This document shows, one piece after another, positions 1 to 64,000 of a stretch of 64,000 nt of DNA. Numbering within the stretch: position 1 is the first letter of the stretch; each line of letters starts with the position of its first letter. The DNA is taken from the NCBI RefSeq assembly GCF_000421105.1, contig NZ_ATWF01000001.1, forward strand, positions 530,930 to 594,929. Direction: 5' to 3'. The notes below the pieces were generated by a model that saw only the letters and a program-made list of their open reading frames with translations, was not told the origin of the DNA and ran no database searches. This DNA is from Limisalsivibrio acetivorans. Its GTDB lineage: Bacteria; Chrysiogenota; Deferribacteres; Deferribacterales; Geovibrionaceae. A program made the translations under genes and the position numbers.

Positions 1-1123
1 CCTTGGTAACGTTTTTCATTTTCTCAAGTATCTCAAACAGAGCTTTTATATCTGTCCTGTCATTGAGCTTAAGTTTATCCATCAGTGTAACTAAATCATC
101 TACATTGGTTTTCCTGCCGTCTACCTTCAGCTTCTTTGTGGAATCGTAGGGTGAGCGGTACATAACAGAAGTGGATTCTTCAAGTATCTTATCTTTAACA
201 ACCTGATCAACAGCGAGGTCTCTGAAAGTCGGTGTACTGGATGCAACAGCCTCTTTAAATCTGTATGCCTCTTCAATCTCACGCTCCTTGTTATACTGTG
301 AGAAAGAAAAGCTAAGGATGATTAATGAGAATACTGCGACAAAGGAGCGCTTTATTATGAGTACACTTGGTATATCACTTGTATGCCAATAGTTATCAAA
401 CAAACCTAAAACAAACAAAACTGAAATAATTGCAATGACAGAAAAACTAAGAGTTATCTTGAACCAATTATTCTTATTTTTACAAACAGTTTCTGCTCTA
501 TCACTGAAAGATTTTTTGAGTTTATCTGTTACCTCCTGCTCTTCAACTTTCTCAACTTGTTTGATATTTTGTTCTAAAGAAGCAAGAAGTTGAGAGGCTC
601 TTTTCTTAGTAGTGTCAATATATTCTTGTAATTCAAGGTTTTGGCGTTCACCATTATCTTTATTTTTAGATTTACTAACTCTATGCAAGTCACCAATGGA
701 AATTTTTTTATTTGGATCTCTAGCTACAATGTTATAAATGTCATTTTCAACTTTTCTTAAAGTACTAAAAGTTGAAGAAGTAAATTCTTCTAATATCTTT
801 TGAATTTCATAAGACCTTAAAGATTTGCTCTTATAAAGTATTGGACTTAACTCTTTCTTTGCTCTTGTCAACCAACTGCTATCTTTAAAGTCATAATTGT
901 ATATCATATTATCTAAAAAATGATAAAATATAGTAATTAACTCACGTAGTATATCTTTATCGGTTTCTTCGAGATTTTTACTGAAATATTTAACCTTATG
1001 AATAAGGTTAACATCAATAAAACCTCTATCATGAAATATTTTTGGAAAATAACTAGAGAGACTAATACACTCGTCAATTATTTCATCTATACTTAGTTCG
1101 TTATGATCAATATCAATATTCAA
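1..1123 (-). CDS. Unknown two-TM protein, 3' end cut by window edge
   Basis: An uninterrupted frame runs from a TTG start at 1123-1121 to the window edge (374 codons seen, no stop). A GGAG lies 8 bases before the TTG, and an in-frame TAG just upstream leaves no earlier start. The first 220 residues are hydrophilic, helical and rich in Asn, Lys, Ile and Glu. Two membrane segments follow around residues 225-250 and 262-285, then a charged cytoplasmic-looking tail. Bases about 300-1123 are much more AT-rich than the neighbouring genes and use AT-ending codons, while bases 1-300 look like the rest of the window. This suggests acquired DNA or a fusion. I do not recognise the family. It lies downstream of, and on the same strand as, the TRAP operon, but a terminator separates them. 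Confidence 0.75.
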   Translation of the reverse strand, partial: MNIDIDHNELSIDEIIDECISLSSYFPKIFHDRGFIDVNLIHKVKYFSKNLEETDKDILRELITIFYHFLDNMIYNYDFKDSSWLTRAKKELSPILYKSKSLRSYEIQKILEEFTSSTFSTLRKVENDIYNIVARDPNKKISIGDLHRVSKSKNKDNGERQNLELQEYIDTTKKRASQLLASLEQNIKQVEKVEEQEVTDKLKKSFSDRAETVCKNKNNWFKITLSFSVIAIISVLFVLGLFDNYWHTSDIPSVLIIKRSFVAVFSLIILSFSFSQYNKEREIEEAYRFKEAVASSTPTFRDLAVDQVVKDKILEESTSVMYRSPYDSTKKLKVDGRKTNVDDLVTLMDKLKLNDRTDIKALFEILEKMKNVTK

Positions 1124-1181
1124 ATCGCTATACTCCTACACGTTATGCTGATTATTAGCATATATACTTATAGTACTCAAT

Positions 1182-1210
1182 AAAAAAGCGGCCCCAGTCG
1201 AGGCCGCTTG
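1182..1210 (-). terminator. Rho-independent terminator of the TRAP operon
   Basis: An 8-bp stem (AAGCGGCC with GGCCGCTT, 1186-1193 and 1202-1209) is followed on the minus strand by a run of T. It lies 25 bases after the dctM stop codon. Confidence 0.85.
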
Positions 1211-1234
1211 TAGTAGCTATCTATTGAATTCCTA

Positions 1235-2581
1235 TTAGAATCCCTGGGAAATACCGAATATCTCCGGATAAACCGCAAGGATAATGAGGATAACCGCCTG
1301 TATCGCAATGAACGGCAGAACACCTCTGTATATCTCAGTTGTTTTAACCTGCGGCGGTGCAACCCCTTTCAGATAAAACAAACTGAAGCCGAAGGGAGGC
1401 GTCAGGAATGATGTCTGAAGGTTCATGGCGATTAGTATCGCAAACCATATGGGGTTTATACCTATCGCCTCTGAAATGGGCACCAGAATAGGCACGATAA
1501 TGTAGGATATCTCAATGAAATCGATGAAGAATCCGAGGACCATGATCGATATCATGGAGAGAATCAGAAAACCCCATTTCTCGCCGGGGAGCCCTAGCAT
1601 GAACTCCTCAACAATCATATCACCGCCGGTGTAGGTGAACACCATGGAGAACGCCGTGGCGCCAACAAGGATACCGAACACCATCGCAGTAATCTTAACC
1701 GTCTCCAGTGAGCTGTCGAATATGAGCTTAAAGGAGAATTCCCTGTACAGAATGGAGAGTATCACAGCTCCGACACCACCCACTGCGGCGGATTCCGTAG
1801 GCGTTGCAACCCCGCCGAAGATCGAGCCGAGTACGAGAATGATAAGCACAAGGGGGGGCACAATCGCCTTAATAGCCTTGAATACCTGCTGTTTCTTCGT
1901 TCCGTGGGAATCCTCTATACGAACGGGGGGAGCCGATTTCGGATTAAGGAATGAGATGATTACGATATAGATAACATATGCGCCCACAAGGTACACACCG
2001 GGCCACACAGCCGCCTTGAAAAGATCACCCACGGGAACCTGAAAAACATCCCCGAGGATTATGAGAACGATAGATGGGGGGATAATCTGCCCCAACGTTC
2101 CCGCAGCACAGATGGTTCCTGTGGATAGCTTGTTGTTGTAGTTATACTTTATCATAACCGGGAGGGAGATAACCCCCATCGCCACAACGCTGGCTCCCAC
2201 AACGCCCGTGGATGCCGCAAGGAGTGCGCCCACAAGTACCGTACTGATGGCAAGACCTCCCCTCACCTCGCCGAAAAGAAAGCCCATGGATTCAAGGAGC
2301 TTCTCGGCAAGCTTCGTCTTCTGGAGAACGATACCCATGAAGATGAAAAGGGGGATAGCCATAAGGATCGTGTTGTTCATGATGGCGAAGATACGGTGGG
2401 GCATGAAGGCAAACATAAGCCTCCCCGCCTGCAGACCCTCCATAAGACCGGCATCGAGACCTACGGACATGATGCCCGCTATCATTCCGAATATGACGGA
2501 TACCGCCCCGAAGGTGAACGCAACGGGATATCCGAAAAGAAGCATAAACAGGGCACAGAAGAACATTATGATTCCTATCAT
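1235..2581 (-). CDS. dctM: TRAP transporter large permease, DctM family
   Basis: This is the 12-helix membrane subunit of a tripartite ATP-independent periplasmic transporter, which imports organic acids with sodium. The 448 residues are almost wholly hydrophobic. They begin with the typical first helix carrying a GYPVAF motif and include glycine-rich stretches (GALLAASTGVVGAS, GQIIPPS) seen in this family. The length is normal for DctM. The start overlaps the dctQ stop by 4 bases (ATGA), so the two are translationally coupled. Substrate specificity is set by the binding protein upstream, which is TakP-like, so 2-oxo acids are the most likely cargo. That substrate is inferred. Confidence 0.93.
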   Translation of the reverse strand: MIGIIMFFCALFMLLFGYPVAFTFGAVSVIFGMIAGIMSVGLDAGLMEGLQAGRLMFAFMPHRIFAIMNNTILMAIPLFIFMGIVLQKTKLAEKLLESMGFLFGEVRGGLAISTVLVGALLAASTGVVGASVVAMGVISLPVMIKYNYNNKLSTGTICAAGTLGQIIPPSIVLIILGDVFQVPVGDLFKAAVWPGVYLVGAYVIYIVIISFLNPKSAPPVRIEDSHGTKKQQVFKAIKAIVPPLVLIILVLGSIFGGVATPTESAAVGGVGAVILSILYREFSFKLIFDSSLETVKITAMVFGILVGATAFSMVFTYTGGDMIVEEFMLGLPGEKWGFLILSMISIMVLGFFIDFIEISYIIVPILVPISEAIGINPIWFAILIAMNLQTSFLTPPFGFSLFYLKGVAPPQVKTTEIYRGVLPFIAIQAVILIILAVYPEIFGISQGF

Positions 2582-3114
2582 GATGCGCCTCCCTGCATCT
2601 CTTTGGGCTTCTCTCCGCCTCTGCGGATTATATTGATGTTCTTTACGATATAGCCGACACTAGCCAGTGCAAGCATTGAGAATGCCAGCGGCACAACCGC
2701 CTTAATCAGCCACCGGTGGGTCAGTCCGCCGGGGTCTCCGCTTATCTCACCTGTAACATATGCCTCTTTAACAAAGCCGATGGAACCGGAGGCGATGAGC
2801 AGGGAGAAGGGGATAAGGAACACAAAGGTTCCAACTATATTGATAACAGCCTGCTTCTGGGGGCTGATATTGTCGTATATAACGTCCACTCGAACGTGGC
2901 CGTCCTCCTTAAGCGCATAAACTATGCCGAGGAGAAACACAATAGAGAAAAGGTGCCACTCCATCTCCTGAAAGGCGATATTTCCCGTTTTAAAGAAGTA
3001 GCGCATTATAACGTCGTAAAAAACGTTCAGCGTCATCAGAATCATAAGAGCAGCTGTAAAATAACCGAGCCAGTCGGAAGCCTTGTCATAGATTCGTTCT
3101 ATTTTATCCAGCAT
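2578..3114 (-). CDS. dctQ: TRAP transporter small permease, DctQ family
   Basis: Small membrane subunit that pairs with DctM. It has 178 residues and four predicted helices (roughly 15-40, 50-70, 90-115 and 135-160). The second region carries the QEMEWHLF pattern of acidic and aromatic residues usual in DctQ proteins. An AGGA lies a few bases before the ATG. It is downstream of dctP with a 116-base spacer holding hairpins, and it overlaps dctM. It forms the dctPQM operon in the usual order. Confidence 0.92.
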   Translation of the reverse strand: MLDKIERIYDKASDWLGYFTAALMILMTLNVFYDVIMRYFFKTGNIAFQEMEWHLFSIVFLLGIVYALKEDGHVRVDVIYDNISPQKQAVINIVGTFVFLIPFSLLIASGSIGFVKEAYVTGEISGDPGGLTHRWLIKAVVPLAFSMLALASVGYIVKNINIIRRGGEKPKEMQGGAS

Positions 3115-3140
3115 ATTAGTCCTATCCTTAGTTAGTTTTT

Positions 3141-3195
3141 CTCTCCAAACGGAGAAAGGGGTTAACCCCCTGCCCTTCAGCTGAGTGTTAACCCC
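3141..3195 (-). promoter_or_regulatory. Intercistronic hairpins between dctP and dctQ
   Basis: A 9-bp stem (GGGGTTAAC at 3158-3166 with GTTAACCCC at 3187-3195) sits next to a smaller one (CTCTCC/GGAGA, 3141-3156). There is no strong T run, so this looks less like a full terminator and more like a partial attenuator or an mRNA-end stabiliser, which would leave more dctP than dctQM product. That role is inferred. Confidence 0.5.
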
Positions 3196-3230
3196 TGATT
3201 TCGATATTTTTAACCAGCTATAAAAGCCTG

Positions 3231-4301
3231 TTACTCTTTGAGGTTGTCCTCAAGATAGTAGTAGTCTGACATCTGAGTCCAAACCCTTACCTTGTTGAGG
3301 TACGCCTCTTGGGAATCGAGGATCTTCTTGAACATGGGGTTGTCCTTTGCTTTTTCAGCAAGAAGCTCGTTGTTTGCCTGCTTCATAGCATCCATAACCT
3401 CTTTGGGGAAGGTTCTGATCTTGATGTTAGGATACTCGGAAGCGATCTTGGACCACGCCTCGGAGCTCATGTGGTAGTTCTCAGCATACATATCGTAAGC
3501 GGAGAGCCTCATTGCTGTTTCGAGGATAGCCTTGTTCTCTTCGGAAAGCTTGTCGAAGGCCTTCTGATTCACGAGGAACTGAAGTTCCGTTGCGGGCTCA
3601 TGCCATCCTGTGTAGTAGTAAGGGGCGATCTTATGGAAGCCCATCTTGATGTCCATTCCGGGACCAACCCACTCAAGGGCGTCGATGGTTCCTCTTTCAA
3701 GTGATGTATAAAGTTCGCCGGGGGGGATGTTTGTTACAGCGAGCCCAAGCTTTGCAAGAACCTCTCCGGCAAAACCGGGGATCCTCATCTTAAGGCCTTT
3801 GAGGTCATCGAGGGAGTTAATCTCCTTTCTGAACCATCCGCCCATCTGGTTTCCTGTGTTACCGCCGGGATAGGAGAGCATGTTGTGCTTGCTGTACACT
3901 TCCTGCATAAGTTCCATACCGCCGCCGTAATAGAACCATGCGTACTGCTCGGGTGCAGTCATACCAAAGGGCATGGTTGTGAAGGCGAGGAATGAGATAT
4001 CCTTACCCTTCCAGTAGTAGGAAGCGGAGTGCGCCATCTGATACTGGCCGAGCTTAACCATGTCAAATACGCCGAAGGGGGCCTTGTGCTTGTTTGCGGC
4101 ATCGATGCGGATAGTGAAGTCGCCGCCGCTCATTTTCTCGACCATAGAAGCCATATTCTCAACGGCATCGGTGAAGGGTGCGAGTGTCGGACCCCAGGTC
4201 ATGGCGAGCTTCCAGCGTACCTTTTGATCAGCAGCAAAAGCGGAAACGCTCAGCATCATAACAACGAGCATCGCTGCAAGGATTGTTCTTGTTAACTTCA
4301 T
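3231..4301 (-). CDS. dctP: TRAP periplasmic binding protein, TakP-like
   Basis: Periplasmic solute receptor of the TRAP transporter. A signal peptide (about residues 1-24, cleaved after AFA) precedes a DctP domain. The conserved substrate-binding arginine lies in the LKMRIPG motif near residue 180, and the downstream ALEWVGPGMD and ELQFLVNQ motifs are those of the TakP branch, which binds 2-oxo acids such as pyruvate with sodium. The start at 4301 is chosen over the ATG two codons upstream (4307) because AGGAG at 4308-4312 is 6 bases from 4301 and abuts 4307. It lies divergent from a pyruvate-type sensor kinase, which supports a 2-oxo-acid role. Confidence 0.9.
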   Translation of the reverse strand: MKLTRTILAAMLVVMMLSVSAFAADQKVRWKLAMTWGPTLAPFTDAVENMASMVEKMSGGDFTIRIDAANKHKAPFGVFDMVKLGQYQMAHSASYYWKGKDISFLAFTTMPFGMTAPEQYAWFYYGGGMELMQEVYSKHNMLSYPGGNTGNQMGGWFRKEINSLDDLKGLKMRIPGFAGEVLAKLGLAVTNIPPGELYTSLERGTIDALEWVGPGMDIKMGFHKIAPYYYTGWHEPATELQFLVNQKAFDKLSEENKAILETAMRLSAYDMYAENYHMSSEAWSKIASEYPNIKIRTFPKEVMDAMKQANNELLAEKAKDNPMFKKILDSQEAYLNKVRVWTQMSDYYYLEDNLKE

Positions 4302-4737
4302 AGACATCTCCTTTAAACAAATATTAAAAAATAACCACGGTCTCCGGAAACCGCTTCTTAAATCATCATCGGTATTTATGAACCAATGTGATATATTACT
4401 ATATTTGCATACTACAAAACACGCCTGTACATGTCAATTCAAAAGCTAACTATATATTAGCACATAACTCCGTTCATTTTACACAAAGTTTACATATATG
4501 ATTTCATTATTTTTTATAATTTAACCTATGACTGTAATATCGTTCCATTTAAGTTAAATTTAATACATATGATTAACTTTGAGCATATAATTCCCTCTGT
4601 CTGACAAAGCGGAAAACATTAATGATGAACCCAAAGTACCGCATCAAACGCTGGCGTTAATATTAATCAACAAAATTGTCCGTTGTGTTTTAAAACAGCG
4701 GGGATTATTGTATTGAAAAATTCCGCACCGGTGTATT
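4302..4737. other. Divergent intergenic region, dctP / btsS
   Basis: AT-rich 436-bp spacer. It holds a clear promoter for the TRAP operon (4409-4437, minus strand). No good promoter was found for the btsS direction. A single imperfect BtsR-like octamer (ACCGCTTC, 4350-4357) is present without a partner 21 bases away. No coding frame is credible. Confidence 0.6.
4409..4437 (-). promoter_or_regulatory. Sigma-70 promoter of dctPQM
   Basis: On the minus strand TTGACA (4437-4432) and TAGTAT (4414-4409) are separated by 17 bases. This places the transcription start about 100 bases before the dctP start codon. Confidence 0.75.
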
Positions 4738-6423
4738 ATGCCCATACTCCTCAATCTTATTCAGGAAATGTCTGTATTTGCTGTTATCGCCTATCTTTAC
4801 AGCAAAACACCTACTTTCCGCCCCCTCATTACCGGCTCATTCCGTACCAAGGACTACGTTTTCCTATACATATTCTTCTCTGCCCTGACCATAATGGGGA
4901 CGTATCTAGGCATACCTATAAAGGACGCCATCGCAAACACAAGGGCCATCGGCGCAGTTATGGCCGGGCTTCTTGGCGGACCGCTCCTCGGGGGTGCAGT
5001 AGGGCTTACAGGCGGACTGCACAGATATATGCTCGGCGGGTTCACCGCCGCCTCCTGCGGAGTCTCTACCACTGTTGAGGGCCTGATTGGCGGCTTTGTA
5101 CATATGTATCTGATACGCCGAAATGAATCCCATAAGGTTTTCTCCTTCAAGGTGGCTTTCTTTACAACATTTATCAGTGAGATAACCCAGATGAGCCTTA
5201 TCATGCTTATATCAAGACCCGTTACTGAAGCATGGGATCTCGTGCGTGTTATCGCCCTGCCGATGATCTTCGCAAACTCCCTCGGAGCGGCGCTCTTCAT
5301 AAGCATCCTGAAGGATCAGAAGAATATGATAGATGTTTACGGCGTAACCTTCTCCAAAAAGGCGTTAAATATCGCAAACAAGACCCTCGGACTGCTCTCC
5401 AAGGGAGTAAAAAGCGATACAGCAGAAAAGCTCGCCAAGGTTATCCATGAGGAAACCGGTGTCGGTTCCGTCGCAATCACCGATACCGAAAAGGTTATCG
5501 CCTTCATAGGAATGGGTGCGGATCACCACAAGCCGGGTACTGTCATATCCTCCCAGTGCACCCTGCGCTCCATAAGGAACAACGAGGTTGTCTTCATAGA
5601 CGGCATAAGCGAGAAGTACGAATGCTCCATTGATGAACACTGCCCCCTCGGCTCCGTTCTTGTGGTTCCGCTTAACGTGGACGGTGAGATCATCGGGACA
5701 ATCAAGATGATGGAGCCGAAGAACAGGCGTTTTCTCGGCATAAACAAGTCCTTTGGTAAAGGTATCGCGGAGCTCCTCTCCACCCAGCTCCTGCTATCGA
5801 AGTACGAAGAGCAGAAAAACCTCCTTGTTAAATCGGAGCTTAAGCTGGTACAGGCGCAGGTGAATCCCCATTTCCTGTTCAATACCCTAAACACAATAGG
5901 CTCGGTTATACGTACAAATCCAGAGAAGGCAAGGGAGCTTATAATACACCTCTCCAGCTTTTTCAGGAGCAACCTCAAGCGCACCAGCGACATATCAACC
6001 CTTCGGGAGGAGGTTGAGCATATTAAGTCATACCTCATTATAGAAGAGGCTCGCTTCAACGACCGTCTCCGTGTGGATATACAGATACCCGAGGAATTTA
6101 TGAATATACGTATACCCGCCTTCTCCCTCCAGCCCGTTGTGGAGAATGCTGTCAAGCACGGTATATCAAGCCTCATGGGCGAAGGTGTAATCTCCATATC
6201 TGCAAAAGTCGGGGATGGAAAGTGCACAATAACCATAGAGGATAATGCCGGTGCATACTGCATGGACAAGAAGAGCAAAACAGGTATCGGAATGAAAAGC
6301 GTGGACAGACGTATAAAAAACCTCTGCGGCAATCAGTACGGTATAGATACGGAATGCTCGGAGGGTGAATACACAAGGGTTATGATAGTAATACCCGAAG
6401 AGGGGTGCGGCGATGAAGTATAG
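4738..6423 (+). CDS. btsS: BtsS/LytS-family sensor histidine kinase
   Basis: Membrane sensor kinase resembling the enterobacterial pyruvate sensor BtsS (YehU). Residues 1-205 form the 5TM-LYT membrane sensor, with the near-identical motifs IANTRAIGAVMAGLLGG and GLTGGLHRY. A GAF domain follows (about 215-350), then a LytS-type kinase with phospho-acceptor His in QVNPHFLFNTLNTI (about 380) and a C-terminal ATPase with VVENAVKHG. The length (561) equals the E. coli protein. The 3' end overlaps btsR by 11 bases. The ATG at 4738 is the first after an in-frame stop, with only a weak ribosome site. Pyruvate as the ligand is inferred from similarity and from the cstA neighbour. Confidence 0.9.
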   Translation: MPILLNLIQEMSVFAVIAYLYSKTPTFRPLITGSFRTKDYVFLYIFFSALTIMGTYLGIPIKDAIANTRAIGAVMAGLLGGPLLGGAVGLTGGLHRYMLGGFTAASCGVSTTVEGLIGGFVHMYLIRRNESHKVFSFKVAFFTTFISEITQMSLIMLISRPVTEAWDLVRVIALPMIFANSLGAALFISILKDQKNMIDVYGVTFSKKALNIANKTLGLLSKGVKSDTAEKLAKVIHEETGVGSVAITDTEKVIAFIGMGADHHKPGTVISSQCTLRSIRNNEVVFIDGISEKYECSIDEHCPLGSVLVVPLNVDGEIIGTIKMMEPKNRRFLGINKSFGKGIAELLSTQLLLSKYEEQKNLLVKSELKLVQAQVNPHFLFNTLNTIGSVIRTNPEKARELIIHLSSFFRSNLKRTSDISTLREEVEHIKSYLIIEEARFNDRLRVDIQIPEEFMNIRIPAFSLQPVVENAVKHGISSLMGEGVISISAKVGDGKCTITIEDNAGAYCMDKKSKTGIGMKSVDRRIKNLCGNQYGIDTECSEGEYTRVMIVIPEEGCGDEV

Positions 6424-7126
6424 AGCACTTGTGATCGATGACGAACCATACGCAAGGGAGGAACTCAAGTACCTCCTGAACGAGTCCGAGCTGTTCGAGT
6501 ATGCCGGAGAGGCTGGAAACGCCGTTGAGGGTGTAAAGCAGGTTAACCGTCTTAAACCGGATATTATTTTCCTCGATATACAGATGCCCGGAATGGACGG
6601 GTTCGAGATGGTAAGCATGCTCGATCCCGAGCGTATGCCCTACATCGTCTTTGTGACAGCGTACGATGAATACGCCCTCAAGGCCTTTGAGGAGAGCGCA
6701 CTCGACTATCTGCTTAAGCCAGTAGAGGCGGAAAGGCTGGAGAGAACAGCCGTTAAGGTCGAAAAGGTTCTCTCCGGCGGTGCTACGCCCAACTATCCTG
6801 AAAAGAAGCTGGAAAAAATACCCTGCACTCTGAAAAATATCATCAAGATCATAGATATAAAGGATATAGAGTACGTCTCCTCTGATATGACAGGGGTTCA
6901 TGCAATTACCCCCGAACGGAGCTACCTCACAGATCTGACCCTTAAGGGTATCGAGTCAAAAACTGATATGCTTCGAACCCACAGGCAGTTCCTCGTTAAT
7001 AAGGAGCACATAGACAATATAGTTATCAATGAGAACCAGTCTGCGGATCTTCATACAAAATCAGGCAAAACCGTTCCAGTAAGCAGACGCTTCCTGAAGC
7101 CGCTGAAGGATGCACTCGGCATATAA
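6413..7126 (+). CDS. btsR: BtsR-like LytTR response regulator
   Basis: Response regulator partner of the upstream kinase. The receiver domain (1-120) has the acidic pocket DDEP (10-12), phospho-acceptor Asp in FLDIQMPG (about 55) and the conserved Lys in YLLKP. A LytTR DNA-binding domain (about 135-237) carries LTLKGIESKT, LRTHRQFLVN and VPVSRRFLKPLK, matching E. coli BtsR closely. The 237-residue length is normal. Its predicted operator lies directly downstream, before cstA, so it most likely activates that transporter, as BtsR does for btsT (yjiY) in E. coli. Confidence 0.92.
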   Translation: MKYRALVIDDEPYAREELKYLLNESELFEYAGEAGNAVEGVKQVNRLKPDIIFLDIQMPGMDGFEMVSMLDPERMPYIVFVTAYDEYALKAFEESALDYLLKPVEAERLERTAVKVEKVLSGGATPNYPEKKLEKIPCTLKNIIKIIDIKDIEYVSSDMTGVHAITPERSYLTDLTLKGIESKTDMLRTHRQFLVNKEHIDNIVINENQSADLHTKSGKTVPVSRRFLKPLKDALGI

Positions 7127-7128
7127 AA

Positions 7129-7219
7129 ACCGCTTAGCCCCCTCCCCCTGCCGCTTAACATATCTATACAACCGCTCAGCACTCCGCACGTATAAAACAC
7201 CCCGTCATATCGTTATTAT
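7129..7219 (+). promoter_or_regulatory. Triple BtsR operator and cstA promoter
   Basis: Three octamers, ACCGCTTA (7129-7136), GCCGCTTA (7150-7157) and ACCGCTCA (7171-7178), are spaced exactly 21 bases apart, leaving 13-base linkers. The E. coli BtsR/YehT site is a direct repeat of ACC(G/A)CT(C/T)A with a 13-base linker. Two of the three octamers match this perfectly and the middle one has one mismatch. A possible -10 (TATTAT, 7214-7219) lies downstream with no clear -35, as expected for an activated promoter. Confidence 0.85.
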
Positions 7220-7248
7220 TAGTGACATACATAAACGGAGGTGTTTTA

Positions 7249-8676
7249 ATGCTGCTCTTTTTCATTTGCACAGCCCTGCTTATCGCAGGCTACTTCACAT
7301 ACGGACTTCTGGTGGACAGGATCTTCGGTTCCGATCCCACCAGAGAAACCCCCGCAGTAACCATGAACGACGGTGTGGACTACGTTAAGATGTCCCCTAA
7401 GAAGATCTACCTTATCCAGCTTCTCAATATCGCCGGTCTCGGACCGATATTCGGTCCTATCCTTGGTGCACTCTACGGCCCCAGCGCACTCATATGGATC
7501 GTAATCGGCTGTATCTTCGGCGGTGCGGTACACGATTACTTCTCCGGCATGCTCTCCATACGCTACAAGGGACAGTCCATCCCCGACTGTGTAGGGCATA
7601 ACCTCGGCAATTTTTTCAAGCAGTTTATGAGAGGCTTCTCTGTTCTTCTCCTTCTGCTTGTGGGCGTTGTTTTCGTACTCGGTCCCGCAAAGCTTCTGGC
7701 GAATATGACATCCCTCCCTGTTATGGTGCTTGTGGGTATCATCTTCTGCTACTACTTCATCGCTACGATCCTCCCCGTGGATAAGATAATCGGCCGTGTC
7801 TATCCCCTTTTCGGCGCAGTGCTTATCTTCATGGCGGTGGGGCTCACTGCAGCTCTCATTGCAAGGGGCTACAGCTTCTACCCCGAGCTTACCCTAAGCA
7901 ATATCCACCCCAAGGAGCTCCCCATATGGCCCCTTATGTTCATCACCATCGCCTGCGGTGCCATCAGCGGCTTCCACGCCACCCAGTCACCCCTAATGGC
8001 AAGATGTGTACCTAACGAAAAATACGGCAGGAAGATTTTCTTCGGCTCCATGATAGGAGAAGGTATCATCGCCCTCATATGGGCAACCCTCGGCATGTCC
8101 TTCTACAGCGGAAGTGCAGATCTCAATGCGGCACTGGCCCAGGGCGGACCCGCCTTCGTGGTAAATGAGATCTCAACCACACTCCTTGGCGGAGTTGGTG
8201 GACTGCTGGCCATCGTCGGTGTTGTTATCCTCCCCATCAGCTCCGGCGACACAGCATTCAGAAGTGCGAGGCTGATCATTGCAGATTTCCTCAAACTCCC
8301 CCAGAAAGAGGGTGCAAAAAGGCTTATGATAGCCGTTCCCCTTTTCCTCGTGGGCTTTCTCGTATCAAGGACGGAGTTCGGCCTCATCTGGAGATACTTC
8401 GGCTGGGCAAACCAGACCCTTGCTACAATCGTACTCTGGGCATCTGCGGCGTATCTCATAAAGCAGGCTAAGTTCCACTGGATAGCGAGCATACCCGCAA
8501 CATTCATGACCGCTGTGGTAATGACGTATCTATCCTATGCTGAAATAGGTTTCGGGCTGGATCTCACAACGGCTACTGCCATAGGCATAATCTCTGCGGC
8601 TGGATCCTTGGCGGCCTTCCTTTACAAGTTCAGGAACTGGGAATCAACGGAGACAGAAGCGGTACAGACTACATAA
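7249..8676 (+). CDS. cstA: CstA/BtsT-family pyruvate transporter
   Basis: Inner-membrane carrier of the carbon-starvation protein A family, whose studied members (CstA, BtsT) take up pyruvate with protons. About 12-13 helices fill the 475 residues. Family motifs are visible: LNIAGLGPIFGPILGALYGP near residue 60, GAVHDYFSGMLSIR, and SGFHATQSPLMARC near 240. It is shorter than the roughly 700-residue E. coli proteins because the C-terminal extension is absent, which is common in other phyla. The start at 7249 is chosen because GGAGG lies 7 bases upstream; the in-frame ATG at 7222 has no ribosome site. It is predicted to be under BtsSR control. Confidence 0.92.
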   Translation: MLLFFICTALLIAGYFTYGLLVDRIFGSDPTRETPAVTMNDGVDYVKMSPKKIYLIQLLNIAGLGPIFGPILGALYGPSALIWIVIGCIFGGAVHDYFSGMLSIRYKGQSIPDCVGHNLGNFFKQFMRGFSVLLLLLVGVVFVLGPAKLLANMTSLPVMVLVGIIFCYYFIATILPVDKIIGRVYPLFGAVLIFMAVGLTAALIARGYSFYPELTLSNIHPKELPIWPLMFITIACGAISGFHATQSPLMARCVPNEKYGRKIFFGSMIGEGIIALIWATLGMSFYSGSADLNAALAQGGPAFVVNEISTTLLGGVGGLLAIVGVVILPISSGDTAFRSARLIIADFLKLPQKEGAKRLMIAVPLFLVGFLVSRTEFGLIWRYFGWANQTLATIVLWASAAYLIKQAKFHWIASIPATFMTAVVMTYLSYAEIGFGLDLTTATAIGIISAAGSLAAFLYKFRNWESTETEAVQTT

Positions 8677-8705
8677 CAAACTCCTGCAAGTCTGAAATAT
8701 GATAC

Positions 8706-8743
8706 AAAAAAAAGGGGAACCTGAGCAGGTTCCCCTTTTTTTT
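8706..8743. terminator. Bidirectional terminator between cstA and the ABC operon
   Basis: A long A run, an AAGGGGAACCTG/CAGGTTCCCCTT stem and a T run form a symmetric terminator serving both convergent transcripts. Confidence 0.92.
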
Positions 8744-8756
8744 GCAGCGTTTATCT

Positions 8757-9446
8757 TTAAGAGGCTGTTGCAACCTCCTCCCCGCCTATTATTACTCCGT
8801 CCTCCATCTCTATGGTGCGTTCCGCCCGCTCTGCATACTCACGCTGGTGAGTAACCATCACAACGGTCAGCCCTTCGGAGTTCAGATTTTTAAGTATATC
8901 CATTACGGCGTCGCCGTTCTTCTTATCAAGACTTCCTGTGGGTTCATCGGCAAAGAGTATGGAAGGACCTGCGGCAATGCTCCTTGCGATTGCAACCCTC
9001 TGCTGTTCACCTCCGGAGAGCTGTGAGGGGAGCCTCCCCTCTTTTCCGGAAAGGCCGACCTTTTCTAGCGCCTCAGATGCCCTATTCCTTTCACTCTTCC
9101 CCGCAGGGAGCATGCTGTTGAGAAAGGGGAGCATAACATTCTCGTAGGCGTTCATATAGGGCATGAGATGATGAAACTGGAATATCATCGATGCCTCTTT
9201 CCTGCGGAAACGATTGAGCCTGCTCTCTTTCATCTCTCCCAGTTCCTCACCGCAGAAGATAACCTTACCCTTATCCGGCTCGAGGAGTGAGGAAACAACA
9301 TTAAGAAGCGTACTCTTACCTGATCCGGAACGTCCGGTAAGGCTTACAAACTCACCCTTGCCCACATGGAGAGATACCCCCTTGAGCACAGGGGTCACAA
9401 TGCCTTTACCAGTGTAGCTTTTATATACATTTATAACTTCAAGCAT
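8757..9446 (-). CDS. ABC transporter ATPase, LolD/MacB type
   Basis: ATP-binding subunit of an FtsX-type ABC system. The 229-residue single domain has Walker A GRSGSGKST (about 38-46), signature LSGGEQQRVAIARS (about 143) and Walker B ILFADEPTGSLD. It starts directly after the permease stop with no gap. Together with the DUF2318 gene upstream it resembles the ABC part of the Campylobacter p19 iron-uptake locus (Cj1660-Cj1663). The substrate is therefore more likely related to metal or redox functions than to lipoprotein release; this is inferred from context. Confidence 0.9.
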   Translation of the reverse strand: MLEVINVYKSYTGKGIVTPVLKGVSLHVGKGEFVSLTGRSGSGKSTLLNVVSSLLEPDKGKVIFCGEELGEMKESRLNRFRRKEASMIFQFHHLMPYMNAYENVMLPFLNSMLPAGKSERNRASEALEKVGLSGKEGRLPSQLSGGEQQRVAIARSIAAGPSILFADEPTGSLDKKNGDAVMDILKNLNSEGLTVVMVTHQREYAERAERTIEMEDGVIIGGEEVATAS

Positions 9447-10610
9447 TTATAACCTCACAATTGCGCTTGCAGGCTCTGTCCTTGCCGCCTTAACAGCAGG
9501 GACTATGGAAGCCGCAACGGATATTAAGGTAACCACACCTATGCTGATGAGCAGATGCGAGGGAACGAAACTGGAACCGGCGGCTTCCACCAGATCCATA
9601 CGCTTCAACAGCTCATCGGCTGTGAAAAGACCGGAGTAGAAGCCGGCCAGTGCGGATATTATGCCGATGAACACAGCCTCAAAGGTGAAAATGAAGAATA
9701 CCTTAAAGCGGGAGTAGCCCATGGAGCGAAGTATTCCTATCTCACTCCGTCTCTCCGCAACACTTGCCATCATAAAAACTGCCAACATAAAGCATGCGGT
9801 AACAAGGATTACGCCGCTTACGGCAAGGACAAGCTTCTGTACGAAGCCAATGGTGAACATCCTCTGTTTAACCACATTCTGCATCGCAGTAATATCTGCA
9901 CCAGGGAGGTTCTTTTCAATCTGGACAACAATATCCCCTATGGGGCAGCCTGCACAAAGGGCGGATACCTCAACAAAGGTGACCTCGCCGGGTCTGTTTT
10001 TAACGCTCTGGAGTGCGCCGATATCCATAAAAACAAGCCTGTCGTCATCGGTTCCGGATTCCGCCAGAACACCTGCAACATTGAAGCTTCTGCCGTCCAG
10101 TTCAACGGTCTCCCCCTGTTTAAGTCCGAGCACAGAGGCAGCCTGACTTCCGGCTATGATATCATCCTTACCGGGCTGCTGTTCGCCGTGGATAAACCAG
10201 TAGCTCTTGATCTTAAGCTCCTCTGTCCAATTCACCCCTGCGGCAGCAAATTCACGACCGTTAAGGGAGAATGTTTCGAGAAGCTTTGGTGCGACTGCGC
10301 TTATTCGCTCTTTGAGCTCAATACCCAAAACACCATCTTCCACGGTCTGCTGTTGAAGCTTCTGGACGTTATATGAAAGGTTTCCCATGGAGAACCCGCC
10401 GTAGCTTACATCAAGGGAGTCCGAGCCGGGGCGGATAAGGATATTTGCGCCGTAGGCTGTGAGTTTTGATTCAAGGCTCTCGCCTATACTGGCAGAAACG
10501 TAGTAAAGCCCCACAACGGAGAGTATCCCCGCTGTGAAAACCGCAGTAAGCAGGAACGTGCGAAGCGCCTTACGGCGCAGGTTCCTGAAAGGTATAGTGA
10601 TTATATTCAT
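9447..10610 (-). CDS. FtsX-like ABC permease
   Basis: Membrane subunit with the MacB/FtsX plan: one N-terminal helix (about 15-37), a large periplasmic domain (about 40-255), then three helices (about 262-290, 310-335 and 350-375). The signature EIGILRSMGYSRFKVF sits in the loop after helix 2. The periplasmic domain contains a Cys pair in ALCAGCPIGD (about residue 215), unusual for FtsX permeases and suggestive of metal or disulphide chemistry. It lies between the ATPase and the DUF2318 gene in one operon. The related Campylobacter locus has two permeases; only one is present here. Confidence 0.88.
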   Translation of the reverse strand: MNIITIPFRNLRRKALRTFLLTAVFTAGILSVVGLYYVSASIGESLESKLTAYGANILIRPGSDSLDVSYGGFSMGNLSYNVQKLQQQTVEDGVLGIELKERISAVAPKLLETFSLNGREFAAAGVNWTEELKIKSYWFIHGEQQPGKDDIIAGSQAASVLGLKQGETVELDGRSFNVAGVLAESGTDDDRLVFMDIGALQSVKNRPGEVTFVEVSALCAGCPIGDIVVQIEKNLPGADITAMQNVVKQRMFTIGFVQKLVLAVSGVILVTACFMLAVFMMASVAERRSEIGILRSMGYSRFKVFFIFTFEAVFIGIISALAGFYSGLFTADELLKRMDLVEAAGSSFVPSHLLISIGVVTLISVAASIVPAVKAARTEPASAIVRL

Positions 10611-10620
10611 CTAATCAGCC

Positions 10621-11058
10621 TCAGAAGTATCTGGAGCCCATGGCTATATCTTTGATATCAAGGTATACGTAGCCGTTCTTCTCTTCCCTTTTAAGCGGTG
10701 ACGGGTTGCATCCACCCTTCACAACGTTGATCTTAAGGGAGTGGAAGCGCATTCCGCAGTTGTTGCATACCATATACACACCCTGCTGGGAGTAACCCTT
10801 CTTCTCACGGTAGCAGACATCGCATGCATCAAAGGCGGCTCTAACCACACCATCGGTGCTTCTAAGCAGAAAGTAGCGTATCTCCTTGCCGCCGAGCTTG
10901 GTTTCATAATAGTGAGCCTTCCCATCATTAACCTCTTTAACAGGAATCTTAACAACGCCGTTTTCCGGCTTCATAGTCTCGTATTTGCTCCCCCAACCCC
11001 ATGCAGTGAGCATTACAAAAAGCGAACCTAGCAGAATGAATTTAAAGAACCTTGTCAT
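10621..11058 (-). CDS. DUF2318-domain Cys-rich exported protein
   Basis: A 145-residue protein with an N-terminal membrane or signal segment (1-20) and a DUF2318 domain. Two C-x2-C pairs (DACDVC near residue 80 and CNNCGMRF near 100), with a third Cys in KGGCNPSP, make a likely metal or Fe-S site outside the membrane. DUF2318 proteins accompany FtrA/P19-type iron transport and FtsX-type ABC genes, as here. It is the first gene of the three-gene operon. No ftr1 or p19 gene is next to it in this window. Confidence 0.8.
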   Translation of the reverse strand: MTRFFKFILLGSLFVMLTAWGWGSKYETMKPENGVVKIPVKEVNDGKAHYYETKLGGKEIRYFLLRSTDGVVRAAFDACDVCYREKKGYSQQGVYMVCNNCGMRFHSLKINVVKGGCNPSPLKREEKNGYVYLDIKDIAMGSRYF

Positions 11059-11358
11059 CTTATCCTCCGGACTGTGTTTTATCCTAGTCGTTGGCTAGTA
11101 TTACAGAGTTTAATAAAAACCCCGCTCTTAAACAGGGGTTTCGCTTGATTCATAGTCATTGACTGGGAATATACCCATAAGTTCAGATTTTGCAACGCTA
11201 TTATATATTTCGAATATTCGTATCATCGCATAATCATGATTTAGAGCCTTATTCAAGAGCTTTTTCAATTAATAATCTGACACATGGATTACAAATATCA
11301 GAGATGTTTCTAACAAGAGTTCTTTAATATCCGAACAATTCTATTATGGAGGACAACT
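11059..11358. other. Divergent intergenic region
   Basis: A 300-bp AT-rich spacer between the DUF2318 operon and the choice-of-anchor lipoprotein. Apart from the hairpin near 11117-11141 and the ribosome site at 11348-11352, nothing distinctive is seen. Confidence 0.5.
11117..11141 (-). promoter_or_regulatory. Hairpin in the leader of the DUF2318-ABC operon
   Basis: A 7-bp stem (AAACCCC with GGGGTTT) with an 11-base loop is followed on the minus strand by a short T run. It lies 59 bases before the DUF2318 start codon, with no upstream gene on that strand. It could be an attenuator in the leader or a plus-strand element. The function is not determined. Confidence 0.4.
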
Positions 11359-13062
11359 GTGAAAAAACTGACTTATCTTTTTCTTGCCGGGCTTCTTGCA
11401 TTCAGCATAGCAGCCTGCGACGGCTCCAGCAGTGATGACGAAGACAACAAAACAGAGGATAACGGCACAGAGGACAATATAACCGAAGTGAATCCTGTTA
11501 ATGATACTGTAACTCTTTCCGTACTTGGAACATACAGTACTGGCATATTCGATGAGAGTGCTGCTGAAATAGTAGTTTACGATGATGTAAACAACCAGCT
11601 TTTCGTAGTAAACGGCGACACGAAGGCCATCGATGTTATAGGCATAGATAACCTGTCTGCTCCCGTCAAGCTTGATTCCATCGATCTTTCCGCATACGGT
11701 GACGGCATAAACAGCGTTGCGTACCATAACGGCTATGTTGCCGCAGCTGTTGAGGTTGAGGCTGAGGATGATCTTGGAACACAGCTGGACGGTAAGGTAG
11801 TTTTCTTCACAGCGGACAACTTCACAATCGTAAACACGGTAAGTGTGGGCGCCCTTCCTGATATGGTAACATTTACACCCGACGGAAACGGAGTTGTGGT
11901 AGCGAACGAAGGTGAGCCCAACGACGACTACTCCATCGACCCCGAAGGTTCCGTTTCATATATCGACATAAGCGGTGGAGTTGAAAGCGCATCTGTAACA
12001 GAGATGGACTTCACATCCTTCAACGACCACAAGGATTCCCTCAAGGCTTCCGGTGTAAGGATCACAGGTCCCGAAGGCACTACAGTTGCCCAGGATGTTG
12101 AGCCTGAATACATAGCTGTATCAGCAGACTCCAAGAAAGCCTACGTATCCCTCCAGGAAAACAATGCTATGGCAGTTGCAGACCTCGAAGCAAAGACCAT
12201 AGCCGCCATACTCCCCTATGGGTACAAAGACCACAGCCTTGAAAAGAACAGCTTCGATATGTTCAACAAGGATGAGGTGGCAAAGCTTGAAACACACCCA
12301 ATCAGAGGCCTTTACATGCCCGATGCCATCGCAGCTTTCACAGCCGACGATTCAAACTACATCATAACAGCAAACGAGGGTGACGGCAGGGAATACGCCA
12401 CAGAGGACGAGAATGGAGACGACATAATCCACTATATCGACGAAGAGAAGCTTGAGGACATGCCCCTTGATAACGAAAGCTTCTCCGCTGAATTCATAAC
12501 ACTCGCCGCAGACGGTGACAGCAACCTTAGAATAATAACCACCGAAGGTGATACCGACAAAGACGGCGCCTACGAAGAGCTCTACAGCTTCGGAACACGC
12601 TCCTTCTCCATATGGAGCACCGCTGGTGAGCTTGTTTACGACAGCGGCAATGATTTCGAGAGGATAACCGCTGAGATGTACCCCAACTATTTCAACGCTT
12701 CAAACGACAGCAACGATATAGATGACAGAAGCGACAACAAAGGCCCCGAGCCCGAGGGTGTTACTGTCGGCGTTATTAACGACGCAACCTTTGCCTTCAT
12801 AGGCCTTGAGCGTATGGGTGGAATAATGGTTTACAACGTTTCCAACCCCGCTGAGCCCAAGTTTGTTCAGTATATCAACAACAGAGACTTCACCAAGGAT
12901 CCCGAAACCGAGCTTGCAGAAGCAGGCGACCTGGGACCTGAAGGCCTCTATTTCATACCCGCCTCAAAGAGCAAGAGTGGCAAGAACCTTCTTGTTGTCG
13001 GCAACGAGGTAAGTGGTACGACAACCATATATGAGGTTTCCTACACAGAAGCTACTGAGTAG
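11359..13062 (+). CDS. Choice-of-anchor I family lipoprotein
   Basis: A 567-residue exported protein. The signal peptide ends in a lipobox (SIAAC, Cys20), followed by an acidic Asp/Glu/Asn linker. The rest is one choice-of-anchor I domain, recognised by the opening GTYSTGIFDESAAEIV and later GPEPEGVTVG, IGLERMGGIMVYN and DLGPEGLYF motifs. Such domains form beta-propeller-like, surface or periplasmic proteins of poorly known role, often annotated as alkaline-phosphatase-like or phytase-like. The start is GTG at 11359 with GGAGG 6 bases upstream. It is monocistronic with its own terminator. Strongly acidic composition fits an extracytoplasmic, calcium-binding type. Confidence 0.85.
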   Translation: MKKLTYLFLAGLLAFSIAACDGSSSDDEDNKTEDNGTEDNITEVNPVNDTVTLSVLGTYSTGIFDESAAEIVVYDDVNNQLFVVNGDTKAIDVIGIDNLSAPVKLDSIDLSAYGDGINSVAYHNGYVAAAVEVEAEDDLGTQLDGKVVFFTADNFTIVNTVSVGALPDMVTFTPDGNGVVVANEGEPNDDYSIDPEGSVSYIDISGGVESASVTEMDFTSFNDHKDSLKASGVRITGPEGTTVAQDVEPEYIAVSADSKKAYVSLQENNAMAVADLEAKTIAAILPYGYKDHSLEKNSFDMFNKDEVAKLETHPIRGLYMPDAIAAFTADDSNYIITANEGDGREYATEDENGDDIIHYIDEEKLEDMPLDNESFSAEFITLAADGDSNLRIITTEGDTDKDGAYEELYSFGTRSFSIWSTAGELVYDSGNDFERITAEMYPNYFNASNDSNDIDDRSDNKGPEPEGVTVGVINDATFAFIGLERMGGIMVYNVSNPAEPKFVQYINNRDFTKDPETELAEAGDLGPEGLYFIPASKSKSGKNLLVVGNEVSGTTTIYEVSYTEATE

Positions 13063-13098
13063 TACCAACCAATAAAAGTGCGTTACTTTCCTATATTT

Positions 13099-13127
13099 TG
13101 CCCCCTCCATGTGAGGGGGCTTTTTTA
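13099..13127 (+). terminator. Terminator of the choice-of-anchor lipoprotein
   Basis: Stem GCCCCCTC/GAGGGGGC (13100-13120) with a 5-base loop and a T6 run. Confidence 0.93.
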
Positions 13128-13136
13128 ATCCATCTC

Positions 13137-13165
13137 TTGAAGTATTTGTGAAGCGGATTTATTAT
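13137..13165 (+). promoter_or_regulatory. Probable promoter of dcuSR
   Basis: TTGAAG (13137-13142) and TATTAT (13160-13165) are 17 bases apart, 40 bases before the dcuS start. Confidence 0.5.
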
Positions 13166-13203
13166 AATCGAACACAAAAGGTCAAACCTTTGAGGAAGGA
13201 GTA

Positions 13204-14811
13204 ATGCGCAAATTCCTGAATCTTTTCATTCCCAGGACCATAAAGTCCCAGATGGTAATAATGATCTCCATCGTTGTCGTCCTGCAGATACTAGTAACCG
13301 TAGCCATATTCCAGAGCCATATAGCAGACTACTACGAGGATTATATAGGAAGCCGTGTCATGGGAATCGCCAAAACCGTGGCAAGGATGCACACCGTAAG
13401 GGAGGCTCTGGCGGAGGATATCCCTGTCAGGGATGTGCAGAAACTGGCGGAATCGGTGCGCGAGGATACCGGGGCGGAGTTTGTGGTTGTGGGGAGGCCG
13501 GACGGCACGAGGCTCTCCCACCCTAACCCCGAAAACATTGGCAAGACCTTCGTAGGCGGTGATTTCCGCAGAGCTATCGAGGACGGGATAAGCTACGTTT
13601 CAGAGTCTGTGGGCACCCTTGGTCCCTCGCTGAGAGGCTTTTCTCCCGTTAAAAACGCCGATGGTAGAATAATCGGTTTTGTCTCCGTGGGATACCTTAA
13701 AACAGATGTGGACAGGGAGATATTTCTTGCCCAGAGAAAACCCGCCACTTACGTCTTCATGATGGTATTCATAGGGCTTGTGAGCGCCGTTATCATTGCT
13801 GGCTATGTTAAAAGGATAACCCTCGATCTTGAACCCTCCGAGATAGCCTCTATGCATAAGGAGCGGGAGATCATCCTGAACTCTGTACGGGAGGGGATCA
13901 TTGCCGTTGACTGCACAGGTAGAATTCGCTTTGCAAACAATGAGGCAGGCCGCATACTTCATCTTGAAAATGACATTAACCGTAAAGATATAAACGAAAT
14001 AATGCCGGATAGCATCATAACCAAGCGTCTCTTGAACTGTGAAGAGGGGCACGACGAAGAGATCCGCACCGGTGAAGACACGCTAATATTCAATATCACC
14101 CCCGTATACAGCAGAAGCAGGGTTGAGGGTGTTGTGGCAAGCTTCCGCCGCAGAGATGAGATAGACTATATAAAAAGGGAGCTTAACACTGTCAAGGAGT
14201 GCTCGGAGATGCTGAGGGTTCAGAGCCATGAGTATTCAAACAAACTCCACACCATAAGCGGTCTTCTGCAGATAGAGGAATACGAAGAGGCGAAGGATAT
14301 TATCCTGAAGGAGTCCGAAGGGTATCACTCCCTTGTGGAATACCTCGACAACAGTGTGAACTGCACTCTCATAAGCGGAACGGTGATAGGAAAGTATAAC
14401 CGTGCCTGCGAGCTCAAGTGCGAGTTCGAGCTGTACAGAGATGGAGGATGGCCCGCTCCCCCCGCCTCACCGGATGATGCTGTAACTATCCTCGGAAACC
14501 TTCTGGACAACGCCATGGAGGCTGCACGCAACAGCGAAAAGCCGTGGATTAAACTCAGCCTCTACACCGATGATGACATGCTCGCCGCACTGGTAGAGGA
14601 TAACGGGCCAGGGCTCAACCCCGAGAACAACATCTTCGCTAAGGGCTACACAACGAAGGGTGACGGCCACGGCATAGGGCTGTACAACGTTGTGATGGCC
14701 CTTGAGAACGCAGAGGGAAGGATAGAAGCTGGGAACCGTGATGAGGGTGGTGCATACTTCCGTATCTTCCTTCCGGCTGCTGAAGAAATCATAGAGGAGC
14801 AAGAGGCATGA
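13204..14811 (+). CDS. dcuS: DcuS/CitA-family sensor histidine kinase
   Basis: Membrane sensor for C4-dicarboxylates or citrate. Order: helix 1 (about 15-37), periplasmic PAS-like domain (38-175) with RPDGTRLSHPNPENIGK as in the family, helix 2 (178-198), cytoplasmic PAS (about 215-325), Spo0B-type kinase with phospho-acceptor His in QSHEYSNKLHTISG (about 342) and C-terminal ATPase with GLLDN-like NLLDNAMEAA and KGYTTKGDGHGIGL. The 535-residue length is normal. It overlaps the regulator gene by 4 bases, and a DcuA/B carrier follows, so a C4-dicarboxylate ligand is more likely than citrate. Confidence 0.9.
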   Translation: MRKFLNLFIPRTIKSQMVIMISIVVVLQILVTVAIFQSHIADYYEDYIGSRVMGIAKTVARMHTVREALAEDIPVRDVQKLAESVREDTGAEFVVVGRPDGTRLSHPNPENIGKTFVGGDFRRAIEDGISYVSESVGTLGPSLRGFSPVKNADGRIIGFVSVGYLKTDVDREIFLAQRKPATYVFMMVFIGLVSAVIIAGYVKRITLDLEPSEIASMHKEREIILNSVREGIIAVDCTGRIRFANNEAGRILHLENDINRKDINEIMPDSIITKRLLNCEEGHDEEIRTGEDTLIFNITPVYSRSRVEGVVASFRRRDEIDYIKRELNTVKECSEMLRVQSHEYSNKLHTISGLLQIEEYEEAKDIILKESEGYHSLVEYLDNSVNCTLISGTVIGKYNRACELKCEFELYRDGGWPAPPASPDDAVTILGNLLDNAMEAARNSEKPWIKLSLYTDDDMLAALVEDNGPGLNPENNIFAKGYTTKGDGHGIGLYNVVMALENAEGRIEAGNRDEGGAYFRIFLPAAEEIIEEQEA

Positions 14812-15479
14812 TACGGGTCATGATAATCGAAGACGACAGAAATATCGCCAGCCTCCACAGCAAGTTCACTGAAAAAGTGGAAGGGTTCACTCCGGCGGGG
14901 ATAGCAAACAGTCTGGAGGAGGCAGAGGAGATGGCGGAGATACTTGAACCCGATCTTGTTCTGCTGGATCTCTTCCTCCCCGACGGTAGCGGTATGGAGT
15001 TTCTGCGTGGGATTAGAAGCAAAGGGATCGAGGCGGATGTAATACTGATTACAGCGGCAAAGGATGTTAAAAGCCTGCAAAGCGCCATGCGCGGCGGAGC
15101 GTTTGATTATATAGTCAAGCCTGTGATATTCGAACGGTTCAAGCAGTCTCTCAACCGCTACAGGGACTACACAGCAGAGCTCGAGAAGAGCGCAACACTC
15201 GAGCAGGGGGATATCGACCATATACTGGACAGGCACAGCGAAAACAGTATCCAGGACCTGCCGAAGGGGATATACCCCATTACCCTGAAAAAAATCACGG
15301 CGGTTTTCGACAACGGAAAGGACGGTCTCTCCGCAGAGGAGGCGGGGGAACTCATCGGCGCAAGCAGAAATACCGCAAGGCGATACCTCGAATACCTCTC
15401 CGAAACGGGCTTCCTCTATGCAGATATTGACTACGGGGCGGTGGGGAGACCGGAGAAAAAGTTCTACCGTCATAATTAG
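14808..15479 (+). CDS. dcuR: DcuR/CitB-family response regulator
   Basis: Partner of the upstream kinase. The receiver domain (1-122) has the acidic pair EDD (about 7-9), phospho-acceptor Asp in LVLLDLFLPDG (about 54) and Lys in YIVKP. The C-terminal part (about 155-223) is a helix-turn-helix with SAEEAGELIGASRNTARRY, as in CitB/DcuR regulators. It is expected to activate the dcuA/B-type gene downstream; direct repeats lie in that promoter region. Confidence 0.9.
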   Translation: MIRVMIIEDDRNIASLHSKFTEKVEGFTPAGIANSLEEAEEMAEILEPDLVLLDLFLPDGSGMEFLRGIRSKGIEADVILITAAKDVKSLQSAMRGGAFDYIVKPVIFERFKQSLNRYRDYTAELEKSATLEQGDIDHILDRHSENSIQDLPKGIYPITLKKITAVFDNGKDGLSAEEAGELIGASRNTARRYLEYLSETGFLYADIDYGAVGRPEKKFYRHN

Positions 15480-15549
15480 TTATTTATAACTAGAAATCTA
15501 CCTTAATAGACCCATCGCTCATCTGTGAGCATAATGAGCAAAACCTCTT

Positions 15550-15609
15550 TTATTTCCTTTAATACCCTTATTTCCTAATGATTTACAATGGTCTTACCAG
15601 TGTTATATT
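15550..15609 (+). promoter_or_regulatory. Promoter and possible DcuR site of dcuB
   Basis: TTTACA (15582-15587) and TATATT (15604-15609) are 16 bases apart. Just upstream a direct repeat TTATTTCCT occurs at 15550-15558 and 15568-15576, an 18-base step, where an activator would bind. The assignment to DcuR is inferred from context only. Confidence 0.5.
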
Positions 15610-15673
15610 ACCTGCTATGGAAACAATGAAACGGTGTTATCCAAGACCGTTTTGAAACATAGGAGGTTCCACC

Positions 15674-17002
15674 ATGTTATACGTTCAGTTTTTATTCCTT
15701 CTTGTAATGCTCTACATCGGAAGCCGTTACGGCGGTATAGGCCTCGGAGTCGTCTCCGGTATAGGTCTGGCTGTTGAGGTCTTCATATTCCAGATGACCC
15801 CCACATCACCCCCCATAACCGTTATGCTCATCATCCTTGCGGTTGTAACCTGTGCATCTATCCTCGAAGCGGCGGGCGGTTTAAAGTATATGCTACAGGT
15901 TGCCGAACGGCTGTTGAGATCGAATCCGAAGCGTATCACAATCTTCGGCCCCCTTGTTACATACACCATTACCTTCATGCTCGGAACAGGGCATGCGGTG
16001 TACTCCATCATGCCCATTATCGGCGACGTTGCCCTTAAGAACGGTATAAGACCCGAACGTCCCATGGCGGCGGCTTCCGTCGCATCACAGCTCGCCATCA
16101 CAGGAAGCCCCATCTCCGCAGCTGTTGTATACTACCTCAGCCAGCTGAGCGGAATAAGCAGCAATATAACTCTACTCTCCATACTCGGTGTCACAGTTCC
16201 CGCAACTATCATAGGAACCATAGCCATGTCACTATACAGCCTCCGCCGGGGTAAGGAGCTTAAGGACGATCCCGAATACCAGAGAAGGCTTCAGGATCCC
16301 CTCTGGAAGGAGAAGATCGAAAACACCACAGCAACCACACTTGACGAAGAGCTCCCCGCCTCTTCCAAGCATGCAGTAATGCTCTTCATTCTCGCACTCT
16401 TAACCATCGTTGTGATAGCCATGTTCCCTGAAATAAGGACCATCGGCGGCGCAGAGAAGCCCGTTAAGATGTCCATAATAATCCAGATGATGATGCTCGC
16501 CTTCGGCGGTATAATCATGATAGTAACCAAGACCAAGTCCGCAAAGGTTCCCGAAGGGGTTGTATTCAAGTCCGGTATGGTGGCGGCAATCGCTATCTTC
16601 GGTATCGCATGGATGAGCGACACCTACTTCCAGCACGCAATGCCCAGCTTCAAGGAAGGTATCACCGGAATGGTACAGAACTACCCATGGACCTTCGCAC
16701 TTGCTATGTTCATAGTATCCGTTGTTATCAACTCCCAGGCGGCAACCTGCCGTATGATGCTACCCGTGGGTCTCGGCCTCGGCCTCAGCCCTGCCCTGCT
16801 CATCGGTATCATGCCCTCATGCTACGGATACTTCTTCATCCCCAACTATCCCTCTGATATTGCCACATGCAACTTCGACAACACCGGCACAACAAAGATA
16901 GGGAAGTTCTACTTCAACCACAGCTTCATGATTCCGGGACTTATAGGAGTTCCAACGGCATGTGTTGTGGGATACTTGCTGGCAAAGGTACTGATAGGAT
17001 AA
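15674..17002 (+). CDS. dcuB: Anaerobic C4-dicarboxylate antiporter, DcuA/DcuB family
   Basis: Inner-membrane carrier exchanging fumarate, malate or aspartate for succinate. The 442 residues and about 10-12 helices match DcuA/DcuB. Motifs include GTGHAVYSIMPII (about 98-110), ASVASQLAITGSPISAAVVY (about 135-155) and PNYPSDIATCNFD near residue 395, all hallmarks of the family. AGGAGG lies 7 bases before the ATG. Its position after dcuSR is like the E. coli dcuB-dcuSR arrangement, so I use dcuB, although DcuA cannot be excluded from sequence alone. Confidence 0.9.
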   Translation: MLYVQFLFLLVMLYIGSRYGGIGLGVVSGIGLAVEVFIFQMTPTSPPITVMLIILAVVTCASILEAAGGLKYMLQVAERLLRSNPKRITIFGPLVTYTITFMLGTGHAVYSIMPIIGDVALKNGIRPERPMAAASVASQLAITGSPISAAVVYYLSQLSGISSNITLLSILGVTVPATIIGTIAMSLYSLRRGKELKDDPEYQRRLQDPLWKEKIENTTATTLDEELPASSKHAVMLFILALLTIVVIAMFPEIRTIGGAEKPVKMSIIIQMMMLAFGGIIMIVTKTKSAKVPEGVVFKSGMVAAIAIFGIAWMSDTYFQHAMPSFKEGITGMVQNYPWTFALAMFIVSVVINSQAATCRMMLPVGLGLGLSPALLIGIMPSCYGYFFIPNYPSDIATCNFDNTGTTKIGKFYFNHSFMIPGLIGVPTACVVGYLLAKVLIG

Positions 17003-17032
17003 TAAAAGAGCAGCATAACCCCTCTTGACAAG

Positions 17033-17071
17033 AAAAACGGGGCACGCCTTAAGCGGTGGTGTCCCGTTTTT
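17033..17071. terminator. Bidirectional terminator of dcuB, overlapping the kinase end
   Basis: Stem AAAAACGGG-G-CAC (17033-17045) pairs with GTG-T-CCCGTTTTT (17059-17071), including one G-T wobble. The minus-strand kinase stop codon lies inside it. Confidence 0.8.
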
Positions 17072-18650
17072 CCATTCTAAGGCGTATACTGAATCTGGAA
17101 CCTTTATCCATATTCTCGGCCTTTATCTCGCCGTTCATATTCTCTGTTATGATAACCTGGGACATAAAAAGGCCGATACCACTACCCGCTTCACCCTTTG
17201 TGGTAAAGTAAGGTTCGAAGATTCTAGGCATAATATCATCCGGTATCCCCCCTCCGTTATCCTGAACGAAGAGCTCGACACTTCCGTTTTCCGGTTTGAT
17301 AACAAGAACCAATCGCCCCCGCTCACTGGAGGATTTGAATTTTCTGCTGGAAACAACAGCGTCCCGGGCATTGGAAAGTAAGTTCAGTATCACCTGCTTG
17401 AGCTCGTTGGAATATCCGTAAACGAAGATATCATCCTCAGGAAATTCCCTTACAAGTTCAACATCCTCCTTTTCAATGATGGGTGCCATTATATACAGAA
17501 CATCCTCCGTAGCCTTGATGAGTGAGAATACGGTCTTTTGAGACGAGGGTTTGAAGAAATTTCTGAAATGGTCCAGGGTTTTTGCCATAAACTGAACCTG
17601 GTTGGTAATGATCTCCGCCGAGCGGGTAACCTCTTCGGAGATCTCTGCACCGCAATCGCTTATCTCTTCTTCGATCATCTCCGCAAGGAGGCTTATGGAG
17701 TTCAGCGGCTGCTTCCACTGGTGACCAATAACCCCTATCATCTCTCCCATGGAAGCCATTCGGGACTGCTGGATAAGGAGCTGTTCCTTCTCCCGCCTTG
17801 TCTTAACCTCATCGGCTACCCTGTCCTCAAGTTCGGAGTTCAGTGTATTCAGCTCCTCGTTTAGCTGAACCAGCTTCTGCTGAGCCTTGAATATCTCGTC
17901 TGTGCGCTCAAGAACCTTCTCCTCCATCTGCTCGTTGGCAAGCTTCAGCTGTTTCTCAGTGGAGTGCCTTAATCCAAGCTCACGCTCGAGCCTTCGACCC
18001 AGATCGTTTATACTTCCCACAAGCTCACCAAGCTCGTTATCCAACTTCTCATACTCTTCGCATACCCGTAGACGCCCTTCAATTTCACTGGTGAAGTCGA
18101 GTTGAGAAAGGGATGAGCTAACCGCATGGAGCCTGCTTGTTACCATACGTGAAAACATGAGGAGCATAAAAAGCCCAACGGACAGGATTACTGCACTATC
18201 AAAGATAAGGCTCTTATAAAAACTGTCCCAAAGCCTTGAATAAACACCACTTAAACCAGCTGTTACGCTGAGCCTGCCGACTATGCGCTCGCTCCCCTCG
18301 TAGTTGTACCTAAGCTCATAGTCACGAATAATAACCTCGTCCGACTGTACCGAGCCCGAACTTATCACATAGCCCATCTCGGAGATCTCGGCATACTCCA
18401 GATCCGGCATGCTTGTTATCCCAAGGAGCTGGGCACTAAGCATCTCGTCATTGCGTACCCAGAGAGCTCGCTCCAAGGGTGGCACAAGGGAGTCTTCAAC
18501 AATGGCAAAACGCTTTTCAACCTCATTCAGTTCGGTGCCGTAAAGCAGGAAGACCTTAACAGCAGAAATAATAAGAACAGCGACGATACTGAAAAAAATA
18601 TAACGCCAAAAAAGTTGATAATTAAGACTCTCAGTCCTGATAGTCCTCAC
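17049..18650 (-). CDS. Membrane sensor histidine kinase
   Basis: A 533-residue kinase with helix 1 (about 14-35), a periplasmic region (36-145), helix 2 (about 148-170), a HAMP-like linker, a long coiled coil (about 215-300), HisKA with phospho-acceptor His in VIGHQWKQPLNSIS (about 312) and an ATPase domain with NLLSNARDAV, DNGGGIP and GSGIGLFMS. There is no receiver domain and no response regulator gene adjacent. The GTG start at 18650 has GGAG 9 bases upstream. It overlaps the 3' end of the binding-protein gene by 20 bases, so the two are co-translated and the binding protein probably feeds signal to this kinase. Confidence 0.88.
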   Translation of the reverse strand: MRTIRTESLNYQLFWRYIFFSIVAVLIISAVKVFLLYGTELNEVEKRFAIVEDSLVPPLERALWVRNDEMLSAQLLGITSMPDLEYAEISEMGYVISSGSVQSDEVIIRDYELRYNYEGSERIVGRLSVTAGLSGVYSRLWDSFYKSLIFDSAVILSVGLFMLLMFSRMVTSRLHAVSSSLSQLDFTSEIEGRLRVCEEYEKLDNELGELVGSINDLGRRLERELGLRHSTEKQLKLANEQMEEKVLERTDEIFKAQQKLVQLNEELNTLNSELEDRVADEVKTRREKEQLLIQQSRMASMGEMIGVIGHQWKQPLNSISLLAEMIEEEISDCGAEISEEVTRSAEIITNQVQFMAKTLDHFRNFFKPSSQKTVFSLIKATEDVLYIMAPIIEKEDVELVREFPEDDIFVYGYSNELKQVILNLLSNARDAVVSSRKFKSSSERGRLVLVIKPENGSVELFVQDNGGGIPDDIMPRIFEPYFTTKGEAGSGIGLFMSQVIITENMNGEIKAENMDKGSRFSIRLRMEKRDTTA

Positions 18651-19404
18651 CTTTAATTACTCCACCCTCAATGCGTGGAGCGAATGCGGGAGCCTCCCTT
18701 CTTAAAACTTTCTGATAAAGCATAAGAAGTGTTCCGTCCTTCTTCATCTCCCGAAGCTTTTCCGCCAGAACGGGGGCCAGCTCAGAGTGCTTATTATTCA
18801 GATAAACAAACATCTCCATGCTCGCCAGAGGTGGCTCATGCACAACTATCTTTTCAATTCCCATACCGTAGGCCGCAACAAGACCGTCCAGACGGGCGTT
18901 GAGGGCAACATCTATCCTCTTCTTTTTGAGCAGGTTAAAAAGATCAGCTGTGTCTATAGTCCTGGTAAAGCTTTTATATTTATCCTTCTGCATCTCAAAG
19001 ATCTTCCATCCCCGAACGCTACCCACGTTCATTCCCTTGAGATCGCCGTATCCGTCAATATCAACGCTGCCCTCCAGCGTGAAGGCTACAAAATCCCTCG
19101 ATTCAATAATAGGCTCATCAACAATGATAAAGTTCTTATATATCTTTTCTAGTCCTCGAACCCTCCCTACATCAGCATCTGCAAACCCGCTGTTAACATC
19201 ATTGAGACTTCTTTCCGCAGGAACCTTCTGTATAACAGCAGTGTGGCCGGCTCTCTTGAACATCTCCTTAAGGGTAAGATCCAGTATTCCACTGTAGCCC
19301 TCAGTGCTATAGGGGCTTGAGTAGGTAGTGTTCACAGTATACACGTCTGCATAACACATTGATGTATAGAGTATAAATAAAATTAAGGCAGCTACTTTCT
19401 TCAT
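18631..19404 (-). CDS. Periplasmic solute-binding protein, family 3
   Basis: A 257-residue protein with a signal peptide (1-19, ending CYA) and a type-II periplasmic binding fold of the SBP_bac_3 kind: YSSPYSTEGYSGILDLTLKE near the start, DLKGMNVGSVRGW mid-protein and LAEKLREMKKDGTLLMLYQK near the end. No ABC permease or ATPase is nearby. Its gene overlaps the following histidine kinase, so it most likely acts as a detached ligand-sensing subunit instead of a transport receptor. Ligand unknown. The expected Arg for amino-acid binding is not obvious. Confidence 0.82.
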   Translation of the reverse strand: MKKVAALILFILYTSMCYADVYTVNTTYSSPYSTEGYSGILDLTLKEMFKRAGHTAVIQKVPAERSLNDVNSGFADADVGRVRGLEKIYKNFIIVDEPIIESRDFVAFTLEGSVDIDGYGDLKGMNVGSVRGWKIFEMQKDKYKSFTRTIDTADLFNLLKKKRIDVALNARLDGLVAAYGMGIEKIVVHEPPLASMEMFVYLNNKHSELAPVLAEKLREMKKDGTLLMLYQKVLRREAPAFAPRIEGGVIKGEDYQD

Positions 19405-19582
19405 AATTCCATCCCTTTGAGAATGATCAATTATAACACTCGATAGATATAATTTGAAACACAGATATGCTTTTTAACCCATAGAATCTATCAAATAATA
19501 ATTATTCCATCCACTACTTTGTATTGTGTTATTATCCTAATGGTAATAGATTATAGTAAAAATACACACCTGGAAGCTCTAT

Positions 19583-21958
19583 ATGGGAAAAACAAGCTCC
19601 ATAGATCCGTACAGGCTCATCGTTGATAACTCATCCAGCTGCATATTCCGTCTTGCCACGGATGGTACAGTTTTATACGTAAACCCGTACTGTTATGAAT
19701 ATTTTGGCTATACCGAAGAAGAGTTTGTCGGAAACTACATAACGGATCTTATCGTTCCGGAGATGGAATCCACCGGAAGGAATCTACATGAGCTTGTCAA
19801 GATGATTCTAAGTGAGCCCTCAAAATATCACATTATTGAAAACGAGAATATTAAGAAAGACGGTACCCGTGTCTGGTTTTCATGGTCAAATAAAGGGATT
19901 TTCGATGAAAACGGTACACTCACAGAGATCGTTTCTATCGGCAACGACATCACAGAAACAGTGAATTATAAGAGAGAGATTGAAGAGAACAAAAACTTCC
20001 TCTCATCTGTGTTTGATGCGATCCAGAACGGAATAGTTGTTCTGGATACTAACCTTCGTGTGGTTAGGGTTAATGATGTAATAAGGGACTGGTACGGCAA
20101 GGATATTGATTTTATTGGGCAAAAGTGCTTCGAATGCTTCCACATGCCGGAATCGGACTGTATGAGCTGTCCAAGCCTGAAAGCAATATCGGAAAAGCGG
20201 CCATTCTCCGAGGTGAAACCATTAACAGCCCCAAACAGAAAGGGGTGGATGGAGGTCTTCGCATACCCCGTATTCAACAGTGATGGAAACGTTACCGGTG
20301 TCGTTGAATATATGAAGGACAGTACCGAAGAGATTAAAACAAAGAAGCAGCTTGAACAGGCGAATATATCCCTGGAAGAGAAGGTTGTTGAGCGGACAAG
20401 AGAGCTTAAACTTGCCAACGAAAACCTGCGCAATGAGATCGAAGAGCGTAAAAACGCTGAGGATGAGCTCCGCCGGAGCAACGCCAAGTTTCAAAGCCTC
20501 ACAGAGAATATGCCCGATGTGGTCGCCCGGTTCGATAGGAAACTGAGACACACATACGTAAGCCCTGTCATAGAAAGATACACAGGTAAGAGCCGGAATC
20601 AGATGCTCAACCGGACCAACAAAGAGCTGGGCATGCCCGATGCGCTTGTGCAGAAATGGGACCGCTTCCTTTTGGATGCTTTCCAGTCGGGTGAACAGCA
20701 GACCACCGAGTTCACCTATTATGCGCCTTCCGGAGAGGTTCACATGCAGTCCTTCGCCGTTCCGGAAAAGAATGACAAAGGTGTCGCTGAATCTGTTCTG
20801 GTGGTCACAAGGGATATAACAAGCCTTAAGCACTCCAGGGATATGATATATCAATCCAACCGTCGTATGCTGAAGGTTTTGGACAGTCTGGACGCCATTG
20901 TTTACGTTGTTAACCTTAACAACGATATAGTTGTTTATATAAACAAGCTCGCAAGGGAGGTCTTCGGCAACATAATCTCCGATAAGATAAATGTCACCTA
21001 TGAAAAGATGGGGATAGACTACAACTCCCTGAGGATTGACAGCAAGGAGTCCGGGACACGCACAGAACTTCAGGTGGGAGACAAATGGTTCAGTTTCTAC
21101 ACAAGGGAGATAAACTGGTATGACGGAAAACCTGTCTCACTAACCATCGCCACCGACGTAACAGAGAAGAAGAACCTCGAAGAGGAGCTGATGCAGATGA
21201 ATGAGGCCCTTGAGGAAAAGGTGCAGAAGGAGACCTCGCTAAGAATCCACAAAGAACAGCTCCTCATACAGCAGTCCAAGATGGCTGCCATGGGGGAAAT
21301 GATTGCAGCCATTGCCCACCAATGGGTTCAACCCCTCAACACCATAAGCCTCTACTCCCAAATAATCAAAGAGGAGTTCGGCGGTGAGGATGGCGATATA
21401 TCCAACTACGTCGGCATAATAATGAACCAGATAAGCTACATGAGCCAAACAGTTGATGATTTCCGACAGTTCTTCAAGCCATCATCCAGACTGGAAAGAT
21501 TCAGCATTCCCCCCACCGTTTCCGAGGTTTATAACCTGCTAAAGCCACAGCTGGACAAGAAAATGATAACGGTGGACACCAGAACCGATGGGGATAACAA
21601 AGAACTGATGGTTATGGGGTATCCCAACGAGTTCAAGCAGGTTATGCTTAATCTTATATCAAACGCCAAAGATTCTATAACGGAAAATGATATTGCGCCT
21701 GAACTGAGGGTTATAACCGTTGAAATCACCGGAGACAAGAACATCCTAAGGCTTATCGTTCGTGACAATGCCGGTGGTATTGATGATGAGGTTATGCCAA
21801 ACATTTTCGAGCCCTATTTCACAACAAAAGGGGAGAAAGGAACGGGGATAGGCCTCTACATGTCTAGAAATATAATCGAAAACCGAATGAACGGAAAGAT
21901 ATACGCTTGTAATCATGGAACAGGGGCAGAGTTCGTTATTGAACTTGAAAGAGCGTGA
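19583..21958 (+). CDS. Cytoplasmic multi-PAS sensor histidine kinase
   Basis: A 791-residue soluble kinase without membrane segments. Four PAS domains are visible (about 8-125, 135-250, 300-415 and 425-530), with a coiled coil near 255-300. HisKA follows (about 560-625, phospho-acceptor His in AIAHQWVQPLNTIS) and a C-terminal ATPase (about 650-790, NLISNAKDSI, DNAGGIDDE, GTGIGLYMS). The second PAS has a Cys cluster (CFECF, CMSC, about residues 193-212) of the kind that may bind metal or heme. Its kinase core closely resembles that of the minus-strand kinase at 17-18.6 kb, which suggests duplication. No regulator gene is adjacent. Confidence 0.88.
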   Translation: MGKTSSIDPYRLIVDNSSSCIFRLATDGTVLYVNPYCYEYFGYTEEEFVGNYITDLIVPEMESTGRNLHELVKMILSEPSKYHIIENENIKKDGTRVWFSWSNKGIFDENGTLTEIVSIGNDITETVNYKREIEENKNFLSSVFDAIQNGIVVLDTNLRVVRVNDVIRDWYGKDIDFIGQKCFECFHMPESDCMSCPSLKAISEKRPFSEVKPLTAPNRKGWMEVFAYPVFNSDGNVTGVVEYMKDSTEEIKTKKQLEQANISLEEKVVERTRELKLANENLRNEIEERKNAEDELRRSNAKFQSLTENMPDVVARFDRKLRHTYVSPVIERYTGKSRNQMLNRTNKELGMPDALVQKWDRFLLDAFQSGEQQTTEFTYYAPSGEVHMQSFAVPEKNDKGVAESVLVVTRDITSLKHSRDMIYQSNRRMLKVLDSLDAIVYVVNLNNDIVVYINKLAREVFGNIISDKINVTYEKMGIDYNSLRIDSKESGTRTELQVGDKWFSFYTREINWYDGKPVSLTIATDVTEKKNLEEELMQMNEALEEKVQKETSLRIHKEQLLIQQSKMAAMGEMIAAIAHQWVQPLNTISLYSQIIKEEFGGEDGDISNYVGIIMNQISYMSQTVDDFRQFFKPSSRLERFSIPPTVSEVYNLLKPQLDKKMITVDTRTDGDNKELMVMGYPNEFKQVMLNLISNAKDSITENDIAPELRVITVEITGDKNILRLIVRDNAGGIDDEVMPNIFEPYFTTKGEKGTGIGLYMSRNIIENRMNGKIYACNHGTGAEFVIELERA

Positions 21959-22163
21959 ACACTCCTGATATTCAGATTGAAGTACATTTTATTAACCTAT
22001 ATAAAACAGCAAAGGGCTTGAAGTAATGTCAGATAGGTATTAAGATGGTATGACCATTATAAAATTGGCATGATAACGAGTTTTTTATGGATTTTGCGTT
22101 AATTTCATTGTTTTTATGTATATTCATCGTCTGTGCGTGTTAACTCCCAATAAGAGGTAGGTT

Positions 22164-23951
22164 ATGTTCTGGGCTTTTTACGAGTTTCTTGAGGTACGTT
22201 TCTTCAATACAATCACAAAAAAGATAGTTGGCAACATAGGTTTTCTTCTTCTACTGAATATGTCAACGGCTTTCTTTCTGTTCTACAGAGAGAAAACGAT
22301 GTGTGTAAGCGTTCTTAACAACGGTGCATCAGAGGAAAAACTGGCCGAATTTCTAAGCGGCTCTATGGTAACCCTTGGTGTGCTATTTGTTCTTAATATC
22401 CTTGCTGTCAGCTTCATAATTTTCTTTATGCGCCACCTTTTCATAAAACCGGTTAATGCCGTAACCGATGTTTTCCAGGGTACAGACAAGGACCACAGCG
22501 ACCTTACCAAGGATCTCCCCGTAATAAGCCATGATGAGTTCAAAACCATGTCCGACAGCTACAATATTTTTATCGAACAGCTTCGGGGTAACGTGGAAAA
22601 GCTCCGGGAGATTGGTATCGATATAGCCCTCTCCTCTGCGAAGGTGGGCAAAGCGGTGGAAAAGGCCGAGAGCAACATAACCGAACAGGATCAGATGGCG
22701 GATATGATCTACTCCGCCAGCCAGCAGTCCACAACGGCGATAAACGAAATCTCCCAGAATACACAGGAGATATCCTCCTCCACTGCGGAAAACCTTGAAG
22801 AGGCGAAACAGCTCTTCACAAAGCTTTCCGGCGCCAGTGAAGAGATCAGCAGGGTTGGTGAGATGCTCGGCAACTTCGGAAGCACCGTAACAAACCTCAG
22901 CGACAAATCGGAGAACATCCAGCAGATTATCTCACTTATCAATGATATATCAGAACAAACAAACCTCCTTGCTCTTAATGCAGCCATAGAAGCGGCCAGA
23001 GCCGGCGAACACGGCAGAGGATTCGCCGTTGTTGCCGATGAGGTGCGCAAGCTCGCCGAGCGTGTTCGTCAGGCCACCGATGAAATATCCATAAACGTTA
23101 AGGATATGATAGGCCTTGTTAACGAAACAGAGAAGGAAACAGAAACAATCGTTGAGTATACCGATAACACACGCGGAGTTGTAACAGAATCCGCATCCCT
23201 CTTTGAGAACATGGTGGAGGATTTCGAGAAAACCAACTCCCAGCTTACCTCCATCGCCTCCGCCATTGAGGAGCTCTCTGTCACCAACAGCGAGGTACAC
23301 GAGAATATTGTAAACATTAGAGATCTCAGCTCCACTGTTACAGAAAACATACACACCACCGCCGATTCTTCTAAGAGCATGGTGGGCACTGCCGAAACGA
23401 TGCAGAGGCTTGTGGCGATGTTTAGAACCGGACACGGAGCCTTTGAGAAGATAGTAACCAGTGCCGAAGCTATGAGGGATTCGATCCAGAAATCCCTTGG
23501 AGAGATAAAAGGGAAAGGTATTAATATCTTTGATGAAAACTACAGAGAGGTCCCCGGTACAGACCCCCAGAAATACGACGCTTCATACACTGATACCATA
23601 AGACGAGAGCTTCAGGAATACGTGGACAGGATGAAAAAAGAGATCCCGGGAGCGATCTACACCCTCCCCGTGGCCAGAACAGGCTATCTCCCCATTCACC
23701 ACTCCGAGGTGTCCAGAGAGATGACAGGGGATCCCGAGCAGGATCTTAAGTACAGCCGCCACATGCGCATCTATACGAACAATGAAACAGAGAGAAGACG
23801 TTCCAGAAACACCGATCCCCTTCTTCTGCAGACATACCTTAGGGATACGGGTGAGGTACTGAACGATCTTTCAATTCCGATATACATCGATGGAAAACAC
23901 TGGGGTGCTGTAATAGTGGGGTTTGATCCCGAAGCTGCCAAAAGGGATTAA
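22164..23951 (+). CDS. Methyl-accepting chemotaxis protein with C-terminal sensor
   Basis: A 595-residue chemoreceptor. Two helices (about 22-42 and 65-90) enclose only a short periplasmic loop, so ligand sensing outside the membrane is unlikely. HAMP follows (about 92-145), then the signalling coiled coil (about 170-430) with the conserved hairpin tip [18 protein letters not shown]. The last 150 residues form a separate cytoplasmic Cache-like domain with [17 protein letters not shown] and [12 protein letters not shown] motifs, which is seen at the C-terminus of many MCPs. It probably supplies the sensory input. The gene ends overlapping the convergent GGDEF-EAL gene by 4 bases. Confidence 0.9.
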
Positions 23952-25903
23952 TACTTTTTAAGAAGCTTAACAGCCTCTGATGCCGGAACAGGGCGGCTAA
24001 AAAAGAACCCTTGGAGATAATCGCATTTCTCATTCTTCAGGAAGTCTACCTGTTCCTGCTTTTCCACACCCTCTGCAACCACCTTCATATTAAGGGATTT
24101 CGCCAGGGAGACTATCGTTCCCACAAGCTCCCTACCCTCCTCTGCATCGGAGTCTCCGCTTATGAATGAGCGGTCTATCTTAAGACAGCTTACCGGAAAG
24201 CGGCGCAGGTAGCTGAGGGATGAATAACCCGTTCCGAAGTCATCAATACATATCCTCAGCCCGCAGTCGTTTAGCCTTCTAAGCTTCTCCTCGGCACTGT
24301 GTACATCAAGCATAAGCTCGCTTTCTGTTATCTCCAGCTTAAGCCTTGAGGGAGTGATATTATTGAATGCGAGGGCTCCATTTATGTAGCCCACAAGATC
24401 GTCCTCGGCAAACTGCTTTCCGCTTATATTTATGTTAACACTGAAATAATCTGGAAGATCAAATATTTTTTCCCACTCTGAAATCCTCCTGCACGCATCA
24501 TCGATGATCCATTTGCCCAGGGGTATTATAAAGCCGCTCTTCTCCGCAATGGGGATGAACCTTCCCGGGTTTATAAGGCCTTCGGAGCTGTTCCATCTTA
24601 TCAACGCCTCAAAACCGCAGATTCTTTCATCACTGGCTGAATAGACCGGCTGGTAATAAAGCTCAAACTCTTTGTTTGCAAGGGCGGCTGTAAGCTTCGA
24701 TTCAAGCTTTACAGCATCGATAACCTGATAGTGCATCCCCTTGTCGAAAACCATAAAAGAGCCGCTTCCGCGCTTCTTTGCATTGCTCAGTGCTATGGCA
24801 ACATCACGCATGATCTCATCGGGCTTGCCATAGCCGCCCGTATCCACAACCACGCCCACACAGGCGTTCATCCTCAGCGTGTTCTCACCAACGGAATAAG
24901 GCTCATCAAAGGCCTCCCGAATCCGCTTCCACATACCGGCAATATCCTGGGATGATGCCATCCCCTCTATCATCATTGCAAACTCATCACCGCCAGTTCT
25001 AGCAACGATATCCTCAGAACGAACGAAGGACTGCAGATACCCTGCGATCCTGCGAAGGAGCTTATCCCCCTCTTCGTGGCCATAGCTGTCGTTTAGTTTC
25101 TTGAACCCGTCAACACCGAGAAGAAGGACTGCAAAGCCGTAGTCATCCCTCCGCTTCATCCTGCGTATGCCGAGGCTCAGCCGCTCAAGGAACATAACTC
25201 TGTTGGGAAGCTCTGTGAGCGGGTCATGGAGTGCTCTATGTGAAAGTTCTTTCTCGTATTCCTTGAGATCCGTTATATCAGTATGAGAACCGACCATAGT
25301 TCCCGGTTTGCCCTGGCCGGAGTTCATCGAGGCTCCCTTTGCAAGGATCCACCGGTATCCGCCGTCCCTGTGGCGCATGCGAAACTCCACAGAATACTTG
25401 CTTATCCTTCCGTTGAGGTAATCATCTATATGCGCAAGAACCCTGCTCAGATCATAGGGGTGTACCCTCTCCTCAAAGCTTTGCTGACTCTCCTCAATAT
25501 CCCCCTTACGGTAGCCCAGAATATCCAGATAACGCTCGGAGAAGCTCACCTCGCCGGTGGAGATATTCCACTCCCATATACCATCGTTAAGGGCCTCTGA
25601 GATAACCTGAAGGCGGCCCCTGCTGGTATCCAGCTCCTCGCTTGTTCTTTTGAGCCGTCTTATATAAACAGCCATAAAGGCTATTACAGACGCCATAAAC
25701 AGCGCAAGGGAGAGTGCTGCTCCAGCTTTGATGACACACTCCTGATTAAACTCTCCTCCGGCCAAAGGAAGTACTCCTGTGGTATTCTTTGCAACGGATG
25801 CCAGGCTATCGGTTCCTAGAACAGCCTCATCCACCGGAAAAGCGGCAAGCATAATGGTGAAGACCAGCATAAGAATAACAGATAAAATCAGTGTGGTTTT
25901 AAT
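23948..25903 (-). CDS. PAS-GGDEF-EAL cyclic-di-GMP protein
   Basis: Two membrane segments (about 5-22 and 62-85), a PAS/PAC domain (about 95-205), a GGDEF domain (about 215-385, intact ARTGGDEF) and an EAL domain (about 395-640, intact GFEALIRW, plus [11 protein letters not shown] and VAEGVE). Both catalytic signatures are complete, so it may both make and degrade cyclic di-GMP. The first ATG (25870) lies in the middle of the hydrophobic leader and has no ribosome site. Eleven codons earlier an ATT at 25903 has GAGG 6 bases upstream and completes a normal signal-anchor (Lys-Thr-Thr then a hydrophobic run). An in-frame stop precedes it. I therefore choose ATT, a rare start, with moderate confidence. 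Confidence 0.85.
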
Positions 25904-26126
25904 AGTTTACCTCGTCAGAAAATACTCATAAGATATAAACAAAACATAAACAATAAACATTAATTTACTCAATACTTGTCAGTAAATTATTACATATTTG
26001 TCAGACATACCCACCATGTGGGTACATTGCACGACACTATCCATTCTACACCTTTAACTTCTTGACATATCCGCTGATATATAGTCTAAAAACCATACGT
26101 CACAACAGAGCAGGCAGGAAGAATCT

Positions 26127-27533
26127 ATGGGTTTATTCTCATCTGAATCAAGGCTCAAAGCCGCTGAGTTCAGAGAATTTGTTTACGAGGCAAGGTGGGC
26201 GCTATGGTTCGCCTTCGTGGTTTATGCTGCAAACATTGCCAGTGCGGATCTCCGAGGGGACAGCATCATGTACGCCATGATATCAAAGAATATCCTCACC
26301 CTGGATTCTCCTCTTATAATGCACTACAACGGCTCCGTTTACATGAATAAACCCCCTCTCCTCTTCTGGCTGAACGCTCTGCCCATGAAGCTTTTCGGAT
26401 ACTCCGTCTTCAGCGCAAAGCTTATACCCCTAATAACAGCCGTTCTCCTCAGCGGCTTCGTTTACCATATAACCAGAAAACTTTACGAAGATGCAAACAT
26501 AGCCCATCTGGCCGTATTTATTATGAACTCGACCTATGTTGTCTATAAAAATACTTACAGTCTTCGCCTTGAGAGCATGGTTACACTGTTTATGGTCGTT
26601 GCCCTCTGGTCTTTCATGCATTACCAGGAGGATAGAGCGAAAGGATGGCTATACACCGCTGGTATAGCATGTGGTTTGGGCTTTATGGTCAAAGGCTTCG
26701 TGGGCGTTCTCCCCATGGCGGCGGTATTCATCTATGCACTCATCTTCGACAGGAAAATATTCTCAAAGGAGGAAATGAAGAAGATCCTTCCCGCCCTTCT
26801 CCTGTTCCTACTCACATTCATTTGGTGGTACACCTATGTGAGCCTGAAGACGGATTTCTTCACCCATTTCTTCAAGAACCAGATACTCGACAGGATGATG
26901 AACGGCCTCTTCCAGAATGGGGATACAGGCATAAACTACGCCCAGAGACCGATATACAACTACATTCTCTACCTTCTTGAGCACCACATCATATACCTCC
27001 CATTTCTCATCTACGGCATGTATAGAACAGTAAAAATGAGAACAGCGGATAAATCCAGGCAGGCTATATTCCTGCTGACGGCTCTCATCGTTACCTTTGT
27101 GGCGATTCACTTCATAAGCACCCGGCAAAGCAGATATATGTATCAATTCTATGTCATCGCCGCGGTCTTCACAGCAGGGGGGCTAGGGGCTGTTCTGCGG
27201 ATAAACTACCGTAAGTTTCTGGTGTTCTTCTCGGTTTTATACGCTTCTGTGCTTATAATCAGCCCCGTGGATATGAACTGGCGTACATACAGCGAGCTGG
27301 AAGAACTTGCACAGATGAGCAGCATGGCTGGAATCCCCATTGTTGCGGAGGTTGATAAATTCAAGGATCATGAGGATAAGTCAGGAGTGGCTTATTTCCT
27401 TGATGAGTACAGCACCGTGAAACCTGAAACAGGCAGATACTTCCTCATTATGGATAAGAAGAGCGGACGCAGTGCGGATATGCTCCAACTTATGGAGACA
27501 CGCCGCCTGCGCATCGGTATTGCAGGGGAGTAG
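26127..27533 (+). CDS. Glycosyltransferase family 39/ArnT-like membrane protein
   Basis: A 468-residue polytopic protein with the PMT/ArnT-like GT-C fold. After the first helix comes a periplasmic loop with RGDSIMYAMISKN, the position of the catalytic acidic residues in the family. The signature NKPPLLFWLNALPMKLFG follows near residue 75, and about ten further helices. It transfers sugar from a lipid-phosphate donor to an unknown acceptor, probably lipid A or another envelope glycan. ArnT is longer (about 550), so this is a related enzyme with an unassigned acceptor. It stands alone, divergent from the GGDEF-EAL gene. Confidence 0.82.
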   Translation: MGLFSSESRLKAAEFREFVYEARWALWFAFVVYAANIASADLRGDSIMYAMISKNILTLDSPLIMHYNGSVYMNKPPLLFWLNALPMKLFGYSVFSAKLIPLITAVLLSGFVYHITRKLYEDANIAHLAVFIMNSTYVVYKNTYSLRLESMVTLFMVVALWSFMHYQEDRAKGWLYTAGIACGLGFMVKGFVGVLPMAAVFIYALIFDRKIFSKEEMKKILPALLLFLLTFIWWYTYVSLKTDFFTHFFKNQILDRMMNGLFQNGDTGINYAQRPIYNYILYLLEHHIIYLPFLIYGMYRTVKMRTADKSRQAIFLLTALIVTFVAIHFISTRQSRYMYQFYVIAAVFTAGGLGAVLRINYRKFLVFFSVLYASVLIISPVDMNWRTYSELEELAQMSSMAGIPIVAEVDKFKDHEDKSGVAYFLDEYSTVKPETGRYFLIMDKKSGRSADMLQLMETRRLRIGIAGE

Positions 27534-27536
27534 AAC

Positions 27537-27776
27537 CTATCTTTTTTTAATATCATCAATGGATTCGGTAACGTTATCCTTTGACGCCTTATACTCCTGC
27601 TTTATACCCTTCTTCAGATTTTTGAAGTCTTCCTTAACCTCAACCTTAGTGGCCGCCGCCTTCTGCTTCGCATCCGCCTTTGATTTTCCGTACTCTTCCT
27701 TAAGGGTTGCACACCCAGCCGCAGAAAGGATCAAAACTGTCAGCATAACAGCAATCATTTTAGTTTTCATATTCAT
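27537..27776 (-). CDS. Small Lys-rich lipoprotein
   Basis: A 79-residue protein with a lipoprotein signal peptide (lipobox LSAAGC, Cys22) followed by a charged, Lys/Asp/Glu-rich helix without aromatic residues except near YGKSK and EYKASK. It looks like a small helical envelope lipoprotein, comparable in style to entericidin- or Lpp-type proteins but without clear homology. Three bases separate it from the convergent glycosyltransferase stop. Confidence 0.75.
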   Translation of the reverse strand: MNMKTKMIAVMLTVLILSAAGCATLKEEYGKSKADAKQKAAATKVEVKEDFKNLKKGIKQEYKASKDNVTESIDDIKKR

Positions 27777-27878
27777 CCGCCTGTGTTAGTAGTCTATTGT
27801 TCTCAGACACAGATTTTAGCACCAGTATGTTTTTTTGCGAGTGATAAATAACATAATAATCGGAGTGTGCAGGTAGTT

Positions 27879-28427
27879 ATGAGCAGATTTATTAAAATAT
27901 TCCTTATCTCAGCCTCGGTATTTGCGGCTGTTATGTCGTATTTCTATATAGAGGATTACGGCAAGGAGCGTGGGCTTGCCGCCGGAGCATCGGCTGGAAT
28001 AATGTTCGGTTTCATTATGGCCGCATCATTAACGGCAATTTCTCACTTCACCACAAGGAAGGCGGGGAACCCTAAAGCAGCCTCAAAGGTTCGCCAAAAC
28101 GTTTTCATAACCATCCCTCTCCCCTTCAACGAGGCTTATAGGCTGGTTATGGACTCCCTCGACGCACTCGGCAAATACAAAATAGAACACAGCGATGAGG
28201 AACAGGGAGGGATAAAGCTCAAAACCGGAACCACATGGCGCTCATGGGGTGAGGAAATGGTGGTTCTTGCAAAGAAGACAGATAACGAAAACGAAACCAG
28301 AGTTAATATACTGAGCGGTCCAAATGTTAAAACCACCATGGTGGACTTCGGCAAAAACTACCGGAATGTGGAGGCGGTTATATCAAAGATAGAGGAAACC
28401 GCCCCCGTTAAGCGTGAAGATCAGTAA
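27879..28427 (+). CDS. Unknown membrane protein
   Basis: About 182 residues. Two hydrophobic segments at about 5-22 and 32-55 are followed by a soluble domain of 120 residues containing FNEAYRLVMDSLDALG and ending in acidic residues. The pattern resembles proteins in which a polyketide-cyclase-like or SRPBCC-like fold is tethered to the membrane, but I do not recognise the family. The ATG at 27879 has AGG 5 bases upstream; a GTG four codons earlier (27867) is an alternative. The stop overlaps the convergent malic enzyme gene by 7 bases. Confidence 0.7.
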   Translation: MSRFIKIFLISASVFAAVMSYFYIEDYGKERGLAAGASAGIMFGFIMAASLTAISHFTTRKAGNPKAASKVRQNVFITIPLPFNEAYRLVMDSLDALGKYKIEHSDEEQGGIKLKTGTTWRSWGEEMVVLAKKTDNENETRVNILSGPNVKTTMVDFGKNYRNVEAVISKIEETAPVKREDQ

Positions 28428-29764
28428 CTGTTTTTAACCGTTGCCGCACCGCTCTTATAGGCCTCCTGCTCAACGGCTACAGCGACAGCATCATGGACTT
28501 CCCTATCAAGGATATTCGGCACAAGGTCCCCCTCAAGGGAGAAGCCGGAAATCGTTTTAGCGGCAGCGATCATCATAGCCTCGTTTATCATACTGGCATG
28601 GGCCCTGAGCGCACCTTTGAAAAGACCGGGAAAGGCAAGGGCATTGTTAACTGATTTTCCGTCAGCTGCAAATACAGCACCAGCTTTAACTGCATCCTCC
28701 GGATCGATCTCCGGGTTAGGGTTAGAAAGTGCCAGTATAACCTGCCCCTGCTGTACCATCTCAGGCTTAATAAGCCCCGCACACCCTGTGGTTGCTATCA
28801 CGATCCTCGATTTCTGCATAACACCCTCAAGATCCTCCGGTATGCCGCCGAGGCTCTGAAAATGGTTCCTAGCATTATCATCAAGATCCGCACCGTACTG
28901 GGTGGAAACACCAAAGGCTTTGAGAAGTTTGTATATACCGGTTCCGGCCGCACCAAGGCCTATATAGCCGACAGTTACCTCGTTCAGGTTAAGAAAGGTA
29001 TATTTGGCGATATTTATAAGAGCTGAAAGCACCACAACAGCTGTACCGTGCTGGTCATCGTGGAGCACAGGTATATCCAGCTCCTTCCTTAGTTTATTCT
29101 CAATCTCAAAGCATTCGGGCGCCTTGATATCCTCCAGCTTAATCGCACCGAAAGTGGGAGCAATATTCTTCACTGTCTCGATTATAACTTCGGGATCATG
29201 GCTGTCTATCAATACGGGGTAACCGTTTATGCCGGCCAGCTGGTTGAACAGAAGAGCCTTCCCCTCCATAACGGGCATACCTGCAACGGGACCAATATCC
29301 CCAAGACCTAGGATAGCCGTTCCGTTGGTAACTATGGCAACGTTGTTGGGGATGGTCGTATATTCTGCGGCCAGCTCGGGCTTCTCCGCTATCTGCTTAC
29401 ATATAGAGGCAACACCGGGGGTATAGACAATCTTAAGGTCATCGATAGTCTCAACATCCACCGAGGAGACAACGTTTATCTTTCCACCCTTGTGGTACTC
29501 CTCGACTACGTCCTTAACTCCAATAAGGTCCACGCCCTCAACGGTGCGGATAACATCCAGGATCTCATCGAAGATATCCAGAGTGTCGGAGTATATGTCC
29601 ATCTCCCGTATTTTGTATCCTTTGCCGAGGTGTATGGTTTTGATCTCACCGAACATGCCTCCGAGATCGCCTACTCTCGTAGTTAACGAACCGAGATAGC
29701 CCGGTTTATCCAGTATCTTAAGCCTTACCTTTTTAATGACCTTATTCGAGTATTCAAAACGCAT
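28421..29764 (-). CDS. NAD-dependent malic enzyme with N-terminal ACT domain
   Basis: Decarboxylates malate to pyruvate. The first 85 residues form an ACT domain, a small-molecule sensing module found in one group of bacterial malic enzymes. The catalytic part (90-447) has YTPGVASIC with the catalytic Tyr, [20 protein letters not shown], the metal-binding [13 protein letters not shown] and [10 protein letters not shown], and the dinucleotide fold [14 protein letters not shown]. It lies 17 bases after a small Cys-containing gene, probably in one transcript. This is the second malic enzyme of the window; the other is fused to phosphotransacetylase, so the two probably differ in cofactor or regulation. 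Confidence 0.92.
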
Positions 29765-29781
29765 CTATCATTTCCCCTGGT

Positions 29782-29967
29782 TTATTTGTCATCGGTAAAC
29801 CGTTCCCACGTATCCGGCTCCATATCCTTACAGCTCCCCTTCGGATCCTTCATAAACCTTCCGGTATAGCCGCAGCGAAGCTTATAGGAACCCTTAAGCT
29901 CCTCCCTGTGGATCTTTCTTGCGTGGGCACATTTCGCACAAGCTGAGAGTTTATCACTTCCGTTCAT
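29782..29967 (-). CDS. Small four-Cys protein upstream of malic enzyme
   Basis: A 61-residue hydrophilic protein with CAKC, then RCGYTG and SCKDM, giving four Cys in a likely zinc-binding arrangement. A GGAG lies 13 bases before the ATG, longer than usual. Being 17 bases upstream of the malic enzyme on the same strand, with a matching reading style, it is probably a real gene. Function unknown. Confidence 0.6.
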   Translation of the reverse strand: MNGSDKLSACAKCAHARKIHREELKGSYKLRCGYTGRFMKDPKGSCKDMEPDTWERFTDDK

Positions 29968-30150
29968 AATAAAAGAAACGCTCCATTTTTTTCAAGTGCT
30001 GTTATTACAATATTTCAACAGATATGGGGTGTAAAGGGAATTATAGCAATAGTGCAATTCATTACGCAGTTTTGAAAAGTCTGCGATTATTACAACAGTT
30101 TATCCGGCTTAGGACGATAATATTCATAAGTATGGACAGATGGAGAAAGT

Positions 30151-30729
30151 ATGAGTTTTTCTGAATACCTCGTATCGGTACGCAAACTGAACAATATTGG
30201 CCGCTGGGCCAGCGATTTCATGCACCGCAGAGCCTCCGTTGCCGAGCACTCCTTCTCCGTTGCCCACATCTCCCAGATGCTTGGCGTCATTGAGGAGAAT
30301 CACGGCAACCGTGTGGACTGGTCCAGTCTATACAGAAAGGCACTCAACCATGATGTTGTGGAGGCGTTCACTGGGGATATTCTCAGCCATGTAAAACACC
30401 GGACAGAAACAATGAAAAGCATGGTGAACAATATAGAACTACTCATTGCAGAGGATATGCTCTTCTCCAGCATGGAGGAGCCCTATAGAAGCCGACTCAA
30501 GGATTTCATGTTCGACGGGAAGGATAAAACCCTCGAAGGGCAGATTCTGAGGTATGCCGACAATATAGATGCCCTTCTAGAGTGCCTCAATGAAAGCAGA
30601 CTCGGAAATAAAATACCCTTTGAAGATAAATACCATGAAATCCTGGAAAAGCTAAAAAACTCAGAACTGCATAGTGTTGCGTATTTTGTAAAGAATATCC
30701 TGCCAGATCTGGAAAAAGGGACAGAGTAA
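30151..30729 (+). CDS. yfbR: HD-domain 5'-nucleotidase, YfbR-like
   Basis: A 192-residue soluble phosphohydrolase of the HD family. The pattern matches YfbR, which removes phosphate from deoxyribonucleoside monophosphates: RWASDFMHRRASVAEHSFSV with the first metal-binding His near residue 31, and the HD pair in ALNHDVVEAFTGDI near residue 70. The later Asp in RYADNIDALLEC completes the site. Length is close to E. coli YfbR (199). It has no obvious operon partner. Confidence 0.85.
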   Translation: MSFSEYLVSVRKLNNIGRWASDFMHRRASVAEHSFSVAHISQMLGVIEENHGNRVDWSSLYRKALNHDVVEAFTGDILSHVKHRTETMKSMVNNIELLIAEDMLFSSMEEPYRSRLKDFMFDGKDKTLEGQILRYADNIDALLECLNESRLGNKIPFEDKYHEILEKLKNSELHSVAYFVKNILPDLEKGTE

Positions 30730-30947
30730 ATCTTGTGTAATCATTATTAACAGTGTATTACACCTGAGTTTATGAACAATTTCTCTTTTCCTCTCACTCA
30801 TTTTTATGGACAGCTTTTATAATAAGATGTATCATTACTTTAGAGGGGCTGATTCAGAACGGTACTTGGTTTTGGCATCGCAGGATGCATTACTGAATTA
30901 GCACTATCTAACAATACTTTGGTATATAACATTATCTGGAGGTTGAT

Positions 30948-31634
30948 ATGGCAGCGTTAAGTCCCGAGCTTAGAAAGCTCTGTCCCGCAAAGGGGTTTGT
31001 TTATGTATGGGAAGCCCCTGTTAGGATTAGCCATTGGGTATCTGTTGTCTGTATTATGATCCTCGCTGTAACAGGTCTTTACATACACTACCCCTTCTTC
31101 ACATATGACACAGTAAACAGTACACCATACGTTATGGGTCAGGTTCGCTACATACACTACCTCACAGGTTTTATATTCACTACCAGCGTCCTTCTAAGGC
31201 TATGGTGGGCAATTGTGGGAAACCAGTATGCGCATATAAGAACCGTATACAACCCTTTCAAGAAAAAGGACAGGAAACTGATTATTTCCTATCTTAAATA
31301 CTACTTCTTCCTTGAGAAGAACCCGCCCCACACTCTCACACACAACCCTATGGCACAATACGCCTATATTGGAATATTCCTTGTGTTCATTTTCCAGATA
31401 TTCAGCGGATTCTATCTCTGGTCACTTAATGATCCCCACAGCACCCTCTATGCAAGCCTAACATGGTTCAACTCCATAGGTAATGTACAGTATATACGCA
31501 TGCTCCACTACTTCGTTGTGTATATAATCGCTACATTCCTCATAATCCATCTTTACGCTGCTGTACTTGTGGACTTCAGAACACATTCAGGGGATGTAAG
31601 CTCGATATTCTCCGGATGGAAGGCAGACACCTAA
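30948..31634 (+). CDS. Hydrogenase-type cytochrome b subunit, HyaC-like
   Basis: A 228-residue integral protein of the Ni/Fe-hydrogenase cytochrome b family, which passes electrons from uptake hydrogenase to quinone. Four helices with candidate heme ligands: His in RISHWVS (about 28), His in YIHYLTGF (about 67), and two in LHYFVVYIIATFLIIHLY (about 186 and 201). The start has GGAGG 6 bases upstream. No hydrogenase large or small subunit is nearby, so the gene is separated from its partner or serves another oxidoreductase. It ends at a good terminator. Confidence 0.85.
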   Translation: MAALSPELRKLCPAKGFVYVWEAPVRISHWVSVVCIMILAVTGLYIHYPFFTYDTVNSTPYVMGQVRYIHYLTGFIFTTSVLLRLWWAIVGNQYAHIRTVYNPFKKKDRKLIISYLKYYFFLEKNPPHTLTHNPMAQYAYIGIFLVFIFQIFSGFYLWSLNDPHSTLYASLTWFNSIGNVQYIRMLHYFVVYIIATFLIIHLYAAVLVDFRTHSGDVSSIFSGWKADT

Positions 31635-31689
31635 GATCAGCACTAAGTTAGAATCGGTATTATTTGTTATTAAAACCTCCTCATACTAT

Positions 31690-31717
31690 TAAGGGCTCCA
31701 TTACGGAGCCCTTCTTT
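31690..31717 (+). terminator. Terminator of the cytochrome b gene
   Basis: Stem AGGGCTCC/GGAGCCCT (31692-31699, 31705-31712) with loop ATTAC and a short T-rich tail. The repeat array starts immediately after it. Confidence 0.85.
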
Positions 31718-32437
31718 ATCTATCTGAATAATTTTCCTTCCATGGAAATTATTCTGCCGTTCGAAGAAAGAAGCTTCCTTCTCACTTACGCAAGCGAGCT
31801 TTCATCCATGAAAGCTTATTCTAATCATACTATCATAGTTGATATGCAATAGGCCTCCATTCATGGAATCCTTTTAGTATAATACTTTCTTAAAATCCTA
31901 AAATGGGTTTTTAAGGGGATTCTAAGGGGAAAGTTTTCCCTAAAAATTTCCCCTTAGTCTTATTATTTACATAATCACATTCGAAATTAGTCATTAAACC
32001 CTTTGTCTTGCGCATATGCGCCACATACTTTTTAGAAAAGTATGCAAAACTATTCCCTCAGGGTTTTTAATCCGTCATTGTTATAAGTGTTTTAATAAAA
32101 CACTTATAACTGATGTCGGTTCCCTCGCCTCGCACTCCCTTTTCCTGAATATTCCCTGATTCTGAAGAGTTCTCTAGCACATCACATTTAATTCTGTTCG
32201 AGATTCTTGGTTCTAGCAGTGATTATCGTGCGGGAAATATTCCAGGCGGAAAAGTGAGCACTCGCTCGGCTTAAAAACATTCGGGGAGGATTAAGAGCGT
32301 ATGTGACAAAACTGGTTGTGGGCTACTAGTAGCCATCTAACTGGAACACTTCTTCACGTCTCACGTTGTTATCTCTTGAACGTAAACACTAGAGCCAACT
32401 TGATTCAATTCTGACAATGAAGTTTTATGAGTAAACA
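31715..32437 (+). repeat. Left arm of a 0.7-kb inverted repeat (intact copy)
   Basis: This non-coding segment recurs in reverse orientation at 44335-46144, where an IS30 element interrupts it. By eye the copies are more than 95% identical, with scattered substitutions. It contains a hairpin unit (31726-31816: stems GAATAATTT/AAATTATTC and AGCTTTCAT/ATGAAAGCT), a second hairpin module (31922-31957, CTAAGGGGAAA/TTTCCCCTTAG with loop 31933-31946), and a 480-base part with further palindromes (GCGCATATGCGC, AAGTGTTTTAATAAAACACTT region, GGCTACTAGTAGCC). No coding frame is credible. Function unknown. Confidence 0.9.
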
Positions 32438-32450
32438 GCCAACATGGATG
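32438..32450. other. Deletion junction at CATGGATG
   Basis: The sequence passes from the first half of one repeat hairpin (GCCAACATGGATG) straight into the second half of another (ATGGATGGTAAATTCC). Both parent hairpins contain CATGGATG, so a unit appears to have been lost by recombination at this 8-base match. Confidence 0.55.
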
Positions 32451-33446
32451 GTAAATTCCATAGATAAAATAGAATCCCCTCAAAAACCCATTTGAAAGAT
32501 AATTATAGTGGTTAATATATAACATGATCCCATCCATGAAAGCTTATTCTAATCATACGTTTAAGGTTGAAGTGAATAAAGCCAACATGAATGTTGGCTC
32601 TGAAGGCGAAAGGAAGAACAGCTTTGCTGGTCTGACGTAGCCGGAAGTGCGAGAGAGCGGGGTTCCCCCGCTCGAACAACAATGGAATTTCCATGGATGG
32701 TAAATTCCATAAATAAAATAGAATCCCCTTAAAAACCCATTTGAAAGATAATTATAGTGGTTAATATATAACATGATCCCATCCATGAAAGCTTCTGCTA
32801 ATCATACGTTTAAGGTTGAAGTGAATAAAGCCAACATGGATGTTGGCTCTGAAGGCGAAAGGAAGAACAGCTTTGCTGGTCTGACGTAGCCGGAAGTGCG
32901 AGAGAGCGGGGTTCCCCCGCTCGAACAACAATGGAATTTCCATGGATGGTAAATTCCATAAATAAAATAGAATCCCCTTAAAAACCCATTTGAAAGATAA
33001 TTATAGTGGTTAATATATAACATGATCCCATCCATGAAAGCTTCTGCTAATCATACGTTTAAGGTTGAAGTGAATAAAGCCAACATGGATGTTGGCTCTG
33101 AAGGCGAAAGGAAGAACAGCTTTGCTGGTCTGACGTAGCCGGAAGTGCTAGAGAGCGGGGCTCCCCCGCTCGAACAGCAATGGAATTTCCATGGATGGTA
33201 AATTCCATAGATAAAATAGGAACCCCTCAAAAACCCATTTGAAAGATAATTATAGTGGTTAATATATAACATGATCCCATTCATGAAAGCTTATTCTAAT
33301 CATACGTTTAAGGTTGAAGTGAATAAAGCCAACATGGATGTTGGCTCTGAAGGCGAAAGGAAGAACAGCTTTGCTGGTCTGACGTAGCCGGAAGTGCGAG
33401 AGAGCGGGGTTCCCCCGCTCGAACAACAATGGAATTTCCATGGATG
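32451..33446 (-). repeat. Four tandem 249-bp hairpin-rich units
   Basis: Units at 32451-32699, 32700-32948, 32949-33197 and 33198-33446 are the same length to the base and nearly identical. Each carries, in minus-strand reading, a stem GGAATTT/AAATTCC with an 11-base loop, a stem GAGCGGGG/CCCCGCTC, the conserved segment TTCCGGCTACGTCAGA, a palindrome AGCAAAGCT, and a stem GCCAACAT/ATGTTGGC. The 249-base period is a multiple of three, which explains the repeated 60- and 77-codon open frames; these have no ribosome site and are not genes. A related unit lies at 43865-44106. Confidence 0.93.
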
Positions 33447-33469
33447 GAAAATTCCATAGATATAATCAG

Positions 33470-33491
33470 ACCCGGGACAAAGCCCCGGGCC
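33470..33491 (-). terminator. Hairpin after hflC
   Basis: CCCGGG (33471-33476) can pair with a downstream CCCGGG (33484-33489), 15 bases after the hflC stop on the minus strand. The T run is weak, so it is a poor or rho-assisted terminator. Confidence 0.5.
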
Positions 33492-33503
33492 GTATCGGTT
33501 AGT

Positions 33504-34361
33504 TTATTTTCCTTCCTGGAAGGTTTTCAGTAGCTCATTCTCTGTTGTCATAAAGAACTTCGTATTGTCCTTGTTTAGAGAATTTGTGTAGACCTCAAGT
33601 GAGCGAGTGAAATCGAAGAACTCAGGGTCCTTGTTATAGGCATCGGCATAGATTTTGATTACCTCAGCATCGGTTTCACCCTTAATCTCCTGAACCTCTC
33701 TATAAGCTTCTGCGAGGATAATGGCCTTTTCCTTGTCGGTTCTTGCCATAATCTTCTGAGCCTCTTCCCGCCCTTCGGAGCGGTACTGCTTGGCGATACG
33801 GTTTCTTTCAGCCTTCATCCTCTCGAAAACAGCCCGTTCGTTCTGGGTGGGGAGATCCGCACGCTTGATGCGTATGTCGTGGACGTAGATACCGTATTCC
33901 TTTGCCTTCTCCCGTGATAGCTTGGTCACGTTCTCCATGATCTCGTCCCTGTTGTCTTTGATAACCTCAATAAGGTTATGCTGACCAAGCTCGTTTCTCA
34001 TCTCTGAATAGATAATGTCGTCAAGCCTGTTCAGGGCACTTCTTCTGTCACGAACTGTAAGGTAGAATTTAAGCGGTTCTTCAATCTGCCACTTGCAGAA
34101 ATTGTCGATAACAAGTGTCTTCTTATCCTTGGTGAGGATTTCAGAAGGATCTGCATCGTACTCAAGGAGCTTTTTAGACATATAAACCGCTTCTTGAATT
34201 ACAGGGATGCGGAAGTAGAATCCGGGATTGGTATGGCTCTTCTTCGGGCTTCCAAGCTGTGTTATAACCACCTGCTCGCTGATGTCGATAACAATGAAGA
34301 AAACCTTGAATATAACTATGGCAGCAAATATTATTGCCGGCAATATCATTAGTTTTTTCAT
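33504..34361 (-). CDS. hflC: FtsH protease modulator HflC
   Basis: A 285-residue SPFH-domain protein anchored by one N-terminal helix (about 5-25) with the bulk in the periplasm. It forms a ring complex with HflK around the FtsH protease and limits its action on membrane proteins. Family marks: SEQVVITQLGSP after the helix, the KADLPTQNERAVFERMKAERNRIAKQYRSEG-type stretch (residues about 165-195), and the C-terminal EFFDFTRSLEVY-like segment. The start overlaps the hflK stop by 4 bases. Confidence 0.92.
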   Translation of the reverse strand: MKKLMILPAIIFAAIVIFKVFFIVIDISEQVVITQLGSPKKSHTNPGFYFRIPVIQEAVYMSKKLLEYDADPSEILTKDKKTLVIDNFCKWQIEEPLKFYLTVRDRRSALNRLDDIIYSEMRNELGQHNLIEVIKDNRDEIMENVTKLSREKAKEYGIYVHDIRIKRADLPTQNERAVFERMKAERNRIAKQYRSEGREEAQKIMARTDKEKAIILAEAYREVQEIKGETDAEVIKIYADAYNKDPEFFDFTRSLEVYTNSLNKDNTKFFMTTENELLKTFQEGK

Positions 34362-35362
34362 TTCGCACCCCCCAGCTTTTCAAGTCCAAGGAATGGGCTA
34401 AGGTTGTCGATCTGATCGTCAAATATGAATTTATCTGTTTTGGAGAGAACCTGTTCCATAGTATCTAGGTACATTCTTTTTCTTGTAACCTCCGGTGATT
34501 TTACATAAGCTTCGAGCCTGTTGTTGAATCTAGAGGTATCACCAATTGCTTTTTCAACCTTTTCCCTTCTATAGCCTTCGGCCTCCTGAATCATAGCTTC
34601 AGCCTTACCCCTGGCCTGGGGGATGACCTCGTTCTGATAGGCTTCTGCTTCGTTTATGAAACGGTTCTTATCTTCTCTGGCGCTTGCAACATCTTTGAAG
34701 GATGCCACAACTTCGTCGGGAGGTGAAACGTCCTGAAGCTGAACCGCCACAATATCCACACCCGCCTTGTAATAGTCCAGGATTTCCTGCATGCGGATAA
34801 GGGTTTCGTTTTGGATTCTGTTCTTGCCAGTTGTGAGGATATCATCGATCATTTCACGTCCGGCAACCTCTCTGATCGTTGATTCTGCAACGTCTTTAAT
34901 GGTTGTTTCCACCCTTGTTACATTGTACAGGAAGTTCTCAATCTGGGTAATCCTGTACTGAAGGCTCATATCGATGTTAACGATGTTTTCGTCCCCCGTT
35001 AGCATCTGTGCCTCTTTGGGGATTCCCTGGTAGCTGCCTCTACTGCTGGTTCGGAAGCCTATCTCAAGCCTGTGAACCTTTGTTACTACAGCTTTATCGA
35101 TGGTCTCCACTGGCCAGGGTAGATGGTAGTGAGGTCCAGAGCCCACAACCCTGCTTATTTTACCGAAGCGCTTAACAACAGCCTCTTCGTTAGGCTTAAC
35201 AATGAAAAAGCCGCTTCCGAGATATATCAGCACCAGAATAATCGCTATAAAAGAGCCGCCTGGAACCTTGTCCGGGAGCTTCATATCCTTCTTGAACTTG
35301 CCCAGATCAAGCTTTTCATCACCCCAAGGGCTGTTGTTTCCTGGTCCGCCGTTATCACTCAT
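34358..35362 (-). CDS. hflK: FtsH protease modulator HflK
   Basis: A 334-residue partner of HflC. A Gly/Pro/Asn-rich cytoplasmic leader (1-45), one helix (about 45-62) and an SPFH domain (about 65-260) with GPHYHLPWPVE and QLQDVSPPDEV. The start is set at the ATG 35362 because GAGGGG lies 8 bases upstream; the GTG three codons earlier overlaps that site. hflK-hflC form a two-gene operon ending next to the tandem repeat array. Confidence 0.92.
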   Translation of the reverse strand: MSDNGGPGNNSPWGDEKLDLGKFKKDMKLPDKVPGGSFIAIILVLIYLGSGFFIVKPNEEAVVKRFGKISRVVGSGPHYHLPWPVETIDKAVVTKVHRLEIGFRTSSRGSYQGIPKEAQMLTGDENIVNIDMSLQYRITQIENFLYNVTRVETTIKDVAESTIREVAGREMIDDILTTGKNRIQNETLIRMQEILDYYKAGVDIVAVQLQDVSPPDEVVASFKDVASAREDKNRFINEAEAYQNEVIPQARGKAEAMIQEAEGYRREKVEKAIGDTSRFNNRLEAYVKSPEVTRKRMYLDTMEQVLSKTDKFIFDDQIDNLSPFLGLEKLGGAK

Positions 35363-35441
35363 TAATTGCACCCCTCATTTTTTTCTTCTTGTTTGCAGAC
35401 TATAACAGAAGGTAAGATTTAATAAAACGTTTTTTAAATGT

Positions 35442-35469
35442 TTGAAATTCTGGCAAAATTTGATAATAT
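35442..35469 (+). promoter_or_regulatory. Probable promoter of the EF-G-like gene
   Basis: TTGAAA (35442-35447) and TAATAT (35464-35469) are separated by 16 bases, about 110 bases before the start codon. Confidence 0.5.
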
Positions 35470-35578
35470 CATTATATGTCAGGAAAATGCCTCTGCCCGC
35501 AGGGACTTTCGGTATTTTTTATTTATTGATAGTGAAAACGTTCTCTCTGGCAGAAAATATGCAAATCGGAGGTAGACT

Positions 35579-37642
35579 ATGGAGATAGGCAAGATCAGGA
35601 ACGTAGCCTTCATTTCCCACGGTGGTGCGGGAAAAACGAGCCTTGTGGAAACGATACTTTTTAATGCAGGCTCAACAAACAGAATAGGCAGTGTGGAGAA
35701 CGGTACGAGCGTGATGGATTATGATCCGGTAGAGATCGCAAGAAAGTTGTCTATCCACTCCAAGGTTTCCTCTGTTGACTGGAACAGGTTCCAGATAAAC
35801 ATCATCGACACCCCCGGGTACTCAAACTTCCTGCACGAAACAAAGGCCGCTGTTTCCGCTGTTGGCGGTGCTGTTGTTATCGCCTCGGCTATTACCGGTA
35901 TTAAGGCAGAAACACAGCGTGTATGGCAGTTTGCCGATGAGAATGAACTCGCTAAAATAATCTTCGTTAACAAAATGGACAAGGATAGGGCGGACTTCTA
36001 CCGTGCCCTAGGTGATATTGAACAGTCCTTCGGCGTTGTGCCCCTTCCTCTCTTTCTTCCCATAGGTAAAGAGGATAACTTTAAGGGGATAGTTGACCTT
36101 GTTAAGATGAAGGCCTATGTTTACCCCTCCGAGCCCACTGCGGAATATAAAGAAGAAGAGATCCCCGCAGATATGATGGAAGAGGTGGAGAAGTGGCGCA
36201 CCAGGCTCGTTGAGTTTGTAAGCGAGACGGATGATGAGCTTATCGAGAAATACCTTGAAGGTGAAGAGCTTACCTTCGATGAAATAAAGAAAGGGCTACG
36301 CGAGGGAACTATCTCCAAGCAGTTTATCCCAGTGATTTGCGGTTCGGCGGTTAACAATATCGGAAGCAAGCTTCTCCTTGAAGCTATTATCGACTACCTA
36401 CCATCACCCCTCGAAAGAGAGTATAAAGTTGCTAAGAATATCGATACTGATGAAGACTTTATCGCTGTTCCTGATGAGGCCGAATTTAGCGCATTTGTAT
36501 TCAAGACATTTATAGACCCCTTCGCCGGAAAGCTTACCGTTTTCAGGGTTTATTCCGGTGAGATAACAGGTGATACAGAGGTTCTTAACACCAACAAGGG
36601 TAAGAAAGAGCGTCTCGGACAGCTTTTCCTTCTCCAGGGCAAGAACCACGTTAAGGTGGACAGGCTTGTGGCCGGCCAGATAGGTATGGTTGCCAAGCTC
36701 AAGAACACCGATACCTTCGATACACTCTGCACAGGCAAGCAGAAGGTTAAGTTTGACTCCGTAGAACTCAACGAGCCGGTTCTTTCATACAGCATCGTTC
36801 CCAAATCCAAAGAGGATGAGGACAAGGTCTCCTCCGGTCTTCATAAGCTGATGGAGGAGGATGCAGGGATTCGCCTTGATCGTGACGAACGCACAGGCGA
36901 ACAGCTCATCAAGGGTATGGGACAGATGCACATCGAGATCGTTGTCGAAAGGCTTCGTGAGAAGTTCGGCGTTCAGGTGGAGCTTAAAACACCCAAAGTA
37001 CCCTACATGGAGACGATCAAAGGAACCGCCAAGGGGCAGGGTAAATATAAGAAGCAGTCCGGCGGAAGAGGTCAGTATGGTGATGTCTGGATCGAGATGG
37101 AGCCGCTCCCAAGGGGTGGTGGTTTTGAGTTTGTAAACAAGATCGTCGGCGGAGCCGTTCCAAAGCAGTTCATACCCGCAGTTGAAAAGGGTATATACGA
37201 AGCCGCAAAGGAAGGCGCAATGGCTGGATACCCCATGGTTGACTTCAAAGTGACCCTCTATGACGGTTCCTATCACTCCGTTGACTCATCGGAGATGGCA
37301 TTCACCATCGCCGGCTCTATGGCATACAAGAAGGTAGCCATGGATTGCAGACCTGTAATGCTGGAGCCAATAATGAACGTGGATATCTTCGTTCCCGACG
37401 ACACTACAGGTACAGTTATCGGCGATCTCAACTCCAGGAGAGGTCGTATCGGAAATGTTGAGCCCGAGGCAAACGGTCAGCACATCCGTGCACAGGTCCC
37501 CATGTCCGAGGTACTAAGTTATGCACCCGATATTCGAAGCATGACAGGCGGACACGGCATGTTTACCATGGAGTTCAGCCATTACGAAGAGCTTCCTGGT
37601 CACCTTGCGGATAAAATTGTCGAGCAGAGTGCTGGGGAGTAA
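35579..37642 (+). CDS. EF-G-like translational GTPase
   Basis: A 687-residue GTPase with the full EF-G domain set (G, II, III, IV, V). The P-loop is HGGAGKTS, then DTPGYSNF and NKMD. Canonical EF-G has DTPGHVDF, where the His helps GTP hydrolysis; here it is Tyr, as in the EF-G-like paralogue subfamily found in several phyla. Domain IV shows SGGRGQYGDVWIEMEP and domain V HGMFTMEFSHYEELPGHL. It lies away from rpsL/rpsG/tuf, so it is a second EF-G, perhaps for ribosome recycling or stress, not the main elongation factor. CGGAGG precedes the ATG. Confidence 0.88.
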   Translation: MEIGKIRNVAFISHGGAGKTSLVETILFNAGSTNRIGSVENGTSVMDYDPVEIARKLSIHSKVSSVDWNRFQINIIDTPGYSNFLHETKAAVSAVGGAVVIASAITGIKAETQRVWQFADENELAKIIFVNKMDKDRADFYRALGDIEQSFGVVPLPLFLPIGKEDNFKGIVDLVKMKAYVYPSEPTAEYKEEEIPADMMEEVEKWRTRLVEFVSETDDELIEKYLEGEELTFDEIKKGLREGTISKQFIPVICGSAVNNIGSKLLLEAIIDYLPSPLEREYKVAKNIDTDEDFIAVPDEAEFSAFVFKTFIDPFAGKLTVFRVYSGEITGDTEVLNTNKGKKERLGQLFLLQGKNHVKVDRLVAGQIGMVAKLKNTDTFDTLCTGKQKVKFDSVELNEPVLSYSIVPKSKEDEDKVSSGLHKLMEEDAGIRLDRDERTGEQLIKGMGQMHIEIVVERLREKFGVQVELKTPKVPYMETIKGTAKGQGKYKKQSGGRGQYGDVWIEMEPLPRGGGFEFVNKIVGGAVPKQFIPAVEKGIYEAAKEGAMAGYPMVDFKVTLYDGSYHSVDSSEMAFTIAGSMAYKKVAMDCRPVMLEPIMNVDIFVPDDTTGTVIGDLNSRRGRIGNVEPEANGQHIRAQVPMSEVLSYAPDIRSMTGGHGMFTMEFSHYEELPGHLADKIVEQSAGE

Positions 37643-37674
37643 TACTTCCCGGACTTGCGGCTGAAGAATAGAGG

Positions 37675-38676
37675 ATGACAGATCTTAACCTATTAAAATA
37701 TCATGACAGGAGCTTCTCGGAAATCCACAGGTTGCTCCATGGAGAGATGGAGGACGAGCTGTTTTCACTGCTCGTCCTCAACTCCAAGTCCGAGAAGAAA
37801 AAGAAAGGGAGCCTCCTTTCATATCTTGTCTATGCCGCCTCTATTCTCCTTGCTCTCGCCGCCGCCGCAGGGGCTTATCTATACTACAGCACAGATGCAG
37901 GTGTCATAGATCCTGGGAACGCTTCCGGCAACCGTACAACTGCAGAAACACCAGCTAAACAGACACGGCTCGAAAGGGAAGGCTACACAAAGATAGGCAG
38001 CATTATCTTTGTGGGGGATAACAAGAGTACGGAAGGTGCCGCCCTTGAGTCCGGCTTTCAGGATGAAAACGCAGTAAAGAGACCGGAGAAGCCCTTTGTT
38101 AAGCTGAAACCTCTAGAGGTTGATAAAGAACCCCCAAGGAAAAAGAGCATACCCGGCGGCAACTATGTTAAGGCGGGTAGAGAAAGACCTGCAGTAAAAG
38201 AAAAACCAGCCCGAAGCAGGCCGGATCAGAGCAGAACAGCTCAGAACAGTTCGGAGAAGGCCAAATCGGCTCCTGTTTCCGGAAACTATCGCATTCGCTT
38301 TGAGAATATAGGCGGGAGTGACTTCGAGGGTCTGAAGGGAAAGATATCTTCCGCTGGAATGCGTTATAACGTTGTGAGCAGCTACACAAAAACTGATACG
38401 GTATGGAGTCTTTACAGGCTTTCTCCAGGTTCGAAAACGGTGATTGCGGGACGTGGTGTTGAATTTGTAAAAAGTTTTACATCAAAGGAGGATGCGATAC
38501 TTTATGCTAAAAGCAACAGCATCCCGGCATTGATAAAAACATCTGAGAGTAAAGCAAATTTCAGAACTGTAGATGTATGCTGTACCACCGTTGAACGAGC
38601 TAAAAAGTTTGGGTTGAACAGCGGAATCAATACGGAAAAGATCAAAATAATCCGCTCACAGGGCAAAAAAAATTGA
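37675..38676 (+). CDS. Unknown single-pass membrane protein
   Basis: A 333-residue protein. A cytoplasmic head (1-45, acidic) is followed by a Lys cluster, one helix (about 45-68), a long low-complexity linker rich in Lys, Pro, Ser and Arg (about 75-205) and a C-terminal globular domain of about 125 residues with an alternating fold reminiscent of a SPOR-type peptidoglycan-binding domain (ending FGLNSGINTEKIKIIRS). The layout, with a basic linker and a small outer domain, fits an envelope or division-associated protein. Domain identity is a guess. It starts 32 bases after the EF-G-like stop. Confidence 0.7.
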   Translation: MTDLNLLKYHDRSFSEIHRLLHGEMEDELFSLLVLNSKSEKKKKGSLLSYLVYAASILLALAAAAGAYLYYSTDAGVIDPGNASGNRTTAETPAKQTRLEREGYTKIGSIIFVGDNKSTEGAALESGFQDENAVKRPEKPFVKLKPLEVDKEPPRKKSIPGGNYVKAGRERPAVKEKPARSRPDQSRTAQNSSEKAKSAPVSGNYRIRFENIGGSDFEGLKGKISSAGMRYNVVSSYTKTDTVWSLYRLSPGSKTVIAGRGVEFVKSFTSKEDAILYAKSNSIPALIKTSESKANFRTVDVCCTTVERAKKFGLNSGINTEKIKIIRSQGKKN

Positions 38677-38702
38677 CGCTACAAAGATCTATGTATTATA
38701 AT
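38673..38702 (+). promoter_or_regulatory. Promoter of ihfA-merR
   Basis: TTGACG (38673-38678) and a perfect TATAAT (38697-38702) are 18 bases apart, overlapping the end of the preceding gene. Confidence 0.75.
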
Positions 38703-38727
38703 TGCTTAGTTTAATGGAGGTCTCACT

Positions 38728-39003
38728 ATGACTAAGGCAGATATTGTAGAACAGGTTCACGAATCGCTCGGTCTTACTAAGAAGGATATCGCAAAGGTAG
38801 TGGACGAAGTATTTACTTCTATCCGCACAGAGATCCTTGAGAAGGACAACGTAAAAATCTCCGGTTTCGGTAACTTCGAGGTTAAGAAGAGAGGCCGCAG
38901 GATTGGCCGTAACCCTAAGACAGGCGTAGAAACTGTTATCGAGCCTAGAACCGTAGTAGTTTTCCGCCCCAGCCAGATATTCAAAGATGAGGTAAATGGC
39001 TGA
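38728..39003 (+). CDS. ihfA: IHF/HU-family DNA-bending protein
   Basis: A 91-residue histone-like protein. It has the helical dimer part (1-45), the KISGFGNFEVKKRG strand region and the DNA-inserting arm with GRNPKTGVE, the Pro at the tip and VVVFRPS before the last helix. The GRNPKTG arm and the arrangement with a MerR gene overlapping its end are typical of ihfA loci, so IHF-alpha is favoured over HU. TGGAGG lies 7 bases upstream of the ATG. Confidence 0.9.
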   Translation: MTKADIVEQVHESLGLTKKDIAKVVDEVFTSIRTEILEKDNVKISGFGNFEVKKRGRRIGRNPKTGVETVIEPRTVVVFRPSQIFKDEVNG

Positions 39004-39313
39004 TAAGCTTTACTACAAAATCGGTGAGGTCTGCGAACTTACAGGCTTGAAGCCCTCCGTTCTCCGTTTCTGGGAGAAGGAGTTCAAGCAGCTTCGTCCG
39101 GTTAAATCCGGTGGGGGCCAGCGTTTCTATACAAGGAAGCATATCGAGCTTCTGGAAACACTAAAAGTGCTTCTATATGAGGAAAAGTACACCATTGAAG
39201 GTGTGCGCAGACGACTGGGAGGCGGTTACAGCCTCCCCGATGAAGAGAAAAAAACCTCCGAGAAGGATTATATTCTTCAAGAACTTCACTCGATTCTGGA
39301 TATACTGAAATAG
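38996..39313 (+). CDS. MerR-family regulator of the ihfA operon
   Basis: A 105-residue protein with an N-terminal winged helix: YYKIGEVCELTGLKPSVLRFWEKEF is the recognition helix region, followed by RFYTRKHIELLETLKVLL. It lacks a ligand-binding domain, ending with a short acidic tail. It overlaps ihfA by 8 bases, the conserved ihfA-merR pair seen in many Proteobacteria and relatives. Target genes unknown. Confidence 0.88.
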   Translation: MADKLYYKIGEVCELTGLKPSVLRFWEKEFKQLRPVKSGGGQRFYTRKHIELLETLKVLLYEEKYTIEGVRRRLGGGYSLPDEEKKTSEKDYILQELHSILDILK

Positions 39314-39456
39314 GTATAAATCTTCTAGTCTGATACTACCTTTTAGTGACCTGTCCTAATTTATGATACCGTTTCGTGGCTTTCGGATTGCAATGGGACC
39401 TGTAGGATCATTAAACCCCTGGGGCTCTTTGGTAGTAAAGTATACCCTCGTCAAAC

Positions 39457-40200
39457 TCAGAGTTCATCCAGCATGCGGAACGCCTCCTCGGCATCTTCGC
39501 TGAATTTAATATTACGCACATCCTTTCCGTCGATGGATACAGCCTCACCAGCTTTTAAATCAAAGCTTTTTACATGCTCCACCTTCTCACCCTGAAACTC
39601 CTTTTTGAATGCTTCGAATTCGCTCATCTCTTCATCAACAAACTTCTTGAATGCGGCCATCTCTTCCTGTACATACCTTCGGAACTCACCCTCAAGGCTT
39701 GTGAACTCAAGCTCACCCTCACGGAGATAGATCCTGCAAGGTGGCATCTCCCCAGTATCAGTATCTGAAGCGTTTCCCAAATCAACCATAAACTGAGTCC
39801 CCTTAACACCTATAACTGTCGTCATAAGTTTGACCTGCATCCCCTTTGCGCTTTCCTGTTTCTCTATATCAAATATGACCTTCCCTTCGCCAGGGGCCAC
39901 CTCCTTAAGTTCCAGAAACTCTACTGAGGAGCGTTCCATGAGAACTACTTTGGAGTTGTCTATTGTTATGGCAGCGGCGGTGGATTTCCTGCCTGTCCGG
40001 AGAGTGTCGCCTATAAAAATCGTGTGTCCTATATAAGAATCCTCACCCCTGACAGAGCCTCCGGCATGCAAACGCACCTTACCCTCACATTTATCCACCG
40101 TTGCAGCTTCAATATCTGCACTCTGAGAATCACCGGAATATGCGGTAGTAAAAGCAAATGATACAAGGACAATAATAAATATCAGTTTTCTTATCATCAT
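39457..40200 (-). CDS. Exported FecR-domain protein
   Basis: A 247-residue exported protein. The signal peptide (about 1-22, ending AYS) is followed by a FecR domain (about 30-150: GEDSYIGHTIFIGDTLRTGRKS-type start, VVLMERSSVEFLEL, TVIGVKGTQFMVD). A long Glu/Lys/Phe-rich coiled stretch (about 170-215) then resembles the heptad region of the nearby MltC protein. FecR domains outside iron regulation are found in envelope proteins with LysM or peptidoglycan ties. The start is set at 40200, where GGAG lies 5 bases upstream; 14 codons of upstream frame have no ribosome site. It is divergent from the lipoprotein cluster. Confidence 0.8.
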   Translation of the reverse strand: MMIRKLIFIIVLVSFAFTTAYSGDSQSADIEAATVDKCEGKVRLHAGGSVRGEDSYIGHTIFIGDTLRTGRKSTAAAITIDNSKVVLMERSSVEFLELKEVAPGEGKVIFDIEKQESAKGMQVKLMTTVIGVKGTQFMVDLGNASDTDTGEMPPCRIYLREGELEFTSLEGEFRRYVQEEMAAFKKFVDEEMSEFEAFKKEFQGEKVEHVKSFDLKAGEAVSIDGKDVRNIKFSEDAEEAFRMLDEL

Positions 40201-40450
40201 CGGTGCTCCAAGTGAGTATTTCTTATAATTATACAGTATCATCCCCCTTTATGTAGTAAGAATTACCAGTTGCGGACATTAATACATTGTAGTACAAGTT
40301 CCTTAAAGTGCTGTCATATTGTTGATATTGTGAATCTTACCTTAAGCTTTCCATCTTTAAGGATATACTTAGTGTTGTCTGATATAATAGATGTGATGTG
40401 GAACATACTCTGAATGTAAAAGTCATTAATATATCAAGGAGGAACCTACA

Positions 40451-41014
40451 ATGAAAAAATTACTTGTATTAGTGCTCGCTGTTGCATTCCTTACAGCCGC
40501 TTGTGGAGGTAAAAAGCCTGAAAAGAAGCTTGCAAACCCCTGCTTTGAGGGTGCGCCCTCATGGGTGCTTACCCCTGAGCTCGAAGGGAGCATAGCTGCT
40601 TCCGGCTCTGCAAAGATCGGTGCCGCAGGCGTACAGTTTGCAAAAACCGAAGCAATGGCATCGGGAAGGGATGAAATAGCACGTATTATGAGCGTTAAGG
40701 TCAAGAACATGGTTAAGAACTTCACTCAGCAGACCGGTGTAGGCGACGATCAGGTTGTGGACAAGGTTTCCGCACAGGTCTCTAAGCAGGTTGCAAACCA
40801 GACACTTACAGGCTCCAGACAAAAGGATATATGGGTCTCACCCTGCAACGAGCTCTACGTTCTTGTAGCCCTCGACCCTGGCAGTGTTCAGCAGGCCGTA
40901 AAGGAATCCGTAAGAACAAGCTTCAAGAATGAGCAGGCTCTCTGGCAGCAGTTCCAGGCAAAAAAGGCTCAGGATGAGCTTGATGCAGAAATCGAGAAGG
41001 AATTTGGCAGATAA
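40451..41014 (+). CDS. LPP20-family lipoprotein
   Basis: A 187-residue lipoprotein (lipobox LTAAC, Cys18). The LPP20 domain follows: PSWVLTPELEGSIAASGSAK, KTEAMASGRDEIARIM and ELYVLVALDP, as in the Helicobacter antigen Lpp20. Members are outer-membrane or surface lipoproteins of unknown biochemical role, found also in Vibrio and Deferribacterota. AGGAGG is 7 bases before the ATG. It leads a run of related lipoproteins but has its own terminator. Confidence 0.88.
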   Translation: MKKLLVLVLAVAFLTAACGGKKPEKKLANPCFEGAPSWVLTPELEGSIAASGSAKIGAAGVQFAKTEAMASGRDEIARIMSVKVKNMVKNFTQQTGVGDDQVVDKVSAQVSKQVANQTLTGSRQKDIWVSPCNELYVLVALDPGSVQQAVKESVRTSFKNEQALWQQFQAKKAQDELDAEIEKEFGR

Positions 41015-41021
41015 TATATAG

Positions 41022-41047
41022 ACGGGGCGGAGCAATCCGCCCCTTTT
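41022..41047 (+). terminator. Terminator after the LPP20 lipoprotein
   Basis: Stem GGGGCGGA/TCCGCCCC (41024-41043) followed by T6. The next gene starts only 19 bases further, so some readthrough or a second start is needed for its expression. Confidence 0.9.
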
Positions 41048-41065
41048 TTGTTCATGGAGGAACGT

Positions 41066-41476
41066 TTGAGAAAGTTTGTTGTTCTCTCATTTATTATTCT
41101 ATCGGTCTTTGCCGCCATTTCCTGCTCCCAGAAACAGGGGGTAACAAATACTTCTGAAAGACCGGCATGGTTCTATAAGCCGGGTAATGGTTATGAGTAC
41201 GGTGGTGTTGGCATTGCCGGAAGGCATGTTCGCGGCCTTGATGCCCAGAGGAAGCTGGCAATATCCAGAGCTGTGGAATCCATCGCCTCTCAGATGGGTG
41301 TTGAGGTAAGCGGTTTTGTGAAAACAGAAACAACCCTTGAGAACGGAACAGCCTCATCCAATATGCAGAGTTACACACTACAGACCGTTACGGGAAAGAA
41401 CGTTAAGGCTGTTATAAAAGAATTTTGGGAAGACCCTTATAGTAAAGAGCTTTATGTCTGGATGGTAGTAGAATGA
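41066..41476 (+). CDS. LPP20-like lipoprotein, second copy
   Basis: About 136 residues from a TTG start (41066) that has GGAGG 4 bases upstream and gives a clean lipoprotein signal peptide (lipobox FAAISC). The frame also runs upstream to 41048, but those codons overlap the terminator. The body has WFYKPGNGYEYGGVGIAG and SKELYVWMVVE, the same plan as the third lipoprotein of the cluster (WFYNPNYDGYIGAVGIS, DELYVWMVI). It overlaps the transglycosylase gene by 4 bases, so both belong to one transcript. Confidence 0.82.
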   Translation: MRKFVVLSFIILSVFAAISCSQKQGVTNTSERPAWFYKPGNGYEYGGVGIAGRHVRGLDAQRKLAISRAVESIASQMGVEVSGFVKTETTLENGTASSNMQSYTLQTVTGKNVKAVIKEFWEDPYSKELYVWMVVE

Positions 41477-42681
41477 AACGTGTTTTAGTACTTTTACTCA
41501 TTTTCTGTTCACAGTTTTCTTTTGCCGATGATTTCGGCGACTTTATGAAAGAAATGGACAAGGGATACACGTCCCAACAGGATGATTTCGAGACTTACAA
41601 TGAAGATATTAAGAAAGAATTCGAAAGATATAAAAGGATCGTCGATGAGGAGTTTGAGGCATATAAGAAGGAAATCGCCCTCAAATGGAGTTCACCGGAG
41701 ATGACAGGACCCAAAAAATGGGTCGAATATAAAGATGATATGACAGCCCGCAGGAGTGTAGACTTCGATGCGGGTGAGTTTACCATAGAGATTATCGCAG
41801 AGAGCATAGACGGCATTGAAGCAGAGTTTGAGGGAATGCTTAAGGACATGCTGAGCGAAAACTATGCCGAAGCATACGAAAGGGATAAGCCCGCCAAAAG
41901 GATTGAGAAAAGGGCAGAGGAGGAGATAGGAGGATTGCTAAAGGGCTCGCCTGATGAATCCCTTGTGATCGGCTCTGCAATAACAGGAAAAGATAACCCA
42001 AACAGCAGGGATATCGAGGAAGCAACTGGAAAACTTCTGAAAGGGGCAGAGGTTAATGAAAAGCCTTCAAAAATTCCAGGAAAGAAGGTCTATGTCCTAA
42101 AAGGGAAACTCCCCAAGGGGATCTATGCGGCCAAGGCCAGGGAGATTGCTCCCATTGTTAGAAGGTATGCCTCTAAGTACAGCCAGAAGCCATCGCTCAT
42201 ATTCGCTGTGATACACACCGAGAGTGCATTCAACCCCATGGCACGCTCACATATACCCGCCTACGGCCTTATGCAAATCGTTCCTAAATCGGCCGGTGTT
42301 GATGTTGCCAAATATCTGACAGGTAAACAGACCATTCTAGCACCGTCGTATCTTTATGACAGGGAGAAGAACATCGAAGCAGGTGCAACCTATCTTCATA
42401 TACTCTCAACAAGGTATCTAAGGTATATAGACAACTCCCTCAGCCGGCTATATTGCGCCATAGCCGCATATAATACAGGCTCCGGCAATGTTGCCCTTGC
42501 TTTTAACGGCAGGGATGCGGGGAGATACCGATACAGCGCAGCAAAAGCAGCGAAAAAGGTAAACCGTATGACACCAGAGCAGGTTTACTCATATCTCAGA
42601 AATAATCTCACATACGCAGAGGCGAGGAGCTATATAGCCAAGGTTACCTCACTTCTGCCAAAATACAGCTACTTCGATTGA
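41473..42681 (+). CDS. mltC: Membrane-bound lytic transglycosylase, MltC-like
   Basis: A 402-residue murein hydrolase that cleaves glycan strands with formation of anhydromuramic acid. A signal peptide (1-18, ending SFA) is followed by the MltC N-terminal domain with its heptad-like FETY/FERY/FEAYKKEI series (about 35-75), and a C-terminal SLT domain (about 220-395) with catalytic Glu in VIHTESAFNP (about 255), GLMQIVPKSAG and AIAAYNTGSGNVA. There is no lipobox Cys, unlike E. coli MltC, so it may be soluble in the periplasm or held by its lipoprotein partners. It sits between two LPP20-like lipoprotein genes. Confidence 0.9.
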   Translation: MKRVLVLLLIFCSQFSFADDFGDFMKEMDKGYTSQQDDFETYNEDIKKEFERYKRIVDEEFEAYKKEIALKWSSPEMTGPKKWVEYKDDMTARRSVDFDAGEFTIEIIAESIDGIEAEFEGMLKDMLSENYAEAYERDKPAKRIEKRAEEEIGGLLKGSPDESLVIGSAITGKDNPNSRDIEEATGKLLKGAEVNEKPSKIPGKKVYVLKGKLPKGIYAAKAREIAPIVRRYASKYSQKPSLIFAVIHTESAFNPMARSHIPAYGLMQIVPKSAGVDVAKYLTGKQTILAPSYLYDREKNIEAGATYLHILSTRYLRYIDNSLSRLYCAIAAYNTGSGNVALAFNGRDAGRYRYSAAKAAKKVNRMTPEQVYSYLRNNLTYAEARSYIAKVTSLLPKYSYFD

Positions 42682-42691
42682 GGATAGAAAG

Positions 42692-43330
42692 ATGAAAAAC
42701 ATCATTATTACCTTCTTAGCCATCGCATTTATCCATGGTTGCGGTGCAAAAAGCGTTCAGGAACAGCAGCCGGAACCTAAGCGGAGTATTGAGACACAAC
42801 AATCCGAGGCGGATAAAGCTTATGCAGAGCTGGATCGTGAAACGGGCGGGCAGACTGAAGTGGAAAAAGAACTTGAGGCAGAGATCCCAAGGGACAATAA
42901 GCCTGAGAAGAAGATGGACAGTGTGGTTCCCTCTCCCAGGGTTGATAAAATGGACAGCCTCCGCCCCGAGACAAAATATCCCATGAAAAACGGCTATCCT
43001 GTATGGTTCTATAATCCCAACTATGATGGCTATATCGGTGCTGTCGGCATATCAAAGAAACAGCCCAGAGGGGGTTATGTTCTTCAGAAGCGGCTGGCAA
43101 AAGCTCTCGCCATGAGCGAGCTTGCGAAAACTGTTAATGTTCTTGTGGAGAGTGAACTGAATATTACGAAGCTGAATGTAGACACAGAGACTGTTAAGTA
43201 CTACAGGAAAAAGGTTGAATCCCTCTCCAGGCATAAAGCGGAAGAGGTTTTGAAGGATTATGAACTAAGGGATGAGTGGTATAACGATAAGACAGATGAG
43301 CTTTATGTATGGATGGTGATAAGGAAGTAA
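42692..43330 (+). CDS. LPP20-like lipoprotein, third copy
   Basis: A 212-residue lipoprotein (lipobox IHGC, Cys17). A charged, Gln/Glu/Lys-rich linker (18-105) precedes an LPP20-like domain (about 108-212) with WFYNPNYDGYIGAVGIS, LAKALAMSELAKTV and DELYVWMVIRK. It lies 10 bases after mltC. Together with the two preceding LPP20 members and mltC it forms one envelope cluster; the shared C-terminal LYVWMV motif shows that copies two and three are close relatives. Confidence 0.85.
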   Translation: MKNIIITFLAIAFIHGCGAKSVQEQQPEPKRSIETQQSEADKAYAELDRETGGQTEVEKELEAEIPRDNKPEKKMDSVVPSPRVDKMDSLRPETKYPMKNGYPVWFYNPNYDGYIGAVGISKKQPRGGYVLQKRLAKALAMSELAKTVNVLVESELNITKLNVDTETVKYYRKKVESLSRHKAEEVLKDYELRDEWYNDKTDELYVWMVIRK

Positions 43331-43405
43331 GTTAACTGCATCTATGCAAACCGCTATGCTTAATGTTAAAAATACCCAAGATTATTTCACCTAGGCATTA
43401 ATGCT

Positions 43406-43434
43406 TTGACGAAGTTTTCCGATTAGGCTATCAT
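43406..43434 (+). promoter_or_regulatory. Promoter of the STAS gene
   Basis: TTGACG (43406-43411) and TATCAT (43429-43434) are separated by 17 bases, placing the start of transcription near 43441 and leaving a leader of about 77 bases. Confidence 0.7.
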
Positions 43435-43517
43435 GAGGTAGTTTGATGGAAAATGCTTACGAGGTTGTTTTCTTTAATCCTACATTCAAGAATGTGGACG
43501 GAAGCGGAGGATTGTTG

Positions 43518-43844
43518 ATGAAAATATCTATGGAAGAGTTCAACGGATTTAAGGTTATGCATGTTGCTGGTAAGGTTGATATCCTCACCTCTTCAGAGAT
43601 CCGTGCCAAGCTCTCCGAATCAGCCAAGGCGAAGGTTGAAGTTCTCATCGTAGATCTTGCCAAGGTTGTTTACATGGATTCATCCGGTCTCGCCACGTTT
43701 CTTGAAGGTCTAAAAAGTATGAAAGAATACGGTGGTGTACTTCGTCTTGTCAATATCCCCGAGCGGATCGACAAGGTTCTTAAGCTTATGAAGCTGGATC
43801 AGGTATTTGAGATTTATGATTCAGTTGAGGAAGCTGCTCGCTAG
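43518..43844 (+). CDS. STAS-domain anti-sigma factor antagonist
   Basis: A 108-residue single STAS domain like SpoIIAA/RsbV. The phospho-acceptor Ser lies in YMDSSGLATFLEGL (about residue 57). The start is set at 43518, with GGAGG 7 bases upstream; the frame extends 25 codons further up, but without a ribosome site and beyond the typical length. No partner kinase or phosphatase gene is adjacent, so it may act in a general stress or envelope partner-switch system encoded elsewhere. Confidence 0.85.
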   Translation: MKISMEEFNGFKVMHVAGKVDILTSSEIRAKLSESAKAKVEVLIVDLAKVVYMDSSGLATFLEGLKSMKEYGGVLRLVNIPERIDKVLKLMKLDQVFEIYDSVEEAAR

Positions 43845-43864
43845 GCAACACTTTGTATTCTTTA

Positions 43865-44106
43865 TTATATTTATGGAATTTACCATCCATGGAAATTCCA
43901 TTGCTATTCGAGCGGGGGAACCCCGCTCTCTCGTTCTTCCGGCTACGTCAGAACAGCAAAGCTGTTCTTCCTTTCGCCTTCAGAGCCAACATCCATGTTG
44001 GCATTATTAATTTCAACCTTAAACGTAGGATTAGAATAAGCTTTCATGGATGGGATCATGTTATATATTAACCACTATAATTATCTTTCAAATGGGTTTT
44101 TGAGAG
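43865..44106 (+). repeat. Single 249-type hairpin unit, inverted relative to the left array
   Basis: A copy of the 249-bp unit in the opposite orientation: stems TGGAATTT/AAATTCCA (43874-43881, 43893-43900, 11-base loop), GAGCGGGG/CCCCGCTC, and GCCAACAT/ATGTTGGC (43985-44002). It starts just after the STAS stop. Confidence 0.88.
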
Positions 44107-44334
44107 GTGCGGGGAACTTTGTTCCCTAAAAAGTTCCCTGCGATCTTAGCTTTACTAAATTATATTTATGGAATTTTCTATCCATATAATCTGGGAAATT
44201 CATCATCCAGAGAATTTCCCTGCCGCTATGCTCGGCAAAGCCTTCGCTCCGCTTACTTCCGGCTACGTCAGACCAGCAAAGCTGTTCTTCCTCTCGCCTT
44301 CAGGGCTTCCATCCGTGGAAGCCTCTTTACTCAT
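44107..44334 (+). repeat. Diverged hairpin module and unit with covarying stems
   Basis: A module with stem GCGGGGAACTT/AAGTTCCCTGC (44109-44141) around the loop TGTTCCCTAAA, followed by a diverged unit: stem GGGAAATTC/GAATTTCCC (44193-44220), the shared segment TTCCGGCTACGTCAGA, AGCAAAGCT, and stem GGCTTCCA/TGGAAGCC (44304-44323). Stem sequences differ from the other copies on both sides of each hairpin, so pairing is kept. Confidence 0.85.
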
Positions 44335-44728
44335 AAACCTTCATTGTCAGAATTGAATCAAGTTGGCTCTAGTGTTTACGTTCAAGAGATAACAACGTGA
44401 GACGTGAAGAGATGTTCCAGTTAGATGGCTACTAGTAGCCCACAACCAGTTTTGTCACATACGCTCTTAATCCTCCCCGAATGTTTTTAAGCCGAGCGAG
44501 TGCTCACTTTTCCGCCCGGAATATTTCCCGCACGATAATCACTGCTAGAACCAAGAATCTCGAACAGAATTAAATGTGATGTGCTAGAGAACTCTTCAGA
44601 ATCAGGGAATATTCAGGAAAAGGGAGTGCGAAGCGAGGGAACCGACATCAGTTATAAGTGTTTTATTAAAACACTTATAACAACGACGGATTAAAAACCC
44701 TGAGGGAATAGTTTTGCATACTTTTCTA

Positions 44729-45824
44729 TGCGAATTGTAAATTGAATCTTATCACATCTCTATGCCCATGCTATCAAGTACTTCCATAGTTGTCATATAC
44801 CCAAATCTTTTCTTAGGCCTATTGTTGATCTCTTCTACTGCCCTGTATACATCTTCACTCTTTACATCTTTAAAGCTTGTTCTCTTCGGAAAATACTGCC
44901 GAAGAAGCCCGTTCATGTTTTCGTTAAGTGCTCTTTCATTAGGACTCATCGGATTGCAGAAATAGAACTGTACTCCTACTGACTTATAACCGTAAAACTC
45001 TTTACCTCTATCTACTGTTATGGATTTAAACTTAGAGCTGCCAAAGCGCCTTATACACTCTATTGCTGAGCGGTTATATTCTTTTATAGACTTGTTCTCA
45101 AGTTTCTCAGCCCATATAAAACCAGTACTTCTCTCTACAAAAGTTGCTATATAACCGCTTTTGTTGTAACCACTTATAAGATCGCTCTCCCATACTCCAA
45201 AACCCTCTTCTGGACGGTCCTCAATGCGAGGAAGGTCTGTCTTGGCTGAACGACTTCCTGCCTTTATACCTATAGTGCGTTTACGACCTCGGTGTGTCCT
45301 GAAATACTTGTGGTAGCCACGTAAGGGAACATCCCTGTACTCATGGTCAATACCCTTGCGTACCCATAAATATATGCTCTTAAATGATATATGTTTATCT
45401 GACTCACACGGATAATCTCTCTTTAAACGACCGGATATCTGCTCCGGTGACCAGTGTTGTTCTAGTTTCTCTCGGACATAGTTTAACAAAAATCCCTTAT
45501 CCTTACGAAATCCGCCCTTAGTCTTTTTGCGCCTACGTAAGGCTCGAGAGTGGGATGCTTTAGCTCGATATCTGTTACAGCAATCCTTATTACGACTGAT
45601 TTCCTGACTTACAGCAGATTGTGTAATGCCTAATATTGCGGATATTTTACGTTGTGAGTATCCCTGGCGAAGTAGACGCTCTAGTATTTCTCGATCTCTA
45701 ATGCTAAGATGCTTATGGCTCATTGCTGTGCTCCTCCTTCGGGAGAAAGTTTTTGTGGTGAAGACTGCATGGCATGAGCCTTTTTTATTTCATATTAGTG
45801 ATAAGATTGCTATTACAATCTGCG
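44729..45824 (-). mobile_element. Complete IS30-family insertion sequence (1,096 bp)
   Basis: Imperfect terminal inverted repeats lie at 44729-44755 (TGCGAATTGTAAATTG...) and 45798-45824 (reverse complement CGCAGATTGTAATAGC...), both ending in AATCTTATCAC. The element carries one transposase gene. The flanking dinucleotide TA (44727-44728 and 45825-45826) is duplicated; the uninterrupted left repeat copy has a single TA there. Length and duplication size fit the IS30 family. Confidence 0.93.
44752..45723 (-). CDS. IS30-family transposase
   Basis: A 323-residue DDE transposase, probably intact. The N-terminal helix-turn-helix is GYSQRKISAILGITQSAVSQ. The catalytic triad is visible as Asp in VWESDLISGY, Asp in ITVDRGKEF and Glu in NERALNENMNGLLRQY, the usual IS30 spacing. 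It cuts and joins the IS ends. It lies within the inverted-repeat arm, on the minus strand, with no sign of frameshift, which suggests a recent insertion. Confidence 0.95.
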   Translation of the reverse strand: MSHKHLSIRDREILERLLRQGYSQRKISAILGITQSAVSQEISRNKDCCNRYRAKASHSRALRRRKKTKGGFRKDKGFLLNYVREKLEQHWSPEQISGRLKRDYPCESDKHISFKSIYLWVRKGIDHEYRDVPLRGYHKYFRTHRGRKRTIGIKAGSRSAKTDLPRIEDRPEEGFGVWESDLISGYNKSGYIATFVERSTGFIWAEKLENKSIKEYNRSAIECIRRFGSSKFKSITVDRGKEFYGYKSVGVQFYFCNPMSPNERALNENMNGLLRQYFPKRTSFKDVKSEDVYRAVEEINNRPKKRFGYMTTMEVLDSMGIEM

Positions 45825-46144
45825 TAAAAAGTATGTGGCGCGAGAGCGCAAGACAAAGGGATTAATGACTAATTTCGAATGTGATTATGTAAATAATAAG
45901 ACTAAGGGGAAATTTTTAGGAAAAACTTTCCCCTTAGAATCCCCTTAAAAACCCATTTTAGGATTTTAAGAAAGTATTATACTAAAAGGATTCCATGAAT
46001 GGAGGCCTATTGCATATCAACTATGATAGTATGATTAGCATAAGCTTTCATGGATGAAAGCTCGCTTGCGTAAGTGAGAAGGAAGCTTCTTCCTTCGAAC
46101 GGCAGAATAATTTCCATGGAAGGAAAATTATTCAGATAGATAAA

Positions 46145-46282
46145 TGAGTTTTTGAGGGGTTGTTAAGGGGTGGTTTGTTCCTAAAAAGCACCCCTTAAGT
46201 CTTTTCTATACATACTCAAATACGAAATCAAAAAAAACGCAGGGAACTTTCATACTGAAATAAGTATTAATAAAGCACAGCT
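46145..46282 (+). repeat. Further hairpin module at the outer edge
   Basis: Stem TTAAGGGGTG/CACCCCTTAA (46163-46172, 46189-46198) encloses a loop containing GTTCCTAAAAA, the third version of the module seen at 31922-31957 and 44109-44141. It also lies close to the recO stop and could end that transcript's converging partner. The remaining bases to 46282 show nothing distinctive. Confidence 0.65.
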
Positions 46283-46978
46283 TTATATAAGCTCCAGCAA
46301 CGTACGACAGGATTTAAGTTTCTGTTCAAGGGCGGACTGGCAGTACTCGCAGAAGAATCTGATAAGCTCTATCTCCTGCTCCCTCGTGATCTTCATATTG
46401 CGGAAGATCTCCTTCTTTGGGATACTTCGGATATAAAAAAGCACCGCAGGCTTTATATAGATCCCCTTCCCTGCGCAATTTGAACATATGAATTCGTTAT
46501 CAAACACATGTCCTGACTCCCCCTCCCCTCCACAGGATGAACATACGTATGGATCGAAGAACAGGCCAGCCTCCTGTAGTAGATGGTGGAGTATATAGGG
46601 AGTTACCTTGCGGTAGTTTTCTTCTGTATACCTGAGCAGATACTTCCACAGGCGCACATCCTTCTCCCGTTCCTGGCAGATTATATCAAGAACCTCAAAA
46701 ACAAGGTGCAGGCGCAGGGATATATCATGAGTGCTGATATATTTATAGTAGGCAGGATCCCTCTCAAAGCCGTAATATCTGTTTAGATCGGAGTTTTCCT
46801 TAAGGTAAAGGTCGATAACGCCTGGGATAAAAGCGGGCAAGCCCCCTTTTTTGGTGAAGGCCTTGGGAACGAAGAGCTTGAGTTTACCCAAATCCTCTGT
46901 ATAAACCTTTGCTATGGCGGAATCATCCGAATAGCGGATCAGCCTGTAGATAACCCCTCTGGTGGAAAGACGGCTCAT
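46283..46978 (-). CDS. recO: DNA repair protein RecO
   Basis: A 231-residue recombination mediator of the RecFOR pathway. The N-terminal OB fold (about 1-80) begins with the typical GVIYRLIRYSDDSAIAKVYTEDLGK stretch (residues 8-32); a helical domain follows with a four-Cys zinc site (CSSC near 143, CSNC near 163). It overlaps mgtE by 4 bases and ends the minus-strand housekeeping run. RecO often follows era, as it does here after mgtE. Confidence 0.9.
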   Translation of the reverse strand: MSRLSTRGVIYRLIRYSDDSAIAKVYTEDLGKLKLFVPKAFTKKGGLPAFIPGVIDLYLKENSDLNRYYGFERDPAYYKYISTHDISLRLHLVFEVLDIICQEREKDVRLWKYLLRYTEENYRKVTPYILHHLLQEAGLFFDPYVCSSCGGEGESGHVFDNEFICSNCAGKGIYIKPAVLFYIRSIPKKEIFRNMKITREQEIELIRFFCEYCQSALEQKLKSCRTLLELI

Positions 46979-48333
46979 ACGAAAATATTAAACAACACCA
47001 TCGATACACTGAAATATATTGTTAAACCGATGAGGTCGTTGAGCATTGTTATAAATGGACTCGAAGCCACAGCGGGGTCAAAATTAAGCTTAATAAGAGT
47101 TGTGGGAACCACTGTACCCGTAAAGGCTGCTATGGTCATGGCAGCAAACATCGCTGTGCCGACAATTACTCCGAGCAAAGGGGAGCCCGACCAGAATGGT
47201 GCTATGATTCCAAGCAACGTTCCACAGACAAAGCCCATGATCATGCCGACACGGACCTCTTTCATCATAACCTTGAATATGTCACGCTTCGCCACCTTAC
47301 CCAGAGCAAGCCCCCGTATTAGGATCGTAGCGGATTGGCTACCAACGTTCCCCCCCATCGCCATAATGATGGGCATAAATGGAATGAGCACGGCGAAATT
47401 CGACATGTTGTTCTGGAAAACCGATGTTACAACACCCGCAAGAACTGCACCCGCAAAGGTGACTATGAGCCAAGGAAGACGCACCTTTGCAACCTTTGCT
47501 GAGTTATGCCCCATGAGAAGCTCGTCATCGGAGGAACCAACCATCATATAGATGTCCTCGGTGGCCTCCTCACGGATAATGTCGATAACATCATCAACGG
47601 TGATGATACCGGAAAGGACATGGAAGTCGTCCACAACGGGAATTGCAAGGAGGTCATACTTCTCAACTATCTTTGCCACATCCTCTTGATCCTCATGGTC
47701 ACGAACGTATATAACATCCGTCGTCATTATCTCCTCAAGCTTCTTATCCGGTGAATTCAGAATAAGTTCCCGCAGGGAGATAACACCCACAAGCTTCCCC
47801 TCTTCGTCCGTAACATAGAGGTAGAAAACCATATCCACGTTCTCTGCGTTGTGAAGGCTCTTTGTGGCCTCCTTAACGGTCATGGTTTCGCAGAGGGAGA
47901 AGTAGCTGGTGTTCATGATAGAACCGGCGGTGTATTCCTGATAGCTGAGGAGCTGTTCAACCTCGCTCATCTCGCCGCTTCCGATTATATTAAGTACAGA
48001 CTGGGATGTCTCATCGGGTATGATACGCAGAACAAGGGCGGCATCATCCGATTCCATATGCTCAACAATCTGGGCGATATCGTCCGGTTTTTTCTCTGCC
48101 AGCATGGCGATAATCTCCGCCTCGCTAAGCTCTGGAACGATATCTGCAAGAAGCTGTTTATCCTTTATATTGCTAATAAGCTTTTTTGCATCAAGGTCAT
48201 TCAGGTTAGAGTATATAGTTGCAATATCCGCCGGGTGCAGCTTTGCAATCATCTTCTCAAGAGGAGCCTTTGCGTTTCTTCTGAGAAGTTTTCTTACGCT
48301 TTCAAGGGTTACCTTAAGTCTTGGTGTCAGCAT
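46975..48333 (-). CDS. mgtE: Magnesium transporter MgtE
   Basis: A 452-residue Mg2+ channel. N-terminal helical domain (about 1-130) with LHPADIATIYSNL and LAEKKPDDIAQIVEHM, two CBS domains (about 135-260) and a five-helix pore (about 280-450) with GGNVGSQSATILIRGLALG. The N and CBS domains close the pore when Mg2+ is high. AAGGGGG lies 6 bases before the ATG. It is inserted between era and recO, which are usually neighbours. I looked for an Mg2+ riboswitch in the 190-base leader and saw none. Confidence 0.93.
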   Translation of the reverse strand: MLTPRLKVTLESVRKLLRRNAKAPLEKMIAKLHPADIATIYSNLNDLDAKKLISNIKDKQLLADIVPELSEAEIIAMLAEKKPDDIAQIVEHMESDDAALVLRIIPDETSQSVLNIIGSGEMSEVEQLLSYQEYTAGSIMNTSYFSLCETMTVKEATKSLHNAENVDMVFYLYVTDEEGKLVGVISLRELILNSPDKKLEEIMTTDVIYVRDHEDQEDVAKIVEKYDLLAIPVVDDFHVLSGIITVDDVIDIIREEATEDIYMMVGSSDDELLMGHNSAKVAKVRLPWLIVTFAGAVLAGVVTSVFQNNMSNFAVLIPFMPIIMAMGGNVGSQSATILIRGLALGKVAKRDIFKVMMKEVRVGMIMGFVCGTLLGIIAPFWSGSPLLGVIVGTAMFAAMTIAAFTGTVVPTTLIKLNFDPAVASSPFITMLNDLIGLTIYFSVSMVLFNIFV

Positions 48334-48525
48334 TTCATACCCCCTTGTACAGCGGTGCTATCCGCATATTACAGCACTAATCAATCTATCTGAGGGTGCC
48401 GTTTAATGAATTTTATAAATGTTCAGGGTTACATAATACAACATTTTGGAGCAGAATGCAGATTATAAGAAAGAATGATTAAAAATAAAACACAAAAATG
48501 ACTTTTTTTTGTAAAAAACGGATGT

Positions 48526-49419
48526 TTATTCGGACAGACCCTGTATGCGGAGGTATTCGGAATTGCTCTGCCAATCCCCCCTGACCTTAACCCAAAGCTG
48601 AAGATGTATCTTGACGCCGAAGAAATGCTCAAGATTCTTCCTTGCACTCGTACCTATCTCTTTGAGCATGGAGCCCTGTTTACCGATCACCATACCCTTG
48701 TGGCTCTCCCGGTTGACGATTATCGATGCAGATATCTCCATCCGGTCCTCGGAAACATCCTCCACCTTCTCGGTCTCCACCATAACATTATAGGGGATCT
48801 CCTCACGGAGCCTTTCAAAAACCTGCTCTCGGATGTACTCGGAGATTAGAAGTTTCTCGGGAAGGGTTGTTATCTCCTCCCTGTCGAACATCTGTTCCCC
48901 TTCGGGGAGATGCTTTTCTATGAGCTCAACCAGTGTATCGACATTCTTATCCCTAAGGGCACTAAGGGGAACTACCTCGGCGAAGTCGAGCTCGGGGAAG
49001 AACTTTTCAGCAGCCTTAAAAGTGTCCTCTTTGCTGTAGTTGTCCACCTTGTTAATAAGCAGAAACACCTTGCAGTTAACACCTTTCAGGATCTCCACAA
49101 GGTTTTTGAACTCCCTGCCGTCCTTTTTCTCATCGGGCTGTACCATCAGAAGTATGATATCCACCATCTCCACGGAATCCACCGCCTGCTGAACCATCAT
49201 CTTGTTTATGGAATCCCTTGCGGAGTGGTAACCGGGTGTATCTATGAAAACAATCTGGCTGTCGGGACGGTTCAGGATACCCTGAACGTTTATCCTTGTT
49301 GTCTGGGGTTTATTGGATACAATGGCTATCTTCTCGCCAAGCATTGCGTTAAGAAGGGTCGATTTGCCCACGTTCGGGCGACCCATTATCGATACGAAAC
49401 CTGATTTAAATGTACTCAA
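48526..49419 (-). CDS. era: Ribosome-assembly GTPase Era
   Basis: A 297-residue GTPase that binds the 3' end of 16S rRNA. G domain (1-170) with GRPNVGKSTLLN, DTPGYHSARD and NKVDNYS, then a KH domain (about 200-290) with the VIGKQGSMLKEIGTSARKNLE loop-helix near residue 250. It follows the CorC-like gene by 5 bases. Part of the phoH-ybeY-era ribosome maturation run. Confidence 0.95.
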   Translation of the reverse strand: MSTFKSGFVSIMGRPNVGKSTLLNAMLGEKIAIVSNKPQTTRINVQGILNRPDSQIVFIDTPGYHSARDSINKMMVQQAVDSVEMVDIILLMVQPDEKKDGREFKNLVEILKGVNCKVFLLINKVDNYSKEDTFKAAEKFFPELDFAEVVPLSALRDKNVDTLVELIEKHLPEGEQMFDREEITTLPEKLLISEYIREQVFERLREEIPYNVMVETEKVEDVSEDRMEISASIIVNRESHKGMVIGKQGSMLKEIGTSARKNLEHFFGVKIHLQLWVKVRGDWQSNSEYLRIQGLSE

Positions 49420-49424
49420 AGCTG

Positions 49425-50711
49425 TTAATCCTCCTCATCGGGGAAAGGTGAACCTATCCCGAGCCTTTTTACCTCAACCTTGCCAAGTTTTCTATCTTCA
49501 ATATTAAGTATATGGAAACTGTAGCCCGCATGTTCATAGACATCCCCCGTTTCGGGGATCCTTCCGGCAAGGTCGAATATCAGGCCGCCCAGCGTTTCAT
49601 ACTTTTCCATCTCTTCGGTTTTTTCTATGTTGAATCTTTCGCAGAAGTCATCGATATCCATCATGGAGTCGACGTTGAATGTAGACTCATCGATAACATC
49701 AACCTCGCTCTCCTCTTCGTCGTATTCATCCCAGATTTCGCCGACGATCTCCTCAAGGATATCCTCTAAGGTAACAATACCGGAAACACCGCCATACTCA
49801 TCCACAACAACGGCCATATGACTCCTGCTCTTCTGGAATTCGGTGAGCATCTCGTCTATCTTCTTTGTGCCGGGGATAAAGAAAACCTGCCTGAGCATAT
49901 TCTTGAGTTCATACCCCTCAAGACCTTTGCTCATATACTTCAGGAGATCCTTAACGTTAAGAACGCCGACAATGTTATCAATGCTCTCCTGATACACAGG
50001 GAGACGTGAAAACTCATGCTCAAGAATCTTTTCCATTATGGAATCGAAACTTTCATCGATGCTCACAGCCACAACATCCGTACGGGGAACCATGATCTCG
50101 TTAAGGTTCATATCCCCTATCTCGAAGATGTTCTGGAGCATCTCCTTCTGGCCGTTTTCAAGCACCCCTTCTTTCTCACCAACGTTGATAATAAACTCGA
50201 TCTCCTCTTCTGTAAGCTGTGGTCCTTTATCGAGCTTTCCACCGGTAATCTTTATGAGCCCTACAACGAACTTGTTCATCAGGTATGCTGCGGGGAAGAA
50301 AACGGTATAGAAGATTTTGAGCACATGCATGATATATATGGCGATCTTCTCGGCGTTATGTTTGGCGAAGGTTTTAGGTGTAATCTCACCGAAGATAAGA
50401 ACGGCAAGTGTCATAACACCTGTTACCAGGGCGATCTGAGTATCGCCGAAAACCTTCCGCACAAGTTCAGCCGCAAGTACCGAGCCGAGAATGTTCACGA
50501 TGTTGTTGCCGATAAGGATCGTGTTAAGAACCTTGTTTGGATGATGGAGCCATAGATCAAGCACCTTCGCCCTCTTGTTCTCCTCCATAAGATGGCGGAT
50601 CTTCAACTCATTCAATGATGTAAGAGCTGTTTCACTGCCGGAGAAGAAACCGGAAAGAAGGATACATGTTATTATTGAGGCAAGTTCCAAACCAATGCCG
50701 TCACCTTGCAA
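49425..50711 (-). CDS. CNNM/CorC-HlyC membrane protein
   Basis: A 428-residue protein with a DUF21/CNNM transmembrane domain (about 5-190; FFSGSETALTSLNELKIRHL at 20-40), a CBS pair (about 200-330, ending VDEYGGVSGIVTLEDILEEI) and a CorC/HlyC C-terminal domain (about 345-420). The family is linked to magnesium or cobalt transport; older names call it haemolysin. It starts with TTG at 50711, with AGGGG 8 bases upstream. MgtE being encoded two genes downstream supports a divalent-metal role. Confidence 0.88.
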   Translation of the reverse strand: MQGDGIGLELASIITCILLSGFFSGSETALTSLNELKIRHLMEENKRAKVLDLWLHHPNKVLNTILIGNNIVNILGSVLAAELVRKVFGDTQIALVTGVMTLAVLIFGEITPKTFAKHNAEKIAIYIMHVLKIFYTVFFPAAYLMNKFVVGLIKITGGKLDKGPQLTEEEIEFIINVGEKEGVLENGQKEMLQNIFEIGDMNLNEIMVPRTDVVAVSIDESFDSIMEKILEHEFSRLPVYQESIDNIVGVLNVKDLLKYMSKGLEGYELKNMLRQVFFIPGTKKIDEMLTEFQKSRSHMAVVVDEYGGVSGIVTLEDILEEIVGEIWDEYDEEESEVDVIDESTFNVDSMMDIDDFCERFNIEKTEEMEKYETLGGLIFDLAGRIPETGDVYEHAGYSFHILNIEDRKLGKVEVKRLGIGSPFPDEED

Positions 50712-50926
50712 TTAAAGCACCCCTAGAAAAAGAAACAGATAAACTGTTGTTAGATAGTGTAATACGACCAGCTCCGACTTGTTCGTCTGCTGTGGAATCT
50801 TTGAATGGCAATACTGAATGGTATACAACCTTTGAATTACCCGAATATGGCTCTGATTTCATATTCATTATAGTATCACAGTAAAATATGGCGGTCTAGG
50901 GCTAACATGCACTTTCTTAAATATTT

Positions 50927-51382
50927 TCAAGGAACGTATCCCCTTGCCACGGCATCTTTCAGGATAGCCTCCTGTATGGAAAACATCTCCTTCTCATCCT
51001 CCTCCCCTCGCTCGTGATCGTAGTTGAGCAGGTGGAGAAGGCCGTGAATATAGAGAAAAGCGATTTCACGTACAAAGTCTATACCAGAACTCTCCGCCTG
51101 TTTGCGGGCTGTATCTGCCGAGATAACAACATCCCCGAGCATTCCGCCATACTTTCTGGCACTGTCTGATAAGGGGAACGATAGGACATCCGTGGCCCCT
51201 TCCCTGTTCCGGTACTGGCTATTAAGCCCAGCGATCTCCTCATCATCGGTGACGAGAATAGAGACCTCCGCCTCCATGAAATCCGCCTCAATCCAGCGGA
51301 AGGTATCCTTGGTCAGCTGGGTAAAAAGCTCCCTGTCCAGCCCGGATTCGGTCTTGTCTGTAATGAGGACATCAACCATCAT
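50927..51382 (-). CDS. ybeY: rRNA maturation endonuclease YbeY
   Basis: A 151-residue metal-dependent RNase that processes 16S rRNA. The zinc site is the H-x3-H-x5-H pattern in HGLLHLLNYDHE near residue 115, and the strand REGATDVLSFPL is conserved. The start overlaps the phoH stop by 4 bases. phoH-ybeY is one of the best conserved bacterial gene pairs. Confidence 0.94.
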   Translation of the reverse strand: MMVDVLITDKTESGLDRELFTQLTKDTFRWIEADFMEAEVSILVTDDEEIAGLNSQYRNREGATDVLSFPLSDSARKYGGMLGDVVISADTARKQAESSGIDFVREIAFLYIHGLLHLLNYDHERGEEDEKEMFSIQEAILKDAVARGYVP

Positions 51383-52344
51383 TTCCCTTGCTCCTCGTGC
51401 CTGTCGTAGGCTTCGATAATCTTCTGCACCAGATTATGCCTTACGACATCCTTCTGGGAGAAGTCCACGAAGTTAATCCCCGGAACTCCCCTTAGTATAT
51501 CACGAACAAGGATAAGGCCGCTCTTCTTGTTGCTGGGAAGGTCTACCTGGGTAATATCCCCTGTTACAACGGCCTTTGAACGAAAACCGAGGCGTGTAAG
51601 AAACATCTTCATCTGCTCGGAGGTGGTGTTCTGCGCCTCATCAAGGACTATGAAGGAGTCATTCAGCGTTCTCCCTCTCATGAATGCGAGGGGTGCAACC
51701 TCGATAATATTCTTCTCAATGAGCGTTGAAACCTGCTCGAAGTTCATCATGCTGTATAGTGCGTCATATAATGGACGCAGATAGGGGTTTATCTTATCCT
51801 GTATATCCCCGGGGAGGAAGCCAAGGTTCTCGCCGGCCTCAACAGCGGGTCTTGTGAGTATAATCCTTCCAACCTTTTTATGGAGAAATAGATGAACAGC
51901 CATAGCCATGGCGAGGTATGTTTTCCCCGTTCCCGCAGGACCAGTTCCGAAAACGAGATCGTTATCCCTTATGGACTGGACATAACGCATCTGCGTGCTT
52001 GATTTTGGCGAAACGCTTTTGACCCTTCCGCCCACTTTGATGGACTCAAGGAGAACGCCGCTTACATCAACGCTAGATTCCTCATTCTCCATCATCCTTA
52101 TGGCATCGTTTACGCCAGACTCGCAAAGCTCGCCCTTCTCCGCCATGTTCCGCAGATGCTCCAGGAGCTTAACGGCCCTGTCCACATCCTCTTCCTTACC
52201 CTCAATCGTGCATTCACCACCGAGGACAGCGATACGAACATTCATAGCATCCCGCACCGAGCGAAGGTTCTTGTCCCCCTGCCCCAATACGGAGGGTAAA
52301 ACAGACTCCTTGAAACTAACCTTTGCGGTTACGTTCTCACTCAA
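51379..52344 (-). CDS. phoH: PhoH-family ATPase
   Basis: A 321-residue PhoH/PhoL-type protein. A short N-terminal KH-like part precedes the ATPase (about 115-310), with Walker A GPAGTGKTYLAM, Walker B FIVLDEAQNT and TGDITQVDLP. Probably acts with YbeY in RNA handling. It overlaps both neighbours by 4 bases. Confidence 0.92.
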   Translation of the reverse strand: MSENVTAKVSFKESVLPSVLGQGDKNLRSVRDAMNVRIAVLGGECTIEGKEEDVDRAVKLLEHLRNMAEKGELCESGVNDAIRMMENEESSVDVSGVLLESIKVGGRVKSVSPKSSTQMRYVQSIRDNDLVFGTGPAGTGKTYLAMAMAVHLFLHKKVGRIILTRPAVEAGENLGFLPGDIQDKINPYLRPLYDALYSMMNFEQVSTLIEKNIIEVAPLAFMRGRTLNDSFIVLDEAQNTTSEQMKMFLTRLGFRSKAVVTGDITQVDLPSNKKSGLILVRDILRGVPGINFVDFSQKDVVRHNLVQKIIEAYDRHEEQGK

Positions 52345-55001
52345 GAATCACCCCTGTCTCTATATATATCCATAGCCAGCTCCTTCTCCTGTTCTATGTT
52401 ATTAATCGTTCCGTTCAGCTTTCTTCTGCGTATCTCTTCGAAGATATCACCATACATGCTTGAGGGGGGTATGCCCATACTTTTAAGATCATTTCCATCA
52501 AGCTCGGGCTCAACAAACCTGTACACCGAGAAATACTCCTTAAGAAGCCACTCGAAATCCTCGCCCATGAAAGCGCCGGCCGCCAGTATAAACTCAGTAT
52601 CCAGAACCTCAAGGGTCTCCGTTACCATAGCAGGGTTGGGCTCATCAAGCTTTTTCAACCTGCCGAGGGCACTTTTCATATCAAAGAAGCTTTTAATCAG
52701 TTCATCGTGAAGTTTCGGGCTGAGCTCAAAACGCTCTGCAAGGGATTTCATATCCTCCCATCCCAGCTCGTTGAAAAGGATAGCAAACCTCGCCTTCCAA
52801 AGCTCCGGCTTATCCTCAAACTGGAAGCAGTACCATCCGTTGATGCGCTTAACGGCATCAAAACGCCTCAGTTTGGCATCATCAAGAATAACTTTAGGAT
52901 GAAAGAAACGGAGTAGGTCGTAACGCTTCATCATATGGAGCGCATCGATGTATGCGTTTTCGCTAAGTATATACTTCAGCTCCATAAAGAGCCTCTGCCC
53001 GACAATACGGTCTATGAGGCTGAGAGATACGGCGTGCTTGAGAAGCTTTTCCGTATGGGGGCCTATATCAAACCCGAAGCGCACGGCAAAGCGTATTCCC
53101 CTGAGCGCACGTGACGGGTCATCCACAAAGCTCAGGCTGTGAAGAACCCTCACCTTACCGTCCTTAAGGTCCCTCTGGCCGCCGAAGAAGTCCAGAAGCT
53201 GGGCGAAATCCTCCCCGTTCAGCTTTACGGCCATGGCGTTTATGCTGAAATCACGCCTGTACAGATCGTTACGTATGGAGGCGTTCTCAACCTCCGGTGC
53301 GGCGGCGGGGTTCGTATAGAACTCGGTACGGGATGTGGCGAAATCCACCCTGAAATCATCGGGGAAGATAACGACAGCGGTCTTGAACTTGAAATGCTCC
53401 GACACCCTCGCACCGTTACTCTGGGCAAACCGTTTGGCAAGCTTTGGAGCGTCCCCCTCCACCACGATATCTATATCCATGTTTTCTCTGTCCATCAGGA
53501 GATCCCGAACAACTCCGCCGACAAGATAGGCGCTGTAGCCCATCTTTGAAGCGAGTTCCCCAACCTCTTTGAGGATAGCGGTTATCCTTTCCGACATCCT
53601 GTTTTCCAGCAGGGATTTTATAACACGTATCCTCGCAGGCCCCTCACCCTCGGTTCGTCCGTGCATGTAGCGGGGCATCCTGCTTATCTCCTCGTGCATC
53701 ATGCGAAGGAGATCGGTTCTGGTTATGACACCAAGAAGCTTACCCTCACGCACAACGGGGAGCATCTTCTGGTTGTTGTTAAGCATAACCCTTTCCGCCT
53801 CATAGTAAGGTATATCGGGCTCCACCGTTTCGAACTCGATCTGCATAAGCGAGTTCACAGGCTCACCCTTGAGACCATGCTTCATGCCGGAAAGGATATC
53901 CTTTCTGGATATAAGCCCCACTGGCAGTCCATTCTCCACCACGGGCATCATATTAAGGTTGTATTTCATAAAAAGATCCATGGCGGTCTCGAAGCTCTCT
54001 GTAACGGGAACACTCTTTACAGGGCTTGTCATAATGTCCCCCGCATAACGTACCGGCCGCACCTCTTCCCTTATTACAGAGCGGAGCTTCTCCATAGTTT
54101 CATGGAGGGTCATATCCTTAACTATGGAGCTCGCCGCCGTGGGATGTCCCCCTCCGCCGAAACGGTATATAACCGAAGAGGCGTTTACCTCATCCACCCT
54201 GCTCCTTCCGATGAGAACGATACGCTCACCTGCACGCACAGCAATAAAGAGGGCATCCATCCCCTCCATATCCATAATCCTGTGGGCGAGGTACGCTATC
54301 TCGCCAAGGTATTTGTCCACAGAGGCCTGACTCACCCCAACGGATATACCGTGGAATTTCATCGTCATCATATTAAGCAGAAGCTCGTTCAGCACAAACA
54401 CATGCTCACGGCTGAGATCCCGCTTTATGTACTCGCTTATATAGTCGAGATCCGCTCCCCTCTCGAGGAGTTTGGCCGCTGTACGGATATCATCGGGCGT
54501 GGTGCTTTTGAATGTTAGCAGTCCGGTATCTTCGTATATGCCTAAGGCCATGAGCGAGGCGAGCCTTTCGGGTATCTCAAGCCCCGCCTCCTCTATCCGC
54601 TTATATATTATGGTGACGGAAGCACCCAGCTCCTCCACGTATGATTCATCCCCTTCCATATCCATACCGTGGGCGGGGTGATGATCGTATATGATTATCT
54701 TCTTCGCCCTCTCCGCGAGTACGGCGAGGGAGCCGAGACGTTCTGCAAGCTTGCAGTCGGTTATAACAAGGAGATCTAGACTTCCTATCTCCTCTATCTC
54801 CTTATCTTTCAGCCTTCTTATGGGGAGTTCCGACTCGGCATGGTCCTTGATGAACTTGTCAACATTGGGCTCATAGGATGTAGCTGTGAGAACCAGATCG
54901 CAACCGTGGAGAAACCTTGCGGCACACGCTCCGGCAACGGCATCGAAGTCCGGTGTTTTATGTGTAATGACAGCACTCTTTATCTCAGAAGTCTTTATCA
55001 A
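52341..55001 (-). CDS. DHH-CBS-tRNA nucleotidyltransferase fusion
   Basis: About 886 residues with three parts: a DHH/DHHA1 phosphoesterase region (about 1-310, YDHHPAHGMD, GGGGHPTAASS), two CBS domains (about 315-440) and a class-II tRNA nucleotidyltransferase (about 465-880) with YLVGGVVRDLL and DIDIVVEG holding the catalytic Asp pair. This layout belongs to the A-adding or CCA-adding enzymes of Aquifex-like and related phyla; which nucleotide it adds cannot be read from sequence. The frame opens at an ATG at 55031, but a TTG at 55001 overlaps the xer stop (TTGA) and has GGGAG 6 bases upstream, so I prefer that start. Confidence 0.88.
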   Translation of the reverse strand: MIKTSEIKSAVITHKTPDFDAVAGACAARFLHGCDLVLTATSYEPNVDKFIKDHAESELPIRRLKDKEIEEIGSLDLLVITDCKLAERLGSLAVLAERAKKIIIYDHHPAHGMDMEGDESYVEELGASVTIIYKRIEEAGLEIPERLASLMALGIYEDTGLLTFKSTTPDDIRTAAKLLERGADLDYISEYIKRDLSREHVFVLNELLLNMMTMKFHGISVGVSQASVDKYLGEIAYLAHRIMDMEGMDALFIAVRAGERIVLIGRSRVDEVNASSVIYRFGGGGHPTAASSIVKDMTLHETMEKLRSVIREEVRPVRYAGDIMTSPVKSVPVTESFETAMDLFMKYNLNMMPVVENGLPVGLISRKDILSGMKHGLKGEPVNSLMQIEFETVEPDIPYYEAERVMLNNNQKMLPVVREGKLLGVITRTDLLRMMHEEISRMPRYMHGRTEGEGPARIRVIKSLLENRMSERITAILKEVGELASKMGYSAYLVGGVVRDLLMDRENMDIDIVVEGDAPKLAKRFAQSNGARVSEHFKFKTAVVIFPDDFRVDFATSRTEFYTNPAAAPEVENASIRNDLYRRDFSINAMAVKLNGEDFAQLLDFFGGQRDLKDGKVRVLHSLSFVDDPSRALRGIRFAVRFGFDIGPHTEKLLKHAVSLSLIDRIVGQRLFMELKYILSENAYIDALHMMKRYDLLRFFHPKVILDDAKLRRFDAVKRINGWYCFQFEDKPELWKARFAILFNELGWEDMKSLAERFELSPKLHDELIKSFFDMKSALGRLKKLDEPNPAMVTETLEVLDTEFILAAGAFMGEDFEWLLKEYFSVYRFVEPELDGNDLKSMGIPPSSMYGDIFEEIRRRKLNGTINNIEQEKELAMDIYRDRGDS

Positions 55002-55909
55002 CTCTTTCTCCCTCGGAATCTCGGGTGGCATGCCTCCAGGACGTTTCGGGCCTTATCGTCGGAGACATGGGTGTATATCTCGGTGGTGGAGATGCTTGAG
55101 TGCCCGAGAAACATCTGTATCGTACGCAAGTCTGCGCCGTTTGTCAGCAGATGTGTTGCAAAGGAGTGCCTCAAAGTATGGGGAGAAACCTTCTTGGTGA
55201 TCCCGGCACTTTCGCAGTATTTCCTCACAAGCACCCAGACGTACTCCCTCCTGAGCCCTCCGTTACGGTTGTTCATGAAAAGATATCCCGGATCATCCCC
55301 CTTGACGAAATCCTCCCTCCGTATAAGCAGATAGGTTTCAAGACGCTCCTGTAAAGACTGGTATATGGGGACAATCCTCTGCTTACTACCCTTTCCGGTT
55401 ACTTTGACGATCCCCCTTCGCATATCAACATTGGCGACCTTGATATTAACAAGTTCGCTGACTCGTATACCCGTGGAATACAGCATCTCAAGCATGGTTC
55501 TGTCGCGGTAGCCTGCTGCGAAGTTTTCATCGGGTGCATCAAGGAGTGCATCGATCTCATCGAAATTGAGAAACTCCGGCAGCTTCCCCCATTTGGAGGG
55601 CTTTGTGATCATGCTCACAGGGTTTGAGCTCTTTATCCGTTCCTTTATCAGGAAGTCGAAATACTGGGAGATGCCGGAAAGCCTCCTCTGTATGGTTTCA
55701 ACGCTGAGTCCTTCGGAGCGGAGCTTTGTCATATACTCTACGATATCGCCAGGCTGCGCCTCCTCTGACTCCCCTTCTATCTTTGTCAAATAATCCCTGG
55801 TATCAGCAATATAAGCATTAACCGAGTTTTCAGACAAACCCAGCTCGCTATAAAGATACTGCTTAAAAGCCTTTATCAGACGCATCTTATCCATAATCGT
55901 TTTTACCAC
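54998..55909 (-). CDS. Tyrosine recombinase, XerC/XerD type
   Basis: A 303-residue recombinase. SAM-like N-terminal domain (about 1-100) and catalytic domain (110-303) with Arg in LYSTGIRVSEL, Lys in VTGKGSKQR, the HTLRHSFATHLL box, LGHSSISTTEIYTHV and the nucleophile Tyr in that last motif. Length and motifs match chromosome-dimer-resolving Xer proteins; whether it is XerC, XerD or XerH cannot be decided here. First gene of the minus-strand run ending at recO. Confidence 0.9.
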   Translation of the reverse strand: MVKTIMDKMRLIKAFKQYLYSELGLSENSVNAYIADTRDYLTKIEGESEEAQPGDIVEYMTKLRSEGLSVETIQRRLSGISQYFDFLIKERIKSSNPVSMITKPSKWGKLPEFLNFDEIDALLDAPDENFAAGYRDRTMLEMLYSTGIRVSELVNIKVANVDMRRGIVKVTGKGSKQRIVPIYQSLQERLETYLLIRREDFVKGDDPGYLFMNNRNGGLRREYVWVLVRKYCESAGITKKVSPHTLRHSFATHLLTNGADLRTIQMFLGHSSISTTEIYTHVSDDKARNVLEACHPRFRGRKS

Positions 55910-56414
55910 ATAGCGGATCGCATAGCAACGAGGCTGAACACCGTATTTTTTTAAAAAAATTTACTTGTTAACACGCCTCCATGGAGGGAAAATTGTTTTT
56001 CGTTTTTTAATGATAAAACCGCAGCTACTCACAATAAACTTTTTTACTATTCTTTTATATTCTCATTATCACCCACCTGTTATACGTACAATAATCATAA
56101 AGCATATGATACTTAATATTATGATAATCACTCATGTTATTGTTTATTTTTCATTGATAATTTCTATTACTAGATGCTACATGCTCATTTTAGAACGCTC
56201 AGCGTTTTTTTGAACCATATAATAATCAGGAATATAAAATACACTGTTATAGATATTCTATATTATACTATTAATTAATTTTTTTGGTCTGACCATTCCT
56301 CAAAAAAGGGTTCAAAAATGTCGTTATTCAATTTTATGTTGACTATAAATCAACACCCCTGTAATCTTTGGACAGAGAAAAAAAGAAGAATATTCCAGAT
56401 AAAGGAGGAAATAC
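55910..56414. other. AT-rich divergent intergenic region
   Basis: A 505-base spacer between xer and the malic enzyme-phosphotransacetylase gene. It is very AT-rich with homopolymer runs. A promoter for the plus-strand gene is visible at 56339-56367. The only open frame of note (55965-56213) is low-complexity and has no ribosome site. Nothing else is seen. Confidence 0.6.
56339..56367 (+). promoter_or_regulatory. Promoter of the malic enzyme-Pta fusion gene
   Basis: TTGACT (56339-56344) and TAATCT (56362-56367) with a 17-base spacer, 48 bases before the start codon, which has AAAGGAGG upstream. Confidence 0.65.
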
Positions 56415-58691
56415 ATGGAAAAAAAGACCGGAAAAAGCACGGTGCAGGAAGCACTTGACTATCATAAGGGCACTCGCCCGGGTAAGATCGAAGTTGTGGC
56501 AACAAAGCCCTGTTTCACCCAGAAGGATCTCTCCCTCGCATACTCTCCCGGCGTTGCTGAGCCCTGCCGTGAAATAGAAAAGAATCCCGAAACAGTTTAT
56601 GACTATACATCAAAAGGAAACCTCGTAGCAGTTCTCTCCAACGGTAGTGCGGTTCTCGGCCTCGGAAACATCGGAGCCCTCGCAGGAAAGCCCGTTATGG
56701 AGGGTAAAGGCGTTCTTTTCAAGCGTTTCGCCGATGTTGATGTTTATGACATCGAAGTAAACTCCCAGAACCCCGACGATGTTATCAAGGCGTGTGAGCT
56801 CCTTGAGCCCACCTTCGGAGGAATCAACCTTGAGGACATCAAAGCCCCCGACTGCTTCTACATCGAAGAAACTCTCAGGGAATCCCTTAACATCCCCGTT
56901 TTCCACGACGACCAGCACGGTACGGCTATCATCGCCCTCGCAGCCCTTGTTAACGCCCTTGAGCTCATCGATAAGGACATCGCAGACATCGTAACCGTAA
57001 TAAACGGTGCAGGTGCTGCCGGTATCGCCATTGGCAAGCTCATGGTTCTCATGGGAGCCACCAAGGAAAATATCATCATGTGCGACTCCAAGGGTGTTAT
57101 CTATAAGGGTCGTAAGGAAGGAATGAACAAATACAAGGATGAGTTTGCAGTAACCACAGACAAGCGCACCCTTGAGGATGTTATGGACGGCGCAGACGTA
57201 TTCCTCGGCCTCTCCATCAAGGATGCAGTTTCAAAGTCTATGGTTAAGTCCATGGCCAGAAACCCCATCATCATGGCTATGGCAAACCCCGATCCCGAAA
57301 TCCTCCCCGAGGTTGTTGAGGAAGTAAGGGGTGACGCTATCATGGCCACCGGCCGTTCCGACTACCCCAACCAGGTTAACAACGTTCTCGGATTCCCCTT
57401 CATCTTCCGCGGCGCTCTCGATATACGTGCAAGTGCCATCAACGAAGAGATGAAGCTCGCCGCTGTTTACGCCCTGGCAGAGCTCGCCAAGCAGGAAGTA
57501 CCCGAAAGCGTGTGCAAGGCATACGGTGTTGACAGGATCGAGTTCGGCAAGGACTACATCATCCCCAAACCCTTCGATCCCAGGGTTCTCACCTTCGTAG
57601 CCCCCGCCATCGCCAAAGCCGGTATGGACACAGGCGTTGCCAGAAAGAACATCGAAGACTTCGATGCATATAAGAGCCACCTCGAATCAAGACTCTCCTT
57701 CGCCAAGGAGTTCACCAACCACATCATCGAGGTCGCTAAGCGTTCACCCAGAAGACTCGTTCTCCCCGAAGGTGAATACGCAAAGGTTATCAGCGCAGCA
57801 GCCAAGATACAGGCAGAGGGAATCGCAAAGCCCATCCTTCTCGGCTCCGAGAAGCGTATCAAGGCCATCGCCGATGAGATCCATGTGGACATCTCTGGAA
57901 TTGAGATCATCGAGCCCAGAGAGTCCGACAAGGTTGAAGAGTACGCAGAGGCCCTCCACAAGCTCCGTGCCAGAAAGGGTATCACCATGGCCGAGGCACG
58001 CAAGCGTGTGAGCAAGATCAGCGACTACTACGCAGTTATGATGATCAACCAGGGTGATGCAGACTGCCTCCTCAACGGATACGCAAGAAACTACCCCGAT
58101 GCGGTTAAACCCCTCCTTGAAACACTCCCCCTTGAGGACGGATACTCATTCCCCTCAGGCTCATACTTCATGGTATTCAAAGACAGGGTCGTACTCTGCG
58201 CAGATACCACAGTATCTATAGACCCCAGCTCTGAGCAGCTCGCCCAGATCGCTCTGCAGTCTGCGGACACTATGCGCAAGTTTGAGATGGATGCCAAGGT
58301 TGCAATGCTCTCCTACTCCAACTTCGGCTCAGTCCGCAACGCCGGTACAAAGAAGATCACCGAAGCTATCAAGCTTGTTAAGGAGCGTAAGCCCGAGCTC
58401 GTTATCGACGGTGAGATGCAGGCGGATACAGCTGTTTATGCACCCATCGCAGAAGAGGCGTTCCCCTTCTCCGAGATCAAAGGTGATGCAAGCGTACTCG
58501 TGTTCCCCGACCTCGAGTCCGGCAACAGTGCATACAAGCTCCTCTGGAGGCTCGGCGGCGGTATCGCAGTTGGTCCCGTTCTTCAGGGATTCAAGAACTC
58601 CGTACACGTTCTCCAGAGAGGAAGCGACGTAAACGAAATAGTAAACATGGCAGCCATCGCAGTGGTGGACTGCATAGAGAAATGTAAGTAA
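56415..58691 (+). CDS. maeB: Malic enzyme-phosphotransacetylase fusion (MaeB)
   Basis: A 758-residue protein of the MaeB type. Residues 1-430 are a malic enzyme ([11 protein letters not shown] with the catalytic Tyr, [39 protein letters not shown]) and residues 440-758 a phosphotransacetylase-like domain ([34 protein letters not shown]). In studied MaeB proteins the C-terminal part senses acetyl-CoA and regulates activity, with NADP preferred. It makes pyruvate from malate. Its codon use is strongly biased (C-ending), like a highly expressed gene. It has its own promoter and terminator. Confidence 0.93.
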
Positions 58692-58716
58692 TCACCTCCT
58701 TGATTTCTTACCGCGA

Positions 58717-58747
58717 GAAAGGGGGACTGTTTTCAGTCCCCCTTTTT
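58717..58747 (+). terminator. Terminator of maeB
   Basis: Stem GGGGGACTG/CAGTCCCCC (58721-58742) with a short loop and T6. Confidence 0.95.
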
Positions 58748-58869
58748 TGATCCTTTAATACCCTGTTCCCCCTTATTTTTTTTCATCCCTCTTGAAATAC
58801 ACGCCGAATACAAATATCCTGTTCATCTGCGATCCCTTCTGCGAAGGGAAATAAGGCAGAGGTGATTTT

Positions 58870-60570
58870 ATGGAACTCATTAATGTACTATCCCAAGAGA
58901 AGAGTCTTTATCTTCTTCAGCATAAAGATAATCCTGTAAAATGGCAGACATGGGGGGATGATGCCTTCAAGATGGCGAGGGAGCTTGACCGCCCTGTGTT
59001 TCTCAGCATCGGCTACTCCTCCTGTCACTGGTGCCACGTTATGGAGGCGGAATCCTTCGTAAACGATAAAACAGCCAAGATACTGAACGAAAAGTTCATA
59101 CCCATAAAGGTGGACAGGGAGGAATTCCCCGACATCGATAAACGCTACCAGTTCTATCTCCAAACAATAAACCAACAGGGTGGCTGGCCCCTGAGTATAT
59201 TCCTGCTCCCCGATGGAACCCCCTTCTATGGCGGAACGTACTTCCCGGGTGAATCGAAATACAGCCTCCCGGCCTTCTCCGAGGTGCTGGAGAAGATCTA
59301 CGAGATGTACATGAACGATAGGGAGCATGTTAAGGAGACGGCGGACAACTACCGCAACTTCCTCATGGACTTTAAACAGACAAAATTCAGCCTTGATGAG
59401 CTGGATGAAACGCCCCTATCCGCCTTTGATAACGAGTTCTTCCGTATCATGGATATGGAGAAGGGGGGCTTCGGCGCCGGTGCACGCTTTCCTCAGGTCC
59501 CTTCCCTGCTTTATCTGCTGGAACGGTACGACAACGAACGCATCGCCTCCTTCCTTAAAAAGACTGCGGATATGATGTGCTGCAGGGGGATCTTCGACCA
59601 CATAAACGGCGGCTTCTTTCGATACACCATCGATAAGGAATGGCATACCCCCCATTTCGAGAAGATGCTTTACGATCAAGCTCTTAACTCAATATTCCTC
59701 ATAAGGATGTTCATGGCCACAGATAACCCGCTATACCTGCATGTAGCCCGCAAGACTATAGACTTCACCCTTGATAACTTCAACACAGACTTCGGACTCC
59801 TTTCCTCCATGGATGCAGACAGCCCCGATGAAAACGGCAAGATGAGCGAGGGTAATTACTACAAGATACTGCAGAAGGACCTCAAGGCCCTTGATGAGGG
59901 TGAGCGAGAAAATTTCATGGCCCATGTTTACCCCCAGCACGGCGTTGCCCAGTTCGCCTCTGCGGACTATGAAACATACCTGAAGATAGAGCCCCTCTTT
60001 GAGAAGATTGCTGAAAGTATGGATGAGAGAATGCCCCCGGCGAAGGACAACAAGGTTATCCTCGCATGGAACGCCCTCTTCTGCCGTGCAGTGCTGGAGC
60101 TTTTCGAAGCCTCCGGCGAGGAGTTCTATCTGGAGCGGGCGAAGGCTCTGCTCGGTAAGATAGAATACTTCCATGTGGACGGAACATCCCTATTCCGTGT
60201 GAACTATGAGGGGGAGACCCACCGCCACGTAACTCTTGAGGACTACGCATGCCTTGCGAACCTTCATACAGCGTTCTTCGAGATAACCAACGAAAAGGAT
60301 TTCCTCGTAAGGGCATCCGCCATTATGGAGAGAGCCGTTAACGACTTCACCGACGGTGGTCTGCTTTACTTGGACCGTGAGCACAGAACCCTGGAAACCT
60401 TCGATGACTCCATGCCAGCTCCCTCCGGAATGATCGTTGCGGATCTGGCCGTTTACGGCGGTTATATGGGTGTTGAGATATCCCCCGATCAGTTGAATTT
60501 CACAGCCGACAGGATCATGAAATACCCCACAGCCCACGCAACCGCTTTGAAAGGGCTTCGGGTTGACTAG
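58870..60570 (+). CDS. YyaL/DUF255 thioredoxin-domain protein
   Basis: A 566-residue protein of the YyaL/spermatogenesis-associated-20 family. The N-terminal thioredoxin-like domain (about 1-165) has the C-x2-C site in SSCHWCHVMEAESF and IKVDREEFPDID; the rest is an (alpha/alpha)6-barrel resembling N-acylglucosamine 2-epimerases, with HFEKMLYDQA near 260. Family members are usually around 650-700 residues, so this one is shorter at the C-terminus. Function is not established in any bacterium. A small lipoprotein gene overlaps its end. Confidence 0.86.
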   Translation: MELINVLSQEKSLYLLQHKDNPVKWQTWGDDAFKMARELDRPVFLSIGYSSCHWCHVMEAESFVNDKTAKILNEKFIPIKVDREEFPDIDKRYQFYLQTINQQGGWPLSIFLLPDGTPFYGGTYFPGESKYSLPAFSEVLEKIYEMYMNDREHVKETADNYRNFLMDFKQTKFSLDELDETPLSAFDNEFFRIMDMEKGGFGAGARFPQVPSLLYLLERYDNERIASFLKKTADMMCCRGIFDHINGGFFRYTIDKEWHTPHFEKMLYDQALNSIFLIRMFMATDNPLYLHVARKTIDFTLDNFNTDFGLLSSMDADSPDENGKMSEGNYYKILQKDLKALDEGERENFMAHVYPQHGVAQFASADYETYLKIEPLFEKIAESMDERMPPAKDNKVILAWNALFCRAVLELFEASGEEFYLERAKALLGKIEYFHVDGTSLFRVNYEGETHRHVTLEDYACLANLHTAFFEITNEKDFLVRASAIMERAVNDFTDGGLLYLDREHRTLETFDDSMPAPSGMIVADLAVYGGYMGVEISPDQLNFTADRIMKYPTAHATALKGLRVD

Positions 60571-60700
60571 GCTCATAATACTTCTGGCGGCTCTGATAAC
60601 CCTGACAGGGTGCAAAACCACGGTTCAGGGTGATATTCAGCCCGTCCAGGGTGGAAAAATGAGCGTCAAACAAGGCTATAGTGGTAAAATGGGTAAATAA
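60563..60700 (+). CDS. Very small lipoprotein (45 residues)
   Basis: From a TTG start at 60563 with AAAGGG 7 bases upstream, this frame encodes 45 residues: a short signal peptide (Thr-Arg then LIILLAALITLTGC) with a good lipobox and Cys17, then a Gly/Gln/Lys-rich tail. It overlaps the yyaL-like stop by 8 bases and ends 18 bases before the next lipoprotein gene. The placement, start and lipobox support a real gene; function unknown. Confidence 0.65.
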   Translation: MTRLIILLAALITLTGCKTTVQGDIQPVQGGKMSVKQGYSGKMGK

Positions 60701-60718
60701 CATTTCGGAGAAATAGAT

Positions 60719-61699
60719 ATGAAGAAACTGCGACTGATAATCTGCATACTCCTTACCGCCGCCCTCTTCGGATGCGGTTACGGAAACGATGCCCTCAGGG
60801 ATGAAGACAGCGAAGACACCACCGGCGACAACATCACCTACTCACAGAACGACCTAAGCGGTGAGTGGCGTCAAGTAATGATATCCGCCGCAAGCGATAT
60901 GGACAGCTACGCAACCGCCTATATCAACGACGGCTCCCTCGACTACACCATCAACGAAAAAGGGATGGTGCAAAGTGATCAGAGCGGCTGGCACGGCTAC
61001 ATGGACAAACATCGCACCGTAACCGCCTTTGCAGGCGACGGTGCACTCCTCGGGCTTATGCTTAAAGAGGGGAGCTATGATGACGGGGATCTCAGCGGAA
61101 CATGGTACCTGACCTCGCTTACCACTGGTGCAGATGCCCCGGGATTTATGCGTGGAAGCATCTCCGTGGACTCGGATCAGGAATTCACCATAGCCGGTGT
61201 CGATGAGGATGACAACCCCCTCGCAGATACGGGTGAGCTCTATCTTACGGGAACCAGGATAGGCATGGTCGAAGACTCGGACTTCACAGGATACATGGAT
61301 AGCGGCAAGACCGTTATCTCCGCTGTGGATGTCTCTGACGACGAAATGTCTTACGACCTGTATACCCTTCTCAAGAAAGGTGATTCCTACACCTATTACG
61401 ATTGGGAGGGGAAATGGTATGCGGTCGCAATGCAGACAGGGAGCAACGAATACTACAGAGCAGGGGAAGCGGAGCTTTTCATGGACGGTGCCTACTGCAT
61501 GTATTTCGATAACGGAACCGCCGGAAACGTCTGCGGGAACGCCGTTGTAAACACCACAGGCCTCATCGAAATGGACGATGATATCCGCTGTTTCATGGAT
61601 GCAGGTAAAACTGTTATCTCATGTGTAGGTGAAGACCCGGATTCAGAAGATACAACCATGTACATACTGGTAAAGAGCGATTACAAGGACGAAGATTAA
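60719..61699 (+). CDS. Triple-repeat lipoprotein
   Basis: A 326-residue lipoprotein (lipobox LFGC, Cys19), very acidic after an Asp/Glu linker. Three repeats of 80-100 residues start at LSGEWRQVMIS (about 46), LSGTWYLTSLTTG (about 124) and WEGKWYAVAMQTG (about 227); each goes on to a GYMD or CFMD motif (WHGYMDKHRTV, FTGYMDSGKTV, IRCFMDAGKTV) and a strand ending in LLxKxGS or LVKSD. The repeat shape suggests lipocalin-like or beta-sandwich domains. No family recognised. Confidence 0.8.
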   Translation: MKKLRLIICILLTAALFGCGYGNDALRDEDSEDTTGDNITYSQNDLSGEWRQVMISAASDMDSYATAYINDGSLDYTINEKGMVQSDQSGWHGYMDKHRTVTAFAGDGALLGLMLKEGSYDDGDLSGTWYLTSLTTGADAPGFMRGSISVDSDQEFTIAGVDEDDNPLADTGELYLTGTRIGMVEDSDFTGYMDSGKTVISAVDVSDDEMSYDLYTLLKKGDSYTYYDWEGKWYAVAMQTGSNEYYRAGEAELFMDGAYCMYFDNGTAGNVCGNAVVNTTGLIEMDDDIRCFMDAGKTVISCVGEDPDSEDTTMYILVKSDYKDED

Positions 61700-61703
61700 C
61701 ATA

Positions 61704-61733
61704 TCGGGGGTTTTATACCCCCGTTTGCTTTTC
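61704..61733 (+). terminator. Terminator of the triple-repeat lipoprotein gene
   Basis: Stem CGGGGG/CCCCCG (61705-61723) with a 7-base loop, followed by a T-rich but interrupted tail. Confidence 0.7.
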
Positions 61734-61820
61734 ACACCTGACATTTATTGATTTGACACCCGCCTTTTTTTATGCCCATAATTCCAATAGTTTAAAGCCT
61801 TTTTATTTGGTGGTGACAAT

Positions 61821-63371
61821 ATGGCGGACAAGAAACTAAAGGAACTGCTTGAGAAACGAGCCGAACTCTATAAAGGGGGAGGCGAAGAGAAGATCAAAAA
61901 GCACCACGATCAGGGTAAGCTCACAGCTAGGGAGCGACTCGGTCTGCTCTTTGATCAGGATACCTTCCAGGAAACCAGACTATTTGCAAAACACAGATGC
62001 ACAGCCTTCGGCCAGGGGGATAAGGAATTCCCCGCAGACGGCGTCGTCACAGGATGCGGACTAGTAAACGGAAAAGCGGCCTATGCCGCCAGTCAGGATT
62101 TCACCGTAGCGGGCGGAACTGTGGGTGAATCGGGTGCGGATAAGATTCGTGAGGTGATGGAAAACGCCCTGAAAACCGGGGATCCCTTCATCTTCATAAA
62201 CGACAGCGGCGGTGCACGGATCCAGGAGGGTGTGGACGCACTATCCGGATACGGCAAGATATTCTACCGCAACGTACTACTCTCCGGTGTTGTGCCTCAG
62301 ATAAGCATAATCGCAGGGCCATGCGCAGGTGGAGCGGCCTACTCTCCGGCACTCACGGACTTCATCGTTCAGATACGCCGTGAGGGGCAGATGTATATAA
62401 CAGGCCCGAAGATCATCAAAGAGGTAACCGGTGAGGATGTAACCTCCGAGGAACTGGGGGGAGTGGAGAGCCATTCGGTGTACTCCGGCGTTGTCCATTT
62501 CTCCGCAGAAAACGGATACGAGGCGATGAATATCACGAAGCGCCTGCTCACCTTCCTCCCCAGCAACAATACCGAGGACCCGCCCTACTACCCCGAATGC
62601 GACGAACAGGCGATACCATCGGATGAATACCTTAACACCCTTGTTCCCTCAGACACCAAACAGCCCTACGACATGCATGATATCATCCAGCGCATCGTAA
62701 CTGGCGGTGACTTTATGGAGGTTATGGAGCATTTTGCACCGAACATAATCATAGGCTTCGGCAGGCTGAACGGCTCCACCGTTGGCGTTGTGGCAAACCA
62801 GCCGATGAGCCGTGCGGGTGTTCTCGATATCAACTCCTCGGATAAGGCGGCACGCTTCATTCGCTTCTGCAACGCCTTCAACATACCTATACTCACCCTC
62901 GTTGATGTACCAGGATTCCTCCCGGGGCTTGATCAGGAGTACGGGGGCATCATACGCCACGGCGCAAAGATGCTCTTTGCCTATGCAGCGGCCACGGTCC
63001 CCAAGATAACCGTCATCGTACGCAAGGCATACGGCGGTGCATACCTTGCCATGTGCTCCAAGGAGATGGGTGCGGACAGGGTTTATGCCTGGCCCACGGC
63101 GGAGGTTGCCGTCATGGGTGCTGAAGGTGCATCCAAGATCCTTTTCAAGAAAGAGCTTGAGGAGGCTGAGGACAAGGATGCCAAGCGTGCAGAGCTCATA
63201 GAAAAATATAAGGAAGAGGCCACAAAGCCATACATAGCAGCCTCCAGAGGCTACATAGACGATATTATCGAACCGGCATACACCAAGGGTATCCTCGCAC
63301 AGGATCTTCAGATACTCAAAACCAAAAGGGACGTCAGGCCGCAGAAGAAGCACGGCCTAATCCCCCTTTAA
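61821..63371 (+). CDS. mmdA: Carboxyltransferase subunit of a biotin-dependent decarboxylase
   Basis: A 516-residue acyl-CoA carboxyltransferase, as in methylmalonyl-CoA decarboxylase alpha or propionyl-CoA carboxylase beta. Motifs: GGARIQEGVDALSGYG (about residue 130), GPCAGGAAYSPAL, and in the second half NQPMSRAGVLDINSSDKAAR and VPGFLPG with the GGAYLAM box. The next genes are a gamma-type membrane subunit and a biotin carrier, so this is the alpha subunit of a sodium-pumping methylmalonyl-CoA decarboxylase more probably than a carboxylase. It moves the carboxyl group from the CoA ester to biotin. Confidence 0.88.
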   Translation: MADKKLKELLEKRAELYKGGGEEKIKKHHDQGKLTARERLGLLFDQDTFQETRLFAKHRCTAFGQGDKEFPADGVVTGCGLVNGKAAYAASQDFTVAGGTVGESGADKIREVMENALKTGDPFIFINDSGGARIQEGVDALSGYGKIFYRNVLLSGVVPQISIIAGPCAGGAAYSPALTDFIVQIRREGQMYITGPKIIKEVTGEDVTSEELGGVESHSVYSGVVHFSAENGYEAMNITKRLLTFLPSNNTEDPPYYPECDEQAIPSDEYLNTLVPSDTKQPYDMHDIIQRIVTGGDFMEVMEHFAPNIIIGFGRLNGSTVGVVANQPMSRAGVLDINSSDKAARFIRFCNAFNIPILTLVDVPGFLPGLDQEYGGIIRHGAKMLFAYAAATVPKITVIVRKAYGGAYLAMCSKEMGADRVYAWPTAEVAVMGAEGASKILFKKELEEAEDKDAKRAELIEKYKEEATKPYIAASRGYIDDIIEPAYTKGILAQDLQILKTKRDVRPQKKHGLIPL

Positions 63372-63382
63372 GGCAGGCAGAT

Positions 63383-63742
63383 ATGCAGAGCAACATGTCA
63401 TTCGCCATCACTCTCTCTGTGGTAGGGGTACTTATTGTTTTCGTATCCCTATTTCTCATATCCACCCTCGTATCCTTTATGCGCAGGATGGACGAGAGAT
63501 GGCAGAACAGAGAAAAAGAGGAAGAGGCGGAGAAACTCACTAAGGAGCCGAATATTGACACCACCACCGTTGTACTTATTTCGGCGGCGGTTTCGGCGGT
63601 TCTTATGCAGAGGTTCAGGATTAAAACCATTAAAAGAATACATTCGCCGGAGGCAAAAACAGCCTCATGGTCCTTCCAGGGGCGTGCCGTACTCCACGGC
63701 TCCCATGTTCTTCCGGTGAAACACGAAAGAGGATACAGATGA
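63383..63742 (+). CDS. Sodium-pump decarboxylase gamma subunit, OadG-like
   Basis: A 119-residue protein with one N-terminal helix (about 8-32) carrying the FAITLSVVGVLIVFVSLFLI-type stretch of OadG/MmdD proteins, then a charged Glu/Lys-rich linker, and a second hydrophobic patch near 60-75. These subunits hold the complex together at the membrane and may bind zinc. It lies 11 bases after the carboxyltransferase gene and overlaps the biotin-carrier gene by 4 bases (ATGA). Confidence 0.8.
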   Translation: MQSNMSFAITLSVVGVLIVFVSLFLISTLVSFMRRMDERWQNREKEEEAEKLTKEPNIDTTTVVLISAAVSAVLMQRFRIKTIKRIHSPEAKTASWSFQGRAVLHGSHVLPVKHERGYR

Positions 63743-64000
63743 AGCTCAAGATTACAGTTCACGGAGTTGCATACGAAGTTGATGTAGAGGTCCTTGATCC
63801 CGGTGAGGAGATGACGGTACCCAGTGCTCCCCTACCCCAGATGCAGATGCCGCAGTCTGCACCATCAGCAGGGCCGGCCCCTTCGGCTGCTCCACCCAGA
63901 GCCCCCAAGGGCCCCGCACAGAACAAACCAGCCATGAGCGGCGGCGACGTTACCTCACCCATAGCCGGAACCGTTGTGGAGGTTAAATGCTCCCCCGGAC
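63739..64000 (+). CDS. Biotin carboxyl carrier subunit (truncated by window edge)
   Basis: The first 87 codons of a biotin carrier. A short N-terminal fold (MKLKITVHGVAYEVDVEVL) is followed by a Pro/Ala/Gln-rich hinge (about 30-65) and the start of the biotinyl domain (VTSPIAGTVVEVKCSPG). The biotin-accepting AMKM motif would lie beyond the edge. Overlap with the gamma subunit and the preceding carboxyltransferase make it the carrier of the same decarboxylase. The membrane beta subunit is expected downstream. Confidence 0.88.
   Translation, partial: MKLKITVHGVAYEVDVEVLDPGEEMTVPSAPLPQMQMPQSAPSAGPAPSAAPPRAPKGPAQNKPAMSGGDVTSPIAGTVVEVKCSPG

Follow-up and report, generated by a model that had tools for sequence, protein, structure and literature searches.

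A predicted three-box BtsR operator upstream of a short cstA gene in Limisalsivibrio acetivorans and its counterparts in other phyla

Whether the octamers standing between btsR and cstA in Limisalsivibrio acetivorans form an operator for BtsR, and whether such a site was kept in this phylum or imported into it, was the question raised by this locus. The window, which is the whole 64-kb stretch of DNA analysed here, carries btsS (4738..6423, plus strand), encoding a LytS-type sensor kinase of 561 aa, btsR (6413..7126, plus strand), which overlaps btsS by 11 bases and encodes a LytTR response regulator of 237 aa, and cstA (7249..8676, plus strand), the predicted target, encoding a short CstA-family transporter of 475 aa. 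The ribosome-binding sequence GGAGG of cstA was located at 7237..7241 (plus strand), and a strong terminator-like hairpin with a 20-pair stem and T runs was found 3' of the gene (8703..8746). The Rfam search gave no match.

By pattern and by matrix, three predicted BtsR boxes were placed on the plus strand, in the interval that separates the stop codon of btsR (7124-7126) from the start of cstA (7249): box 1, ACCGCTTA, at 7129..7136 (-120 of cstA), beginning 2 bases past the btsR stop; box 2, GCCGCTTA, at 7150..7157 (-99); and box 3, ACCGCTCA, at 7171..7178 (-78). The earlier note had described three octamers at exact 21-base intervals between the two genes, and both the coordinates and the spacing were confirmed, with linkers of 13 bases whose sequences are not conserved. 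Tandem boxes of ACCRCTYA type with 12-13-base linkers, as expected ahead of a BtsR target, were found. The genome-wide search was a pattern search, in which RCCGCTYA-N13-RCCGCTYA occurred at this site only in the window (expected 0 from 100 shuffles), and its zero-mismatch matches in the 2.97 Mb genome were solely two overlapping places within this array. The pair pattern with a 12-base linker had no match at fewer than 2 mismatches in the whole genome. With a matrix trained only on 34 gammaproteobacterial boxes, from arrays that were chosen by pattern and included E. coli, the window array scored 36.8 compared with 36.3 for E. coli btsT, and the best score among 400 dinucleotide shuffles was 9.7.

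The two proteins that would act on this array were compared with those of E. coli. BtsS shares 50.6% identity with its E. coli counterpart and has the domain order 5TM-5TMR_LYT, GAF, His_kinase. In the E. coli protein R72, R99, C110 and S113 contact pyruvate and H382 is phosphorylated (PMC10653868); all five residues (E. coli numbering) are present in the window BtsS, and they were retained in nearly all homologues compared. By this analogy we infer that the window BtsS is a predicted pyruvate sensor. BtsR is 50% identical to its E. coli counterpart and passed the NCBIfam BtsR equivalog model NF008677 with 315.2 bits (cut-off 246), and its binding to the three octamers is predicted. The pair had earlier been called highly similar to the enterobacterial one, a wording to be read as an identity of about 50%. 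A single further LytTR protein is encoded in the genome; it is of PAS-LytTR type, its gene adjoins those for carbon-monoxide dehydrogenase, and it is an unlikely competitor of BtsR. As a separate observation, the PAS-LytTR gene (L188 3878-4585; G000 C1:1663000-1671000) adjoins genes for carbon-monoxide dehydrogenase, a CooC-like ATPase and ferredoxin-like proteins, and its product looks like an RcoM-type CO-sensing regulator.

The target matched Pfam PF02554 (182.6 bits, cut-off 27; 1.8e-53), and was 33% identical over its length to E. coli BtsT (716 aa). In the tree, the window CstA fell inside a short-CstA clade, separate and deep relative to the long BtsT-like clade, and it scored 97.9 bits against the NCBIfam CstA equivalog (cut-off 1188). 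An orthologue of BtsT, a long CstA of about 700 aa, was therefore rejected as its identity, on the grounds of its 475 aa, the 33% identity and the separate deep clade. In this way the claim that both genes encode members of the same transporter family held at the level of the Pfam family, and the short clade lies far from BtsT. Solved structures searched by sequence included no match to the short CstA. Judged from its family and its regulation, CstA probably imports pyruvate.

BtsR was detected in 8 of 51 genomes of the window's phylum. In two of these relatives (G024 and G010) cstA directly follows btsR, and in three others (G025, G026 and G027) it lies elsewhere in the genome, apart from btsSR. 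Relative to cstA, the three-box arrays that all five carried were at about -115 to -119, -93 to -98 and -73 to -78, and every one scored above all shuffles. In three Desulfobacterota genomes (G181, G280 and G362) a short cstA comes next after btsSR; its product is 74-76% identical to that of the window, and arrays stand at about -120, -100 and -80 of cstA, those of G280 and G362 being weak (scores 8 and 10). Arrays were therefore present at cstA in 8 of the 8 BtsR-bearing relatives tested (2 weak). No array was found at cstA of G018, whose CstA is 74% identical and whose genome has neither BtsR nor any LytTR protein. Across 26 cstA upstream regions from two phyla, all 9 with BtsR outscored all 17 loci in genomes where BtsR was not detected (P = 2e-5), and these 17 had no array at cstA. 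The comparison is not independent of kinship, since among the BtsR-less loci only that of G018 has a CstA of 74% identity and the rest have 56-69%. The array is thus co-conserved with BtsR. The outcome that the earlier note had named as refuting its reading, a lack of such repeats upstream of cstA in close relatives, therefore did not occur in those with BtsR, and its proposal of a BtsR-type operator before a CstA-family gene adjoining btsSR, still a prediction, was supported by these arrays.

The promoter of cstA was located only by comparison across loci, the arrays having been placed beforehand by the matrix. In most of the 19 arrays compared, a -10-like hexamer stood 42 or 43 bases past the start of box 3, and the mean hexamer score over the 19 loci was 3.89 compared with 3.01 as the highest over all offsets in 2000 shuffles, 0 of which matched the observed mean. 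In the window the predicted -10 hexamer is TATTAT (7214..7219, plus strand, 43 bases from the start of box 3); it was TATAAT in G024, TATCAT in G025, TATTAT in G026, TAAAAT in G019 and G020, TAGAAT in G322 and TACAAT in Shewanella. The hexamer was poor in E. coli (CAACAT) and in Mangrovibacter, one base off in Pseudovibrio, and absent in G181. No good -35 hexamer was found upstream of the predicted cstA -10, and no -35 consensus was seen in the arrays compared. A sigma-70 consensus scan across the region did not rise above shuffles, which is the expected outcome for a promoter without a -35. If transcription starts near 7226, box 3 would lie at about -55 to -48 with box 2 two turns and box 1 four turns further upstream, an arrangement suggesting an activator-dependent promoter.

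Taken as a whole, the three octamers were read as the BtsR operator of a pyruvate-BtsS-BtsR-CstA activation circuit which is old, spans several phyla and was not recently imported from enterobacteria, with a probability of roughly 0.88. In this circuit, the membrane kinase BtsS would sense outside pyruvate and then phosphorylate BtsR. BtsR~P would occupy the three tandem boxes before cstA, which are two helical turns apart and so would lie on one DNA face. The bound regulator would activate a sigma-70 promoter with its -10 at 7214-7219 and no good -35, and cstA would be switched on for probable pyruvate uptake by CstA. Pyruvate sensing, phosphotransfer, activation instead of repression, and pyruvate as the cargo we infer from E. 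coli and Salmonella (PMC5431176, PMC9504724). The operator is probably a working one.

True BtsR sites might also, or mainly, serve the repression of cstA or the control of read-through from btsR. Such a role would fit the position of box 1 immediately after btsR, and a scan of the btsR-cstA interval found no terminator-like site before cstA. However, box 3 lies wholly upstream of the predicted -35 position, as is usual for activators, the array is kept before cstA genes that lie distant from btsR, and BtsR of both E. coli and Salmonella is an activator (PMC5431176, PMC9504724). This role was therefore considered very improbable, and activation of cstA by BtsR was retained.

The earlier note had also regarded the operator as enterobacterial and the circuit as possibly transferred as a unit. 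The first point did not hold, as arrays were also found in Desulfobacterota, Alphaproteobacteria, SAR324 and non-enteric Gammaproteobacteria. For the second, a recent acquisition of the whole module (btsS, btsR, operator and cstA) from Gammaproteobacteria would agree with the patchy occurrence of BtsSR in the phylum (8/51 genomes), and with the short CstA, BtsSR and arrays that Motilimonas, Photobacterium, Shewanella and Pseudovibrio also carry. In the BtsS tree, however, the window and six relatives formed their own clade (100/100) outside the clade of all Pseudomonadota sequences (99/98), with the Desulfobacterota sequences in two further groups; the window CstA joined sequences of its phylum and of Desulfobacterota (100/100), and the G+C of the locus resembled that of its surroundings. 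A recent enterobacterial transfer is thus not supported and was rejected on the two trees, and a recent origin from Gammaproteobacteria in general was largely refuted, leaving it little credit beside an old circuit. The patchiness of BtsSR, including 7 of 395 Desulfobacterota genomes, may reflect losses and old transfers, such as an ancient one between lineages resembling Deferribacterota and Desulfobacterota.

A functionless chance or compositional repeat, or the sites of another protein, could be imagined from such short octamers with unconserved linkers, but this hardly deserves belief, as no shuffle came near the array, which tracks BtsR across genomes, linked or unlinked, with a fixed promoter geometry, and the single further LytTR protein encoded in the genome belongs to another type.

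Genes other than cstA were also considered as BtsR targets. Divergent from btsS, the window carries a TRAP operon on the minus strand, comprising dctP (3231..4307; substrate-binding protein of TakP/ketoacid type), dctQ (2578..3114; small membrane subunit, PF04290) and dctM (1235..2581; large membrane subunit, PF06808). Its control by BtsR was rejected for lack of an array upstream (score -16.6), and the predicted BtsR regulon here comprises one target, as in E. coli. Among solved TRAP binding proteins, 5cm6 and 4pet aligned with the window DctP over nearly its whole length; more distant matches were the ketoacid-binding 7ug8 and 2hzk, which together with 2hzl we take to be pyruvate-binding TakP. 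G019 and G020 have no short cstA; after btsR they carry a DctPQM TRAP transporter with arrays, and the DctP there is 77% identical to that of the window. A similar TRAP transporter with an array follows btsR in the Desulfobacterota genome G322. In Telmatospirillum (L039 6765-6943) an array precedes a pyruvate formate-lyase operon (PF02901) beside btsSR. In Azospirillum (L060 2560-3995, minus strand) an array precedes a membrane-permease-like gene and then a serine dehydratase gene; it is divergent from a BtsS copy without the pyruvate-contact residues, so the signal there may differ.

Several observations were made beside these targets. In SAR324 (L055 3407-4270) an array was found ahead of a second, broken copy of btsS, with 2-oxoacid:ferredoxin oxidoreductase genes further on. 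Control of pyruvate:ferredoxin oxidoreductase by BtsR in SAR324 was withdrawn as a candidate, since it is this btsS fragment that the array precedes, with the oxidoreductase genes about 1.2 kb further along. A second array of G181 (ACCACTTA, ACCGCATA and ACCGCTCA; L146 5100-5200, minus strand) precedes a short ORF. Codon 17 of the G019 btsR (L029, start 9177) is an in-frame TAA, so that either the gene is broken or the sequence is in error; the array and the TRAP neighbour are still present. In the window itself, a second organic-acid locus was noticed at 13204-17002, where a DcuS/DcuR-like two-component pair directly precedes a DcuA/DcuB-type C4-dicarboxylate transporter.

A wider reading was somewhat favoured, namely that sensor, regulator, three-box operator and the 42-43-base distance to the -10 form an ancient module present in at least three phyla, whose output gene was exchanged many times among long BtsT, short CstA, TakP-type TRAP, pyruvate formate-lyase and possibly serine uptake and breakdown. 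BtsR would then be a general pyruvate regulator and not a one-gene enterobacterial switch.

These results extend a known circuit to a new place and are not a new mechanism. The comparative study of BtsSR that we found was confined to Gammaproteobacteria, where it missed the motifs of Serratia and Aeromonas (PMC5552118), and the papers on BtsSR found in a search of open-access literature all dealt with this class. It is uncommon for a cis-regulatory site to be kept across such a distance. The matrix and the spacing rule are usable for predicting pyruvate regulons in uncharacterised phyla, the short CstA and the TakP-type TRAP transporter are named as candidate pyruvate transporters, and the comparison of arrays points to a functional third box in E. 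coli btsT.

The BtsS/BtsR-btsT (YehU/YehT-yjiY) system of E. coli shares with the window the pyruvate-contact residues, a regulator of the BtsR equivalog, a CstA-family target, three tandem boxes in 20-21-base steps and probably a single target gene. Two octamers had been assumed upstream of btsT, but in E. coli K-12 three were found, GCCGCTCA-N12-ACCGCTTA-N13-ACCACTCA, at -184, -164 and -143 (L031), with GCCGCTCA as the third octamer beyond the ACCRCTYA-N13-ACCRCTYA pair. The YehT-binding oligonucleotide of E. coli covers all three boxes (PMC4847170). Therefore, the contrast of three boxes with two falls away, and a special status of three boxes was ruled out by E. coli and other loci, Photobacterium (L038) having five tandem boxes. 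The systems differ in that sensor and regulator are only about 50% identical, the target adjoins btsSR in the window but not in E. coli, a short CstA of 475 aa takes the place of the 716-aa BtsT (33% identical), and box 3 begins at -78 of the start codon compared with -143 in E. coli, giving a shorter leader in the window.

The YpdA/YpdB (PyrS/PyrR)-yhjX system of E. coli is likewise a pyruvate-responsive LytS/LytTR pair with direct repeats, but it differs in its motif, GGCATTTCAT, and in its MFS target (PMC4847170, PMC5552118). In Bacillus, Fictibacillus and Paenibacillus (L064, L067, L091 and L095) a LytS-family kinase gene, a regulator gene and a CstA-family gene are also adjacent, whereas the BtsR-like proteins are only 35-39% identical and the CstA is long; the gammaproteobacterial box pattern was absent there by pattern scan. 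The order btsS-btsR-cstA is common to the window and, in another phylum, to Motilimonas, Photobacterium, Shewanella, Pseudovibrio, Aeromonas and Oceanisphaera, whose short CstA proteins are 55-66% identical to that of the window over most of their length. The pattern scan found no array at the Aeromonas btsSR-cstA loci; arrays precede the short cstA of Motilimonas, Photobacterium, Shewanella and Pseudovibrio.
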